Part shown: piece by piece, positions 1 to 43,323 of the stretch
Layout: each line of letters opens with the position of its first letter
How positions within the stretch are numbered: the stretch's first letter is position 1
Source of the DNA: a virus
Length of the DNA: 43,323 nt
Strand: one strand, 5' to 3'
Virus record (IMG/VR): IMGVR_UViG_3300045119_000031
Coordinates: 1 to 43,323 of that record
Notes under the pieces: generated by a model
Told to the model about the DNA's origin: nothing
The model's input: only the letters and a program-made list of their open reading frames with translations
Database searches by the model: none
Position numbers and translations under genes: made by a program

Positions 1-20
1 GCAGCCATTCCGCACCGCAT

Positions 21-131
21 GGGATCGCCAAAATGGCGCAAGGCCTATAACGACATTTACGCCAAAATACAACATTGACAACCACTGTGGATAGGACTAC
101 ATCATAGACATCAACAGCGAAAGGACACGCC
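21..131. promoter_or_regulatory. Putative divergent promoter region between early (+) and late (-) blocks
   Basis: If the sequence is circular, this stretch lies between the terminase start on the minus strand and the first plus-strand gene. On the plus strand there is a perfect TTGACA at 75-80; 17 bases later is TACATC (98-103), a poor -10. On the minus strand TTGTAT (72-67), a 17-base spacer and TATAGG (49-44) make a plausible late promoter. The 18-base element at 92-109 also occurs at 3058-3075. Promoter assignment is inference from short matches only. Confidence 0.35.
92..109 (+). repeat. 18-bp intergenic element, copy 1
   Basis: TAGGACTACATCATAGAC. It matches 17 of 18 bases with the copy at 3058-3075, and both copies lie 22 and 14 bases upstream of genes that share the same ribosome-binding leader (132 and 3090). 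It contains the octamer AGGACTAC, which also appears twice, inverted, in the gap before 10518. It may be an operator or a 5' leader element. Confidence 0.5.
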
Positions 132-557
132 ATGACGGCTTATCAACGACACGTTCGCTCCTACCACTTCCGCGAACAGATCGCGCTTTGGGATTTCGAG
201 ACCGCAGGCCAGTTCAACCTCTCTTGGAAAGAGGCGCGCGCTGCATGGCGCAATGCTTCGCAAGTCGCGCGCTCCTATCCCGCAACCCCCCGCAACCCCC
301 CGCAACCCCAACTCGCGCATGGTGACGCTGTGAGACAGGCAATTCAAACAAAGTGGCTTGGCCCTACCAACAGGCGCGGCTCGCGCGTCAAGGCATGGTC
401 CGACGCAGGCTCAAAGATCACCAATTGGGATTATTCCTTGGGCATTGAAGGCAACCATGCGGCGGCTGCGCTCGCGCTCGCCCGCAAGCTGGGATGGGAA
501 GGCAAATGGATCGGCGGCGGTCTCGCCGGATCAGGGCTGCGCCTTCGTACAGGATGA
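132..557 (+). CDS. Early phage protein with apparent C-terminal frameshift
   Basis: Encodes 141 residues from an ATG with a good ribosome site (AAAGGAC, 121-127). The body contains a run resembling a small-phage family I know only as hypothetical: a WDYSLGIEGNH stretch, then an Ala-rich helix ending LARKLGWEGKWIGGG. The end in this frame (GSGLRLRTG) does not look natural. Removing one base near 525 would instead give GGGLPDQGCAFVQDDG and so on, ending at a TAA at 574-576, which resembles a real C-terminus. This suggests a one-base insertion, a sequencing error or decay. A 10-base tandem repeat lies inside the gene at 281-309. Function unknown. Confidence 0.65.
   Translation: MTAYQRHVRSYHFREQIALWDFETAGQFNLSWKEARAAWRNASQVARSYPATPRNPPQPQLAHGDAVRQAIQTKWLGPTNRRGSRVKAWSDAGSKITNWDYSLGIEGNHAAAALALARKLGWEGKWIGGGLAGSGLRLRTG
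281..309 (+). repeat. 10-bp tandem repeat (CGCAACCCCC) x3 inside a gene
   Basis: Units start at 281, 291 and 301; the last unit differs only in its final base (A at 310). The unit length is not a multiple of three, so gain or loss of one copy would shift the reading frame of the 132-557 gene. The peptide made here is rich in Pro, Arg, Asn and Gln. Confidence 0.8.
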
Positions 558-587
558 CGGCTCGTTTTACGCCTAAGGCTCGCAGAC

Positions 588-613
588 CATGCTCGTCCAT
601 AGCGTCGAGCATG
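588..613 (+). other. Inverted repeat in the gap before 647
   Basis: CATGCTCG at 588-595 and CGAGCATG at 606-613 form a perfect 8-bp stem with a 10-base loop. No T-run follows, so it is not a standard terminator. It lies in the 558-646 gap. Role unknown; possibly an mRNA processing or stability structure. Confidence 0.5.
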
Positions 614-646
614 TGCGGCAAGCCCGCCGACGAAGGAAGACACGCC

Positions 647-1120
647 ATGACACTGATCGAACTTAAAAACCTCAACAAGACGCTGCTGCCCGAACTGGAA
701 GCGCTCTTCGCGCGCCACGATCTCAAGATGGGCAAAACCTCGTCCCTCAATGACGCCTTGGGCGGCTCGATCAAGTTCACGATCACCGTGCAGGACACCA
801 AAGCAGTGGGGTCCGATGGCAAGCCTGCCAGCCCCTACCGCCGCGACTGGCTTGAAATGGCGTCATTCATGATGGACGCCTACAAGCTCGACCCCGACTG
901 GCTTGATCGCGTGTTTGAAGCCAACGGAGGAAAAACCTACACCATCACGGGTCTCAAGGTGGGTCGAGGCGAGCCCAAGGTCGTTTGCGAGAGCGGCGGC
1001 AAGGCTTGGCTCTTCCCGTGCGATAGCGTCAGCCTTCGAATGCGCGCCGCCGCGCCCCCGCGCCCCGTCGAGATCTCGCCGTCCGTCACCGTCACCCCGT
1101 ATAGCTCTTACCGAAAGTAA
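647..1120 (+). CDS. Hypothetical early phage protein, 157 aa
   Basis: The ATG at 647 is chosen because GAAGGAAGA lies just upstream and the conserved leader ACACGCCATG precedes it; upstream in-frame codons look non-coding. The N-terminal half is helical with many Leu and Lys residues (LIELKNLNKTLLPELEALF). The second half is beta-rich, with a TITGLKVGRGEPKVVC stretch and a KAWLFPCDSV stretch. No catalytic motif is visible and I do not recognise a characterised family. It is probably transcribed with the genes on either side. Confidence 0.8.
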   Translation: MTLIELKNLNKTLLPELEALFARHDLKMGKTSSLNDALGGSIKFTITVQDTKAVGSDGKPASPYRRDWLEMASFMMDAYKLDPDWLDRVFEANGGKTYTITGLKVGRGEPKVVCESGGKAWLFPCDSVSLRMRAAAPPRPVEISPSVTVTPYSSYRK

Positions 1121-1133
1121 AGGAGGCCTAAAG

Positions 1134-1151
1134 GGCGGCGCACGCGCCGCC
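1134..1151 (+). other. GC-rich hairpin between 1120 and 1183
   Basis: GGCGGCGC and GCGCCGCC flank AC, a perfect palindrome-like hairpin directly after the stop of the 647-1120 gene. There is no T-tract (TCATTAG follows). It could be a weak terminator or an mRNA 3' protecting structure. Confidence 0.55.
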
Positions 1152-1182
1152 TCATTAGACCCCCCGAAAGAAAGGACATGCC

Positions 1183-1536
1183 ATGACCTATCAAACCGAA
1201 TTTCCTCATTACGCCTCGCCCATCCCCGACGTGTTCCTCGCGCCGCCGTGGGAGGACGCAAGCTGGCATAACGACAGTTGCCCCTGCTTCTCGCGCAAGA
1301 TCGGCCCTGCCGACGAACAGGTTCACGTCTACGTGGACGAGGCCAACCCGCGCCTTCGCGACTACTGGACCGCAGAGGGCGGCTTGCAGTCCCCGCTGCC
1401 GCGCTACACCGTGCGCTTTACCGACGAGGAAGGCGCATACCCCGAACGCGGCGAAGATCCGCGCGACTTCTCGACCGACAGTCTCGCAAACCTTCTCGAC
1501 CGTATCGGCTTCATCACGGGCGAGGTCTCCCGATGA
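1183..1536 (+). CDS. Hypothetical acidic early protein, 117 aa
   Basis: Starts at an ATG with the strong shared leader AAAGGACATGCC. The product is acidic and rich in Pro, Tyr and Trp, with the short motif HNDSCPCFSRKIG near residue 30. That motif has two Cys, but there is no second pair to make a clear zinc site. Its stop overlaps the next start as ATGA, so translation is probably coupled. No family recognised. Confidence 0.8.
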   Translation: MTYQTEFPHYASPIPDVFLAPPWEDASWHNDSCPCFSRKIGPADEQVHVYVDEANPRLRDYWTAEGGLQSPLPRYTVRFTDEEGAYPERGEDPRDFSTDSLANLLDRIGFITGEVSR

Positions 1537-1721
1537 GCCGCGACGAGCTGACGGCGGAATATCAGGGCTGGCTCAAGGCCAACCCCAACGTCCCGCCCAT
1601 CAGCGCCGACGAGGCGCTATGGGAGCTGATCGAGGATCCGCCCTTTGAACGCCCGCCCGCGCTCAAGGCGCAGATCGACTGGCTCATAGACTTCTGCAAC
1701 CGATGGGATGCTGCACAATGA
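1533..1721 (+). CDS. Hypothetical early protein, 62 aa
   Basis: Begins within the ATGA overlap with the preceding gene and ends in an ATGA overlap with the next one. It is a small acidic protein with aromatic residues (YQGWLKANPNVPP at the start, DWLIDFCNRWD at the end), probably helical. No domain recognised. GC-rich third positions support coding. Confidence 0.75.
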   Translation: MSRDELTAEYQGWLKANPNVPPISADEALWELIEDPPFERPPALKAQIDWLIDFCNRWDAAQ

Positions 1722-1984
1722 GACGCCTGACCCACGCCGAGACGCGCGCCATCATGCACCCGCCGCGCACAATTTATAGGGCCCAGCTCGAAACAAGAAA
1801 TTTCGACTTTGAGGCCTACGGCGAGACGGCGGAAAAAGCCGCTCTCACCTTGCGCGAGGGTTGCCGGAAGCACGTCACAGAATATCGGCTGATCCAAGCC
1901 GACTTCGACGAGGTGTACGGACCCGAAATTCGTGTCATGCCCATCGCCTTGGGCCAATGCTATCGCGACCGCGAGCCGCTATGA
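1718..1984 (+). CDS. Hypothetical early protein, 88 aa
   Basis: The ATG at 1718 overlaps the previous TGA, and its own TGA overlaps the methyltransferase start, so it sits in a tightly coupled chain. The N-terminus is basic; the centre (FDFEAYGETAEKAALTLREGCRKH) reads like a small alpha/beta domain of the kind found in phage accessory proteins. Function unknown. Confidence 0.75.
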   Translation: MRRLTHAETRAIMHPPRTIYRAQLETRNFDFEAYGETAEKAALTLREGCRKHVTEYRLIQADFDEVYGPEIRVMPIALGQCYRDREPL

Positions 1985-3060
1985 TCTACCTCAACGAGAA
2001 CAACCCCCACGCGGCGCAGTGGCTCCGCAATCTCATTGCAAAGGGACATTTGCCCAATGGCATTGTCGATCAAAGATCAGTTGTCGCTGTTTCCCCCATC
2101 GAACTCAGCTTCACCCAGTGCCACTTCTTTGCAGGGATCGGGGGATGGCCCTTGGCCCTCTCCCTTGCCGGATGGCCCAGCGAGCGGGAGGTCTGGACCG
2201 CCAGTCTCCCCTGCCAACCCCTATCGGTCGCGGGCAAGCGCAAAGGCGCGGCTGACGAGCGTCACCTCTGGCCCACCTTCAACGCGCTCGTTGACGAGCG
2301 CCGCCCTGCAACAATCTTTGGCGAGCAAGTTGCAAGCAAGGCTGGCAGGGAATGGCTCTCCGCTGTTCGCTCTGACTTGGAAGACCTTGGCTATGCCGTC
2401 GCTGCCGCATGTCTGCCAGCTTGCAGCGTCGGGGCTCCGCACCGCCGATACAGGTTTTTCTGGCTGGCCCACCGCGACGACGCGGGACGGGAAGGGCGGC
2501 TATCAGGGCGGAAGGCTCCGCAAGGGCAAGATCTCGACCGACACGCTCGACGTGACGGCGCAGCTGGCCTCGTGGCCGACGCCAGTGGTCATGGACGCCA
2601 ATTCGAGCGCGCGACACGGCTACATGATCAAGGGCCACGCGGGGACGACAATGCTGGACGCGGCGCGTCTGGCGGGCTGGCCGACGCCGCTGGAGGACGA
2701 CGCGAACAATGGGACGCGGGCGAGCGGACAATATCAAAGCCTGACGCGAACCGCCCAGCAGGCGGCGTGGCCGACAACGAGGGCCAGCGACGGCGAGAAG
2801 AACGTGCGGACCTTGGAGGGCTCGATGAGGGAGATCGAGCGCAAGGGATCGCCTCAGGACTTGGCGCAAGCTGGAGCGATTGCGATTGGCTCCCCTGCCG
2901 GGACCACAAATACAGGCCAGTTGAACCCGGCACATTCCCGCTGGCTCATGGGGTATCCGGTCGCGTGGGACGACTGCGCGCCTATGGTAACGCCATCGTC
3001 CCGCAAGTCGCCGCCGCGTTCGTAAGCGCCTTCCTTGACGCCGAGGGCAAATCAGTCTAG
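1981..3060 (+). CDS. C5-type DNA cytosine methyltransferase
   Basis: Transfers methyl from S-adenosylmethionine to C5 of cytosine in a DNA target, most likely to protect phage DNA from host restriction. In 359 residues the family motifs are visible in order: motif I FAGIGG (50-55), motif IV PCQP (77-80) with nucleophile Cys78, motif VI as GEQV (114-117; usually ENV), motif VIII RRYR (155-158), and motif X YGNAIVP near residue 335. The ATG at 1981 overlaps the preceding stop (ATGA) and gives the usual MIYLNENNP start. The variable central part is full of repeated LADA and VADA pieces. They arise from the same DNA that gives repeated WPTP in another frame. Target sequence cannot be told. Confidence 0.93.
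   Translation: MIYLNENNPHAAQWLRNLIAKGHLPNGIVDQRSVVAVSPIELSFTQCHFFAGIGGWPLALSLAGWPSEREVWTASLPCQPLSVAGKRKGAADERHLWPTFNALVDERRPATIFGEQVASKAGREWLSAVRSDLEDLGYAVAAACLPACSVGAPHRRYRFFWLAHRDDAGREGRLSGRKAPQGQDLDRHARRDGAAGLVADASGHGRQFERATRLHDQGPRGDDNAGRGASGGLADAAGGRREQWDAGERTISKPDANRPAGGVADNEGQRRREERADLGGLDEGDRAQGIASGLGASWSDCDWLPCRDHKYRPVEPGTFPLAHGVSGRVGRLRAYGNAIVPQVAAAFVSAFLDAEGKSV
2057..3025 (+). CDS. Overlapping-frame WPTP-repeat phage protein inside the methyltransferase gene
   Basis: A 322-residue frame lies entirely inside the methyltransferase gene on the same strand. The start is supported by AAAGGGACATTTGCCCAATG (2040-2059), which mirrors the leader used by the phage's other genes, such as 11919-11937. 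The product has repeated WPTP segments (GWPTATTRDGKGG, SWPTPVVMDANSS, GWPTPLEDDANNG, AWPTTRASDGEKN) and ends with LNPAHSRWLMGYPVAWDDCA. I know these features from many phage and prophage proteins of unknown function. Frame retention over about 970 bases, the start site and the family-like ends make it likely to be real. Expression is not proven by sequence. Confidence 0.7.
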   Translation: MALSIKDQLSLFPPSNSASPSATSLQGSGDGPWPSPLPDGPASGRSGPPVSPANPYRSRASAKARLTSVTSGPPSTRSLTSAALQQSLASKLQARLAGNGSPLFALTWKTLAMPSLPHVCQLAASGLRTADTGFSGWPTATTRDGKGGYQGGRLRKGKISTDTLDVTAQLASWPTPVVMDANSSARHGYMIKGHAGTTMLDAARLAGWPTPLEDDANNGTRASGQYQSLTRTAQQAAWPTTRASDGEKNVRTLEGSMREIERKGSPQDLAQAGAIAIGSPAGTTNTGQLNPAHSRWLMGYPVAWDDCAPMVTPSSRKSPPRS

Positions 3061-3075
3061 GACTACATCACAGAC
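3058..3075 (+). repeat. 18-bp intergenic element, copy 2
   Basis: TAGGACTACATCACAGAC, starting in the methyltransferase stop codon and ending 14 bases before the ATG at 3090. It is 17/18 identical to 92-109. TTGACG at 3035-3040 lies 17 bases upstream. Possible operator or start-proximal element. Confidence 0.5.
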
Positions 3076-3089
3076 GAAAGGACTATGCC

Positions 3090-3401
3090 ATGTCAATAAT
3101 GCCATTAGAAAAACTCGACAAAGCCAGACTGGGTCTCATTCTCGACTGCCACGGACCAGAGAAGGTCATCGACATGCTGGCGAGCCTGCTTTTCCACGCC
3201 GCCGCCAAGGCTCTTGAGGGCGGCGACTATGAAGGCTCGACGCGGCTCGACCGCATCTCGCGCTATCTGGAGGACATGGAAGTCCATCTGGAAAACGAGG
3301 ACTCCAGTCAGGAATGGCCCGAGGCGGCCGAGCGTTTCGAGGACAGCGCCAAATACCGCGCCGACATGATCGCGGCAGGCCGCTGGAAGCTCGTTCGATG
3401 A
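3090..3401 (+). CDS. Hypothetical early protein, 103 aa
   Basis: Starts after the shared leader AAAGGACTATGCCATG and opens a chain of ATGA-coupled small genes running to 6073. The product is acidic and mostly helical: LILDCHGPEKVIDMLASLLFHAAAKAL, then an acidic RYLEDMEVHLENED part. A second ATG five codons into the gene is a possible alternative start. No family recognised. Confidence 0.8.
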   Translation: MSIMPLEKLDKARLGLILDCHGPEKVIDMLASLLFHAAAKALEGGDYEGSTRLDRISRYLEDMEVHLENEDSSQEWPEAAERFEDSAKYRADMIAAGRWKLVR

Positions 3402-3655
3402 GCGAGTACATCGTCATGACGGCGTCGGCCCAAATGCCGTCGTCGTGCAAGGGGATCTATAAGAAAGTCGCCGTCTGCGAAGTCGATGACGGCGTCATTC
3501 CGAAAATGATCTCAGAACGCGCCAAGGGGATGGTCCGCATCGTCGCCCTTTGGGACAAACGCCACGCGGGCGGAGGCGACAAGACTGCCTTCGCCCTCGC
3601 CGTCGTTGCGGCCAATCAGATGGCCAAGGATCTAACAGAAGGAAAACAGCAATGA
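3398..3655 (+). CDS. Hypothetical early protein, 85 aa
   Basis: The ATG overlaps the upstream stop (ATGA) and its stop overlaps the next start. The N-terminal half reads as beta strands (YKKVAVCEVDDGV, MVRIVALWDK), the C-terminal half as a helix (AFALAVVAANQMAKDL). Unrecognised. Its place in the coupled early chain suggests a host-interaction or accessory role, which is inference only. Confidence 0.78.
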   Translation: MSEYIVMTASAQMPSSCKGIYKKVAVCEVDDGVIPKMISERAKGMVRIVALWDKRHAGGGDKTAFALAVVAANQMAKDLTEGKQQ

Positions 3656-3858
3656 CCATGAGAAGCAAAGACGTCCATGACGCGACTCAAGCTCTCCTTA
3701 ACTGGTGCGACAGTCAGGAGATCGCTCCCGACGACGCGGTGCGCGTTCTGACCACGGCTCTGGTCGCCATCATTCACGAAGTCGCCGTGGCAACCGGACG
3801 CGACGCCAAGCAAGGCGGGCAGATCATCGCCAACATCATCGTCGAGGCATTGCCATGA
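3652..3858 (+). CDS. Hypothetical early protein, 68 aa
   Basis: Starts in an ATGA overlap with MTMRSK; a second ATG two codons later is possible. The small all-helical product has a hydrophobic helix VLTTALVAIIHEVAVATG that is amphipathic rather than membrane-spanning. Unrecognised. Confidence 0.72.
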   Translation: MTMRSKDVHDATQALLNWCDSQEIAPDDAVRVLTTALVAIIHEVAVATGRDAKQGGQIIANIIVEALP

Positions 3859-4109
3859 CTGCGGCTGTTGTCCTCGCCGCCGAGGTCGAGCGCATCGCAC
3901 GCGAGATCGTCGCCTCAATGGCGGTCTTCCACCGTCTCAACCCAAGCCAGCGAACCGCCCTCGCTGCTGGCGGCGACATCCTCGTCGAGCGGCTGCACGA
4001 GGCCTGGGCTGCGTTCGTCGCCCAGCAGTGGAAGGAACGCGAACCCAAGCCCCACGAGGGACCGATACTGACCATCGAAACCTCCAACGGCACAATCGAG
4101 ATTGGATAA
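3855..4109 (+). CDS. Hypothetical early protein, 84 aa
   Basis: ATGA-coupled to the previous gene. Helical N-terminal two thirds (LAAEVERIAREIVASMAVF, GGDILVERLHEAWAAF) and a short beta tail ILTIETSNGTIEIG. Unrecognised. Confidence 0.72.
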   Translation: MTAAVVLAAEVERIAREIVASMAVFHRLNPSQRTALAAGGDILVERLHEAWAAFVAQQWKEREPKPHEGPILTIETSNGTIEIG

Positions 4110-4113
4110 GACA

Positions 4114-4431
4114 ATGACTGGATGGAACCTACCCCCAGGCTGCACCGACCGCATGGTCGATGAGGCTTTCGGCTACTCCGAGGGACGCCGAGGCGTCTAT
4201 AAAGTCACCGTGACCCGCACTATGGAAATGACGACCGTCGTCGAGGTCGAGGCTTCAAGCCGAGACGATGCGATTGACGATGCCGCAATCGCCACCAAGG
4301 ACATTCCAGTCCATAAATGGACGATTAGCCAAGATGACTTTGACGTCATCGACGTCGAGGGCCCGCCCGAGCGCGATCCCGATGACGAGCGCGACGCGCG
4401 CGCCGACTACGAATACGACCGCAACCGATGA
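4114..4431 (+). CDS. Small phage protein beginning MTGWNLPPGC, 105 aa
   Basis: The ATG at 4114 is preferred over an in-frame TTG at 4102, because many phage proteins begin with a similar W-x-x-PPG stretch. After this comes a predicted beta-alpha-beta fold with YKVTVTRTMEMTTVVEVEAS and a helix RDDAIDDAAIATK, the layout of small DpnD/PcfM-like domains. A very acidic tail follows (PPERDPDDERDARADYEYD). The stop overlaps the next ATG. Function unknown; family resemblance is from memory. Confidence 0.8.
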   Translation: MTGWNLPPGCTDRMVDEAFGYSEGRRGVYKVTVTRTMEMTTVVEVEASSRDDAIDDAAIATKDIPVHKWTISQDDFDVIDVEGPPERDPDDERDARADYEYDRNR

Positions 4432-4655
4432 GCCCTTGGGACAAGATCTATGGCGCGCGCCGTCGCGCCATAGACCGCCGCCTGCTCGCCTCGATGGAGC
4501 GCGAGATCGCGGCAATGGAAAAGAAGACGCCGCCCGCCGAGGTCGTCGATCTAACCGGCGGCCTCTGCGAACACTTCTACCCGCCAGCCAAATGCGTGCT
4601 TTGCGCCCGCAACGAACGCGACCGCATCGCCCGCGCCTTTGGGAGACCAGCATGA
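4428..4655 (+). CDS. Small protein with putative zinc knuckle, 75 aa
   Basis: Basic helical N-terminus (GARRRAIDRRLLASMEREIAAMEKK) followed by GGLCEHFYPPAKCVLC, where Cys, His, Cys and Cys are spaced as in a small zinc-binding knuckle. Linked by ATGA overlaps on both sides. Probably nucleic-acid or protein binding. Unrecognised. Confidence 0.75.
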   Translation: MSPWDKIYGARRRAIDRRLLASMEREIAAMEKKTPPAEVVDLTGGLCEHFYPPAKCVLCARNERDRIARAFGRPA

Positions 4656-5005
4656 AGCTCAATAAAGACCTCCTTCGCCGCGCGCGGCGCTCGCCCGCGG
4701 CGAAAGACCTCGACGACGACGAACGCATCGCCATCAATCTCCTATGGCGCAAGGGCGTGCGCGCCGTCGCCTTGGCGAAGATCTTCCAGCGCTCGAAAAA
4801 TACTATCTACTACCAGTGCCTGACCGGCGAAGGCGCGAGCTATCCGTTCAAGAACAAAGCCGCTGAGATAAACGACATCATCGAGAAGATGGGCGAGAAG
4901 GCGGCGTGGGATCTCTACGTCCGCGACCGTCCCGGCCTGATCGAGGCGGTTAACGCCGCCAACGAGGACATCGTCGAGGCGCACCGTTCGCGCGATGCAG
5001 CATGA
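4652..5005 (+). CDS. Helix-turn-helix DNA-binding protein, 117 aa
   Basis: Residues about 25-60 read as a helix-turn-helix: ERIAINLLWRKGVRAV, then ALAKIFQRSKNTIYYQC, as in small resolvase- or transposase-type DNA-binding domains. The N-terminus is basic and the C-terminal half is helical and acidic. It could be an early transcription regulator; the operator is unknown. ATGA overlaps join it to both neighbours. Confidence 0.75.
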   Translation: MKLNKDLLRRARRSPAAKDLDDDERIAINLLWRKGVRAVALAKIFQRSKNTIYYQCLTGEGASYPFKNKAAEINDIIEKMGEKAAWDLYVRDRPGLIEAVNAANEDIVEAHRSRDAA

Positions 5006-5631
5006 TCTCGTCGCCATTCGGGCACGATTGGACTTGGGAGCGAGAACTTATCGACCGCATCCGCCGCGACGGCGTCGTTCCCGAGGTCACGGCAATCAAC
5101 GATCTGATCCCGAGCGATGTCAAATACCTCAACGCCTCCACTTGGGAGGCGGCGGAGGAACACTCAAAGGACGCCATCCGCACCAATGCGGCTTACCTCG
5201 ATGACGCCTCCATCGCCCGCCGCCGAGCCGAGCGCGAGCAGCGTCAGCAGAACTGGGATGAAACTCGAGCCGAGTGGAGAGCCTACGAACTAGGCCTCGC
5301 GCCCAGGCCTGTCACTGTGCCCAATATCGACCCCGCCGAGATCGCGGCGCGCAAGAACAAAGCGGCGCTCAAGAAGCTGATCGAGCAGGAGCGCGAGGCG
5401 CGCGACGCCGAGCTGCGCGCAGCCGCTGCCGAGCGCGTGGCTCTATGGGAGAAGGAGAACAAGCGCCGGGGCGAGGAAAGCCGCGTCTTGGCCAGCAAGT
5501 GGCTCTGCACCGTCTGCAACGGCAAGTCGATGATCGAGAAGCGCAACGACGGCTATCAGCTCACCTGTCTCAATTGCGGCAAGTCGGCGTGGGGCAGTCA
5601 CGGCTCACTTATGGGAGTGTTGAACAGATGA
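5002..5631 (+). CDS. Coiled-coil protein with C-terminal zinc ribbon, 209 aa
   Basis: The N-terminal part has a W-rich start (HDWTWERELIDRIRRDG). Residues about 75-165 form a long charged helix rich in Arg, Glu and Ala, probably a coiled coil. The last 45 residues hold CTVC and CLNC, about 20 residues apart, a typical zinc ribbon. Such proteins often bind nucleic acid or remodel a host complex, but no family is recognised. Coupled to both neighbours by ATGA overlaps. Confidence 0.8.
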   Translation: MISSPFGHDWTWERELIDRIRRDGVVPEVTAINDLIPSDVKYLNASTWEAAEEHSKDAIRTNAAYLDDASIARRRAEREQRQQNWDETRAEWRAYELGLAPRPVTVPNIDPAEIAARKNKAALKKLIEQEREARDAELRAAAAERVALWEKENKRRGEESRVLASKWLCTVCNGKSMIEKRNDGYQLTCLNCGKSAWGSHGSLMGVLNR

Positions 5632-5855
5632 AATACCTTTGTGACATCGACGATCCGCGTTCATGCCTCTGCTGCGGCAAGATGATTATAAAGGCGCGCC
5701 GCCCAAAGAAGATGACGAAAGAGCGCTTTTACGAAGGGCTCGAGAGGGTCACGATGTTTGGCTACAGCAAGGAGGATTTGCTGGGTCCGTATCTCAAGCA
5801 TCTCGATTGGCAATTCCCCGGCGTCTCCGACCTCATCCGCAAGAGCCTGTCATGA
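5628..5855 (+). CDS. Small Cys-rich protein, 75 aa
   Basis: The start MKYLCDIDDPRSCLCCGK contains four Cys within 13 residues, consistent with a small metal site. The remainder is basic then helical (MTKERFYEGLERVTMFGYSKEDLLG). It belongs to the ATGA-coupled early chain. Unrecognised. Confidence 0.72.
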   Translation: MKYLCDIDDPRSCLCCGKMIIKARRPKKMTKERFYEGLERVTMFGYSKEDLLGPYLKHLDWQFPGVSDLIRKSLS

Positions 5856-6073
5856 CCCCTGCCGAGATCGACGCCAGCCCGACCGAGCCCGACTGGGTCG
5901 CGCAATGGCAGATCCTTCGCGTGGCGGACGATGGCTTCTCCGCCATTCTCCGCCAATGGCGGCGTTGGCACTGGACGCCGATAGAGGTCGCGGGGCAATT
6001 GAAGAAGCAGCCCGGTAGCGCGACCAACGGGATCATCGCGCTCGCGCTCTTGGGGATCATGCCGGCCAAATGA
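5852..6073 (+). CDS. Hypothetical early protein, 73 aa
   Basis: The last gene of the coupled run that starts at 3090. It is Trp-rich and helical (DWVAQWQILRVADDGF, LRQWRRWHWTPIEVAGQLKK) with a hydrophobic end (GIIALALLGIMPAK). The middle resembles a helix-turn-helix (IEVAGQLKKQPGSATNGI). A strong hairpin follows at 6076. Unrecognised. Confidence 0.72.
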   Translation: MTPAEIDASPTEPDWVAQWQILRVADDGFSAILRQWRRWHWTPIEVAGQLKKQPGSATNGIIALALLGIMPAK

Positions 6074-6075
6074 AA

Positions 6076-6105
6076 GGGCCCGCGACATGCCATGAACGCG
6101 GGCCC
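6076..6105 (+). other. Strong hairpin after the early gene run
   Basis: GGGCCCGCG (6076-6084) pairs perfectly with CGCGGGCCC (6097-6105) across a 12-base loop. No T-tract follows, so intrinsic termination is uncertain. It separates the early small-gene run from the helicase gene and may attenuate or process the transcript. Confidence 0.65.
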
Positions 6106-6126
6106 AATCGACGAAAGGAGGGCGAC

Positions 6127-6153
6127 ATGCCCGACGCCCTGAGACGTCCATAA
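6127..6153 (+). CDS. Possible 8-codon leader peptide
   Basis: ATG to TAA encodes MPDALRRP. It is preceded by AAAGGAGGG with a 4-base gap, the best ribosome-binding site in this part of the window, whereas the helicase start at 6239 has none of that quality. It could be a leader peptide or the remnant of a lost gene. Translation is inferred from the ribosome site only. Confidence 0.3.
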   Translation: MPDALRRP

Positions 6154-6238
6154 CCGACGCCCCGGCGCTTGTCCACCGACAAGCCTTGACCCGACGCACG
6201 GCGAAGCTCAGACCAGACGTTTTCGACGAAAGCCCAAC

Positions 6239-8746
6239 ATGCCTTCTGACTTGGCGTTACAGCGCCTTTTAACCGTGCAATTCATTCAGCGGCGACGCCT
6301 CAACGCGCCCGCTGTGTTCTACCGTCCCCATACCGGAGACCCGAGCGCCGCCGACGCCCTGGCCGAGACGCTCGACATCGACGCCGGAAGCTGGGACGCC
6401 GCCAACGAGCAGAACATGGGGGTCCGCCTTGAAGGCGGATACCTCGAACTCAACATAAAATCGGCAGACGACGCCTTCGCGCATTGTTTCTTTCTGGCAG
6501 CTGATCACCTCAAAGTCGACGCCCGAGCCGCCTTTGGCGTTCATCAAATCTCATCAATTCTCCTCAAGGTAGATCAGCCCGAGACCATCGCGGGTCATCT
6601 CTGGCCAAAAGGGTTCAAGGACAATCGCGGGCACTGGACCGAGACCTCGATCAAGACGTCGGATCTGCCGACCAAGACCGTCAAAGGTCTGTCACGGTTC
6701 TCGCACCCGCTGCCGGGGTCGCGCACTTCTGCCGGCGTCGTCGTCTGGCGTCCCAAAGGCAAAGCCGCCGCGCTCGACGGCGAGATGGGGATCGAAGACC
6801 TCGAGAACCGAGCCATAGCCGACACCGCCATCACGACCATAGGGCGGGCCGTGGCCTATGCCACGCTGGCCTATTGGGTGCGGGTCTACCTCGACGGTCT
6901 CCCCGAGTGGGACACCGTCCTGACGCGCCGCGTAGGCGGATGGATCGCCCGCCTGGTCCGCGAAGGCGCAGCCATCAACGCCGCCGACAAGAACCTCGCC
7001 GGGGCTTGCTGGTCGCCGGTGGACACGTCCGACATCGCCCTCGACCTCGTCGCCTTCCTTGGGAAGCTGGGAGCCGACGCCGACCTCAAGGTTGCCTACT
7101 TACAAGCCGAGCGCGCCCTCGCCCATAATCCCGACGCGCCTATTTCGGGCTGGAAAGCCTTGGAAGAGACCTTCGGACCAGAAGGCATGTACGGGGTCCG
7201 CCGCGCCATGAAGGCCGGCGTCGATGTTTCGATCCTCGAGGAAATGAGCGAGCGCTATATCCTCGACATGTCCGCCGGTGGCTACGTCGACCGCCAAGCG
7301 ATCACCAAGGGATTGAAGTACGAATTTACCCATGACGAGCTCGTCCGCGCGCACGAGAACCGTTTCGTCTTCGTCGGGCGCAAGAAGTTCAACGTCTTTA
7401 GGTTATATGCCGCCAGCCCGCTGCGCTGCGACGTCGCCAAGTCGGATATGTTCCCCGGCGAGGAGCCGGGTTCGATCCTCCGCCATTCCCCCGTGCATGG
7501 GCTTTTGACCGACGTCGATTGGCAACCGGAGGAATATCGCGTCCTCAATATTTACAGAGGCTTTTCGATCAAGCCAGTGGGGTCAGTCGATCCAGCGATC
7601 ATGACCAAGGTCGTCGGTATGCTCGACACTATGCTGGGGCTGCTGACACGCGACAACCCAGCGCAGATCGACTGGCTCAAAAAGTACATCGCTTGGACGA
7701 TCCAACACCCAGAGAAAAAACAGCAAGTGGCTCCCGTGATCATTGGAGGCCAAGGCATCGGCAAGAGCCTCTTTGGCGACAACCTCATGCAAGCGCTGTT
7801 TGGCGAGCTTGCGGGCAACGGCACGGGCGCGGCCCTGGTCAATAATAATTTCCTGATCACTCCTTTCATCGGCAAGCTGGTCGTCTTCATCGACGAGGTG
7901 CGGATCGAGGGCCAGTCGGGGATTAACGAGGTCAAAAAGATCGTCAGGCAAAGCCGGATCTCCGGTCAGGTAAAATTCGGCCATCAAAGAGACTATTACA
8001 TCCCCGCCCGCCTGATCCTAGCCGCCAATCAGACCGACATCGGGCTCACGCCCGAGGACGCCGCCGACCGCGCGCTCTTTTTCATCATCGCATGGACCGC
8101 CGAGAACAAGGGGATGACCGACCGCGAGTTTTTGGAATGGACCGTCACCTTGAAGCCTTTCTATGCCAGCTTCGTCGAGATGCTGGAGTCGGTCCCGGCC
8201 AAGCAACATCTCATGAGGTATTTCCGCGACTACCCCTGCACCCGCGAGGAGCTCGAGGATCTGACCCATTCGTCGCGCAACGACGAGAACGTCATCAAGT
8301 CCACGATGAGCAAGAGCCGCGAGCTTGCTCGCCAGATCGCCGCGTCGGCCCACGTCATTACCGGCAACGACATCACCGCCTGGTTCAACCTCCAGCATCT
8401 GCGCGCCGCGATCCAGCGCGAGGACGGGGCGAAGAGCCGCGTCGAGCCGTCGAGCGTGATGATGGAATTTGAGCGCGCCGGGGTGATCGAGCACGCTCGC
8501 GCCGAGGGCGGTTACGTCAAGTTCAAGTGGGGATATGGCAAGCTCTTATTGAAGATAGGCGAGGCGCATAATCTGAAACTAGAGCCGGTATGGGAAGTCG
8601 GACCAGGGGATTACGATGACAATCCAGTTCAGTCGATGGTCAACCCGCCGCCGTGGCGCGGCAACCCGAAGCGCAAGGGCGACGGTCACTATCGCCCCTT
8701 TGATCCTAGCGACCGCGATGACCCTGATCACATGGACAACTTCTGA
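6239..8746 (+). CDS. Replicative helicase/primase-like ATPase (SF3/DUF5906 type)
   Basis: 835 residues. The C-terminal half carries the ATPase: Walker A GGQGIGKS at about 503-510, Walker B VVFIDE at about 550, and the sensor stretch LILAANQTD at about 595. This order matches phage and plasmid SF3-like helicases annotated as DUF5906 or primase-helicase. The N-terminal 350 residues resemble the long regions found upstream of such domains, but I could not identify a primase active site. It likely unwinds DNA at the phage origin and loads host replication factors, since no DNA polymerase is encoded here. The C-terminus is Pro- and Asp-rich. The start has a weak ribosome site. Confidence 0.88.
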   Translation: MPSDLALQRLLTVQFIQRRRLNAPAVFYRPHTGDPSAADALAETLDIDAGSWDAANEQNMGVRLEGGYLELNIKSADDAFAHCFFLAADHLKVDARAAFGVHQISSILLKVDQPETIAGHLWPKGFKDNRGHWTETSIKTSDLPTKTVKGLSRFSHPLPGSRTSAGVVVWRPKGKAAALDGEMGIEDLENRAIADTAITTIGRAVAYATLAYWVRVYLDGLPEWDTVLTRRVGGWIARLVREGAAINAADKNLAGACWSPVDTSDIALDLVAFLGKLGADADLKVAYLQAERALAHNPDAPISGWKALEETFGPEGMYGVRRAMKAGVDVSILEEMSERYILDMSAGGYVDRQAITKGLKYEFTHDELVRAHENRFVFVGRKKFNVFRLYAASPLRCDVAKSDMFPGEEPGSILRHSPVHGLLTDVDWQPEEYRVLNIYRGFSIKPVGSVDPAIMTKVVGMLDTMLGLLTRDNPAQIDWLKKYIAWTIQHPEKKQQVAPVIIGGQGIGKSLFGDNLMQALFGELAGNGTGAALVNNNFLITPFIGKLVVFIDEVRIEGQSGINEVKKIVRQSRISGQVKFGHQRDYYIPARLILAANQTDIGLTPEDAADRALFFIIAWTAENKGMTDREFLEWTVTLKPFYASFVEMLESVPAKQHLMRYFRDYPCTREELEDLTHSSRNDENVIKSTMSKSRELARQIAASAHVITGNDITAWFNLQHLRAAIQREDGAKSRVEPSSVMMEFERAGVIEHARAEGGYVKFKWGYGKLLLKIGEAHNLKLEPVWEVGPGDYDDNPVQSMVNPPPWRGNPKRKGDGHYRPFDPSDRDDPDHMDNF

Positions 8747-8804
8747 GGCGCACTGCTTCACCCGCTGGCATTATCCTTGGCCACAACGATGTCATGGCCA
8801 GTCC

Positions 8805-8856
8805 CAAAATAGGGTAATTTCGGCTCGCAACCAAAACCGAAAAATACCCTATTTTG
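8805..8856. other. AT-rich inverted repeat after the helicase gene
   Basis: CAAAATAGGGTAATTTCGG (8805-8823) and CCGAAAAATACCCTATTTTG (8837-8856) are near-perfect inverted copies: 12 perfect pairs at the base plus a closing CGG/CCG, with a 13-base loop. The element is AT-rich in a GC-rich genome and lies in the 264-base gap 8747-9010. It could be an operator, an origin component or an RNA structure. The only other thing in this gap is an open frame with good third-position GC but no start, ending at 8996. Confidence 0.75.
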
Positions 8857-9010
8857 TCAACCGGGCCGTCCCAAATCAGGAACGATTAGCGAACATATCG
8901 CTGCCGGGACTCGAGGTCGTCGACTGGGGCGAGACCGGCGACGAGTGGATGCAGGGGATTGCAAAACTGCGCGCTTTAAGCGATGGTCAACAGTGACCAG
9001 GAGAGACGAA

Positions 9011-9181
9011 ATGGCCACGGCACCGCATTCCCCCCCTAAGGCGCACGAACTGGAGACAAGGCCCGCCCCGAAAGCAGCTCCTGCCGAGGAGACCATTGCC
9101 GAGGAGCAGCGTCGCCGTTCCGACGAGTATGTCGCCAATCTAAGCGCACAGTCGGAAGCTGCTTCGCGGGCGAAGAAGTGA
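9011..9181 (+). CDS. Small charged Ala-rich protein, 56 aa
   Basis: The ATG at 9011 follows AGGAGA at 8999-9004. The product is Ala-, Glu- and Lys-rich (AETIAEEQRRRSDEYVANL-like helical stretch), probably unstructured at the N-terminus. Its stop overlaps the GTG start of the next gene (GTGA). Function unknown. Confidence 0.65.
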   Translation: MATAPHSPPKAHELETRPAPKAAPAEETIAEEQRRRSDEYVANLSAQSEAASRAKK

Positions 9182-10140
9182 ACTCCCCTTCGCCAATCGA
9201 CAGCGCATGGCCGACGCGCCTGCCGCCAGGGTGGCAGACCTTCCCTGACGGCTCAATAGGGCCGGCGAATGCGCCTTCGCCCATCGACAGCGCCTGGCCG
9301 ACGCGGGTTCCCGACAGCCCATACGGCGGCTACCCGAGCAATCCTAAGCCAACCCTGCCAGCCGTGGGACCAGCGCAAGGAACGTCGTTGAGCACGACGG
9401 GAAACTCTTTGTCGGCCCGCCCCGCGACGCCTGACGATATGGCTAATATAAGCGAAGGGGAAATTCTCCCGCCTGAGAATTCGACGATCCCAAACATGAA
9501 ATCCGTTGGCCCGTTCACGGGCGGGAGCGCGACCGACGCGATCATCCGCGGCGGCGTGCGTATGCTGCCGAGAATACTCAGAGGCAGGATACCTCTCGCT
9601 GACTTGGTGACGCCCACCGACGAGCTTGGCGGCGCGACCGGCGTCGAGTTGCCACGAACACTTGGAAGGTCGCCAACGGGGCCGTTTGGCCGACCGTCAA
9701 TGCCGAGTTCTGGAAGCCCGTGGGGGTCTACTCCCGAGGTTCCCGAGTTTCCGGGACCGCCCTTGCCGCTACGCTATGGACCCCCGGTAGACACCCCGGC
9801 GACGCCGTTCACGCAGCCGCAGCATCCCTCGACGATGCGTTATCCTGGATGGCCGAGCGGGGCCGCGCCAGCACCGGACGCCGTGACAAATCGCCCGCAA
9901 GATCGGCCAAGCTATGCCGGTCCCACTGTGGCTGCGCCGGCCGTGCCGCCGCCTCGTCCTCGTCCTCGCGCCCAGCCCGCTGTCGTCGCACAGCGGCCCA
10001 ATCTCGGCAATTATACGCCTATCTATCAGCCAAACATCGCCCGCACCGGCAACGTGCGCGGCGGCAGGAGCGGTGACGACAATGCGCCGTTGATGGGCGC
10101 GCTTGATTTGTCCAGACTGTTTCAGAGGCCAGCCCAATGA
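9178..10140 (+). CDS. Proline-rich low-complexity protein, 320 aa
   Basis: A GTG start overlaps the previous stop. The product is rich in Pro, Gly and Thr and probably largely disordered. The motif SPIDSAWPTR appears twice near the N-terminus (about residues 4-13 and 33-42), from an 87-base direct DNA repeat. Short basic motifs occur near the end (RPRPRAQ, GNVRGGRSGDD). It resembles phage proteins that tether partners or sit in virions, but it is placed among replication genes. Function unknown. It ends in an ATGA overlap with the next gene. Confidence 0.7.
   Translation: MNSPSPIDSAWPTRLPPGWQTFPDGSIGPANAPSPIDSAWPTRVPDSPYGGYPSNPKPTLPAVGPAQGTSLSTTGNSLSARPATPDDMANISEGEILPPENSTIPNMKSVGPFTGGSATDAIIRGGVRMLPRILRGRIPLADLVTPTDELGGATGVELPRTLGRSPTGPFGRPSMPSSGSPWGSTPEVPEFPGPPLPLRYGPPVDTPATPFTQPQHPSTMRYPGWPSGAAPAPDAVTNRPQDRPSYAGPTVAAPAVPPPRPRPRAQPAVVAQRPNLGNYTPIYQPNIARTGNVRGGRSGDDNAPLMGALDLSRLFQRPAQ
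9187..9305 (+). repeat. Direct repeat, two copies 87 bp apart
   Basis: The about 32-base segments at 9187-9218 and 9274-9305 are nearly identical (CCTTCGCC then ATCGACAGCGC, then TGGCCGACGCG). They encode the repeated SPIDSAWPTR. An internal in-frame duplication is the simplest explanation. Confidence 0.7.
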
Positions 10141-10430
10141 GCTATCAGCCCGCCGACTTCAAGTCCGAGATCGCCATCAACTGCGCGATCCATAAATGGA
10201 ACCCCAACGTGAAAGCCGAGCTCACGCTGATGTCGACCGCGGTCAAGGCGGATTTGACGACGCATGACGCGACGATCCAGTCCGCGCTTGGGATCCTGCA
10301 ACCGGGCCTGTGGTCGAATAGCCGATACATGAACGACATCGCCCTGATCATCAACAAGGGCAAGGGCGGCAACCTGACGGCGGCGCAGATGGGCGCGCAG
10401 ATTGACGCTGTGGTCGCGGCTCTGCCCTAG
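10137..10430 (+). CDS. Hypothetical protein, 97 aa
   Basis: Coupled by ATGA to the proline-rich gene. Helical with aromatic residues: AINCAIHKWNPNVKAELTLM, then a Thr- and Ala-rich helix, then LNDIALIINKGKGG-like and TAAQMGAQIDAVVAALP at the end. Unrecognised. It is followed by a gap with promoter-like sequence. Confidence 0.72.
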   Translation: MSYQPADFKSEIAINCAIHKWNPNVKAELTLMSTAVKADLTTHDATIQSALGILQPGLWSNSRYMNDIALIINKGKGGNLTAAQMGAQIDAVVAALP

Positions 10431-10443
10431 CGCGCTTTCCCTC

Positions 10444-10473
10444 TTGACAAGGCTGTAGTCCTTCCGTAGTCCT
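10444..10473 (+). promoter_or_regulatory. Promoter-like TTGACA with paired GTAGTCCT sites
   Basis: TTGACA at 10444-10449 is a perfect -35. GTAGTCCT occurs at 10455-10462 and again at 10466-10473, exactly 11 bases apart (one helical turn). It is the reverse complement of AGGACTAC found at 93-100 and 3059-3066. A good -10 is not obvious, so the repressor- or activator-site reading is inference. Confidence 0.4.
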
Positions 10474-10480
10474 GTCCTCA

Positions 10481-10500
10481 GAGCCTCATCCCATAGGCTC
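10481..10500 (+). other. Hairpin upstream of 10518
   Basis: GAGCCT (10481-10486) pairs with AGGCTC (10495-10500) over an 8-base loop, six bases before the ribosome site GAGGACATGCC. It may shape the 5' leader of the next mRNA. Confidence 0.45.
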
Positions 10501-10517
10501 CACAATGAGGACATGCC

Positions 10518-11006
10518 ATGAAGTTCGACACTGAAACCGCGGCGAGGTACGCCGCCGAGAAGCTGACTTTGGTTCTTGAGCGCGCCGAGCGCGACTCAAA
10601 CGAGGTCGCCCAGCAGAACGACCTTCCCCTTGCGGTTACGCATTTTGCTGAATTGCGCGCCGTGCAGGAGCGTCTTTCCACTCTCACCGCTGCGCTCAAG
10701 AAGCATGTCGATGCGCTCTCCTACGAGACGCTGCCGACCATGTTCACCAATCAGAACGTCAAGACCATCAAGCTCGACGAGATCGGGCGCGTGACCGTCA
10801 ATATCAGATGGAACGCCTCGATGCCCAACAAGGTCGAGGGCATGGAATGGCTCCGCACCTCTGGCAACGAAGGCTTGATCATCGAGACCGTCAATGCCCA
10901 GACGCTTGGCGCGTTCGCCAAAGCCGAGACGCTCGCCGGCAGGCCGCTGCCTGACCATCTCTTCAAAGTCGGAACCGCGCCATACATCTCAATCACTCAG
11001 GATTGA
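10518..11006 (+). CDS. Hypothetical replication-region protein, 162 aa
   Basis: Starts at an ATG behind GAGGACATGCC. The first 80 residues are helical and charged (KLTLVLERAERDSNEVAQQND, ERLSTLTAALKKHVDAL). The last half is a beta-rich domain with GRVTVNIRWNASM, EGMEWLRTSGNEGLI and TLAGRPLPDHLFKVG. I know similar proteins only as uncharacterised phage products next to single-stranded DNA-binding genes, which is the case here. A DNA-metabolism role is inferred from position. Confidence 0.78.
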   Translation: MKFDTETAARYAAEKLTLVLERAERDSNEVAQQNDLPLAVTHFAELRAVQERLSTLTAALKKHVDALSYETLPTMFTNQNVKTIKLDEIGRVTVNIRWNASMPNKVEGMEWLRTSGNEGLIIETVNAQTLGAFAKAETLAGRPLPDHLFKVGTAPYISITQD

Positions 11007-11043
11007 GATAATGAAGCCTCATCTCCAATGGAAGGATACCTTC

Positions 11044-11913
11044 GTGTCCAACGACATCTCGACCTTCAAGCCGACTGACGGCGTCCCCGACTTCCTTCGC
11101 AAGATGTCGACCGGCGCGTCATTCGGCAATATCGACGCCTCCGACCTCAAGCCGCCGAGGCTCAAGGTTCTCGCCGGCCAGTCGCCCGAGGTTCTCGACG
11201 GCGTCCCCGGCGCGCTCCCCGGCAATTTCTGGGTCACGATCTTGAACCAGAACCTGGGTCCGAGCGTCGTCGGATCGCCTATCCTCTTGCGCAAATCCTA
11301 CCAAGTCTGGGCTCCCAAGACGCCGGGATCCGAGCAGAAAGGACCGCTCGCCACGGCGTCGGACGGGATCAATTGGGACGTCCCCAACCAGTCGTTCGAC
11401 GTCAAGTTCTACGGCAACCCCCGCACCTACACCTGGAAGCTGGGACGAACTGTATTCGAGACGGGCGCGCACAAGTTTGGCACTCAGCAGGACGACGATC
11501 CCAAGTCGAAGCCCATCGCTGCGCTGACCTACGATGTCCTCTGGCTTATCGACTTGCCGCGCGGAGCCAAACAGGTTGTCGTGTTCACCGCGAAAAGCAC
11601 TGGGATCAAGAATACCCAGACCTTCATCTCGACGACGCAATCCAAGGAAGGGATCGACCAGTTCTATCAGCGCTACCGAATTGTCGTTCAGAAAAAGACC
11701 GGACCCACCGGAGACCCCTATTTCACCTTTGACTACCAGTTCGTCGATCTGATCGAGAACGAAGAAGAGGCCAAGAAGATGCGGGCGATCTACGACCGAT
11801 ATGCCAGATCTGGGTTCGTCTCCGACGCGGTCGACCATGACGACATGCCGGCGCGCAAGGCTGCTCCCAACGACGCAGCTGGGCGTGATGACGACGACTC
11901 GATCCCGTTCTAA
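11044..11913 (+). CDS. Putative single-stranded DNA-binding protein
   Basis: 289 residues ending in an acidic tail DDDDSIPF, the hallmark C-terminal tail of SSB-type proteins that binds replication partners. The body is beta-rich with aromatic residues (NFWVTILNQNLGPSVVG, YTWKLGRTVFE, DYQFVDLIEN), compatible with an OB-type fold, though I cannot prove the fold. I prefer the GTG at 11044 because GGAAGGA sits 7 bases upstream; an ATG at 11011 would add 11 residues with a weaker site. The neighbours are replication-type genes, which fits. Confidence 0.72.
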   Translation: MSNDISTFKPTDGVPDFLRKMSTGASFGNIDASDLKPPRLKVLAGQSPEVLDGVPGALPGNFWVTILNQNLGPSVVGSPILLRKSYQVWAPKTPGSEQKGPLATASDGINWDVPNQSFDVKFYGNPRTYTWKLGRTVFETGAHKFGTQQDDDPKSKPIAALTYDVLWLIDLPRGAKQVVVFTAKSTGIKNTQTFISTTQSKEGIDQFYQRYRIVVQKKTGPTGDPYFTFDYQFVDLIENEEEAKKMRAIYDRYARSGFVSDAVDHDDMPARKAAPNDAAGRDDDDSIPF

Positions 11914-11934
11914 CGCCGAAAGGAAACATGCCCA

Positions 11935-12318
11935 ATGTCTAATGAACTCTACGTCTACGTCGATCTGGACAAGCTCAACGAGTACCCGGACCATCCGGTC
12001 GTTGCAGCGCGCAAAATAATAGACGCCGCGTTTCTGAGGGGCGTCCCCAATGAGGATGATCGCTGCCTGTATACCGATAAAGGGAAGGAGTGCGGATATT
12101 TCGGATCTGCAAATCGGGATCTGGCAGAAACGGCAAACGAAGCCAGCTATCGCAAAGAAAGAGAGAAAAATGCCTTTCTCAGAGCCGAGGTTAAGGGGCT
12201 GCGCGAGGCTCTCAAGGAGGCGGAGAAACCCGCCGACGAGAAGGTCGAGGCGCTGATCAAGAAGATCGAGGACGCTGAGTATTATGCCCGCCAGTCAGTC
12301 GCGACCTTGAGCGCATGA
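11935..12318 (+). CDS. Hypothetical protein with C-terminal coiled coil, 127 aa
   Basis: The ATG follows the shared leader AAAGGAAACATGCCC. The N-terminal half holds a short Cys-containing segment (DRCLYTDKGKECGYFGS), perhaps a two-Cys metal or disulphide site. Residues about 75-120 are a charged helix with coiled-coil character. Function unknown. Confidence 0.75.
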   Translation: MSNELYVYVDLDKLNEYPDHPVVAARKIIDAAFLRGVPNEDDRCLYTDKGKECGYFGSANRDLAETANEASYRKEREKNAFLRAEVKGLREALKEAEKPADEKVEALIKKIEDAEYYARQSVATLSA

Positions 12319-12518
12319 CTCCCCGCCTGCTCGCCAAGATCAAGCGTCTGGCCGATGATCCGCGGACTGATCCCATGACGCGGAAGATCGCCCAAGCGCA
12401 GCTCGACAGCCACAACGGCGTGACAGAAGCGCCGGGGCTGCATCCGGGGATGCGCCAGACACCGGAATACCAAGCCTATGCCAAGGCGATGAAGGAGAAC
12501 AATCGTGGCCGTAGGTGA
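12315..12518 (+). CDS. Small basic protein, 67 aa
   Basis: ATGA overlap with the previous gene. Basic and helical (TPRLLAKIKRLADDPRTDPMTRKIAQAQL) with a basic tail KENNRGRR. It could bind nucleic acid. Unrecognised. It overlaps the next gene by 14 bases. Confidence 0.65.
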   Translation: MTPRLLAKIKRLADDPRTDPMTRKIAQAQLDSHNGVTEAPGLHPGMRQTPEYQAYAKAMKENNRGRR

Positions 12519-12726
12519 AGAGGCTTACCGCGACACGATGAGCGACGTGCTGATTATGGCGTTGGAGTTTCTCAATGAGGCTCTCAACTCGGAGGACGAA
12601 GTTCGTAGAGGAGCCTACCTCAAGATGGCGTCGCGCTCGCTGCGCTGCGCTTTGGAGATTTATGGAGATCGTCTGGCGCAGAACCGCGTCGAGATGGAGC
12701 AAGGAGAGAAAAGTGAAAAAGTATAA
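12505..12726 (+). CDS. Small helical protein, 73 aa
   Basis: A GTG start preceded by AAGGAG with suitable spacing decides the start. Helical with a leucine-rich stretch (DVLIMALEFLNEALNSEDEVRRGAYLKMA). Unrecognised; it overlaps both neighbours. Confidence 0.65.
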   Translation: MAVGEEAYRDTMSDVLIMALEFLNEALNSEDEVRRGAYLKMASRSLRCALEIYGDRLAQNRVEMEQGEKSEKV

Positions 12727-13060
12727 AGTTACACTGACTGTGACGGCGGACGAGTTCATGCTGGTGTTCCAGAATTTGCGCGGCACCACCATTGCCTTCG
12801 ATGTTAAAGAGATCGATCAATCCGTTGCTGGCAAGCCAAATGGCGAACCCGTCCAGCGGCGCAAGCGCAACTCCAAGGTCGTCGAGACGATCCTCGAGAC
12901 GCTAAAGAACGGCGAGGCCAGGATTTCCGACCTCAAGAGCGGCCTTGGCCGCGCCGGCCTGTCGGAAAACTCGCTCTCGACCGGCCTCGCGGTCTTGCAG
13001 AAGAACGGCAAGATCAAGCGATCCGGCGATGGGTTCTATGCGCTGGCAGACGCCGCGTGA
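12713..13060 (+). CDS. Putative winged-helix DNA-binding protein, 115 aa
   Basis: A GTG start is chosen because AAGGAGAG lies 4 bases upstream (12701-12708); the longer upstream frame looks like a shadow of the 12505 gene. The N-terminal 40 residues are beta-rich (KKYKVTLTVTADEFML). Residues about 55-110 fit a winged helix: VVETILETL, a turn, RISDLKSGLGRAGLSENSLS, TGLAVLQKNGKIKRSGDGFYAL. It probably binds DNA or acts as a small regulator. Its stop overlaps the nuclease start. Confidence 0.72.
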   Translation: MKKYKVTLTVTADEFMLVFQNLRGTTIAFDVKEIDQSVAGKPNGEPVQRRKRNSKVVETILETLKNGEARISDLKSGLGRAGLSENSLSTGLAVLQKNGKIKRSGDGFYALADAA

Positions 13061-13488
13061 AAACGCCCCTTCACCTCGACGACATTAAAGCGTCCCTCGA
13101 GGCGAAGCCGCGCCACGGGGGGACGGAGCTCAAGGAGGCCGATTACAAGCATCGGCTCGTCACTGAGATCAACCGTCTCCCCGAGGGGCGGGCGTGCAGG
13201 ATCGAGGACAAATACCGCCCCGGCGTCATCGACATGATCATCAAGCTGCCGGGAATTCCCATGTTCTGGGCCGAGGGCAAGGTGATCAAGCACAGCATGT
13301 TTTCCCCGACGCAGGCGCAATTCGAGGAAGGCCAGAGGTGGCTCGACGCCGGGGTGCGGGTCATCCTGATCGGATGGCATCACGGCGCGATCTACCTGTC
13401 GCGCTGGGCGCGCGAGGCCGACCGCCGCGAGTGTTTCGGAGCTGTCGGCGTCGATCACGTTAAGACGTTGCAGGAGTTCATGCGATGA
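13057..13488 (+). CDS. PD-(D/E)xK nuclease, VRR-NUC-like
   Basis: 143 residues with the core of a PD-(D/E)xK nuclease: Asp59 in RPGVIDMII, then Glu73-x-Lys75 in FWAEGKVI, then Gln86 in the helix SPTQAQFEEGQRWLDAG and the strand VRVILIGW. This spacing matches VRR-NUC and Holliday-resolvase-like phage enzymes, which cut branched or flapped DNA using metal. It lies between DNA-binding genes and a SNF2-type helicase, so a recombination or replication-fork role is likely. The GTG start overlaps the previous stop. Confidence 0.85.
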   Translation: MKTPLHLDDIKASLEAKPRHGGTELKEADYKHRLVTEINRLPEGRACRIEDKYRPGVIDMIIKLPGIPMFWAEGKVIKHSMFSPTQAQFEEGQRWLDAGVRVILIGWHHGAIYLSRWAREADRRECFGAVGVDHVKTLQEFMR

Positions 13489-13685
13489 AGCTCTGCATGG
13501 ACTGCGCCCACTACGGCGGCGTGGCGGCGGCGACGGGGAAGTACATCTGCAACGATCCACGCAACAACTTTGTCCACGCCGTCGACGGACTTGATTTCAA
13601 GATGGACGCCAGCTGGCTCCGCATGGCTCCTGAGTTTCAAGACAAATGCGGATGGGACGCAAAATGGTGGGAGAAAAAGCAATGA
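13485..13685 (+). CDS. Small Cys-rich protein, 66 aa
   Basis: ATGA-coupled to the nuclease. CMDC at residues 4-7, then Cys22 and Cys55 could make a zinc site. Several Trp residues near the end (GWDAKWWEKK). It resembles small zinc-binding phage proteins of unknown role. Confidence 0.72.
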   Translation: MKLCMDCAHYGGVAAATGKYICNDPRNNFVHAVDGLDFKMDASWLRMAPEFQDKCGWDAKWWEKKQ

Positions 13686-14023
13686 ACATTGACGATCTAC
13701 TCAAGGACAGGGAAGCGACGCACGGCAATTTTGAAGACACGGCGACGGTCGCCCAAACCCTAAAGGCTGTCATGAGACGCGGTCGAAACTGGGAGAGCCT
13801 GCCCAACCAGAGCAAGGAGGCGCTCGAGCAGATCGCGACCAAGGTGGCGAGGATCCTCAACGGCGACGCGACCGACCCAGAACACTGGAACGACATCGCA
13901 GGCTATGCCCGACTGCGCGCCAATTCTTACGCGCCCAGTCATCTCGAAAGCGGGATCGCTTCCATCGCCAAGCGGCTGCGGCCCATCGTCACCCGCGTCA
14001 ACGACGAGGGCGGTGCAGCATGA
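13682..14023 (+). CDS. DUF6378 family protein, 113 aa
   Basis: Recognisable features of the DUF6378 phage family: a start MNIDDLLKDREATHGNF and the end motif ALEQIATKVARILNGDATDPEHWNDIAGYARL, split here by a short helix. The ATG at 13682 overlaps the previous stop; a longer upstream frame is a shadow. No activity is known for this family, though it often occurs near replication and modification genes. Confidence 0.82.
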   Translation: MNIDDLLKDREATHGNFEDTATVAQTLKAVMRRGRNWESLPNQSKEALEQIATKVARILNGDATDPEHWNDIAGYARLRANSYAPSHLESGIASIAKRLRPIVTRVNDEGGAA

Positions 14024-14637
14024 GCGAGACGCGCAAAACGCTCACGCTCATGGGGGAGGCGATGGAACGCGCCGCCCAGAAGATCCAGACGGTGCAGCAG
14101 GCCTTCGTCGCCCCGACGCCGCAAGAGCCTCAAATTCCGCCGCCTGCGCCGCCGCATTCGTACCCAACGATCCGCGACCGGCACAGTCAGGATCGGTACA
14201 CCTACGAGTCCATGAACGACGACGACCTCGCTTTCGAGATCGTGACGGTGGAAGAAAGCATCGAGAGCATCAAGCTCGATCTGACCCAAGAGCAGCAGGG
14301 CTTGGCGGAGCGTCCCCCAGGATGGTCCGCACGCGCCCAGCGGGCCCTCGTCACCATCAAGGGACAGCTCGCGCTGGCCCGACTTGAGCGCGACCGACGC
14401 AAGCGTCTCGACGACGAGTACCGAGAAGAGCAACAGCGGATCGAGGCCGAAAAGCGCCGCGCCGAACACAACGAAATGCTGCGAGTGGCGCACGAGCGCA
14501 AGATGGAGAAGCTATCGAGGGCGGCAGAAGAGGAGAGCATACGAGCAAAGCGTTTTGTGGAATATGCCAGAAACATAATCTCCGATGAGGCCTTCAAGGA
14601 GATATGGCGCGCAGTCAACGACGAGGAAGGGGAATGA
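14020..14637 (+). CDS. Coiled-coil protein, 205 aa
   Basis: ATGA-linked on both sides. A Pro-rich linker (PTPQEPQIPPPAPPH) near residue 35 is followed by a long charged helix (about 110-190) rich in Glu, Arg and Ala, clearly coiled-coil in character. Probably a structural or adaptor protein for DNA processing; no family recognised. Confidence 0.75.
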   Translation: MSETRKTLTLMGEAMERAAQKIQTVQQAFVAPTPQEPQIPPPAPPHSYPTIRDRHSQDRYTYESMNDDDLAFEIVTVEESIESIKLDLTQEQQGLAERPPGWSARAQRALVTIKGQLALARLERDRRKRLDDEYREEQQRIEAEKRRAEHNEMLRVAHERKMEKLSRAAEEESIRAKRFVEYARNIISDEAFKEIWRAVNDEEGE

Positions 14638-15008
14638 GCGAGGTCGCCGCGGTGCGCGCGGAAATTCGCGCCTTCGTCGAAGGGGCTTATTGCCCTGACG
14701 ACCCCAGGCTCAAGGCCAAGCTCCTTGCTTGGGCTGACCGGCTCGAGCGCGAGAAGGCAGTGCAGAAGGTCGCCGGGGTCAAGCGCTCGCCCGAGCAGAT
14801 CGCGCGCGACAATATCAGGATCTTGGAAACCAAGATCGGATGGCCTCATTTGAAGCTGCAAGAGATCTCAGACCGCTCGCGAATGAACAATATCGGGCGC
14901 GTGTCGGAGTGCCTCAACTGGGCCAAGGCGAACTTCGCCACCAACGAGGAAGCGTTGCAGAGCCTGCGGGAGACTGTCGCCAAGAGGTATCGCGATGAGC
15001 CAGCTTGA
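14634..15008 (+). CDS. Hypothetical protein, 124 aa
   Basis: The ATG at 14634 overlaps the previous stop and follows GAAGGGG. Helical; the central part (SPEQIARDNIRILETKIGWPHLKLQEISDRSRMNN) could be a small helix-turn-helix. It overlaps the helicase start by 14 bases. Unrecognised. Confidence 0.72.
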   Translation: MSEVAAVRAEIRAFVEGAYCPDDPRLKAKLLAWADRLEREKAVQKVAGVKRSPEQIARDNIRILETKIGWPHLKLQEISDRSRMNNIGRVSECLNWAKANFATNEEALQSLRETVAKRYRDEPA

Positions 15009-16431
15009 TCCCGTGCAGATCGAGGCGCTCAACTTCTCGTCTGGAAAGAAAGGCGTCGGTTTCTTTCTGGAGCAAGGGCTTGGGAAGACGCTGATCGCGC
15101 TGACCGAGTTCTCGTTCCTGCACTCGACCGGCCAAGTCGACCGGATGGTCGTGGTCTGCCCCAATACGTTCAAAAGGGGGTGGATCGACGAGATCGAGAA
15201 GCACGGGTTCCAGTTCGACACGCACGTTTGGAGGTCGACCAAGAAAACCGCCGCCGCCGCCTTCCTCAATCTCCGCCATCACCCCAAGGGGCCGCCGGTC
15301 CTGATCATCAACTATGACGCGGCGCGGATGGGCGGCGTCCTCCGGGCGCTCCAGATCTGGGCGGCGCGCGGCAACGTCTACCTGGCGATAGACGAGTCGA
15401 TCCAGATCAAGGGGCACAAGAGCCTCCAGACCAAGGCGATCCACGCCCTTGCCCCGCTATGCCAGTTTACCCGCCTCCTGACCGGACGTCCCCAGACGCA
15501 AGGGCCGCATGATCTCTGGGGCCAGCTGCGCGCCATCGGTCTTTTTCAGATCACCAATTTCTATGCCTTCCGCGGTCGTTATTGCGTGATGGGTGGGTGG
15601 AATAACAAGGAGGTTTTGGCGGCGCAGAACACCGAGGAGCTTGCCGCCTTCATGTCGCGATCCGTCTTCCAGGCCAAGAAGGCCGACTGGCTCCCGACGC
15701 TGCCGCGCAAGGACTACACGATCCGCGACTACGAAATGTCCGACGATCAGCGGCGGCAATACAAGCAGATGGAACACCAATTCTTATTGGAGATCGAGAC
15801 GGGGGTCGTCACGGTCGACATCGCCATCGCCAAATACGCCAAATTGGCCCAGATCCAATGCGGCTTCATCTACGACGAGGACAGGATCGTCCATGAACTC
15901 GTTACTCCGCAAGACAATCCGCGGCTTAATTTGCTGCTTCAAATCCTCGAGGAGGAGGTCTCCGGTAAAGCCTGCGTCGTCTACCGTCACCGAGCCATGC
16001 TCCCCTTTCTGGCCCAGACGCTTAGGAAATGGTCGCCGGCGTGGATCAAGGGCGGGATGAAGCCCGACGAGGTCGCGGACCAGAAGATCCGGTTCAACGA
16101 GGATCCGGCCTGCCGCATCATATTGCTGCAATGCGACGCAGCTAAATACGGCCATACCTTGCTTGGCGGACCCGGCGAGGACGACAGGTGCCGCACCATG
16201 CTGTTTTTCGAGAACTCCTACTCGGCGGACACGCGGGACCAGATCGAGGACCGTATTCATCGCCGTGGACAGACTGGCGACGCCGTGCTGTACATTGACC
16301 TCTCGGGGTCTGATCTGGATCGGCGTATCGTCAAGGCGTTGCAACGCAAGGACGCGCTCTATCGAAGCGTTTTCAAAAACCTCCGGGTGGCGGAGCCGAC
16401 CGTATCGGCTGATGAAAGGATTGCATCATGA
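14995..16431 (+). CDS. SNF2-like superfamily 2 helicase/ATPase
   Basis: 478 residues with helicase motifs in order: Walker A GLGKT (28-32), motif Ia near VVVCPNTFKRGW, Walker B LAIDES (about 130-135, a DES variant of DEAH), motif III LTGRP (162-166), and motif VI EDRIHRRGQ near residue 430 with the arginine finger. This is the SNF2/DEAD-box-like order, short for SNF2. Such phage enzymes translocate on double-stranded DNA or help recombination and repair. Neighbours include a PD-(D/E)xK nuclease and the PEP-CTERM gene, which overlaps its stop. Confidence 0.9.
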   Translation: MSQLDPVQIEALNFSSGKKGVGFFLEQGLGKTLIALTEFSFLHSTGQVDRMVVVCPNTFKRGWIDEIEKHGFQFDTHVWRSTKKTAAAAFLNLRHHPKGPPVLIINYDAARMGGVLRALQIWAARGNVYLAIDESIQIKGHKSLQTKAIHALAPLCQFTRLLTGRPQTQGPHDLWGQLRAIGLFQITNFYAFRGRYCVMGGWNNKEVLAAQNTEELAAFMSRSVFQAKKADWLPTLPRKDYTIRDYEMSDDQRRQYKQMEHQFLLEIETGVVTVDIAIAKYAKLAQIQCGFIYDEDRIVHELVTPQDNPRLNLLLQILEEEVSGKACVVYRHRAMLPFLAQTLRKWSPAWIKGGMKPDEVADQKIRFNEDPACRIILLQCDAAKYGHTLLGGPGEDDRCRTMLFFENSYSADTRDQIEDRIHRRGQTGDAVLYIDLSGSDLDRRIVKALQRKDALYRSVFKNLRVAEPTVSADERIAS

Positions 16432-17126
16432 AAAGACTGCTTTTGACAACCGCGTTGCTCGCAGCTGTCGGGGCAACGCCGGTGCGCGCCGCGGATAGCG
16501 CGCTCACGATCTGGAACACCGCCAATCCCGGCGGCGCAGAGTCGGCCAACGGCACGGGCGGGGCCAGCATCCTGTCGTCGAACCTGGGCGGGGTCACGGT
16601 ATCGGTCAGCAGCGTCCAGCGCGGGATCAATCCCAACGATCTGACCGAGGCCAATATCAGCATCGACAACACGACCGGCACGATCCAGACGATCAAGATC
16701 ATCGCCGGGGCGAATGGCTATGTCGGGCCGTCTGATCTGTTCACCTTGACCGGGGCAATTGGAGCGACGCTGGGCGGGTCTGAACTGATGGGGCAGTTCT
16801 TCACCGACCAGGGCAACACGCTCAATGGCAACTCGAGCCTCGCCGTGACCGGAACCCAGATCGGGTCTTTCGACTCGGGCGCGCTCACTGGACCGGAGTC
16901 GTTCGCCTTCAACGGCAGCGGGATCTCCTCGCTGCTCACCCCTTACGGGCTGGCCGAGGAGCTGACGCTGACGCTCGCGCCGGGGGCGACGGTGTTCATT
17001 CAAGGTATGTCGATGGACGCCAACGCGGTGCCAGAGCCGTCGACTTGGGTTATGATGGGCGGCGGGTTCGCCATTCTCGGTTTGTTGGGGTTGCGTAAGC
17101 GTCGCGTACCGAGGTTCGCCGTCTGA
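16428..17126 (+). CDS. Exported PEP-CTERM protein carried by the phage
   Basis: 232 residues with an N-terminal signal peptide (MKRLLLTTALLAAVGATPVRA, cleavage near 21) and a C-terminal sorting signal: VPEPSTW at about 201-207, a hydrophobic stretch (GGGFAILGLLGL) and a basic end RKRR. This tripartite tail is the PEP-CTERM signal processed by exosortases, here a PEPxxW version known from alphaproteobacteria. The mature part is Ser-, Thr-, Gly- and Asn-rich and reads as beta strands. No exosortase is encoded in the window, so processing would rely on the host. It overlaps the helicase stop by four bases, so it is translated with the replication operon. Surface or matrix role is inference. Confidence 0.85.
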   Translation: MKRLLLTTALLAAVGATPVRAADSALTIWNTANPGGAESANGTGGASILSSNLGGVTVSVSSVQRGINPNDLTEANISIDNTTGTIQTIKIIAGANGYVGPSDLFTLTGAIGATLGGSELMGQFFTDQGNTLNGNSSLAVTGTQIGSFDSGALTGPESFAFNGSGISSLLTPYGLAEELTLTLAPGATVFIQGMSMDANAVPEPSTWVMMGGGFAILGLLGLRKRRVPRFAV

Positions 17127-17148
17127 TCCCCTTCAAGGCGGCGGATAC

Positions 17149-17291
17149 GGGGGAGGGGTGCCGGACTCGCGGTTCACATCCTTCCCCCGGCGTCCGTGAC
17201 AGTTTCGGCTCCGTTGGCAGGTGGACGTAAACAGGGTGCTAAACGGACAGGGGGAGGGGATTGGCTACCGCACCTTCCGAGCCCCTCCCCC
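17149..17291 (+). other. G-rich intergenic region with repeated decamer and hairpin
   Basis: GGGGGAGGGG occurs at 17149-17158 and again at 17250-17259; the second copy pairs perfectly with CCCCTCCCCC at 17282-17291 over a 22-base loop. It lies between the PEP-CTERM gene and 17336 (209 bases without a gene). It may act as a terminator-like or G-quadruplex-forming structure; no T-tract follows. Confidence 0.55.
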
Positions 17292-17335
17292 ACCGTACCA
17301 TTCTCACGCTGCGCGATTTGCGGAGGACTGACGCG

Positions 17336-17701
17336 ATGGACGGCGAGGGACCGGAAATGATGGTCGAGGACGCCAAGCGTCGTCTGGAAGTGCGGATCGA
17401 CAGGGCCAGCCATGTCGGCGCAGTCGCCATCGATGCCGCCGATATTCTTACAGTCATGCGCGAGCTTGGGCGGGTAACGGCTGCGCTGGAGAAAATAGCC
17501 AAGACTACAACGTGGTCGGATGCCGTAGATATAGCTGACGCCGCCCTCGCCGCAGAACCCGCTAGCGGGGAGGCGGGGGACTACGACCTGAAATGCGTCA
17601 ATGGTCACGACAAATGCTACGAAGGCCCGTTTGACGGATGTCCATACTGCGTGCGCGTTCCTGCCGCCCCTCCACCCCCGCCAACGCAGGGCGAGGGATA
17701 A
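17336..17701 (+). CDS. Hypothetical protein with C-terminal Cys cluster, 121 aa
   Basis: The ATG at 17336 is chosen because GGAGG lies nine bases upstream; an upstream in-frame TTG (17261) falls inside the hairpin region. N-terminal two thirds helical, with AADILTVMRELGRVTAALEKI. Then KCVNGHDKCYEGPFDGCPYC, four Cys and one His suited to a zinc finger, and a Pro-rich end APPPPPTQGEG. The stop TAA shares its final base with the next ATG. Unrecognised. Confidence 0.72.
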   Translation: MDGEGPEMMVEDAKRRLEVRIDRASHVGAVAIDAADILTVMRELGRVTAALEKIAKTTTWSDAVDIADAALAAEPASGEAGDYDLKCVNGHDKCYEGPFDGCPYCVRVPAAPPPPPTQGEG

Positions 17702-17805
17702 TGAGCCTCGCTGAGTACGCCCTCGCCGCAGCCGCAATAATTTATGCTGTCGGCATCGCTATGCTGTCGGCATCGCTATTTATCCGCGCCCGTATCGCGC
17801 CATGA
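17701..17805 (+). CDS. Tiny membrane peptide, 34 aa
   Basis: Its ATG begins on the last base of the previous stop (TAATG) and its stop overlaps the next ATG (ATGA). It encodes one hydrophobic segment with Ala and Ile (AAAIIYAVGIAMLSASLFI) ending in Arg residues, typical of a single-pass membrane peptide. It contains a 17-bp exact tandem repeat. Coding is supported by the coupled arrangement, not by a recognised family. Confidence 0.55.
   Translation: MSLAEYALAAAAIIYAVGIAMLSASLFIRARIAP
17744..17777 (+). repeat. 17-bp exact tandem duplication
   Basis: ATGCTGTCGGCATCGCT occurs at 17744-17760 and again at 17761-17777 with no difference. Because 17 is not a multiple of three, loss of one copy would put the 34-residue frame in phase with the next one and fuse them into about 80 residues. 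Confidence 0.9.
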
Positions 17806-17960
17806 GCAGCGTCATCGGGATCGCCGCCGGCATGGGGCTACTGCTCGTGTCGCTCGCCACGCGCAACGACGACACGGTTGTCCCTTGGATTACCGGATGG
17901 CTGGGCGTGCTTCTGGTCGTCGCCGGGACGGGCAAACTGTTCTTTTTGGATGAACGCTAA
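17802..17960 (+). CDS. Small membrane protein, 52 aa
   Basis: Starts in an ATGA overlap. Two hydrophobic segments (VIGIAAGMGLLLVSLA and WLGVLLVVAGTGKLFFL) flank a charged turn RNDDTVVPW, so it probably has two membrane helices. Size and topology fit a small holin-like or accessory membrane protein, but it lies at the end of the early block, away from the endolysin. Unrecognised. Confidence 0.6.
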   Translation: MSSVIGIAAGMGLLLVSLATRNDDTVVPWITGWLGVLLVVAGTGKLFFLDER

Positions 17961-18022
17961 TGGAAGTATTTTTGGTATGCGTCGCCTTCGTGTGGATTGG
18001 CATGTGCATCTTTGAACTTTGA
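17960..18022 (+). CDS. Possible 20-residue hydrophobic micropeptide
   Basis: MEVFLVCVAFVWIGMCIFEL, a single hydrophobic segment. Its ATG shares a base with the previous TAA (TAATG), and its stop abuts the stop of the first late gene on the other strand. No ribosome site of its own; translation would depend on coupling. Confidence 0.35.
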   Translation: MEVFLVCVAFVWIGMCIFEL

Positions 18023-19615
18023 TCACTGCCCAAACATGTACGGGAAGACGTAGGGCGATAGCGAGCCTGGGATCGCGGTGACAGGGTTAGGCTTGCCGTC
18101 GCCGGCGCTCAACATGCCAAAACCCATCCGCTTCCCTGTCTCCGCCAGCATCGCCTCTGGATTGCTTGGCGCTTGGCCGGTCATCGACGGATACGCGCCA
18201 TAGATCGAGCGCCGCGCGCCCGCCGGACCCGAGACGGCCCGCCCCACGTCGAGCGCCGCGCCGGCAGCGGCCCCGGCATAGGGGTGTCCCATGTAAGCTC
18301 CCGCGCCGCCCGCGATACCTGTCGCCCAAGGGCGGGTCATCCCCGGCGCGGCGCTGCCTGACTGCCCAATCGCGGTCAACGCATCCTTCTGATCTTGGTT
18401 GTAGAACCCGGGACTGTTCTTCAACGTCTTCTGCGCGTCGCCCGCCGGCATGTTGCCGAAAGTCCCGAGATCGTTGTCCATCCCCTCGAGCATCTCGGCG
18501 TTCTTGAACAGCCCATGATCGGCATTCGCCTGATTGAACTGCTTCACCACGCTGGGTGCGGTGTTGTTCAGCGGCGGCAAGCCTTGGTATGAATTGGTGA
18601 ACATGTCTTTCGCCTGGCCCGCCGAGGCGGCGTCCATCCCGCCATCGTTTATGACGTTGCCGAGCTTCTTGATCTGGGTATGGATCGCGCCCGCCGTCGT
18701 CGGGTCGTTGTTGGCGTGGTTGGTCGCCAGATCCTTCCTAAATTGCTGGATGATGGCGTTGGTTCTGGGCGAGTTGGAGCGCGTCGTCGGGTCCGACAGA
18801 ACGGCATTGTCGATGGCGTCATTCACGTTCGCAACGTGAGGCGTATGGTACTTGTTGGCGTCCAAGGTCTGAAACGAGGCGTCGGCGTTCGCCTTTGCGT
18901 TTTGCGTGACCTCAGAGGCCGAAAGCGGAGAGCTGACCTTTGGCAGAGAGTTGGGGTCGACCCCAGTCTTCTTGACCAAGGACGCCAGGTAGTCGCCCAC
19001 CTTGGGAACGTACTCCGTCGCCGCCTTGACGGCGTTGGGAGCATACTTGCGCGCCAACTGGTAGCCGCCCTGTAGCGCACCCGGCAAGCCGACGCCGACC
19101 GCCGCGCCGGTGCCTGCGCCAATCAGAGTGTCGAGCGGCGTTCCCCCATGTTCATAGGCGTGCCACCCGCCGGTGATCCCGCCCTCGAGGCCAGACCACG
19201 CCAGACCCGCTCCCTTGCTGATCTTGCTCATCGGGTTGGCGATGTTCGCCATCGTCCGAATGCCGATATTGCCGCCGGTCCCGAGCTCGTCGCTGGCCTG
19301 CTGGGTCGAGGCGCGCGCGGCGTCTGGGCCAGACGGGGCGAGCCGCTTGTCATATGACCCGTGCGTGAACTCGTCGGTGAAGACGCGACCGATATTCTCG
19401 CCGCCGCGGACGATCTGCTTGCCGGCCTTGAACAAGGCGGTCCCGACCGAGTCGTCCGGGCCGACAGTCGGAAATGGATCCGCCGCCATCTGCTGCTTCA
19501 AGCCGGTCTGCACGGCTTCGGGCCGCTGCACGGGCGTCGTGGTCGAGCCGCCTCCGGTCGAGGCCGGCTTTACGCCGCGCGCCTTATTGATCTGGTCTTC
19601 AAGGCTTTCGGCCAT
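18023..19615 (-). CDS. Putative internal virion/ejection protein, 530 aa
   Basis: Last late gene. The ATG at 19615 (MAESLEDQ) is preferred over an upstream in-frame TTG; GAGGA lies 9 bases before. Helical, Ala- and Gly-rich. Residues about 160-190 have a glycine-rich hydrophobic stretch (GTPLDTLIGAGTGAAVGVGLPGALQGG) that could insert in membranes; another is near 420-450 (GIAGGAGAYMGHPYAGAAAGAALD). These are usual in podovirus internal proteins ejected with DNA. No enzymatic motif seen. Position after two similar virion genes supports the call. Confidence 0.65.
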   Translation of the reverse strand: MAESLEDQINKARGVKPASTGGGSTTTPVQRPEAVQTGLKQQMAADPFPTVGPDDSVGTALFKAGKQIVRGGENIGRVFTDEFTHGSYDKRLAPSGPDAARASTQQASDELGTGGNIGIRTMANIANPMSKISKGAGLAWSGLEGGITGGWHAYEHGGTPLDTLIGAGTGAAVGVGLPGALQGGYQLARKYAPNAVKAATEYVPKVGDYLASLVKKTGVDPNSLPKVSSPLSASEVTQNAKANADASFQTLDANKYHTPHVANVNDAIDNAVLSDPTTRSNSPRTNAIIQQFRKDLATNHANNDPTTAGAIHTQIKKLGNVINDGGMDAASAGQAKDMFTNSYQGLPPLNNTAPSVVKQFNQANADHGLFKNAEMLEGMDNDLGTFGNMPAGDAQKTLKNSPGFYNQDQKDALTAIGQSGSAAPGMTRPWATGIAGGAGAYMGHPYAGAAAGAALDVGRAVSGPAGARRSIYGAYPSMTGQAPSNPEAMLAETGKRMGFGMLSAGDGKPNPVTAIPGSLSPYVFPYMFGQ

Positions 19616-19617
19616 GA

Positions 19618-21120
19618 TCAATAATCCTCGTATCCGGCTTCCATTCCCTTAAACAGGATCTTGCCGCTGTACTTCCCAAAGGCGGGCCCGGCCTTGTAGG
19701 CCTGCCCGTATGGAAGTCCGTCGAGATCGGCTTGGCTGTTCACCGGCTTTGGCTGGGCCCACGGCGGCAAGTTCTTGAGCGCGTCCGGTCCCTCGAGGAA
19801 CGACGGGTCGATCTTGGGCCGATACTGGATCGGCAGGCTGTCGAGGTTTCGCGCCTCGCCGTGCGCGTTGGTCATCGCATGGGCGATGCTGTTCTTTACC
19901 TTGTTGACGCGCCCCATGTAGTCGTCGACGGTTCCGCTGAATGTTCCAAGCTGATCGGCAGCGTTGCCGAGCCGCATAGCCTCTTGCTGCGACAGCCGCT
20001 GCCCAGGCATTTGAGTCTTGAAATTGGAGGCGTAATCTTGGAGGTGGAGTTGCCGCAAATTGGAAACCGCTGCCGCCTCCTCGTCGGTGAGGGCCGCGCT
20101 TAATCCTCCGGTATAGTAAGTGGCTGGATTGACGCCCTTGCCGTCCCAATTGAAGATCGCGCTCGCCGCCATCTTCTTGCTCTGGCTCCCCAGAATGCTG
20201 GCGATAGCCGCCTTCGACGCATCGGATGACGCTTCGTCCGCCAAGGTATTCATATTGTTGAGCTGCGTCTTCAACCCCGGCAGTTGCAGCTCGATCTTGT
20301 GCGCGTCCTCTGTCTCCTTGGCCGCTTGGGCGTGCTGGTTCTTCCAGTCAAGAGGATCCATCGGCGCTCGTCCCGCCGCTCTTTCACGCGCTGCATACTG
20401 GTAGTAGGCCGCATCTTCCGGGTTGCCTCCGACCGAAGACATCAGGAGATCGGGCGGCATACGCGCGTCGACCGCCGCGGCGATGTCCTTGTCGCTCATG
20501 GTGGGGTTGTCGCGCTTCATGCTCGCCGTCAACTCGGCCTTCGCCGTGTTGTAATCTTTCACTTGGGGGGTCTGCGTCACGTTGCTGCCGAAAGCGGTGC
20601 CCATCGAGTCCACGAATGGCTTGCTGTCCATCAGCACCCGAGCCTGATCGTCGGTCACATTGATCCCGTGATCGCGCAGAGCCGAGGCGAAGACCGCGAC
20701 GTTGGCGTGAAATCTCGCGTACTCGTTTTGATCCTGCACCTGTTTCTGGATGCCCATGATGTCGGACACGTCGCCTATGCCGCCGCCGCCCGCGCCTCCG
20801 CCCGTGCCGTGAAGCTGCGCCTGCTTCGATTGCTGCTGCTGCGCGGTGCCGAAACCCGCCGAGATCTCGCCAAGCCCCTGTTCCAGCCCCTCCGCCGCAC
20901 GCGCCCTCCGCTGCCGTTCCAGCAGCAGATAAGCCAGGTTGGCGCTGACCGGATCCTGCTTATTTACCGCAGCATTCGGCAGGGTTGGCGAGCCAGAAGT
21001 CGCGGGCTGCTGCCCCTGCTGCGCCAACGGATTAGGGTTGGGCGTGATCGCGGTGGCGAGATCCATGTTCGCATTGGGGTTCGTGAGCTGATTGATCATG
21101 TCCCCGATAGGCGCAGCCAT
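19618..21120 (-). CDS. Putative internal virion protein, 500 aa
   Basis: Rich in Ala, Gln, Asn and Asp with long helical stretches and a Gly-rich linker (GTGGGAGGGG) near residue 110. The N-terminus is Pro/Gln-rich and probably flexible. The C-terminal part (WAQPKPVNSQADLDGLPYGQAYKAGPAFGKYSG) is a structured tail of a type seen in phage internal proteins. No catalytic motif. Lies between other virion genes; its start overlaps the previous stop by one base (TGATG). Confidence 0.65.
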   Translation of the reverse strand: MAAPIGDMINQLTNPNANMDLATAITPNPNPLAQQGQQPATSGSPTLPNAAVNKQDPVSANLAYLLLERQRRARAAEGLEQGLGEISAGFGTAQQQQSKQAQLHGTGGGAGGGGIGDVSDIMGIQKQVQDQNEYARFHANVAVFASALRDHGINVTDDQARVLMDSKPFVDSMGTAFGSNVTQTPQVKDYNTAKAELTASMKRDNPTMSDKDIAAAVDARMPPDLLMSSVGGNPEDAAYYQYAARERAAGRAPMDPLDWKNQHAQAAKETEDAHKIELQLPGLKTQLNNMNTLADEASSDASKAAIASILGSQSKKMAASAIFNWDGKGVNPATYYTGGLSAALTDEEAAAVSNLRQLHLQDYASNFKTQMPGQRLSQQEAMRLGNAADQLGTFSGTVDDYMGRVNKVKNSIAHAMTNAHGEARNLDSLPIQYRPKIDPSFLEGPDALKNLPPWAQPKPVNSQADLDGLPYGQAYKAGPAFGKYSGKILFKGMEAGYEDY

Positions 21121-21938
21121 CAGGCAGTCCTCCCCAGCTGGTTCAGCGTGTTGAAGAACCCGCTATTGTCGTAGCCGCCCGCGCCCTTGGAGCCGCCGCC
21201 GGGGTGCGCCTGCATGAAGGCAGTCATCACGCTGGGAACGCCGAGCGGCTGACTCGCCGGCACAGCCGCTCCCACCTTCGTCGGCGGCGGCGGGTTCGCC
21301 AGCGCATCGAGATAAGCCTGCCTGTCGTTGGGCGGCGTCGGAGCCGTTGGGCCAGCGGGGGCGGCGGTTTGGGCAGCGGCTTGAGGCGGAAAGCCGATAC
21401 CCGCATCGTAAGCCGTCATCGCCTTGTCGAGGCCAGAGTTCGTCGCCCCGAAAGTCGTTCCCGGCCCCGAGTAACCGCCTGACCCAAAAAGCTGCATATC
21501 GGTATTGAATGCCCGGTTCTTATTCTGGATCGCCAGTTGCTGCGGCGACAACTTCGACTGCGCCGTCTGATAGTTGCCGAGGAGTTCCTCGACCGCACCC
21601 CCCGGTGCGCCCCACGAGGATAGATCAGGGATCGAATTTATCGTTGTCGTTCCAGCTGGCGGCGAAGACGCGCCCGACGAGGCTCCCATAGCCGCCCGCT
21701 GCGCGTTGTATTGCGCCAGCTGCTGCTGATAGTTCGCATTCGCGCCGGCCATCTCGTCCCCGTATCTCGGGATCGGCTTGCCATAGGCGTCCGTTGGCGG
21801 AATGGTTTGGTCCGAGGTGAAAAAGCCAGGCAGGGACAATGCCTGATTGGCGTACTTCGGATTGATAAAGGGGTTCGGCTGCATCATGCCGAGCAGCCCC
21901 ATGTCGAGGATCGGGTTGTCGCTGCCGTTAGCTGCCAT
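21120..21938 (-). CDS. Putative virion protein, 272 aa
   Basis: Rich in Pro, Gly, Ala and Gln; a short ordered N-terminus (MGLLGMMQPNPFINPKYANQALSL) is followed by mostly low-complexity sequence and a helical QTAQSKLSPQQLAIQNKNRAF stretch. Found between the peptidoglycan hydrolase and an internal protein, so likely part of the ejection apparatus. It overlaps the preceding hydrolase gene by 11 bases. Not recognised. Confidence 0.65.
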   Translation of the reverse strand: MAANGSDNPILDMGLLGMMQPNPFINPKYANQALSLPGFFTSDQTIPPTDAYGKPIPRYGDEMAGANANYQQQLAQYNAQRAAMGASSGASSPPAGTTTINSIPDLSSWGAPGGAVEELLGNYQTAQSKLSPQQLAIQNKNRAFNTDMQLFGSGGYSGPGTTFGATNSGLDKAMTAYDAGIGFPPQAAAQTAAPAGPTAPTPPNDRQAYLDALANPPPPTKVGAAVPASQPLGVPSVMTAFMQAHPGGGSKGAGGYDNSGFFNTLNQLGRTA

Positions 21939-23337
21939 AGCCGTATCCCGTCGTGTTGAGGCTCATACCGGGAGCCGTCTGCAATCCCGCATCCCAGCCA
22001 TAGGGCCGTGACGTCCAGGACAGAGGCTTCGCCGCCTGCGCCTGGATCGTGGTGTATAACTGCGCCGCAGCGGGAGCCATCCCAGCCATCGGATCTTGAA
22101 CTGGGGCGAACGTCGCCGGCGTGGGCGCGGAAGCCTGCTGCTGCTGCCCGCTCTTAGCCGCTCCGCCCAGACTGCCAGCCAGTTTCTCAATCGGACTCTT
22201 GCCCTGAACGTCGTTGCCTTGGGCGTCCTTCGTTGGCTCTGGCCGGGTGAAGAGCTTCTGGACGAAATTCGGTTGCGGCGTCGTGACGCCTGGCGCATCG
22301 GGGATCGGCGGGTTGACGGTCGAGCCGTGCGCCTGCGCGGACGGATCCATCGGGCCGGGATTGGTGATCGGGTTTGTGGTCAGCGTCGTGCTGTTGGGCG
22401 CAGCCGCGGTCCCTGCGCCCATGACTGGCCGGTCCCCCCAGGCGACGGCAAATTTGTCGCCCTTCCACGGCGATATGCCGCCGGCCTTCATCTGGTCTAT
22501 CGCGAACCTGTCCGCCGCCTGCCACTGCTTGGGATCGCGCGGGTCGATGCCGGCCTTGAGCGCATCGACGCCCATGCCGTTGCGGGTGTTCAGCTGGAAG
22601 TCCCCGAAACTCCACGGCACGCCATTGGTGCGGTCGACGTAAGATCCGGCATTCGGGTTCTTCGCAGACCAGGCGCGCAACCCCTCTGCATTGGCGATCC
22701 CCACTGCCAGATCGGGATTAACCCCTATCTTTTGCGCGTAGTCGCGGATGAATTGCTCGTGGCTCTCGTTGCCGGATTGCTGGGCGGCGATGGGAGCGCG
22801 CGATCCGGTGCCGCGATTGAGGAGGTTCGCCGGTAGGTGGGACACGGTCGCAGTTGGCTGGGTGATCGAAGAGGGCACGTAGGCGTTCCACATCGCTTGA
22901 GTGTCGCCGGCGGCGTGAGCCTGACGCAGCTGCGCCAAGAGATCGGGAGCGTTCTCCAGCTTGGGCCCGAATTGCCAGTGGTTCCATTCGGTGCCGCGCG
23001 GATCGTAGGGGCTCGACAGTCCATTCGCCTGCGCGATCTGCCGCCACTTCTGCGCCGTGTCGCTGCCAGCAAGCCCGATACCCTCGACGTCGGAGGCGAG
23101 CCCATAGATATGCGAGGAGTAGCCGCCGCGGTCGTAGCGCGAATTGGTGACGTTGCCTTCGCGCTGGCCCGACATAAGCCTGACCGGCAGTCCCGCCTCG
23201 CGCGCATCCGCAATCGCGTTCGCCATCGCGATGGCAAACTGCGGATGCAGCTTCGACGTGTCGCCGGGACGATCTGGGTGATCGCTTAGGCTGTTGAGGA
23301 ATGCCCTCGCCTCATCGGGATCGGTGAACCTAGCCAC
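21928..23337 (-). CDS. Virion peptidoglycan hydrolase: M15 peptidase fused to lytic transglycosylase-like domain
   Basis: 469 residues. Residues about 25-130 form an M15 (VanY-like) peptidase: SSHIYGLASD with zinc ligands His76 and Asp83, and EWNH with catalytic Glu117 and ligand His120. Residues about 190-310 resemble a lytic transglycosylase: IGVNPDLAVGIANAEGL with likely catalytic Glu218, then PWSFGDFQLN. The rest is Pro/Gln-rich and disordered. As a late gene among internal proteins it probably cuts both peptide and glycan bonds during DNA entry. GTG start preceded by GGGGGA, overlapping the upstream gene by 8 bases. Confidence 0.85.
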   Translation of the reverse strand: MARFTDPDEARAFLNSLSDHPDRPGDTSKLHPQFAIAMANAIADAREAGLPVRLMSGQREGNVTNSRYDRGGYSSHIYGLASDVEGIGLAGSDTAQKWRQIAQANGLSSPYDPRGTEWNHWQFGPKLENAPDLLAQLRQAHAAGDTQAMWNAYVPSSITQPTATVSHLPANLLNRGTGSRAPIAAQQSGNESHEQFIRDYAQKIGVNPDLAVGIANAEGLRAWSAKNPNAGSYVDRTNGVPWSFGDFQLNTRNGMGVDALKAGIDPRDPKQWQAADRFAIDQMKAGGISPWKGDKFAVAWGDRPVMGAGTAAAPNSTTLTTNPITNPGPMDPSAQAHGSTVNPPIPDAPGVTTPQPNFVQKLFTRPEPTKDAQGNDVQGKSPIEKLAGSLGGAAKSGQQQQASAPTPATFAPVQDPMAGMAPAAAQLYTTIQAQAAKPLSWTSRPYGWDAGLQTAPGMSLNTTGYGYGS

Positions 23338-25102
23338 TCAATCCCCCAGCGACTTTAGGTCGCAGTCTGGTATTGGCGAGCGCGCCGTGGATCCCACGCG
23401 CGCCGGCTCGAGGCATAGCGGTTGCGCTGCCCATAGGCGGCATGAAGGCGTTCAGCTTCGCGATGTTGTGCCGCCCGAGATGCTCCGCCGCGGGTCCAGT
23501 CAGGACCGCTTCGCCGGGGGTCAGCATCGCGGGGACCGTGTCGCCCGAGCCGAAACCGGGGACGCGAGCCGCGCCATTGGCAAATCCGCTCTGGAAGTAG
23601 CCCATGCTGGGAGCGTTCCAGCCGGGAGGCATTGGCGGAGGCGATCCTGGCATCCCCGAGCCGCCGCCGCCCGCCATCTTTGACGCGCTGTCGCCCGCCT
23701 TGCGGATCTTGTCGGCCTGCGCGGCGCGCGCGCTGTCCCCAAACGTGTCGCCGCCCATGATCTGGTCCCCGAGCGCGGCGTCGTTCATGTCCGGGACGTC
23801 GGCGGTGCCAAAGGCGAAGTGCTGCATCTTGGGGATGCCCGCGCCGCGCGGCAGGCGCACTGGGGGCCGGAACGCCGACATCGAGGCGATCCCCTTGGCG
23901 ACGCCCTTGCTCGAGGGCGGCACGAAAGCGGCGAGCGAGGGCTGGCCGACGAAGGCAGTGCCGCCGGCATAACCCTTGATGGCGAGCTTGCCCTCCTTGC
24001 CCACTTTCCTGACGGAGGAAGGATCGACGTCCTGCACGTCCTGCGCCATCGGACCTACCACTTTCGGGTATGTCTTTGGATCGCCCTTGTAGCGGAAGGC
24101 GTGCATCTCGACCCCGGTCTTGGGATCCTTGCCGAGCTTCTCGATGTCGGTCTTCATCGACTTGTCCGACAGGGCATAGATGCTCGCCGCCGTGTCCGCG
24201 CCGCCCTTGATGATGCTCGCCCAGTCGGTGGGGGTCGTCGTCGTGGTGTTCGACTGGCCCGAGGTCGAGGTGTCGTGCGGGGTCATGCCGAGCGACGACT
24301 CGAGGACGCCGAGCTGCTGCTGCGGATAGTTGAACGCCTGATTGAACTTCGCCATCTGGGCGTTGATCTGGTTCTGCTGCTGCATCTCCTGCGCCGCGCC
24401 AGCGGACTGCAACATGCTGAAATTGGCGACGTTCGACTTGTTCATCTCGGAGCCGGTATTCGTCAGCCCCTGCGAGGCGATGATGTCCGAGTTGATCTTC
24501 GCCTGGTTGGCCTGCTGGTTCGACGTGTCCGCCGTGAGGGTGCGGTTGATGTCGCCGGTCGCCGCTGCTTGCGCCTGGGCGAAATTCGCCTGCTGCAACT
24601 GCGCGATCATCTGGCCAATGTTTTGCGCTCCCTGGGCCTGGGCGACGCCTTGCTGAATGCCCTGACGAGAGCCGCCGAATGCGCCCGCCGAGGCCGCGGC
24701 GTTGGCCTGCTGGTTCTGGCTTAGAGCGTTCTCTTGCTCCATCTTGGGGATGGTCGCGTTGATCACATCCTTTGTGTAAGGGTTCATATACGGATCGAGA
24801 TTGGTATTTGAGATCTGTCCTGCCTTGACGCTGGTCGGGGTCGCGCCGAGCGCGCCGAGGTAGCCCGCCGTCGAGGCGTTGAACTGATCGCTGCCAACAT
24901 TGCCGCTGTTCGCCGCGACGTCCCACGACTGCTGCATCTGCGGGCTGACGTCCGCGACCATCTGCCCCTGATATTGCTGCAAGGGCTGCATCGCGACGTT
25001 CTGCGCGTAAGCGTAGTTCTGCTCACCCGCCTGCGTCATCCACGCCGGGATCTGATTGATCTGGTTCGTGGTCGTGTCGGAGGTTGTGCTGCCGCCACTC
25101 AT
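23330..25102 (-). CDS. Tape-measure/internal protein with embedded S74-like domain
   Basis: 590 residues. The first 300 are Gln-, Asn- and Ala-rich helices, as in podovirus internal or tape-measure-like proteins. Around residues 310-375, ALSDKSMKTDIEKLG to HAFRYKGDP to VVGPMAQDVQDVDP matches an S74 intramolecular chaperone domain (Ser-Asp then Lys of the self-cleaving dyad). S74 domains are usually C-terminal, so the central place is unusual. The C-terminal part is Gly/Pro-rich and ends with GSGDTVPAMLTPGEAVLT, a motif common near the ends of tape-measure proteins. The ATG overlaps the previous stop (ATGA). Confidence 0.75.
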   Translation of the reverse strand: MSGGSTTSDTTTNQINQIPAWMTQAGEQNYAYAQNVAMQPLQQYQGQMVADVSPQMQQSWDVAANSGNVGSDQFNASTAGYLGALGATPTSVKAGQISNTNLDPYMNPYTKDVINATIPKMEQENALSQNQQANAAASAGAFGGSRQGIQQGVAQAQGAQNIGQMIAQLQQANFAQAQAAATGDINRTLTADTSNQQANQAKINSDIIASQGLTNTGSEMNKSNVANFSMLQSAGAAQEMQQQNQINAQMAKFNQAFNYPQQQLGVLESSLGMTPHDTSTSGQSNTTTTTPTDWASIIKGGADTAASIYALSDKSMKTDIEKLGKDPKTGVEMHAFRYKGDPKTYPKVVGPMAQDVQDVDPSSVRKVGKEGKLAIKGYAGGTAFVGQPSLAAFVPPSSKGVAKGIASMSAFRPPVRLPRGAGIPKMQHFAFGTADVPDMNDAALGDQIMGGDTFGDSARAAQADKIRKAGDSASKMAGGGGSGMPGSPPPMPPGWNAPSMGYFQSGFANGAARVPGFGSGDTVPAMLTPGEAVLTGPAAEHLGRHNIAKLNAFMPPMGSATAMPRAGARGIHGALANTRLRPKVAGGLSG

Positions 25103-25473
25103 GGGCTGATGTCCCGCTGGAAGACGTAGTTTTTCGCTTTGACTTTCCAGCCGCGGCCGCGGGCGTCATTTGCCCAGCCAACGCGGCCATAAGCGAGGAT
25201 AATGCTTGCACCTTCGCGCGCAGCAAACTCGAGAACGCGGTCGTGCAGAACGCGCGCTTCGTCAAGGTTGCCGACGACGGCAAGCACCTCGACCACCTTG
25301 GCGCGCGGATAGAGCGCAACCCGGGTGATCGCAACCGACTCGCCCTCGACAAACGACTGCATCCGGCGCGCGTAAATAGCCTCGAGGATGTCATCAACCG
25401 TGTAGAGGCCGCCCATCCGGGCGAGGACGCGCGCCAGCTTGGCGAGATAGGGATGGGGGACGTGCGCGGTCAA
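25099..25473 (-). CDS. GNAT-like small virion protein, 124 aa
   Basis: The C-terminal 75 residues follow the pattern of small acetyltransferase-like podovirus proteins: a beta strand ALYPRAKVVEVLAVVG, a helix EARVLHDRVLEFAAREGAS, a strand IILAYGR, then VGWANDARGRGWKVKAKNYVF. Similar genes occur near internal-protein genes in T7-like and P22-like phages. The acetyl-CoA binding loop is not obvious, so it may be structural rather than enzymatic. ATGA overlaps at both ends. Confidence 0.65.
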   Translation of the reverse strand: MTAHVPHPYLAKLARVLARMGGLYTVDDILEAIYARRMQSFVEGESVAITRVALYPRAKVVEVLAVVGNLDEARVLHDRVLEFAAREGASIILAYGRVGWANDARGRGWKVKAKNYVFQRDISP

Positions 25474-25763
25474 AACACCATCCTCGTCGCGCTGCCGGTC
25501 GCAACCGGCGTCGTCACCAGCGTCCCGTCGCTCTTAACCTGGAGCATGAACACCGCCGGCGACTTCCCCGGCGGCGGATCGTTGGCCTGGAGCAGGATCC
25601 CCGGCAACGCCTGCGTCCGCGGGACTTTGTCGGACAGGCTCTGCCGCGCCCAAAGCGCAAAGGTGCGCAGATAATTGGCAAGCATGGGATCAATCGTCGC
25701 CATGCCAGGAATATCTGGCGGAGCCGGAAGCAGGCGAGGGGTTTGGTGTCCGGGAGTCGGCAT
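25470..25763 (-). CDS. Small tail-associated protein, 97 aa
   Basis: A Pro-rich N-terminus, a helix (DPMLANYLRTFALWARQSLSDKV) and a beta-rich tail (AVFMLQVKSDGTLVTTPVATG). The helix plus the place next to the gp10-like gene recall small tail proteins of podoviruses, known to me only as uncharacterised. It overlaps both neighbours by a few bases. Confidence 0.68.
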   Translation of the reverse strand: MPTPGHQTPRLLPAPPDIPGMATIDPMLANYLRTFALWARQSLSDKVPRTQALPGILLQANDPPPGKSPAVFMLQVKSDGTLVTTPVATGSATRMVF

Positions 25764-27343
25764 TAGCGATCTCCCCGCGGCACGGCGTCGATCAGATGCT
25801 GCCCCACCGTCACCGCCATGATCGGCGGCGCGCTGATGTCGATGCGCAAGCGAACGTCGCGCCCCGTAGTGCGGAAGTCGACGTAGCCGTCTGGGCGCAC
25901 CGCTTGCAGCGGCGATTGCAATTCGGGAGCGCCCTTCGACCGGCTGTTGCGGTAAAATAGCGAGTAGCGCAGATTTTCGATTGCGCCCTCGACGTCGGGG
26001 ATCATCTGCTTGACGGTGATCAGTTGCGCGCCCGACGTCAGATTGAGGTCGAACGTCTCGGCAAACGGCAGCAGGGCGTTGCTGTAGGAGACGGCGTCGG
26101 GCCTCTCATGCTGGAAAGCGACGAACCCGTCCGCCATGATCGTCTCGCTGGTGAAGGACGAGGTGATCCCGGCGGAGCGCGACATGGTCCCTTGGGACCA
26201 CCATCCCTCCTTATAGTTGTAGATTATGCAACGAGTGTTATATAGCTGATTTCTCTGAGGAAAAAACCACCAAAACTCGTTGAAGGTCGCGACGTGAACG
26301 GCGCACGCTTGTTGGCGCACGGTGACGATGTCGATGTCGTCGTCGACCCAGGGACGAACCTTGCACGCAATGGGCAGGATCGTTGTGCCGTCGAACGAAA
26401 ACATCCCTTGCTGCGACATCCAGACCAGCATCGACGACGTGACGATGATGCTCTCAGGGGACCACGGAGTCGTGTTGTTGCCGAGCTCCTTGTAGTCATA
26501 GACGTAGGGTATTCCGAGGAAGCTCGACAGGTACGTTTTGTGAGTAGTCCAAAACACGATGCCGGTTTTCATCGCTTGCGCCGACACAATCGGTGACGCC
26601 GGCTCGACGTCGAGAAAACCAGCTTGGCTCGTGATGTCGGAGAAGTTCCAGCTTTGCGGGTTCTCCTGATCGCACCATCCGAAACGATGGAAACTGCCAT
26701 CCGACGTGCCGTCATTGATCATGCCGAATATCACGACAAAACGCTCTTGCGTGACCACGAACAGACGCCCAGACGGCGCAAAGCCGGTGCCAGTGTCGGT
26801 ACTCGTCACCTGGGTCATATGCGCGGGCGCGACGCCAGTGCCGCCGCCGCTGGGATCCCATTGCAAAAGCCGCCCGTCGACCGAGGTCATGGCAAGCAAA
26901 ACCTGACCGAAATTATCCAGCGTCCACGCATTCGGCAGAACGTCGAACGGCAGAGGGCCGCTACCGCCGGGACGCTCCGTCGAATAGGTGCCTTCCGAAT
27001 AGAGACCGTCGCTGTAACCGCCGACGCCGGGGACCGGCGGCGAGGACATGCCGCCTACCGGCGTGATGTCCGTCAGCACTCCGCCGACGTCAACGTAGAC
27101 GTTGGTTTCGCAGAGGTACGCAATATGGAACACTCCGTTTAGCGCATACCATGAATGAATGGCCCGACAGCGGGAGGCGAACGGGAAGGCGTAATTGTAC
27201 TGCGCCTGGCCTCCGACTGGAGAAAGCTGTCCTTCTGTCCAACGAACAAGGTTCACCTCCGCCCAGTTGCTCGAGCGCATCTTTTTCGTCGCCGTGGCAA
27301 CGACGCCGGGAGGAATTTCGATTGGTCGAAACGGCGTACTCAT
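25763..27343 (-). CDS. P22 gp10-like tail hub/DNA stabilisation protein
   Basis: 526 residues with the repetitive beta structure of the gp10-like packaged-DNA stabilisation proteins that form the tail hub below the portal and adaptor. Seen in the sequence: WAEVNLVRWTEGQLSPVGG near the start, VTQERFVVIFG near 200, WCDQENPQSWNFSDITSQAG near 225, and WMSQQGMFSFDGTTILPIACKVRPWVDDDID near 320. These segments are typical of this family. Location next to fibre and internal-protein genes supports it. Confidence 0.85.
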   Translation of the reverse strand: MSTPFRPIEIPPGVVATATKKMRSSNWAEVNLVRWTEGQLSPVGGQAQYNYAFPFASRCRAIHSWYALNGVFHIAYLCETNVYVDVGGVLTDITPVGGMSSPPVPGVGGYSDGLYSEGTYSTERPGGSGPLPFDVLPNAWTLDNFGQVLLAMTSVDGRLLQWDPSGGGTGVAPAHMTQVTSTDTGTGFAPSGRLFVVTQERFVVIFGMINDGTSDGSFHRFGWCDQENPQSWNFSDITSQAGFLDVEPASPIVSAQAMKTGIVFWTTHKTYLSSFLGIPYVYDYKELGNNTTPWSPESIIVTSSMLVWMSQQGMFSFDGTTILPIACKVRPWVDDDIDIVTVRQQACAVHVATFNEFWWFFPQRNQLYNTRCIIYNYKEGWWSQGTMSRSAGITSSFTSETIMADGFVAFQHERPDAVSYSNALLPFAETFDLNLTSGAQLITVKQMIPDVEGAIENLRYSLFYRNSRSKGAPELQSPLQAVRPDGYVDFRTTGRDVRLRIDISAPPIMAVTVGQHLIDAVPRGDR

Positions 27344-27957
27344 AGCGCCCTGATGATGAAGTTGAGAGCCATGAAGTTGTAGGCAGTCCCGCCGTAGGCG
27401 TCGGAACCAAAGCCGTTCCCAAGTGGAGTCAGGAAGGGATTGGTAGCGTCAAGCCCGATGGGAGCCGTGGCCGTGAAATTAGGAAGTATCCCAGGCGTGA
27501 TCGTCCCGGTGTCGCCAACATAAGACGCGAGCGCGGCGGCGAGCGCAGGATAAGTCGCCGTACTGTACGACCCGCCATTGCAGATAAGCCAATTAGGCGG
27601 AACGGTCGGGCTAGGCCACATAATGATGCCGCCAATCGGGACGAGAACCGGAGAGGCCGCTGTCGGAAGATCCATCAAGCGGATGGCGTCATTGGGGTGC
27701 GTCGGCGCGGAGACTATCGAAACCGTGGGCGCAACCAGCGGCCCAGTCATCGTGCCGCCGGCCAAGGGCAACGCGGCGTTGGCGGTGTTCTGCGCCGCAA
27801 TCGCCGCAGCTTGGGCGGTCGTCACATTGGTCTGGTTGGTGAACACTACCGAGTCGATCTGATCGAGATCGGCGTTGAGCTTCACGCCCCACGTCGTCGG
27901 AGAGCCAGAAATCTCGGGCTTCACCCAGTGGAATTTTGCAGTTAGGGTATCAGCCAT
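27340..27957 (-). CDS. Tail fibre protein with collar domain, 205 aa
   Basis: The N-terminal module WVKPEISGSPTTWGVKLNADLDQIDSVV is shared with the next fibre gene and probably anchors to the tail. It is followed by a GTMTGPL segment common in fibres and a phage tail collar domain: GGIIMWPSPTVPPNWLICNGG, then SYSTATYPALAAAL, then LPNFTATAPIG. Likely a receptor-contacting or tail-tip part. Stop/start overlaps join it to both neighbours. Confidence 0.88.
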   Translation of the reverse strand: MADTLTAKFHWVKPEISGSPTTWGVKLNADLDQIDSVVFTNQTNVTTAQAAAIAAQNTANAALPLAGGTMTGPLVAPTVSIVSAPTHPNDAIRLMDLPTAASPVLVPIGGIIMWPSPTVPPNWLICNGGSYSTATYPALAAALASYVGDTGTITPGILPNFTATAPIGLDATNPFLTPLGNGFGSDAYGGTAYNFMALNFIIRAL

Positions 27958-29030
27958 TAGCGCACCCGCCTCGCCCTAATCATGCCCTGCCCGGTCGTCG
28001 AGCCGCTAATGGCGTGCGCCTGCCCGACGAGGTAAACCGTGGTCGCGCCCGCAGAGGAAAAACGGGTCGTGCTAATCGCCATCTGAACAAAGAAGAGCGC
28101 GTCCGCCGCCGTCTCGGCCAAGGCCGGATTGAAAGACGCCGTGGGCCAAGTCGCAGACGTTGTCGTCAGCGCGCCGCCCGCGTCGCTCCCCGAGTTGGTG
28201 AACCCGATAGCGATTATGGCGTCGACGTCCCAATCGCCCGCCGCCAAAGGCAACGAGGTAATGTTCCTGGGCGTGTCCTGCGGAAGCGCGACGTTGGTCG
28301 ACTGGGTGACAGACACATATTCCCCAATGTTGCCGGCGGCGGCGTTGCTGCCGTCCGTCACCGCAACCTTAGCCTGGGCTGCGTTGATGTATGCGCTTGG
28401 GTTGGTTGTGGAATATTTGCTGCTGTCGGATGGGTGGATATGATCGGAGCGCGCGAAGGTCGTTCCGACGCCGACAGTCGCCACCCCGTCCATCACCGGC
28501 GCGACCGTCGAGGGCTGCGCCCCGCTGCCGACGAGCGCATAGCCCGAGAGCGCGCTCGTCCAGTCAGTGATGTCGGTGTGGGTTAACGTGATCGCGCCGG
28601 TTCGCCCCGCGACCGACTGCACCGGCGCACCCGCCGCGGTGATGAAGTTCGACGGGTTCGACGCGGCGTACCTGGAGACGTCGACCGGATGGACGTGGTC
28701 TGAGCGCGCATAAGCCGCGCCGGTCCCCGCCGCAGCTGTCCCGTCCATGAGCGGCGTCGAGGACGAGGGCGCGGGAATGGCAGACACCGCGGCGCGCGTG
28801 GTGTCAGTCGGATGGACGTGGTCCGCCCGAGCGTAGGTCGTCCCCGTCCCTACCGCCGCGGCTCCGTCCATCGCCGGCGCGGTCGAGGAGGCCGCCGGGA
28901 TCACGCGCGTGTCGATACCGTGAACGACAGCGTCAATATTGTCGAGATCGGTATTGATCTCGGCCCCCCAGACATCGAGGTCGCCGCCGACGACCGGCTT
29001 CGTCCACCCATAATTCGTCGTAGTGGCCAT
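27957..29030 (-). CDS. Tail fibre protein with DHVHP repeats, 357 aa
   Basis: The ATG at 29030 overlaps the previous TAA; the extra upstream in-frame codons are not needed. The N-terminus (YGWTKPVVGGDLDVWGAEIN) matches the module in the collar fibre. Three repeats of MDGxAxxGxGxxxARxDHVHPxD (ending DHVHP, DHVHP and DHIHP) fall at about residues 55-190. Such His-containing repeats are typical of trimeric phage fibres and may bind metal. The C-terminal 130 residues are beta-rich (WDVDAIIAIGFTNSGSD). Likely host recognition. Confidence 0.85.
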   Translation of the reverse strand: MATTTNYGWTKPVVGGDLDVWGAEINTDLDNIDAVVHGIDTRVIPAASSTAPAMDGAAAVGTGTTYARADHVHPTDTTRAAVSAIPAPSSSTPLMDGTAAAGTGAAYARSDHVHPVDVSRYAASNPSNFITAAGAPVQSVAGRTGAITLTHTDITDWTSALSGYALVGSGAQPSTVAPVMDGVATVGVGTTFARSDHIHPSDSSKYSTTNPSAYINAAQAKVAVTDGSNAAAGNIGEYVSVTQSTNVALPQDTPRNITSLPLAAGDWDVDAIIAIGFTNSGSDAGGALTTTSATWPTASFNPALAETAADALFFVQMAISTTRFSSAGATTVYLVGQAHAISGSTTGQGMIRARRVR

Positions 29031-29482
29031 TAGACGGTCTCCAGGACGGCTGACGAGCCACAGGTGGCGGGAACCCACGTCGGCGGCGGACAGGGCCCCT
29101 CGACCCCCCAGAGCGGCCCAGAGGTCATATCGCCATGCATGACGAAGGTGAACGCGATGTCACCCGTGACCGGCTTGTCGCCCATGATCGTCGCCGCGGG
29201 GACCACGCTGGGGATCATGCCGCCAGCCAGGGAGATGGTCAGACCGAGGCTTCCGGCGAAGGCGACTTGCGGCGTCAGCCCGCCCGCCATCTCGGACACG
29301 CCGACGATGTCGCCCGTGAAAGTGATTATGGGCGCGAGAGCGCCGAAAAGATCCTGGACGCCGAGCGTTTCGAGATCGCCGCCGAAGGTGACGACCGGCG
29401 CAGTCCCGCCGGCGAGGTCATAGACGCTCGATAGGCTGTAGAGCCCTCTGCCGTATGGACCGCCGCCGAAGGGACTCGGCAT
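29030..29482 (-). CDS. Beta-repeat tail protein, 150 aa
   Basis: Starts with MPSPFGGGPYGRGLYS, then three to four imperfect repeats of about 20 residues: LAGGTAPVVTFGGDL, LFGALAPIITFTGDI, MAGGLTPQVAFAGSL, LAGGMIPSVV. Regular beta turns like these suggest a beta-helix or spacer in the tail. No known domain is certain. It begins one base after the stop of the next upstream gene. Confidence 0.72.
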   Translation of the reverse strand: MPSPFGGGPYGRGLYSLSSVYDLAGGTAPVVTFGGDLETLGVQDLFGALAPIITFTGDIVGVSEMAGGLTPQVAFAGSLGLTISLAGGMIPSVVPAATIMGDKPVTGDIAFTFVMHGDMTSGPLWGVEGPCPPPTWVPATCGSSAVLETV

Positions 29483-29483
29483 G

Positions 29484-29855
29484 TCAGTTAGCCGAGATGG
29501 TCAGGAAGCCGACGCCGAAGCGCGCGACGTCGCCCGAATTGATCGCTTTCGACGCCGTGAGCTGACCGGACCCCTGAAAGGTGCCGCCGCTCGCCGCCGT
29601 CCAGATGCCGAAATAGGAGATCGTCCCCCAAGCCGCAGTCGCGGTCGGGAAGGTGATGATCGCGCTATTGCCGGCTACGGTCGGGTTGTTGCCGGCGTTG
29701 GCGAAGGCGACTGGCCCTTGGCGCGCGTAAGCCCCGCCCGCCACCTCTCCCGAAATCCCGGTGGGACCGGGATCGGCGGTGTGGAGCGAGACGTAGGCGG
29801 AAGTGGTGAGGGGCGCGAGGACCGCGCTTTCACCCGAGGCGGAAAGTCCGGTCAT
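29484..29855 (-). CDS. Tail fibre-type protein, 123 aa
   Basis: Matches a common small phage family: AYVSLHTADPGPTGISGEVAGGAYARQ, then FPTATAAWGTISYFGIW and a beta-rich end. Members are usually annotated as tail fibre or tail proteins, with no activity shown. The ATG overlaps the previous stop (ATGA). Confidence 0.78.
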   Translation of the reverse strand: MTGLSASGESAVLAPLTTSAYVSLHTADPGPTGISGEVAGGAYARQGPVAFANAGNNPTVAGNSAIITFPTATAAWGTISYFGIWTAASGGTFQGSGQLTASKAINSGDVARFGVGFLTISAN

Positions 29856-30100
29856 TTGTGGGGCTCCAATTTTTCCAGGTTGTCCAAGCGCGCCTGGATC
29901 GCTTTGATCTCATCTTCCAGGGCCGTGAGTGAGCCGCCCGCCAGGCAAAGCTGACCGTGGATGTCGATGGTGGGAAAGAATTGCTGGCCCGCCTTGAGCG
30001 CGCCGAACGGGGCGACCGAGCCGCAGGAGTTGACGACGTTGGCCTGCTGCGCCGCCGCGGGCGTGGCCAGGAGGAGCGCGGCCAGGAATAGGCGTCTCAT
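29852..30100 (-). CDS. Secreted small protein with CGS module, 82 aa
   Basis: Signal peptide MRRLFLAALLLATPAAA followed by QQANVVNSCGS, a short segment with a second Cys (IDIHGQLCLAGG) and a short coiled coil (LTALEDEIKAIQARLDNLEKL). The N-terminal module is shared with the two genes at 30097-33326, so these are likely paralogues. The coiled coil may allow oligomerisation. Export by Sec is expected; whether it ends up in the virion or the periplasm is unknown. Confidence 0.78.
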   Translation of the reverse strand: MRRLFLAALLLATPAAAQQANVVNSCGSVAPFGALKAGQQFFPTIDIHGQLCLAGGSLTALEDEIKAIQARLDNLEKLEPHK

Positions 30101-31704
30101 TTCGGTGGCTCCCTCTGGGGATTGATCTCGGGGGAAGGCGGCTTCGGGCCAGGCTTGGACGTTCCCGGCGGCGTCCAGCCAACCGAGGTCATGTAAGCGG
30201 TAAGACGATTGTGAAGCGTAAGGGCGTTCGCCGCACTGAGCGACGCGCCAATATGCGCAGTGCTAAGGGTTCCTGGGAAATTGTAATGGCCAATGGCGCT
30301 CCCGACGTAGAAGTTATTCCCGTCAAATGGCCCGCTGGTTCCGGTCGGAGCCCCTATGCTGACTCCATTCCAGTAAACATTCACTTGTGTGGAAGACGAC
30401 CTGTCGCAAACAAAGTCACCAATATTGGCGGTAGAACTGACGCTTGTATCCGGCGGCACCAGATTGACGTCACAATAGGTTGTGGTTCCATTATACCCAG
30501 CGAACAACACCGATCCGCCCACCACGGTGTCGGTTCCGATTTGAACGTACTGACCAAGAGGAGACGCTGTATATAACCACGCCCCGAAACTAGCTGAATT
30601 TTGAGTAAATTTCGGGCTTGGAGATGTTGAGGCGTTAAATCCGGTATTAAGACCGCTTGCTGGGAACGCGGAAAACCCCTGATATGGAGTAAAAGTCGCC
30701 GTTCCGGTTAACGAATAGCTTGTACCGACTAGGTTTAGCCTGGCGTCTGCTTGATTTTGCTGCGCCATAACATAAAGCGCGTCCATCTTCGCCCAGGTTC
30801 CATCCGTGACAAGACCGCAAATAAGGGCCGATATTTTTGCCGAATTGCCCCCCTCGTCGCCCCCCGTAGTGCGTTCGAGATAGGCCGTCGCCTCGGGGCA
30901 CCCGCCAGCCACACCGCTGTCCCAGGCAACAAAGCCAGAGGGCGGGGCGTATTTCTGTGAAGCAAGGGAGGGCTGAATGGTGAAAATCGGCCCGGGCGCG
31001 CCAAGGAGGGCGACGGCAGGGAAAAGCGCCCCAACCGTAGCCGGCGTGAAGGTCGCGGTCGTGGCGGACCCGGGGACGGCGGGATCGCCATCCGCCCAAA
31101 GCGTATTAAATCCAAGCCAGACTTTCCCGACTGAAAAGTCGACGGCCAGCTTCAATATGTCGCCAGGGGCAATTCCGGTTTGCGTTAGCGAGTTCGCGGG
31201 ACCAGCGAAGCCTGCGCTGCCAGCATACAAACCGCTGTAATTAACTATGGTGCCATATGAATATGTACTACTGCCAAGATAATTGGTGGGGATAAAAGAT
31301 GAAGAGGCCAAACCAGTCATCATTTGGTTAGCAGGGTTGCCATTAGCTAAGGTAGAACCAGCCCTAAACTCCACATAATATTTGCCAGTTGTGTGACTGA
31401 CGTTCCCCCTGACCGATCCCCACGTCGTTGAGCCTGACCCGGTTACGGTCAAGCCATCGCTGGACAGGGCAAACAGGCTGGCGGCAGCATCGCCGTTGCT
31501 CCAAGTCGAACTAGGCGGCGCAGGCGTCCCGCCACCTCCACCGCCGCCTCCACCCATCCGACAGGACCGGCCCTGGAGGTCGACAGTGACATTGTGCGGC
31601 GTCCCTGCCTTGATCGTCACCGAGCCGCAACTGGCCACGACGTCGGCTTGGCCAAACGCCGGTGTGACGAAGAGGAGGCCGAGAAGGGCGAGCCAGCGCA
31701 TCAT
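30097..31704 (-). CDS. Secreted SPRY/lectin-like protein, 535 aa
   Basis: Signal peptide MMRWLALLGLLFVTPAFG, then the shared QADVVASCGS module with the second Cys at GRSC, a poly-Gly linker (nine Gly), a SPRY-like domain at about 65-255 (VSHTTGKYYVEFRAG, then ILKLAVDFSVGKVWLGFN), and a C-terminal unit at about 262-515 shared with the next gene (LICGLVTDGTWAKMDALYVMAQQ). A Pro/Lys-rich tail ends it. Domains of this fold bind proteins or sugars. It overlaps both neighbours by ATGA. A fibre or surface-binding role is inference. Confidence 0.78.
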   Translation of the reverse strand: MMRWLALLGLLFVTPAFGQADVVASCGSVTIKAGTPHNVTVDLQGRSCRMGGGGGGGGGTPAPPSSTWSNGDAAASLFALSSDGLTVTGSGSTTWGSVRGNVSHTTGKYYVEFRAGSTLANGNPANQMMTGLASSSFIPTNYLGSSTYSYGTIVNYSGLYAGSAGFAGPANSLTQTGIAPGDILKLAVDFSVGKVWLGFNTLWADGDPAVPGSATTATFTPATVGALFPAVALLGAPGPIFTIQPSLASQKYAPPSGFVAWDSGVAGGCPEATAYLERTTGGDEGGNSAKISALICGLVTDGTWAKMDALYVMAQQNQADARLNLVGTSYSLTGTATFTPYQGFSAFPASGLNTGFNASTSPSPKFTQNSASFGAWLYTASPLGQYVQIGTDTVVGGSVLFAGYNGTTTYCDVNLVPPDTSVSSTANIGDFVCDRSSSTQVNVYWNGVSIGAPTGTSGPFDGNNFYVGSAIGHYNFPGTLSTAHIGASLSAANALTLHNRLTAYMTSVGWTPPGTSKPGPKPPSPEINPQREPPK

Positions 31705-33326
31705 GGCGCCCCCACCGCGGTCATGTACGAACGGAGGCGAGCGTAGAAGGCGGCCTGGCCTATCGCCCCAACATGCGCGCCGAAATTGACCTCGCTGACA
31801 ATGCCCACGCTCGCCGCCAAAAACGCCGCCGAGCCGACATACATGTTCGCGCTAGGGAACGCCGCCGTCCCCTGCGCCTGGGTAGGCCCAGAGGGCGCAT
31901 TGTTGTAATAGAGGACAACATCGCTCGCATCGCCCTTGTCGCATGAATAGAACCCGGGCAAATTAGGAGGAGTATTGAATGGCGGCGTCGCGTAGCCAAT
32001 GTAGCAGTAATACTGAGAGCCGCCGCCGTAGTTTGCCGCGATAGCTATTCCCCCTGTGTTCGTAGACGCCCCCATCTGCAAAGTTTGCCAATCGGGAACG
32101 GCGTAAGACCACGCTCCGATGAACCCGTCAGATGGCTGCAAATGCGCCCCAACCGCCGTGCCTGGATTAAACCCCGTATCCAAAGCCGGGGTAGTGAATG
32201 CCGAAAACCCCTTATACGGCACGAAAGTCGCCGTTCCTACTAAGGGGTAGCTTGTACTAACGAGATTTAATCTTGCGTCGGCCTGCGTCTGCTGCGCTAA
32301 AAGGTAGAGAGCGTCCAGCTTCGCCCAAGTGCCGTCCGCAACCAGGCCGCAAATCAGCGCGACCAGATCAGCGGAGTGCGCCGTCTCGCCAGGGGCGCGG
32401 ACGAGATAGGCATCCGCTTCGGGACACCCGGTGCCCGCCGCCGCCATGTAGGTGTGCATCCGAGCCGACAAGGCGGCCTGACCCGCCGCGCCGAGCGCGC
32501 CGCCAATGCTGGCTTCGCTCAAAATCCCGATGACCGGATAGCCGTCCTGGCGTCCACCGACGCGAAGAGACACGCCGCTATCGTAAAAATTGGTCCCCGA
32601 CGACGTCCCCAAAGAAGAGCCGTCCTTATAAAGATCAGTAGAAATATCACTGCTTCTTTCGCAGGCATACAAACCTGGAGTGCCTGGAGCCGGAACGACA
32701 GTATCGGACCCTCCAGAAATGTTGCAATAAAACTGCCCGCTAAAACTAGCAAATAGATACGTAACGCCGGTCGCGGTACTGTTGCCGATTTGAGCTGCGG
32801 CATTGTCTGGGACATCGTAAGACCATGCCGAAAGGCTTCCGTTTCTTATATCAAGATGCCCTCCTGTAGCGGTAATCCCACTGTCTAGCCCGTGACCGGC
32901 AACATTAAATCCGGATAGACCCTTGTATTTATTGAACGTCTCCGTCGATGCCGGGAGGTTGTGACTTGAGCTAACCAGATTTAAGTGCGCGTCATGGGAG
33001 TTTTGTTGCGCGAATACATAAAGCGCATCAAGCCGGCTCCAGACGCCGTCGTTGACCAAACCGCAGATCAGCGAGGTGATCGCAGAGGCGTTGCCTCCTG
33101 CGTTACCTCCCGTAGTTCGAACCAGGTAATTCGTCGCCTGGGAACAGACCCCAGTCGTCCCGCCGCCCGAGTTGCACGTCACCCCGTTGAGATCGATGGT
33201 CCGGAACGACTGCTGCCCTGCCGTCAACGTCACCGAGCCGCACGACGCGACCACGTTCGCCTGATCCTGCGCGCGCGCCGGGGTCGCCAGAACTGCCAAA
33301 ACTGCCAAAACGAGCCAGCGGATCAT
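31701..33326 (-). CDS. Secreted protein with two lectin-like repeats, 541 aa
   Basis: Signal peptide MIRWLVLAVLAVLATPARA, then QANVVASCGS and a second Cys at NGVTC. Two copies of a unit of about 240 residues follow, at about 60-300 and 301-541, each starting with a Cys (CSQATNYLVRT, CPEADAYLVRA) and containing LICGLVxDGxWxxLDALY and DAxLNLVS. The same unit occurs once in the neighbouring gene. Fold looks like beta-sandwich (concanavalin/LamG-like), from pattern only. ATGA overlaps on both sides show these genes are read together. Confidence 0.78.
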   Translation of the reverse strand: MIRWLVLAVLAVLATPARAQDQANVVASCGSVTLTAGQQSFRTIDLNGVTCNSGGGTTGVCSQATNYLVRTTGGNAGGNASAITSLICGLVNDGVWSRLDALYVFAQQNSHDAHLNLVSSSHNLPASTETFNKYKGLSGFNVAGHGLDSGITATGGHLDIRNGSLSAWSYDVPDNAAAQIGNSTATGVTYLFASFSGQFYCNISGGSDTVVPAPGTPGLYACERSSDISTDLYKDGSSLGTSSGTNFYDSGVSLRVGGRQDGYPVIGILSEASIGGALGAAGQAALSARMHTYMAAAGTGCPEADAYLVRAPGETAHSADLVALICGLVADGTWAKLDALYLLAQQTQADARLNLVSTSYPLVGTATFVPYKGFSAFTTPALDTGFNPGTAVGAHLQPSDGFIGAWSYAVPDWQTLQMGASTNTGGIAIAANYGGGSQYYCYIGYATPPFNTPPNLPGFYSCDKGDASDVVLYYNNAPSGPTQAQGTAAFPSANMYVGSAAFLAASVGIVSEVNFGAHVGAIGQAAFYARLRSYMTAVGAP

Positions 33327-33949
33327 CCGAATGACCTCACTCTTGAGCGCGTCACCCGCGACCCGCTGGCGCGCGACATCAGGTGAACCGCATTCAGCTT
33401 GTTAATCATGTCCTCAGTGAGCTGCTTCGCGCCTGCCGCCTTGTCCTCTTCGCCCACCGCGTGAAGGAAAGCGTGCATCATCGCCGCCGAGAGGTAGAGC
33501 GCTGGGTACTTGGTATAGACCCAACTGTTCTGAACGTCGGAGAAAACCGGAACCTCGCCGTAGTATGTGATTTTGATGGTTTGACCGTTGATCGCGTCGG
33601 GCGTGCCGCCGACGATGATCTCGCGCCCCTCGATGGTGTAGAAACCGTACATCCAATTATCGACGGTCGTGTAAAACTCGTCCCGGCTCTTGTACCGGAT
33701 CGGGATGAAGCCATCCGGGACGTTCTTGTTGTTGATCCGCACGAGATCCATCTGCAACCAATCGTCAGGCAACTGAGCGCACCGCGCGGTGATCAGCGCC
33801 TGATCGAACTGGATCATCCGGTCGACGCGCAGCTCCGCATTCAGCTTCTGTTCCGCTTGGCGGACAAAGCCGGTAACGAGCGCGTCCGCCCAATCCCCGC
33901 GAGCGGAGTATTCCGCGATCTGAGCTTTGAAGTCGGTGAAGTCGGTCAA
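33323..33949 (-). CDS. Head-tail adaptor protein, P22 gp4-like, 208 aa
   Basis: A TTG start overlapping the previous TGA. The N-terminal helical part FVRQAEQKLNAELRVDRMIQFDQALI, then LPDDWLQMDLVRIN and KITYYGEVPVFSD, fits podovirus adaptor proteins that bind the portal (P22 gp4-like tail accessory factors). The C-terminus is basic. Its place between the head and tail genes agrees. Direct fold evidence is not available. Confidence 0.78.
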   Translation of the reverse strand: MTDFTDFKAQIAEYSARGDWADALVTGFVRQAEQKLNAELRVDRMIQFDQALITARCAQLPDDWLQMDLVRINNKNVPDGFIPIRYKSRDEFYTTVDNWMYGFYTIEGREIIVGGTPDAINGQTIKITYYGEVPVFSDVQNSWVYTKYPALYLSAAMMHAFLHAVGEEDKAAGAKQLTEDMINKLNAVHLMSRASGSRVTRSRVRSFG

Positions 33950-34107
33950 ATAACCCCCACCAAACGCAGTACGATCAAGATCACAATGATCCCCACGATG
34001 CTGATGCCGCCGCCGTAGGCAGGACCGTAAAGACCGTGCGCGTAGTAGCCGCCTCCTCCGAAAACGATCACCAGAAGAAGGATGATGAGGAGAAGACTGA
34101 TCGACAT
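33946..34107 (-). CDS. Small DUF3309-like membrane protein, 53 aa
   Basis: Too short for ordinary gene filters. The N-terminal helix SLLLIILLLVIVFGGGGYY is followed by a Gly/Tyr-rich loop and a second helix IVGIIVILIVLRLVGVI, the pattern of DUF3309-like small membrane proteins found in phages and bacteria. Its stop overlaps the TTG start of the adaptor. Could be a holin accessory. Confidence 0.75.
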   Translation of the reverse strand: MSISLLLIILLLVIVFGGGGYYAHGLYGPAYGGGISIVGIIVILIVLRLVGVI

Positions 34108-34108
34108 C

Positions 34109-34282
34109 TTACATTCCCTTGATCATGGGACCGAACACCGCCCACCCAAGGCAGGCCAGGAGAACCCACAACAGGAAACTATGAGCGTACCCGAGCCGAG
34201 CGTCGTTAACGCCCCACCAGATACCGAACTGGGTCAGCAGCCAGAACAGCATGATCACCCAGAAGATCAGTCCGATAGGCAT
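34109..34282 (-). CDS. Two-helix membrane protein, 57 aa
   Basis: MPIGLIFWVIMLFWLLTQFG and HSFLLWVLLACLGWAVFG are two hydrophobic helices separated by a short polar loop. The ATG shares a base with the previous TAA. Size and context fit a holin or antiholin. Not recognised beyond topology. Confidence 0.75.
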   Translation of the reverse strand: MPIGLIFWVIMLFWLLTQFGIWWGVNDARLGYAHSFLLWVLLACLGWAVFGPMIKGM

Positions 34283-34572
34283 TACGAATTCCCTTTCCCG
34301 CGACCGAGCCAGTAGGCGATTACCGCGCCGAACGACGCCGTCAGCCCGCCAACTACCGCGGCGTTCGTCTCGCCGGCAGGGATCGGGAAAAGCAAGCTGA
34401 CCATCACGATCCCGATGAAGGCGAGCACCACCAAGATCGAGAGCGTCAAAACACCGCTGGTCGGGTCGAACCGGCCCGATATGACCAGCAAAATCGCGGT
34501 GAAGAGAACGCCGAGCGCTACCCCCACCGCAGCCGGGTAGTCGGTCAGCTGCGGCGTGCCAGGGGCGTCCAT
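34282..34572 (-). CDS. Three-helix membrane protein, holin candidate, 96 aa
   Basis: Three likely membrane helices: about 14-36 (VGVALGVLFTAILLVISG), 42-62 (LTLSILVVLAFIGIVMVSLL) and 72-90 (GGLTASFGAVIAYWLG), with a short basic tail. This resembles small holin-type phage proteins. The endolysin, however, lies 6 kb upstream at 40036-40602. The ATG at 34572 shares a base with the previous stop (TGATG). Confidence 0.72.
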   Translation of the reverse strand: MDAPGTPQLTDYPAAVGVALGVLFTAILLVISGRFDPTSGVLTLSILVVLAFIGIVMVSLLFPIPAGETNAAVVGGLTASFGAVIAYWLGRGKGNS

Positions 34573-34877
34573 CAGACCGTCTTTCCTTCCCAGATCCGCC
34601 AAGGGGTGGCGTCGCTCGAGTTGAGCCAGATCTTGAACAGATCGGGATCGTCCGCGATGCCCTGCCGCTGCAACTCTTCGTAGATGACAGTCGGGATCCG
34701 GTGCGTGAGCTTGAAGTCCCCGTCGTTGCGCATGACCTCTCGGTCACGCGCAATCGAGTCGAGGATCGGCTCGACGTCTTGTTGATGATGGACCGTGAAC
34801 CTCGACGACGCATCGTCGAGGATCAGCGTCCTCTCGACGCCATTCCTGGCGTCATATCGACGGCGAGCCTCTCCCAC
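34572..34877 (-). CDS. Conserved head-region protein, 101 aa
   Basis: A GTG start five bases after the capsid stop. Sequence pattern DVEPILDSIARDREVMRND, then HRIPTVIYEELQRQG and FKIWLNSSDATPW, is familiar from small podovirus proteins encoded next to the capsid gene, but their role is not established. The gap to the capsid gene is short, so both are probably cotranslated. Confidence 0.7.
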   Translation of the reverse strand: MGEARRRYDARNGVERTLILDDASSRFTVHHQQDVEPILDSIARDREVMRNDGDFKLTHRIPTVIYEELQRQGIADDPDLFKIWLNSSDATPWRIWEGKTV

Positions 34878-34881
34878 GGTA

Positions 34882-35907
34882 TTACTTCGTGATGCCGTTG
34901 AATAGGATATGCGCAAGGGAATTGCGCATCTCAACGCCCCACTCGACCACGATCATGCGGACTTCCGCGTCGCCGGTGCGAGCCATCAGATACTGACGGA
35001 ACGACCGGAAGAACGCGATAGCCAGATAATCGGGGTCGATCAGGAGCCCGACGTCAACCGGAAGCCAACGCGACGGGATCACTTTGACCCTGCCAAAATC
35101 AGTCGCCAGCACGTCGACGGTGCTGACGACTTCGGTCTTTCCCACCAAAACCTGAGTGGTCGACCGCCCAACGAATGTCGAAATCGTCCGCTTGGGTCCG
35201 GGAGGAACGACCCAGAGCGTCGGAGACGCACCGTTGGTGTAGGCTTTTTGCATCCCATCGCCTAACATCGCTTCCGTCACCGGAACCGCCGCAGGAGCCG
35301 GGAAGAGATCGGTCGACAAAGTGATGCCGCCCGCTGCGGTCCCCGGCGCAATCGCGCCGCCAGCTGCGCCCAGCTTGTCGGTCGCCCGCCCAAGCCAATG
35401 CGAGATGCCTTCGGTGACGCGCGCGGTCGGCGTTGTGTCGTCGCCGCTGACACGCGGTTGCCGAGAACAGGCCGCCGTCTCCATGTCCGATTTGAGCACC
35501 TTCGATGACATTGCCATCTGATGGGCCATCTCGGACCCTTTGCCCGCCGCATCCGACTCTTCCTGCGAGCCCGAGATCGTGGCGTCGCGTTCGCTGATCT
35601 GGGTCACATTGTTCTGACGGATGGTAGGCTGGGCGGTATGCGGAGCGAGCGCGAAGCCTTCAAACTGCGCGTTTGAAAACGGCGCGGTAGTCGCGATGTT
35701 GATGGCTCCCGTCCCCGGCACTACCGGGATCGACACGGTCGGTAGGTATTCTGTTTGCCAGTCGAAGAGCCGATTTTTGACGTTCCGCCTGCGAATAGCG
35801 GACATCACGGGGGTATCAAACGGATCTATGTTGTAGATCACATTTGACAAATCTTCCCTGTTTCCCACCGCGTTATACGTGGTGAAAGCGTTAGTTACCT
35901 TAGGCAC
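34882..35907 (-). CDS. Major capsid protein, DUF5309/SU10 type
   Basis: 341 residues, starting at GTG behind GGGAG. The N-terminus NREDLSNVIYNIDPFDTPVMSAI and LFDWQTEYLP are the signature of the SU10-like major capsid family (DUF5309). The body has the alternating beta strands and helices of a HK97-type fold, with WVVPPGPKRTISTF near residue 230 and VEWGVEMRNSLAHI near the end. It forms the icosahedral shell. It follows the scaffold gene, the usual order. Confidence 0.9.
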   Translation of the reverse strand: MPKVTNAFTTYNAVGNREDLSNVIYNIDPFDTPVMSAIRRRNVKNRLFDWQTEYLPTVSIPVVPGTGAINIATTAPFSNAQFEGFALAPHTAQPTIRQNNVTQISERDATISGSQEESDAAGKGSEMAHQMAMSSKVLKSDMETAACSRQPRVSGDDTTPTARVTEGISHWLGRATDKLGAAGGAIAPGTAAGGITLSTDLFPAPAAVPVTEAMLGDGMQKAYTNGASPTLWVVPPGPKRTISTFVGRSTTQVLVGKTEVVSTVDVLATDFGRVKVIPSRWLPVDVGLLIDPDYLAIAFFRSFRQYLMARTGDAEVRMIVVEWGVEMRNSLAHILFNGITK

Positions 35908-35922
35908 TGGGGGTCTCCCGGG

Positions 35923-37038
35923 TTAGAGCATACGTCGAAACACATCGACCGCATCATCGAGGCGGCCAGAGTTCGCCAAACGGCGACTTGCTTCGTCGAG
36001 CCCTTTCCGAGGCGCATTCCCTAAGGGTGTAGCGCTGCCGGGAGTTAATGTTCGACCTTTGCCCGGAACGACAGCTTGTGGTTTAGCTGCCGCCATCATC
36101 CGGTCGTACTTGCTCGCCTTACGCAGGATAGAAAGCATCCTGGGGTCATAGACCGTGGCGACTTCCTGCTCGCTAAACCCCGCCGAAAACGCAGTTTTGC
36201 GCATCGACTGGATTTCTTTCTTTAGCGCCGCTTCGTCTGGTATTTTGCTGTCAAAGACAAAGCGTGAAAACCCGTCTACAGCATATTTCTTGAGTTGTCG
36301 ATCAGCCTCGTCGGCGCGCATTGCCTCCATCTGCCCGCGTTCGGCGCGCGACTGGTTCAATTTCGCGTAAAGAGCCTGATAGACCTTCTGGTTTTGGTGC
36401 GCCGCCTGAGGATTGATCGCATACTCGCGATCCCAATCGGGTTCGGTCGGCAGCATCGTCCTGACGTCGGCCTCGTAAGCCTCCTTGGCCTGCATCAACA
36501 GACCCCAGTTCGCCTGCTGCCGGCGCGAGTCTTCCTCGAGGCCGGCACGCAGTTGACTGAGTTCGGTCATCCGCCGGTGGAAGGTCTCCTGGCGGACGTA
36601 GCCATTAAGCGCTTCGCCTAGGGACACCTCTGTCGGTTGCCCATCGACGATGACTTCATATTTGTCGCCTTCGTCTGGGGCTTCCCGCCGTTCGGAAACT
36701 TCCTTGGCCCCGGCGGCGGCGAGTTCGTCATCATCGAGTTCGCCATCCTCTGCTCCCTCGTCCCCAGATCCAATCCGTTCTGGACCCGCATCGGCGGATC
36801 CGTGTACGTCGTCGACATCGGTCTGCCTCTTGTTAGAGCCACGAGCTACCTCCCTTTCCCGGGACCGGCGTCCCGCGTCGTCGCCGGCGTCGCCGGCTCC
36901 CTCGACCTCACGATCCTCAAACAGCGCTTGAGGAGGCCCCACGGTCTGAACAAACTTGCCGCCCTGATCGCGCGGGCGCGACGGCGGCGCGATCTCGGTT
37001 GTGAAGGCTTCCGCAGCCTGGTCGATCTCTTCCGTCAC
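35923..37038 (-). CDS. Scaffold protein, 371 aa
   Basis: Very acidic, helical protein directly upstream of the capsid gene. The first 110 residues are disordered and charged (GDDAGRRSREREVARG, GELDDDELAAAG). It then has a strand YEVIVDGQPTEVSLGEAL and long helices (QLRAGLEEDSRRQQANWGLLMQAKEAY). The C-terminal 40 residues (KGRTLTPGSATPLGNAP, then SRRLANSGRLDDAVDVFRRML) are likely the capsid-binding end. These are the usual features of podovirus scaffolds. Confidence 0.85.
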   Translation of the reverse strand: MTEEIDQAAEAFTTEIAPPSRPRDQGGKFVQTVGPPQALFEDREVEGAGDAGDDAGRRSREREVARGSNKRQTDVDDVHGSADAGPERIGSGDEGAEDGELDDDELAAAGAKEVSERREAPDEGDKYEVIVDGQPTEVSLGEALNGYVRQETFHRRMTELSQLRAGLEEDSRRQQANWGLLMQAKEAYEADVRTMLPTEPDWDREYAINPQAAHQNQKVYQALYAKLNQSRAERGQMEAMRADEADRQLKKYAVDGFSRFVFDSKIPDEAALKKEIQSMRKTAFSAGFSEQEVATVYDPRMLSILRKASKYDRMMAAAKPQAVVPGKGRTLTPGSATPLGNAPRKGLDEASRRLANSGRLDDAVDVFRRML

Positions 37039-37295
37039 TTGTTACGCGCCTCTGCCATCTTCTGGTCGTTGATCAAGGTCTGCAATTGCAGCGGGATCGA
37101 CTCGAGCGCCCGCAGCATCCCCTGATATTGCAACAACCGCTCGGGCGGCGCGACCATCATCTCGGCAAACCACTGCTTGCGCAGCCCAAGGATAGCAGCG
37201 CTGAACGCCTTGTTCTCGAGCAAGCCCCGCGCCTCGTCGGCAAGCGCCTTGCGCTCGCCGCCGTCGACCGCCCTAAATGGAAGCGGATCGGTCAT
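37035..37295 (-). CDS. Small head-region protein, 86 aa
   Basis: Helical, with RKQWFAEMMVAPPERLLQYQGMLRAL in the middle. Lies between the portal and the scaffold with ATGA overlaps on both sides. Small helical genes at this place are common in podoviruses but have no proven role. Function unknown. Confidence 0.72.
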   Translation of the reverse strand: MTDPLPFRAVDGGERKALADEARGLLENKAFSAAILGLRKQWFAEMMVAPPERLLQYQGMLRALESIPLQLQTLINDQKMAEARNK

Positions 37296-40030
37296 TTAGC
37301 CGGTCCTTTCGGCTTCATCTTGGCGATGGTCTGCTGGTTGTCGAGCGTCGCCGCGGTCGTCCGCTCCTGATGCTGCCGGTCAAGCCGCGCCTGCTCGGCG
37401 TCATGCTGCCGCCCAGCTTCGTCGAGAACCGCGCCCGACAGGATCTTGCCGCCGGTCATCGCATGGCCGGTCATCGCCTGATGATGCTGCGCCGCCAGGC
37501 TGGTCATCGCCTGGGTGTGATCGCTGTCGATCTTGGCCATGTTCTCGTGATGCTGCGCTATCATCGAAGCGGCCTTCAACGAAGCATCCGTATTCGCCTG
37601 CTGCGACTGCATGTCGGTCTGGTTCTGCTGCGCCTGATGCTCGGCCATGTCCATCTGGCCCTGCCGGTCCTGCGCCTCGCTGTCCTGCTGATCCGCCATC
37701 AACTTCGACGCCAGCTGCGCCAGCGCGACGTGACGGTCGACGCCCATCTGCTGCCCCTGCATGTCGAGCTTTTGCAGATCGACGATGGTCTTGGCGTGCA
37801 ATTGCTGATGCTTGAAGGCGTTCTCCGACTCCATGCGCTGGGTGTCGAGATGCTGCTGCCCAACTGCCTTCGCGCCGTCCATGCGGACCTTCTCGAGCAT
37901 CGCCTGCGCCGCCATCATCTGCGCGTCAGGCTGCTTCGGAGACGAGGTCAACGCCTGCATCTGCATCGGGTTCGGCGTCTTGAAGTAGCGACCGATATTC
38001 TTCACGTTCGCGAGCGCGAGCATGTCGGTCATCGTGTTCAGCATCTCCTGGACGCCGCAGATCGGGTTGGCGAGCCCCATCTGCGCGATCAGCGCCTGCT
38101 GATCCTGCTTGATCCCAGTCAGAGCCATCATCCTGACCATGTCGGAACCCTTGCCGAGGTTCGGGTTCACCTCGACCGACATCGACGCATCGAACGTCGA
38201 CGTATCGTAAGGGACAAACTTGCCATTAACGCGAAGCGTTCGTGGCGGATTGGGGTTCTCGCAAATCTCGTTGTAGAGGCCCGTAAACAGATCCTTGAAG
38301 CCCGTCTCACATAGGACACGAGCCACCAATTCAACCCGCTCCTGCGCGCCGTTGACAATAGCCTCCACGCCAATCTGGGTCGAAGACTGGAGCGCCTTTG
38401 GATCCAAACCTTTTGCGGCATCGGTGAGCCCCGTCCGTCGCGCCAGCGTATCGTTGAGAACATCGATGATCGGCATCGCCGCCTGACCGACGAACGGCGT
38501 CTGAGCAAACATCACGCTCTGGCTCGGATCGCCGCGGGTGCGGATGACCGCGCCGAGGTCGTCGTTGAGCGCGTCGTCGAGGTTCACCGTCAGTTCGTTA
38601 ACGACTGTCTTGGCGTTGATGCTCTCGGCCAGGCTGTCGAGAACGCCACGCATCATGTTCGTCTTGATCTTCTGAATGTCGTAGGTGTAGTCGGCCATCG
38701 AGTCGCCCACGATGGTATGGGAAATTGGGTCGCAGGAGAACAGCGCGAACTTGACCCGATTGGCCTCCTCGTCATGGACGATCTTGTGCGTCTCGCCCAT
38801 CGTGCAGATGTAGCGGAGCTCCGGCTGACCGTCTCCGTTCTGATCGGCTTTGATAAACCACTCGCCGTAAAGCACCCCATCGCCAACCCGGGTCGACATG
38901 AAGCGGCCAGCGTTGCGCAGCTGGCTCTCCATCGTGAACTGGTTGATGTCCTGGCTCTGGATATGCTCGAGGCACTGCTCGCGCGAATAGCCCATCGCGA
39001 TCATCTGATCGACCGGCACAACCCGCTCGTGGCCTACAATGCGCGAGTCCTTCCAGGTGCGCGCATAACGGTCGAGCCGCATCTCCTCAGGCGGCACGCC
39101 GGCACAGCGGATCAGCGGCTTGTCAATTTCGAACTGGACGATGACTTCGTCAAACGTCGGCGGGGGAGGCGGGGGAGGCGGGGGAGGCCCCATCGGCGGG
39201 GCTCCCATCGGTGAAGACATAGACGGCGGGGGCATGGGCCCAGACAAGCCGCCCATCGGAGAAGGTGAGGGCGATGGCGGAGCGCCCGGTGGCGCAGCAC
39301 TCGGCATAGGCGGCGGTCCAGGCGGCGGAGAAGCCAAGGGAGTTGGAGAGGGCGGCATTCCGCTCGAGATCGGATTGCCAACGTGGATCAGCTTTGCTGT
39401 TGGGTTCTCCATGATCACCTGACGGATCTGATCCGCCGTGACCCGAGTGAACTTCTTGCGAACCGTCTCCTTGTTCTCGTCGCACCACCATTTTACGAAC
39501 CCCGTTTTTACCGTGAGTGCATCTTTTAGCGCCCCGTAGAGGATCAAAAACCCCGGGTTATCGCACCAGAAAACATAATTCACATAGTTGGTCGCCTGCT
39601 CGGACTGGTCGACCTCTTCCTGGCTCCGCGGCACCAGATAGACTGGGCTCTCCGACGCCCCAAACAGCCTGATCAGCGCCGGCAGCATCAGCATGATCGC
39701 GTCGCGCACGTCGGTCGAAACATAAGTGCTTCTGTTCGCCGTCTCCTGATCGTGACCGAGGATCTGCTCGTAGGTGGCGCTCGGATCCTTGACGATCAGC
39801 GTGTCGCTGTAGGGACTGCCGTCAGGGTTCAGACCCGGCAGATAGCCATAATAATAGCTCTGCGCCTCGTTGCGGCTGTGCGCGAGGATCGTGCCCTCGT
39901 AGTCGCGCGCATCCGAGATCATCGCCTGGATAAATTCGTTGTAGCTCTCGGGATTGGACGGATCGTAGCTGCCAGAATTACCGCCGCCCTTGTCCTCCTT
40001 GAAGGAGGCGAAGATCCGTTCCATCGCCAT
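37292..40030 (-). CDS. Portal protein, 912 aa, with proline-rich insertion
   Basis: Portal proteins form the 12-subunit ring through which DNA is packaged and ejected. Typical segments are seen: SDTLIVKDPSATYEQILGHDQ, RDAIMLMLPALIRLF, a helix GALKDALTVKTGFVKWWCDE, and FALFSCDPISHTIVGDSMADY, ARRTGLTDAAKG further on. A proline-rich, low-complexity insertion of about 65 residues (225-291, including nine or more Pro in a row) interrupts the clip or wing. The last 180 residues are Gln/His/Ala-rich helices (QQHLDTQRMESENAFKHQQ), much like barrel extensions. The protein is long for a portal. The ATG is at 40030 with a weak ribosome site. Confidence 0.9.
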   Translation of the reverse strand: MAMERIFASFKEDKGGGNSGSYDPSNPESYNEFIQAMISDARDYEGTILAHSRNEAQSYYYGYLPGLNPDGSPYSDTLIVKDPSATYEQILGHDQETANRSTYVSTDVRDAIMLMLPALIRLFGASESPVYLVPRSQEEVDQSEQATNYVNYVFWCDNPGFLILYGALKDALTVKTGFVKWWCDENKETVRKKFTRVTADQIRQVIMENPTAKLIHVGNPISSGMPPSPTPLASPPPGPPPMPSAAPPGAPPSPSPSPMGGLSGPMPPPSMSSPMGAPPMGPPPPPPPPPPTFDEVIVQFEIDKPLIRCAGVPPEEMRLDRYARTWKDSRIVGHERVVPVDQMIAMGYSREQCLEHIQSQDINQFTMESQLRNAGRFMSTRVGDGVLYGEWFIKADQNGDGQPELRYICTMGETHKIVHDEEANRVKFALFSCDPISHTIVGDSMADYTYDIQKIKTNMMRGVLDSLAESINAKTVVNELTVNLDDALNDDLGAVIRTRGDPSQSVMFAQTPFVGQAAMPIIDVLNDTLARRTGLTDAAKGLDPKALQSSTQIGVEAIVNGAQERVELVARVLCETGFKDLFTGLYNEICENPNPPRTLRVNGKFVPYDTSTFDASMSVEVNPNLGKGSDMVRMMALTGIKQDQQALIAQMGLANPICGVQEMLNTMTDMLALANVKNIGRYFKTPNPMQMQALTSSPKQPDAQMMAAQAMLEKVRMDGAKAVGQQHLDTQRMESENAFKHQQLHAKTIVDLQKLDMQGQQMGVDRHVALAQLASKLMADQQDSEAQDRQGQMDMAEHQAQQNQTDMQSQQANTDASLKAASMIAQHHENMAKIDSDHTQAMTSLAAQHHQAMTGHAMTGGKILSGAVLDEAGRQHDAEQARLDRQHQERTTAATLDNQQTIAKMKPKGPAK
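39153..39365 (-). repeat. G/C-rich low-complexity DNA encoding the portal proline tract
   Basis: The plus strand reads GGCGGGGGA repeated three times around 39159-39185, which becomes the Pro run in the portal. The G-tracts could form a G-quadruplex on the plus strand. Nearby stretches are also Pro/Ser/Ala coding. Confidence 0.7.
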
Positions 40031-40035
40031 GACGG

Positions 40036-40602
40036 TTAGCCCAGGGCTTCCTTGAACGAGTGATAATATCCGGCAATCAGATCGGCCTTGTCCAGCCCGT
40101 TCACAATCTTGCGCGCGTTGACCGGGTCTTCGGTGTCGGCGTCAAAGAACTGCGGCAACCCGACGCCGGTGAACCACCCATTGATCATGCCATCGTAAAG
40201 CACCAGCGCGCTCGGCTCGTCCTCGAGCATCCGGTGCGGATACTCGACGCACGGGACGTCGAGATCATAGGTGTTTTTGAGGATTTCTTCGGCCTTGACG
40301 TAGTTTTCATGCCACGTCAGCTGCACGAAGCCGCGGCCATAATAGCACTGGTCAAATTCGCCCGCCGGCTCGCCGTAGGACTTACCAGAACCGCGGCCAT
40401 ACTCCTCAATCGGGCGCATCTCTTGCGCCGTCTCGTGAAAAGCGGTGGCGAGCGCATAAGCCAGCCACCGCAAGTCTCGATCTGGGTAGAAGTTCTCCCA
40501 GGTGTCGAGAAGATAGTTCATTCCATCAACCTGACGCTGGCTCAGAACGCCGTTGAAGACGCTCGCCCGTATCGTGTCGAAGAAATGGTCGCGATCAATC
40601 AT
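40036..40602 (-). CDS. GH19-type endolysin
   Basis: 188 residues. FHETA at 55-59 with catalytic Glu57 and YYGRGFVQLTWHENY (87-101) are signature motifs of glycoside hydrolase family 19 enzymes, which phages use as endolysins to cleave peptidoglycan glycan strands. No signal peptide is visible, so release would depend on a holin; candidates are the small membrane proteins at 33946-34572. It lies between the portal and a GHP-repeat protein, outside the membrane-gene group. ATG start overlaps the previous stop. Confidence 0.9.
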   Translation of the reverse strand: MIDRDHFFDTIRASVFNGVLSQRQVDGMNYLLDTWENFYPDRDLRWLAYALATAFHETAQEMRPIEEYGRGSGKSYGEPAGEFDQCYYGRGFVQLTWHENYVKAEEILKNTYDLDVPCVEYPHRMLEDEPSALVLYDGMINGWFTGVGLPQFFDADTEDPVNARKIVNGLDKADLIAGYYHSFKEALG

Positions 40603-41000
40603 TTTGGCTGCGGGAACGTCGCCGGATCATACGCCTTGACCGTCCACTCTACAACGTCAGGCCGCTTGATGGCGACGATCACCTTGTCGTCGTAAGGCTC
40701 GGGCAGATAAGCCGGAAGCGGAGGATTGATGGTGTCGGGAGGAACCGGCTGGCCGCTGACGTGACCATAACCAGGAAGTCCCTGGTCGGGGTGACCCGGC
40801 GCGCTCGGCAGTCCATGATCTGGGTGTCCCGGGTGATAAATCGGGCCGCCGCCGACATAGTTGGGCGGAACAGGCAGTCCGTGGCTCGGATGGCCGGGAT
40901 GATAGATAGGCCGGTTGCTGGCGTGGCCCGGGGGACCGCCGGGAAGAGTGTTGTCGATTTGCCCGCCCTCGAGCGGGATGATCCAATAGGCTTGCGGCAT
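40599..41000 (-). CDS. GHPxxGLP-repeat protein, 133 aa
   Basis: Contains repeated PIYHPGHPSHGLP and PIYHPGHPDHGLP units plus GHPDQGLP, then a Pro-rich part and a short ordered C-terminus (YDDKVIVAIKRPDVVEWTVK). Phages commonly carry such a protein with Pro, His and Gly repeats near head genes, but the function is not known. The repeat region is probably extended. GGAG precedes the ATG. Confidence 0.75.
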   Translation of the reverse strand: MPQAYWIIPLEGGQIDNTLPGGPPGHASNRPIYHPGHPSHGLPVPPNYVGGGPIYHPGHPDHGLPSAPGHPDQGLPGYGHVSGQPVPPDTINPPLPAYLPEPYDDKVIVAIKRPDVVEWTVKAYDPATFPQPK

Positions 41001-41005
41001 GGGAG

Positions 41006-41230
41006 CTACTCCGTGGTTGTCGACGCATCCTCTGTAGCAGCTTTCGGTGACGGTTCATTCGCCGCCGCCAATTTCTTTTCAAGCTCCAACAGAGCCTCGT
41101 GAACCTTGGCCCAGCGCGGCTTGCCCGACGTCGCCTGAACCGCCGCCCAGACAAACTGCTCGGGCTCGTCCATCTCGACCAGCAAATCCAGATCCTTGGT
41201 CACTTTCACCGCTCCCTGGGGCATGGTCAT
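41006..41230 (-). CDS. Hypothetical late protein, 74 aa
   Basis: Begins MTMPQGAVKV (a second ATG two codons on is possible), followed by a helix DEPEQFVWAAVQATSGKPRW and a charged helix LEKKLAAANEPS. ATGA overlap with the upstream gene. Unrecognised. Confidence 0.68.
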   Translation of the reverse strand: MTMPQGAVKVTKDLDLLVEMDEPEQFVWAAVQATSGKPRWAKVHEALLELEKKLAAANEPSPKAATEDASTTTE

Positions 41231-41430
41231 TTTCCGGTCACGCCCTTAACCGCCCACATTATGCTTTCCTCGAGCCGGTTGAGGGAATTGCTCTTCTCAT
41301 GCCCGGTCGGCACTCCGCTGCTGATGACGTCGAGCAAGTTTTGACCCCCCTGTTTGATCCGGTCGACCGCGGCCTGTTCGGCCTCGCTCAATTCCCGATA
41401 TTGCTGTCGCGCGCTGGGCTTGTCGATCAT
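41227..41430 (-). CDS. Hypothetical late protein, 67 aa
   Basis: Small helical protein: YRELSEAEQAAVDRIKQGGQNLLDVI, then NSLNRLEESIMWAVKGVTGK. This pattern is familiar from small uncharacterised phage proteins with an amphipathic C-terminal helix. Coupled to neighbours by ATGA overlaps. Confidence 0.7.
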   Translation of the reverse strand: MIDKPSARQQYRELSEAEQAAVDRIKQGGQNLLDVISSGVPTGHEKSNSLNRLEESIMWAVKGVTGK

Positions 41431-41645
41431 TGGAAACCCTCCATCCCACGCTGATACTCGCCGCCGGCATCAAGACGATGGCGCACTTCCTCGCGCGCAA
41501 TCGCCGCCTGCAACGCCTTCATCTTGCTCATTGCCCGCATCTGATCCAGCGGGTAATCGCGCTCGATCTCAGCCGCAATCCGCGCATACGCCTCCGCATA
41601 ACTCTCGCCCGTCCGCGAGCCGAGAAGACGCCGCCACCAACTCAT
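41427..41645 (-). CDS. Hypothetical late protein, 72 aa
   Basis: Starts MSWWRRLLG, suggesting a short basic membrane-facing end, then charged helices (YAEAYARIAAEIERDYPLDQMRAMSK). ATGA overlaps on both sides. Unrecognised. Confidence 0.68.
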   Translation of the reverse strand: MSWWRRLLGSRTGESYAEAYARIAAEIERDYPLDQMRAMSKMKALQAAIAREEVRHRLDAGGEYQRGMEGFQ

Positions 41646-41788
41646 GCTTTCGTCTCCAGCCAGGCTCGACCGTCCTCAACATAAACAGCGACGACCGGGA
41701 CCGGACGCTGATAATCGCCGTCCCAGGCTTCGACCTCCATCGAAGGATCGGCCTTCTTCAGTTCGTCGATCAGCTCGGCAACGGTCAC
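41642..41788 (-). CDS. Small late protein, 48 aa
   Basis: GTG start overlapping the previous stop (GTGA), stop overlapping the next ATG. Encodes TVAELIDELKKADPSMEVEAW, then PVPVVAVYVEDGRAWLETKA, a plausible small alpha/beta domain seen in many short phage proteins. It would be missed by length filters. Confidence 0.65.
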   Translation of the reverse strand: MTVAELIDELKKADPSMEVEAWDGDYQRPVPVVAVYVEDGRAWLETKA

Positions 41789-42003
41789 GTCTCTGTCTCC
41801 AGCATGTCGCTCGCCTCATTCTGAACCAGGCGACAAAACTTGATCAAAAGCGTCGACAGCTTGTCGATGTCCCCGTCAGCCTCGAGAACCAAAGCCCGCG
41901 CGCTGGCCGTGATCAGGATCGGCACAAGCGTCTCGTTATCCTGGCCAGTCATCACATTGGCCATCTTGTCGAACAACTCGGCCTTTGAGTCGGCAACCGT
42001 CAT
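41785..42003 (-). CDS. Hypothetical late protein, 72 aa
   Basis: The ATG at 42003 overlaps the terminase stop (ATGA); an in-frame extension upstream is a terminase shadow. Helical: ELFDKMANVMTGQDNETLVPILIT, then DKLSTLLIKFCRLVQNEA. Could be a small accessory, even a small-terminase substitute, but nothing in the sequence proves it. Confidence 0.7.
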   Translation of the reverse strand: MTVADSKAELFDKMANVMTGQDNETLVPILITASARALVLEADGDIDKLSTLLIKFCRLVQNEASDMLETET

Positions 42004-43323
42004 ATCAGTCCCCTCAACCGCCGGCGCAACCGCCCCGAAGCCCCATGCTTGCCAGAAAAACCGCCGCTGATCAACGGAATGCCCACACAACCCGTCCGAA
42101 ACGCATCCGCCGCATCCTCCGCCTCGTCCGCCACAGCCTGACCGTTCTTGTTGCGCCGATAGCTCCGCAGCCGCGCAAGCCCCTTCCGGCACGCGTCCTC
42201 GTCGAACCAGCTTATCCCCAGACAACCCCGCGTCGCCGTGATCCCGTCCTCCGTCGAATGGTTCGGGACCGGAATAACCGGCTCCTTGAGCAGCATGTTC
42301 AATTCATGCTTGCGGCTGTAGCCGGTGATCAGCTCCTTCACCTCCACGTCATGGGGCAGAAGATGAGCCCGGTACTCGAAACCCCCAACCTTGGCCTTGA
42401 TCGCGAGCAAATCGGCATAATAGCTGAGAGACTTGCCCTTGCCCTCGATGTAGTCGATCCAGTGCAGCTCCCGGCCCGCAATCTGAAACAGCCAGATCAC
42501 CTGTAAATGCCGGATCCCGAGATCCCAGCAAGTGATCACCCCCGTGTTCAGATCGGGACTGACCTTGCAAACGCGCTTCTGGGTCTGGAGACTGTTGAGC
42601 GCCTCCTGGTAGTAAGCCCCCTCCACCGGAGCCGCGAAACTGCACAGCATCTCGCGCGCAAACTCGTCCGGGCTCATGTCCGCCCGCATCTCCTCGACCT
42701 CGTCCGGGTTGAGCGCGCTGGTCCCGGTCCTGGTCACGGGAATATCGAACACATCCCAGTTCGGATCGTCGTCCGCCCTCAATTTAAGGGCGTGGAAATG
42801 ATCCTCTCCCGCCGCAGTGCCCGAGACAATGGCGAAACCGCGATAGTCTGCCAGGCAAGGTCTGACCACAGAAGTGAAGGCATTGGGGTGAAGAAGCGGG
42901 TATTCATCCAGAACCGCCCCGTCGAGGTAAATTCCACGCATACGCTCGTAAGCAAGAGCGCCGCCATAAAGCCGGATCTGGGCCCCGCTGGGAAATGTGA
43001 CACTCAGCTCCCCTTCCATGTAATGTATTCCGGGAATTGCAGCCGTGTAGTGCTTGAGATAACCCCAAACCAAATCCTTAGCCGCGTCAAAGGAAGGACC
43101 AATGTACGCATAGCGGGGTGGCGGGGTGGCTCTCGTGTTGGTGTTAGCAGCCCGTATAAGCTGGTTGACCAACGCCACGGTTTTCCCCGCACGACGATGA
43201 GCAACAACAAATATCCACCGCTTCCCTGTTTCATGCAAAGGAACGAAATGGGGCCGAGGTCGATAAGGTACGCGAACCCGTAGTACCTCTTCGGGGACGA
43301 AGGCGGGGGAGTCCAGTGCTTCA
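42000..43323 (-). CDS. terL: Large terminase subunit (5' end cut by window edge)
   Basis: Motor of DNA packaging: N-terminal ATPase and C-terminal nuclease. Walker A HRRAGKT is near 43180; Walker B VLDEY is near 42905, followed by VSGTA. The nuclease part has CWDLGIR and an acidic DEAEDAADAFR end. The frame stays open to the last base. There is no ATG, GTG or TTG start between the edge and the TTG at 43238, and the segment VRVPYRPRPHFVPLHETGKRW upstream of that TTG is normal terminase sequence. Joining the window ends gives ATG at positions 8 or 20 and a protein of about 443-447 residues. No separate small terminase is recognised. Confidence 0.93.
   Translation of the reverse strand, partial: EALDSPAFVPEEVLRVRVPYRPRPHFVPLHETGKRWIFVVAHRRAGKTVALVNQLIRAANTNTRATPPPRYAYIGPSFDAAKDLVWGYLKHYTAAIPGIHYMEGELSVTFPSGAQIRLYGGALAYERMRGIYLDGAVLDEYPLLHPNAFTSVVRPCLADYRGFAIVSGTAAGEDHFHALKLRADDDPNWDVFDIPVTRTGTSALNPDEVEEMRADMSPDEFAREMLCSFAAPVEGAYYQEALNSLQTQKRVCKVSPDLNTGVITCWDLGIRHLQVIWLFQIAGRELHWIDYIEGKGKSLSYYADLLAIKAKVGGFEYRAHLLPHDVEVKELITGYSRKHELNMLLKEPVIPVPNHSTEDGITATRGCLGISWFDEDACRKGLARLRSYRRNKNGQAVADEAEDAADAFRTGCVGIPLISGGFSGKHGASGRLRRRLRGLI

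Follow-up and report, generated by a model that had tools for sequence, protein, structure and literature searches.

An exchangeable phage gene for a PEP-CTERM protein, a probable surface cargo for the host exosortase

Introduction

Why would a phage encode a protein whose tail is addressed to a bacterial sorting enzyme? So far, exosortase sorting has been viewed as a matter of bacterial biofilms and exopolysaccharide. In the published model, a PEP-CTERM protein is exported, anchored temporarily, recognized by exosortase and then released or attached outside (PMC1569441; PMC12188702). Most of the bacterial PEP-CTERM genes described in 2006 were single-gene units with long upstream regions (Haft 2006, PMC1569441). 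The gene considered here lies in an operon of a 43,323-base virus record, the whole of which was analyzed and is referred to as the window; the phage has been seen only as environmental DNA. We ask what this gene is, whether it belongs to the phage, and what the phage might gain from it.

Results

The gene and its product

The gene (16428..17126, + strand) encodes a protein of 232 aa, P0001, which we place in family A; it is defined by its ORF, its PF07589 and TIGR02595 matches and its homologues, and the ORF translation bears out the coordinates, frame and strand of the initial annotation. A likely ribosome binding site, GAAAGGA (16414..16420, +), is found in the sequence 7 nt 5' of the ATG, within the helicase gene. 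The product starts with a Sec signal peptide (residues 1–21, MKRLLLTTALLAAVGATPVRA, ending in VRA; 16428..16490, +), identified by inspection and by its conservation in all homologues. An ectodomain of 179 aa follows (16491..17027, +), which belongs to no known family in our searches and is predicted to form a beta jelly roll. Residues 201–232 consist of VPEPSTW, a hydrophobic stretch, RKRR and VPRFAV, the C-terminal tail being VPEPSTWVMMGGGFAILGLLGLRKRRVPRFAV. Within it, the VPEPSTW motif (17028..17048, +) is covered by the PF07589 and TIGR02595 matches, and the hydrophobic segment (residues 208–222; 17049..17093, +) and the basic cluster RKRRVPR (17094..17114, +) can be read directly from the sequence.

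PF07589 matched P0001 with 26.2 bits (E 7.7e-6; cut-off 20.7) and TIGR02595 with 23.7 bits (cut-off 16), and in a six-frame search of the record with PF07589 this gene was the sole match (30.4 bits, E 2.8e-8). With a tail that scores above both curated cut-offs and an N-terminal Sec signal peptide, P0001 is a PEP-CTERM protein (PF07589/TIGR02595), and the signal peptide and complete VPEPSTW, hydrophobic and RKRR tail described in the initial annotation are upheld. The PEPxxWA-CTERM model NF035944 stayed below its cut-off (27.5 vs 35 bits), which leaves P0001 outside that subclass. (Most phage members end in R[FLI]A[VIL], such as RFAV, RLAI or RIAV, as at 17112–17123 of the window; the bacterial tails that were compared have other ends.)

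Position in the phage genome

The record has portal, major head protein, terminase, scaffold, endolysin, primase, helicase and DNA methyltransferase families. Replication genes occupy the + strand up to 17126, and virion genes the − strand from 18023. The record is a podovirus-like genome, with the PEP-CTERM gene at the 3' end of the presumed early operon; which genes are early and which late is inferred from their strand layout. The gene had been described as phage-encoded and as part of the early operon; both points hold, and it lies at the end of this early-type operon. Judged by portal, Ochrobactrum phage OH and Sinorhizobium phage phiM5 are among the nearest isolates.

Directly upstream is a DNA helicase gene (14995..16431, +; phrog_62, E 8e-93), the stop of which overlaps the PEP-CTERM gene through ATGA. 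This part of the proposed coupling to the helicase is real in the window, but the coupling is positional and does not imply joint action: in relatives, gaps of 15 bp to ~1 kb follow the helicase, sometimes with an intervening gene, and the exact ATGA occurs only in the window. Since the gene overlaps the helicase, expression as part of the operon is likely, and because it sits in an operon, unlike most bacterial PEP-CTERM genes, its expression should follow the phage programme. A promoter and terminator scan for the gene gave no site above chance.

Downstream, the remainder of the cargo interval (17127..18022, no strand assigned; from the ORF layout) precedes the convergent late operon and holds a small ORF without family (17336–17701, +). 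It has no second PEP-CTERM gene, in contrast to many relatives. The last gene of the late (virion) operon (18023..19621, −) borders the site, as judged from the ORF layout and from comparison with empty sites, and the distance from the helicase to the late operon is 1.6 kb. Elsewhere in the window, a proline- and glycine-rich protein (40599–41000, −) adjoins the endolysin; similar proline-rich genes lie between the helicase and the PEP-CTERM gene in loci L014 (4574–5245), L018 (3955–4617), L020 and L021.

A recurrent cassette with exchangeable ectodomains

Twenty-eight relatives of the helicase were fetched, and loci were counted, the window included, when the helicase was at least 50% identical and at least 2.5 kb downstream was readable. 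One or two PEP-CTERM or PET-variant genes lie on the same strand within ~3 kb in 18 of the 21 such loci among IMG/VR relatives, some of which are near-identical; when identical helicases are counted once, 15 of 18 have PEP-CTERM(-like) genes. The remaining loci, L012, L032 and L033, have no PEP-CTERM gene downstream of the helicase or elsewhere in their records. In Ochrobactrum phage OH, the helicase is separated from the convergent late operon by 125 bp and no gene lies in the junction, and in L032 the gap is ~60 bp, again with no cassette; the site is empty in L012 as well. Because the site can be empty, it is a cargo site at an operon junction, and proximity to the helicase is positional rather than functional evidence.

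The ectodomains of the cassette genes fall into nine BLAST groups, all with a PE-x-x-TW-type tail. Family A, that of the window, is homologous to the L013 type (hhalign 98.5%); the merging of families A and B was rejected (hhalign probability 0.1%). Certain pairs recur, namely A+C in L003, L005 and L009, A+D in L004 and L006, and A+E in L007 and L008 (C and D merge into a single group in the nine-group BLAST grouping). The genes are also found between terminase and portal or endolysin (L004, L072, L106), near the primase (L079), and upstream of a VRR-type nuclease and helicase (L074, L110). Family A extends to phages with different terminases: L008 encodes an integrase and L009 has a different terminase family, and the cassette therefore crosses phage lineages. 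The gene is accessory at one site and has spread horizontally; it is a swappable phage cargo, or moron. The initial annotation, which treated a single gene, missed the recurrence of the cassette, its swappable nature and its presence at several loci and in phages unrelated to one another. The swapped ectodomains and the frequent presence and absence of the cassette fit changing selection at the cell surface.

In several members, PEP is replaced by PET or PEI (VPETSTW, IPETQTW, VPEIPTW), at L014 (5326–5976), L015, L018 (4698–5348), L017 (12643–13437) and L009 (tail at 2626). These are otherwise normal members, possibly reflecting a different exosortase specificity or decay. In the second PEP-CTERM gene of L008 (10765–11586), the ORF ends in a frame other than that of the tail, and so there is either a real frameshift or a sequencing error. 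The second genes of L003/L005 and of L004/L006 have near-identical tails (GFGLLGLVGWKKRGARLAI) on divergent ectodomains, a pattern that suggests exchange between tails and ectodomains.

Homologues and selection

In a scan of 2.9 million viral contigs, P0001 had seven homologues in other contigs at 43–61% identity, and all seven keep both the signal peptide and the tail; loss of the tail in close relatives, which had been named as evidence against the idea, is not seen. Among family A homologues, dN/dS is 0.16–0.53. This, together with retention of the tail in seven other viral contigs, excludes a chance ORF or tail.

Between the window and L003–L008, pN is 0.11–0.15 in the tail and 0.32–0.36 in the ectodomain, at similar pS. 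Purifying selection, as estimated from these alignments, is strongest on the tail, which is more constrained than the ectodomain. The constraint is only partly specific to the motif, since any hydrophobic segment is constrained; the PE-x-x-TW residues lie outside the hydrophobic segment and are kept across families. The tails of L080 and L009 are more divergent than those of the other homologues, which counts against sorting, as does the occurrence of PET or PEI at some loci.

Exosortase and the host

Exosortase (PF09721) was not found in the window record, in agreement with the earlier remark that none is nearby, nor in any of 34 related viral records, some of them fragments. With a full PEP-CTERM tail and no phage exosortase, sorting must depend on the host. 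A scan of bacterial genomes found proteins that share mainly the tail and have different ectodomains, mostly in Bradyrhizobium and other Hyphomicrobiales. Exosortase was present in 17/17 of the tail-sharing bacterial genomes tested, compared to 52/385 alphaproteobacteria, a result that is partly circular since tail-bearing genomes are expected to have exosortase.

Which bacterium is the host? Of the few groups compared, Hyphomicrobiales come closest to the record in tetranucleotide usage, which is a lead only. DNA matches to 297 genomes of Bradyrhizobium's family were short and at chance level, and the flanks read for the two best-scoring ones (L130, L131) held no CRISPR-like repeats. The best match of the L008 integrase, at 47%, is not discriminating. 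The ectodomain profile A3 had no match in 397 genomes of Bradyrhizobium's order or 385 of its class, samples that include no known positive. Searches by tblastn gave no match for P0001 in plasmids, and none in isolated phages for P0001, a consensus-like tail or a family B protein, the short tail being a weak query for BLAST. PEP-CTERM genes also occur in IMG/VR records with isolate-genome-like identifiers, namely L088, L096 and L104 (2751185896_000001) and L089, L099 and L107. Record 2751185896_000001 has several such genes and may include host DNA; L089, L099 and L107 share one common protein and could be prophages.

The ectodomain

The AlphaFold model of the ectodomain is a confidently predicted all-beta jelly roll (pLDDT 86.4, pTM 0.83). 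Among the folds listed, its neighbors are carbohydrate-binding modules (CBM4, CBM61), tailspike C-terminal domains and surface adhesins (Epf), at Z 8–9, which is near the level reached by unrelated models in a comparison that covers the listed families only. The ectodomain sequence has no convincing Pfam or NCBIfam family and no match to a carbohydrate-binding module, and full-length P0001 has no PADLOC (defence-system) match and no PHROGs family. A weak floc_PepA match was discarded, as it rests on the tail and the ectodomain alone matches nothing. (The family B model, with pLDDT 39.5, was not used.) The jelly roll quite possibly binds surface glycans; this is only inferred from the model, because the fold scores lie near background and there is no convincing family match.

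Discussion

What does the phage gain? The product of 16428–17126 is probably a surface cargo sorted by the host exosortase. Sec would export P0001, and the tail would hold it temporarily in the inner membrane. The host exosortase would recognize the PEP motif, process the protein and sort it to the outer surface or the exopolysaccharide, with release or attachment outside, as in the published PEP-CTERM model. We consider this processing rather likely. The carbohydrate-binding-like jelly roll might then bind or cover surface glycans, and the infected cell would become inaccessible to other phages. The findings suggest a phage moron that alters or masks the surface of the infected cell. Superinfection exclusion is the preferred benefit, with adhesion or aggregation next, but even exclusion is proposed with considerable doubt. 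The broadest form of the proposal, that exchangeable PEP-CTERM coat proteins exploit the host exosortase and shield infected cells of exosortase-bearing bacteria, as a new route of surface remodelling and superinfection exclusion, is similarly tentative.

Sorting by exosortase could also serve another end, by changing cell–cell or cell–matrix adhesion (flocculation, biofilm, exopolysaccharide retention) of infected cells or lysogens rather than blocking phages. PEP-CTERM proteins have published roles in floc and biofilm formation (PMC9850573, PMC12188702), the cassette is present in an integrase-bearing phage, and the fold neighbors include adhesins. On the other hand, most carriers belong to a podovirus group in which no integrase turned up, there is little time for community behavior to change during a lytic infection, and the ectodomain loses its floc_PepA match once the tail is removed. 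We consider this somewhat unlikely.

A simpler possibility is that the tail is a mere transmembrane anchor, which would hold a periplasm-facing protein in the inner membrane, where it could block DNA entry or envelope stress without any exosortase. A signal peptide, a C-terminal hydrophobic segment and a basic end would anchor any protein, processing by the host exosortase is a deduced step in our scheme, and some relatives have PET for PEP. VPEPSTW would be superfluous in a plain anchor, however, whereas PE-x-x-TW has persisted in nine ectodomain groups that are unrelated to one another, and no part of the protein is more constrained than the tail. A mere anchor is accordingly improbable.

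Less probable still is a decoy, by which the exosortase would be flooded with substrate, leaving host surface proteins unsorted and detaching the exopolysaccharide. A gene placed in a phage operon should escape control by the host (cf. Haft 2006, PMC1569441), and ectodomains vary while the tail is kept, but a decoy would have no need of a folded ~180-residue ectodomain under purifying selection. It is very improbable that the phage picked up a host gene passively and recently, or that host DNA was wrongly assigned to a virus record, in either case without any function for the phage. The tails are indeed similar to those of Bradyrhizobium proteins, and among the IMG/VR pattern hits there are some that appear to be host sequence (record 2751185896_000001), but the same site is used in many contigs with conserved synteny and purifying selection, virion and replication genes lie on the same contig, and the ectodomain has no homologue among the 397 genomes of Bradyrhizobium's order and the 385 of its class that were searched.

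If sorted surface cargo is the correct reading, a phage lineage that keeps PEP-CTERM cargo and swaps its ectodomains, with no exosortase of its own, makes the host exosortase a phage resource. The cassette gives a starting point for studying how phages alter the surfaces of uncultured bacteria. It is also a clue for host prediction, in that an exosortase gene is to be expected in the host, and it supplies small natural substrates on which exosortase function can be tested.

Relation to known systems

Gram-positive phages encode LPXTG-type proteins that are anchored by sortase. These, too, carry a phage-encoded C-terminal signal for a host sorting enzyme, but the LPXTG system is Gram-positive, links proteins to the cell wall, and uses an enzyme and motif unrelated to exosortase and PEP-CTERM. 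The lipoproteins Cor and Llp are examples of phage morons that alter the cell surface or exclude superinfecting phages. Another is SieA of P22 (PMC10883804), and the cassette resembles this class in being swappable cargo outside the core modules with an exported product. SieA, Cor and Llp take lipoprotein or inner-membrane routes, whereas P0001 has a signal for the host exosortase and is a candidate, at most, for exclusion.

The bacterial PEP-CTERM/exosortase (EpsH) proteins (PF07589, TIGR02595; Haft 2006, PMC1569441) share the signal peptide, PEP motif, hydrophobic segment, basic C-terminus and divergent ectodomain. P0001 differs in that it is phage-encoded, lies inside an operon, has an ectodomain of no known family and has no exosortase or exopolysaccharide genes nearby. 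CBM4, CBM61, tailspike C-terminal domains and the Epf adhesin domain resemble most of the ectodomain in their beta jelly roll (Z 8–9, near background), but there is no sequence similarity, and binding by P0001 is suggested by a model. The closest isolate, Ochrobactrum phage vB_OspP_OH (Wolominvirus; helicase 43.5%, portal 39.7%), has the same order of helicase and convergent late operon, but without a gene in its 125-bp junction.

TIGR03118 proteins, which have a putative exosortase-interaction domain, were reported as transferred genes in Yellowstone hot-spring viral contigs (PMC11003980). These are viral contigs as well, but the report is a one-sentence mention without locus, cassette or mechanism. 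Beyond it, our literature search, with most subscription journals and bioRxiv outside its coverage, found no published phage PEP-CTERM cargo. The parts are of known kinds, and a phage-borne, exchangeable PEP-CTERM cassette appears to be undescribed in the literature searched.
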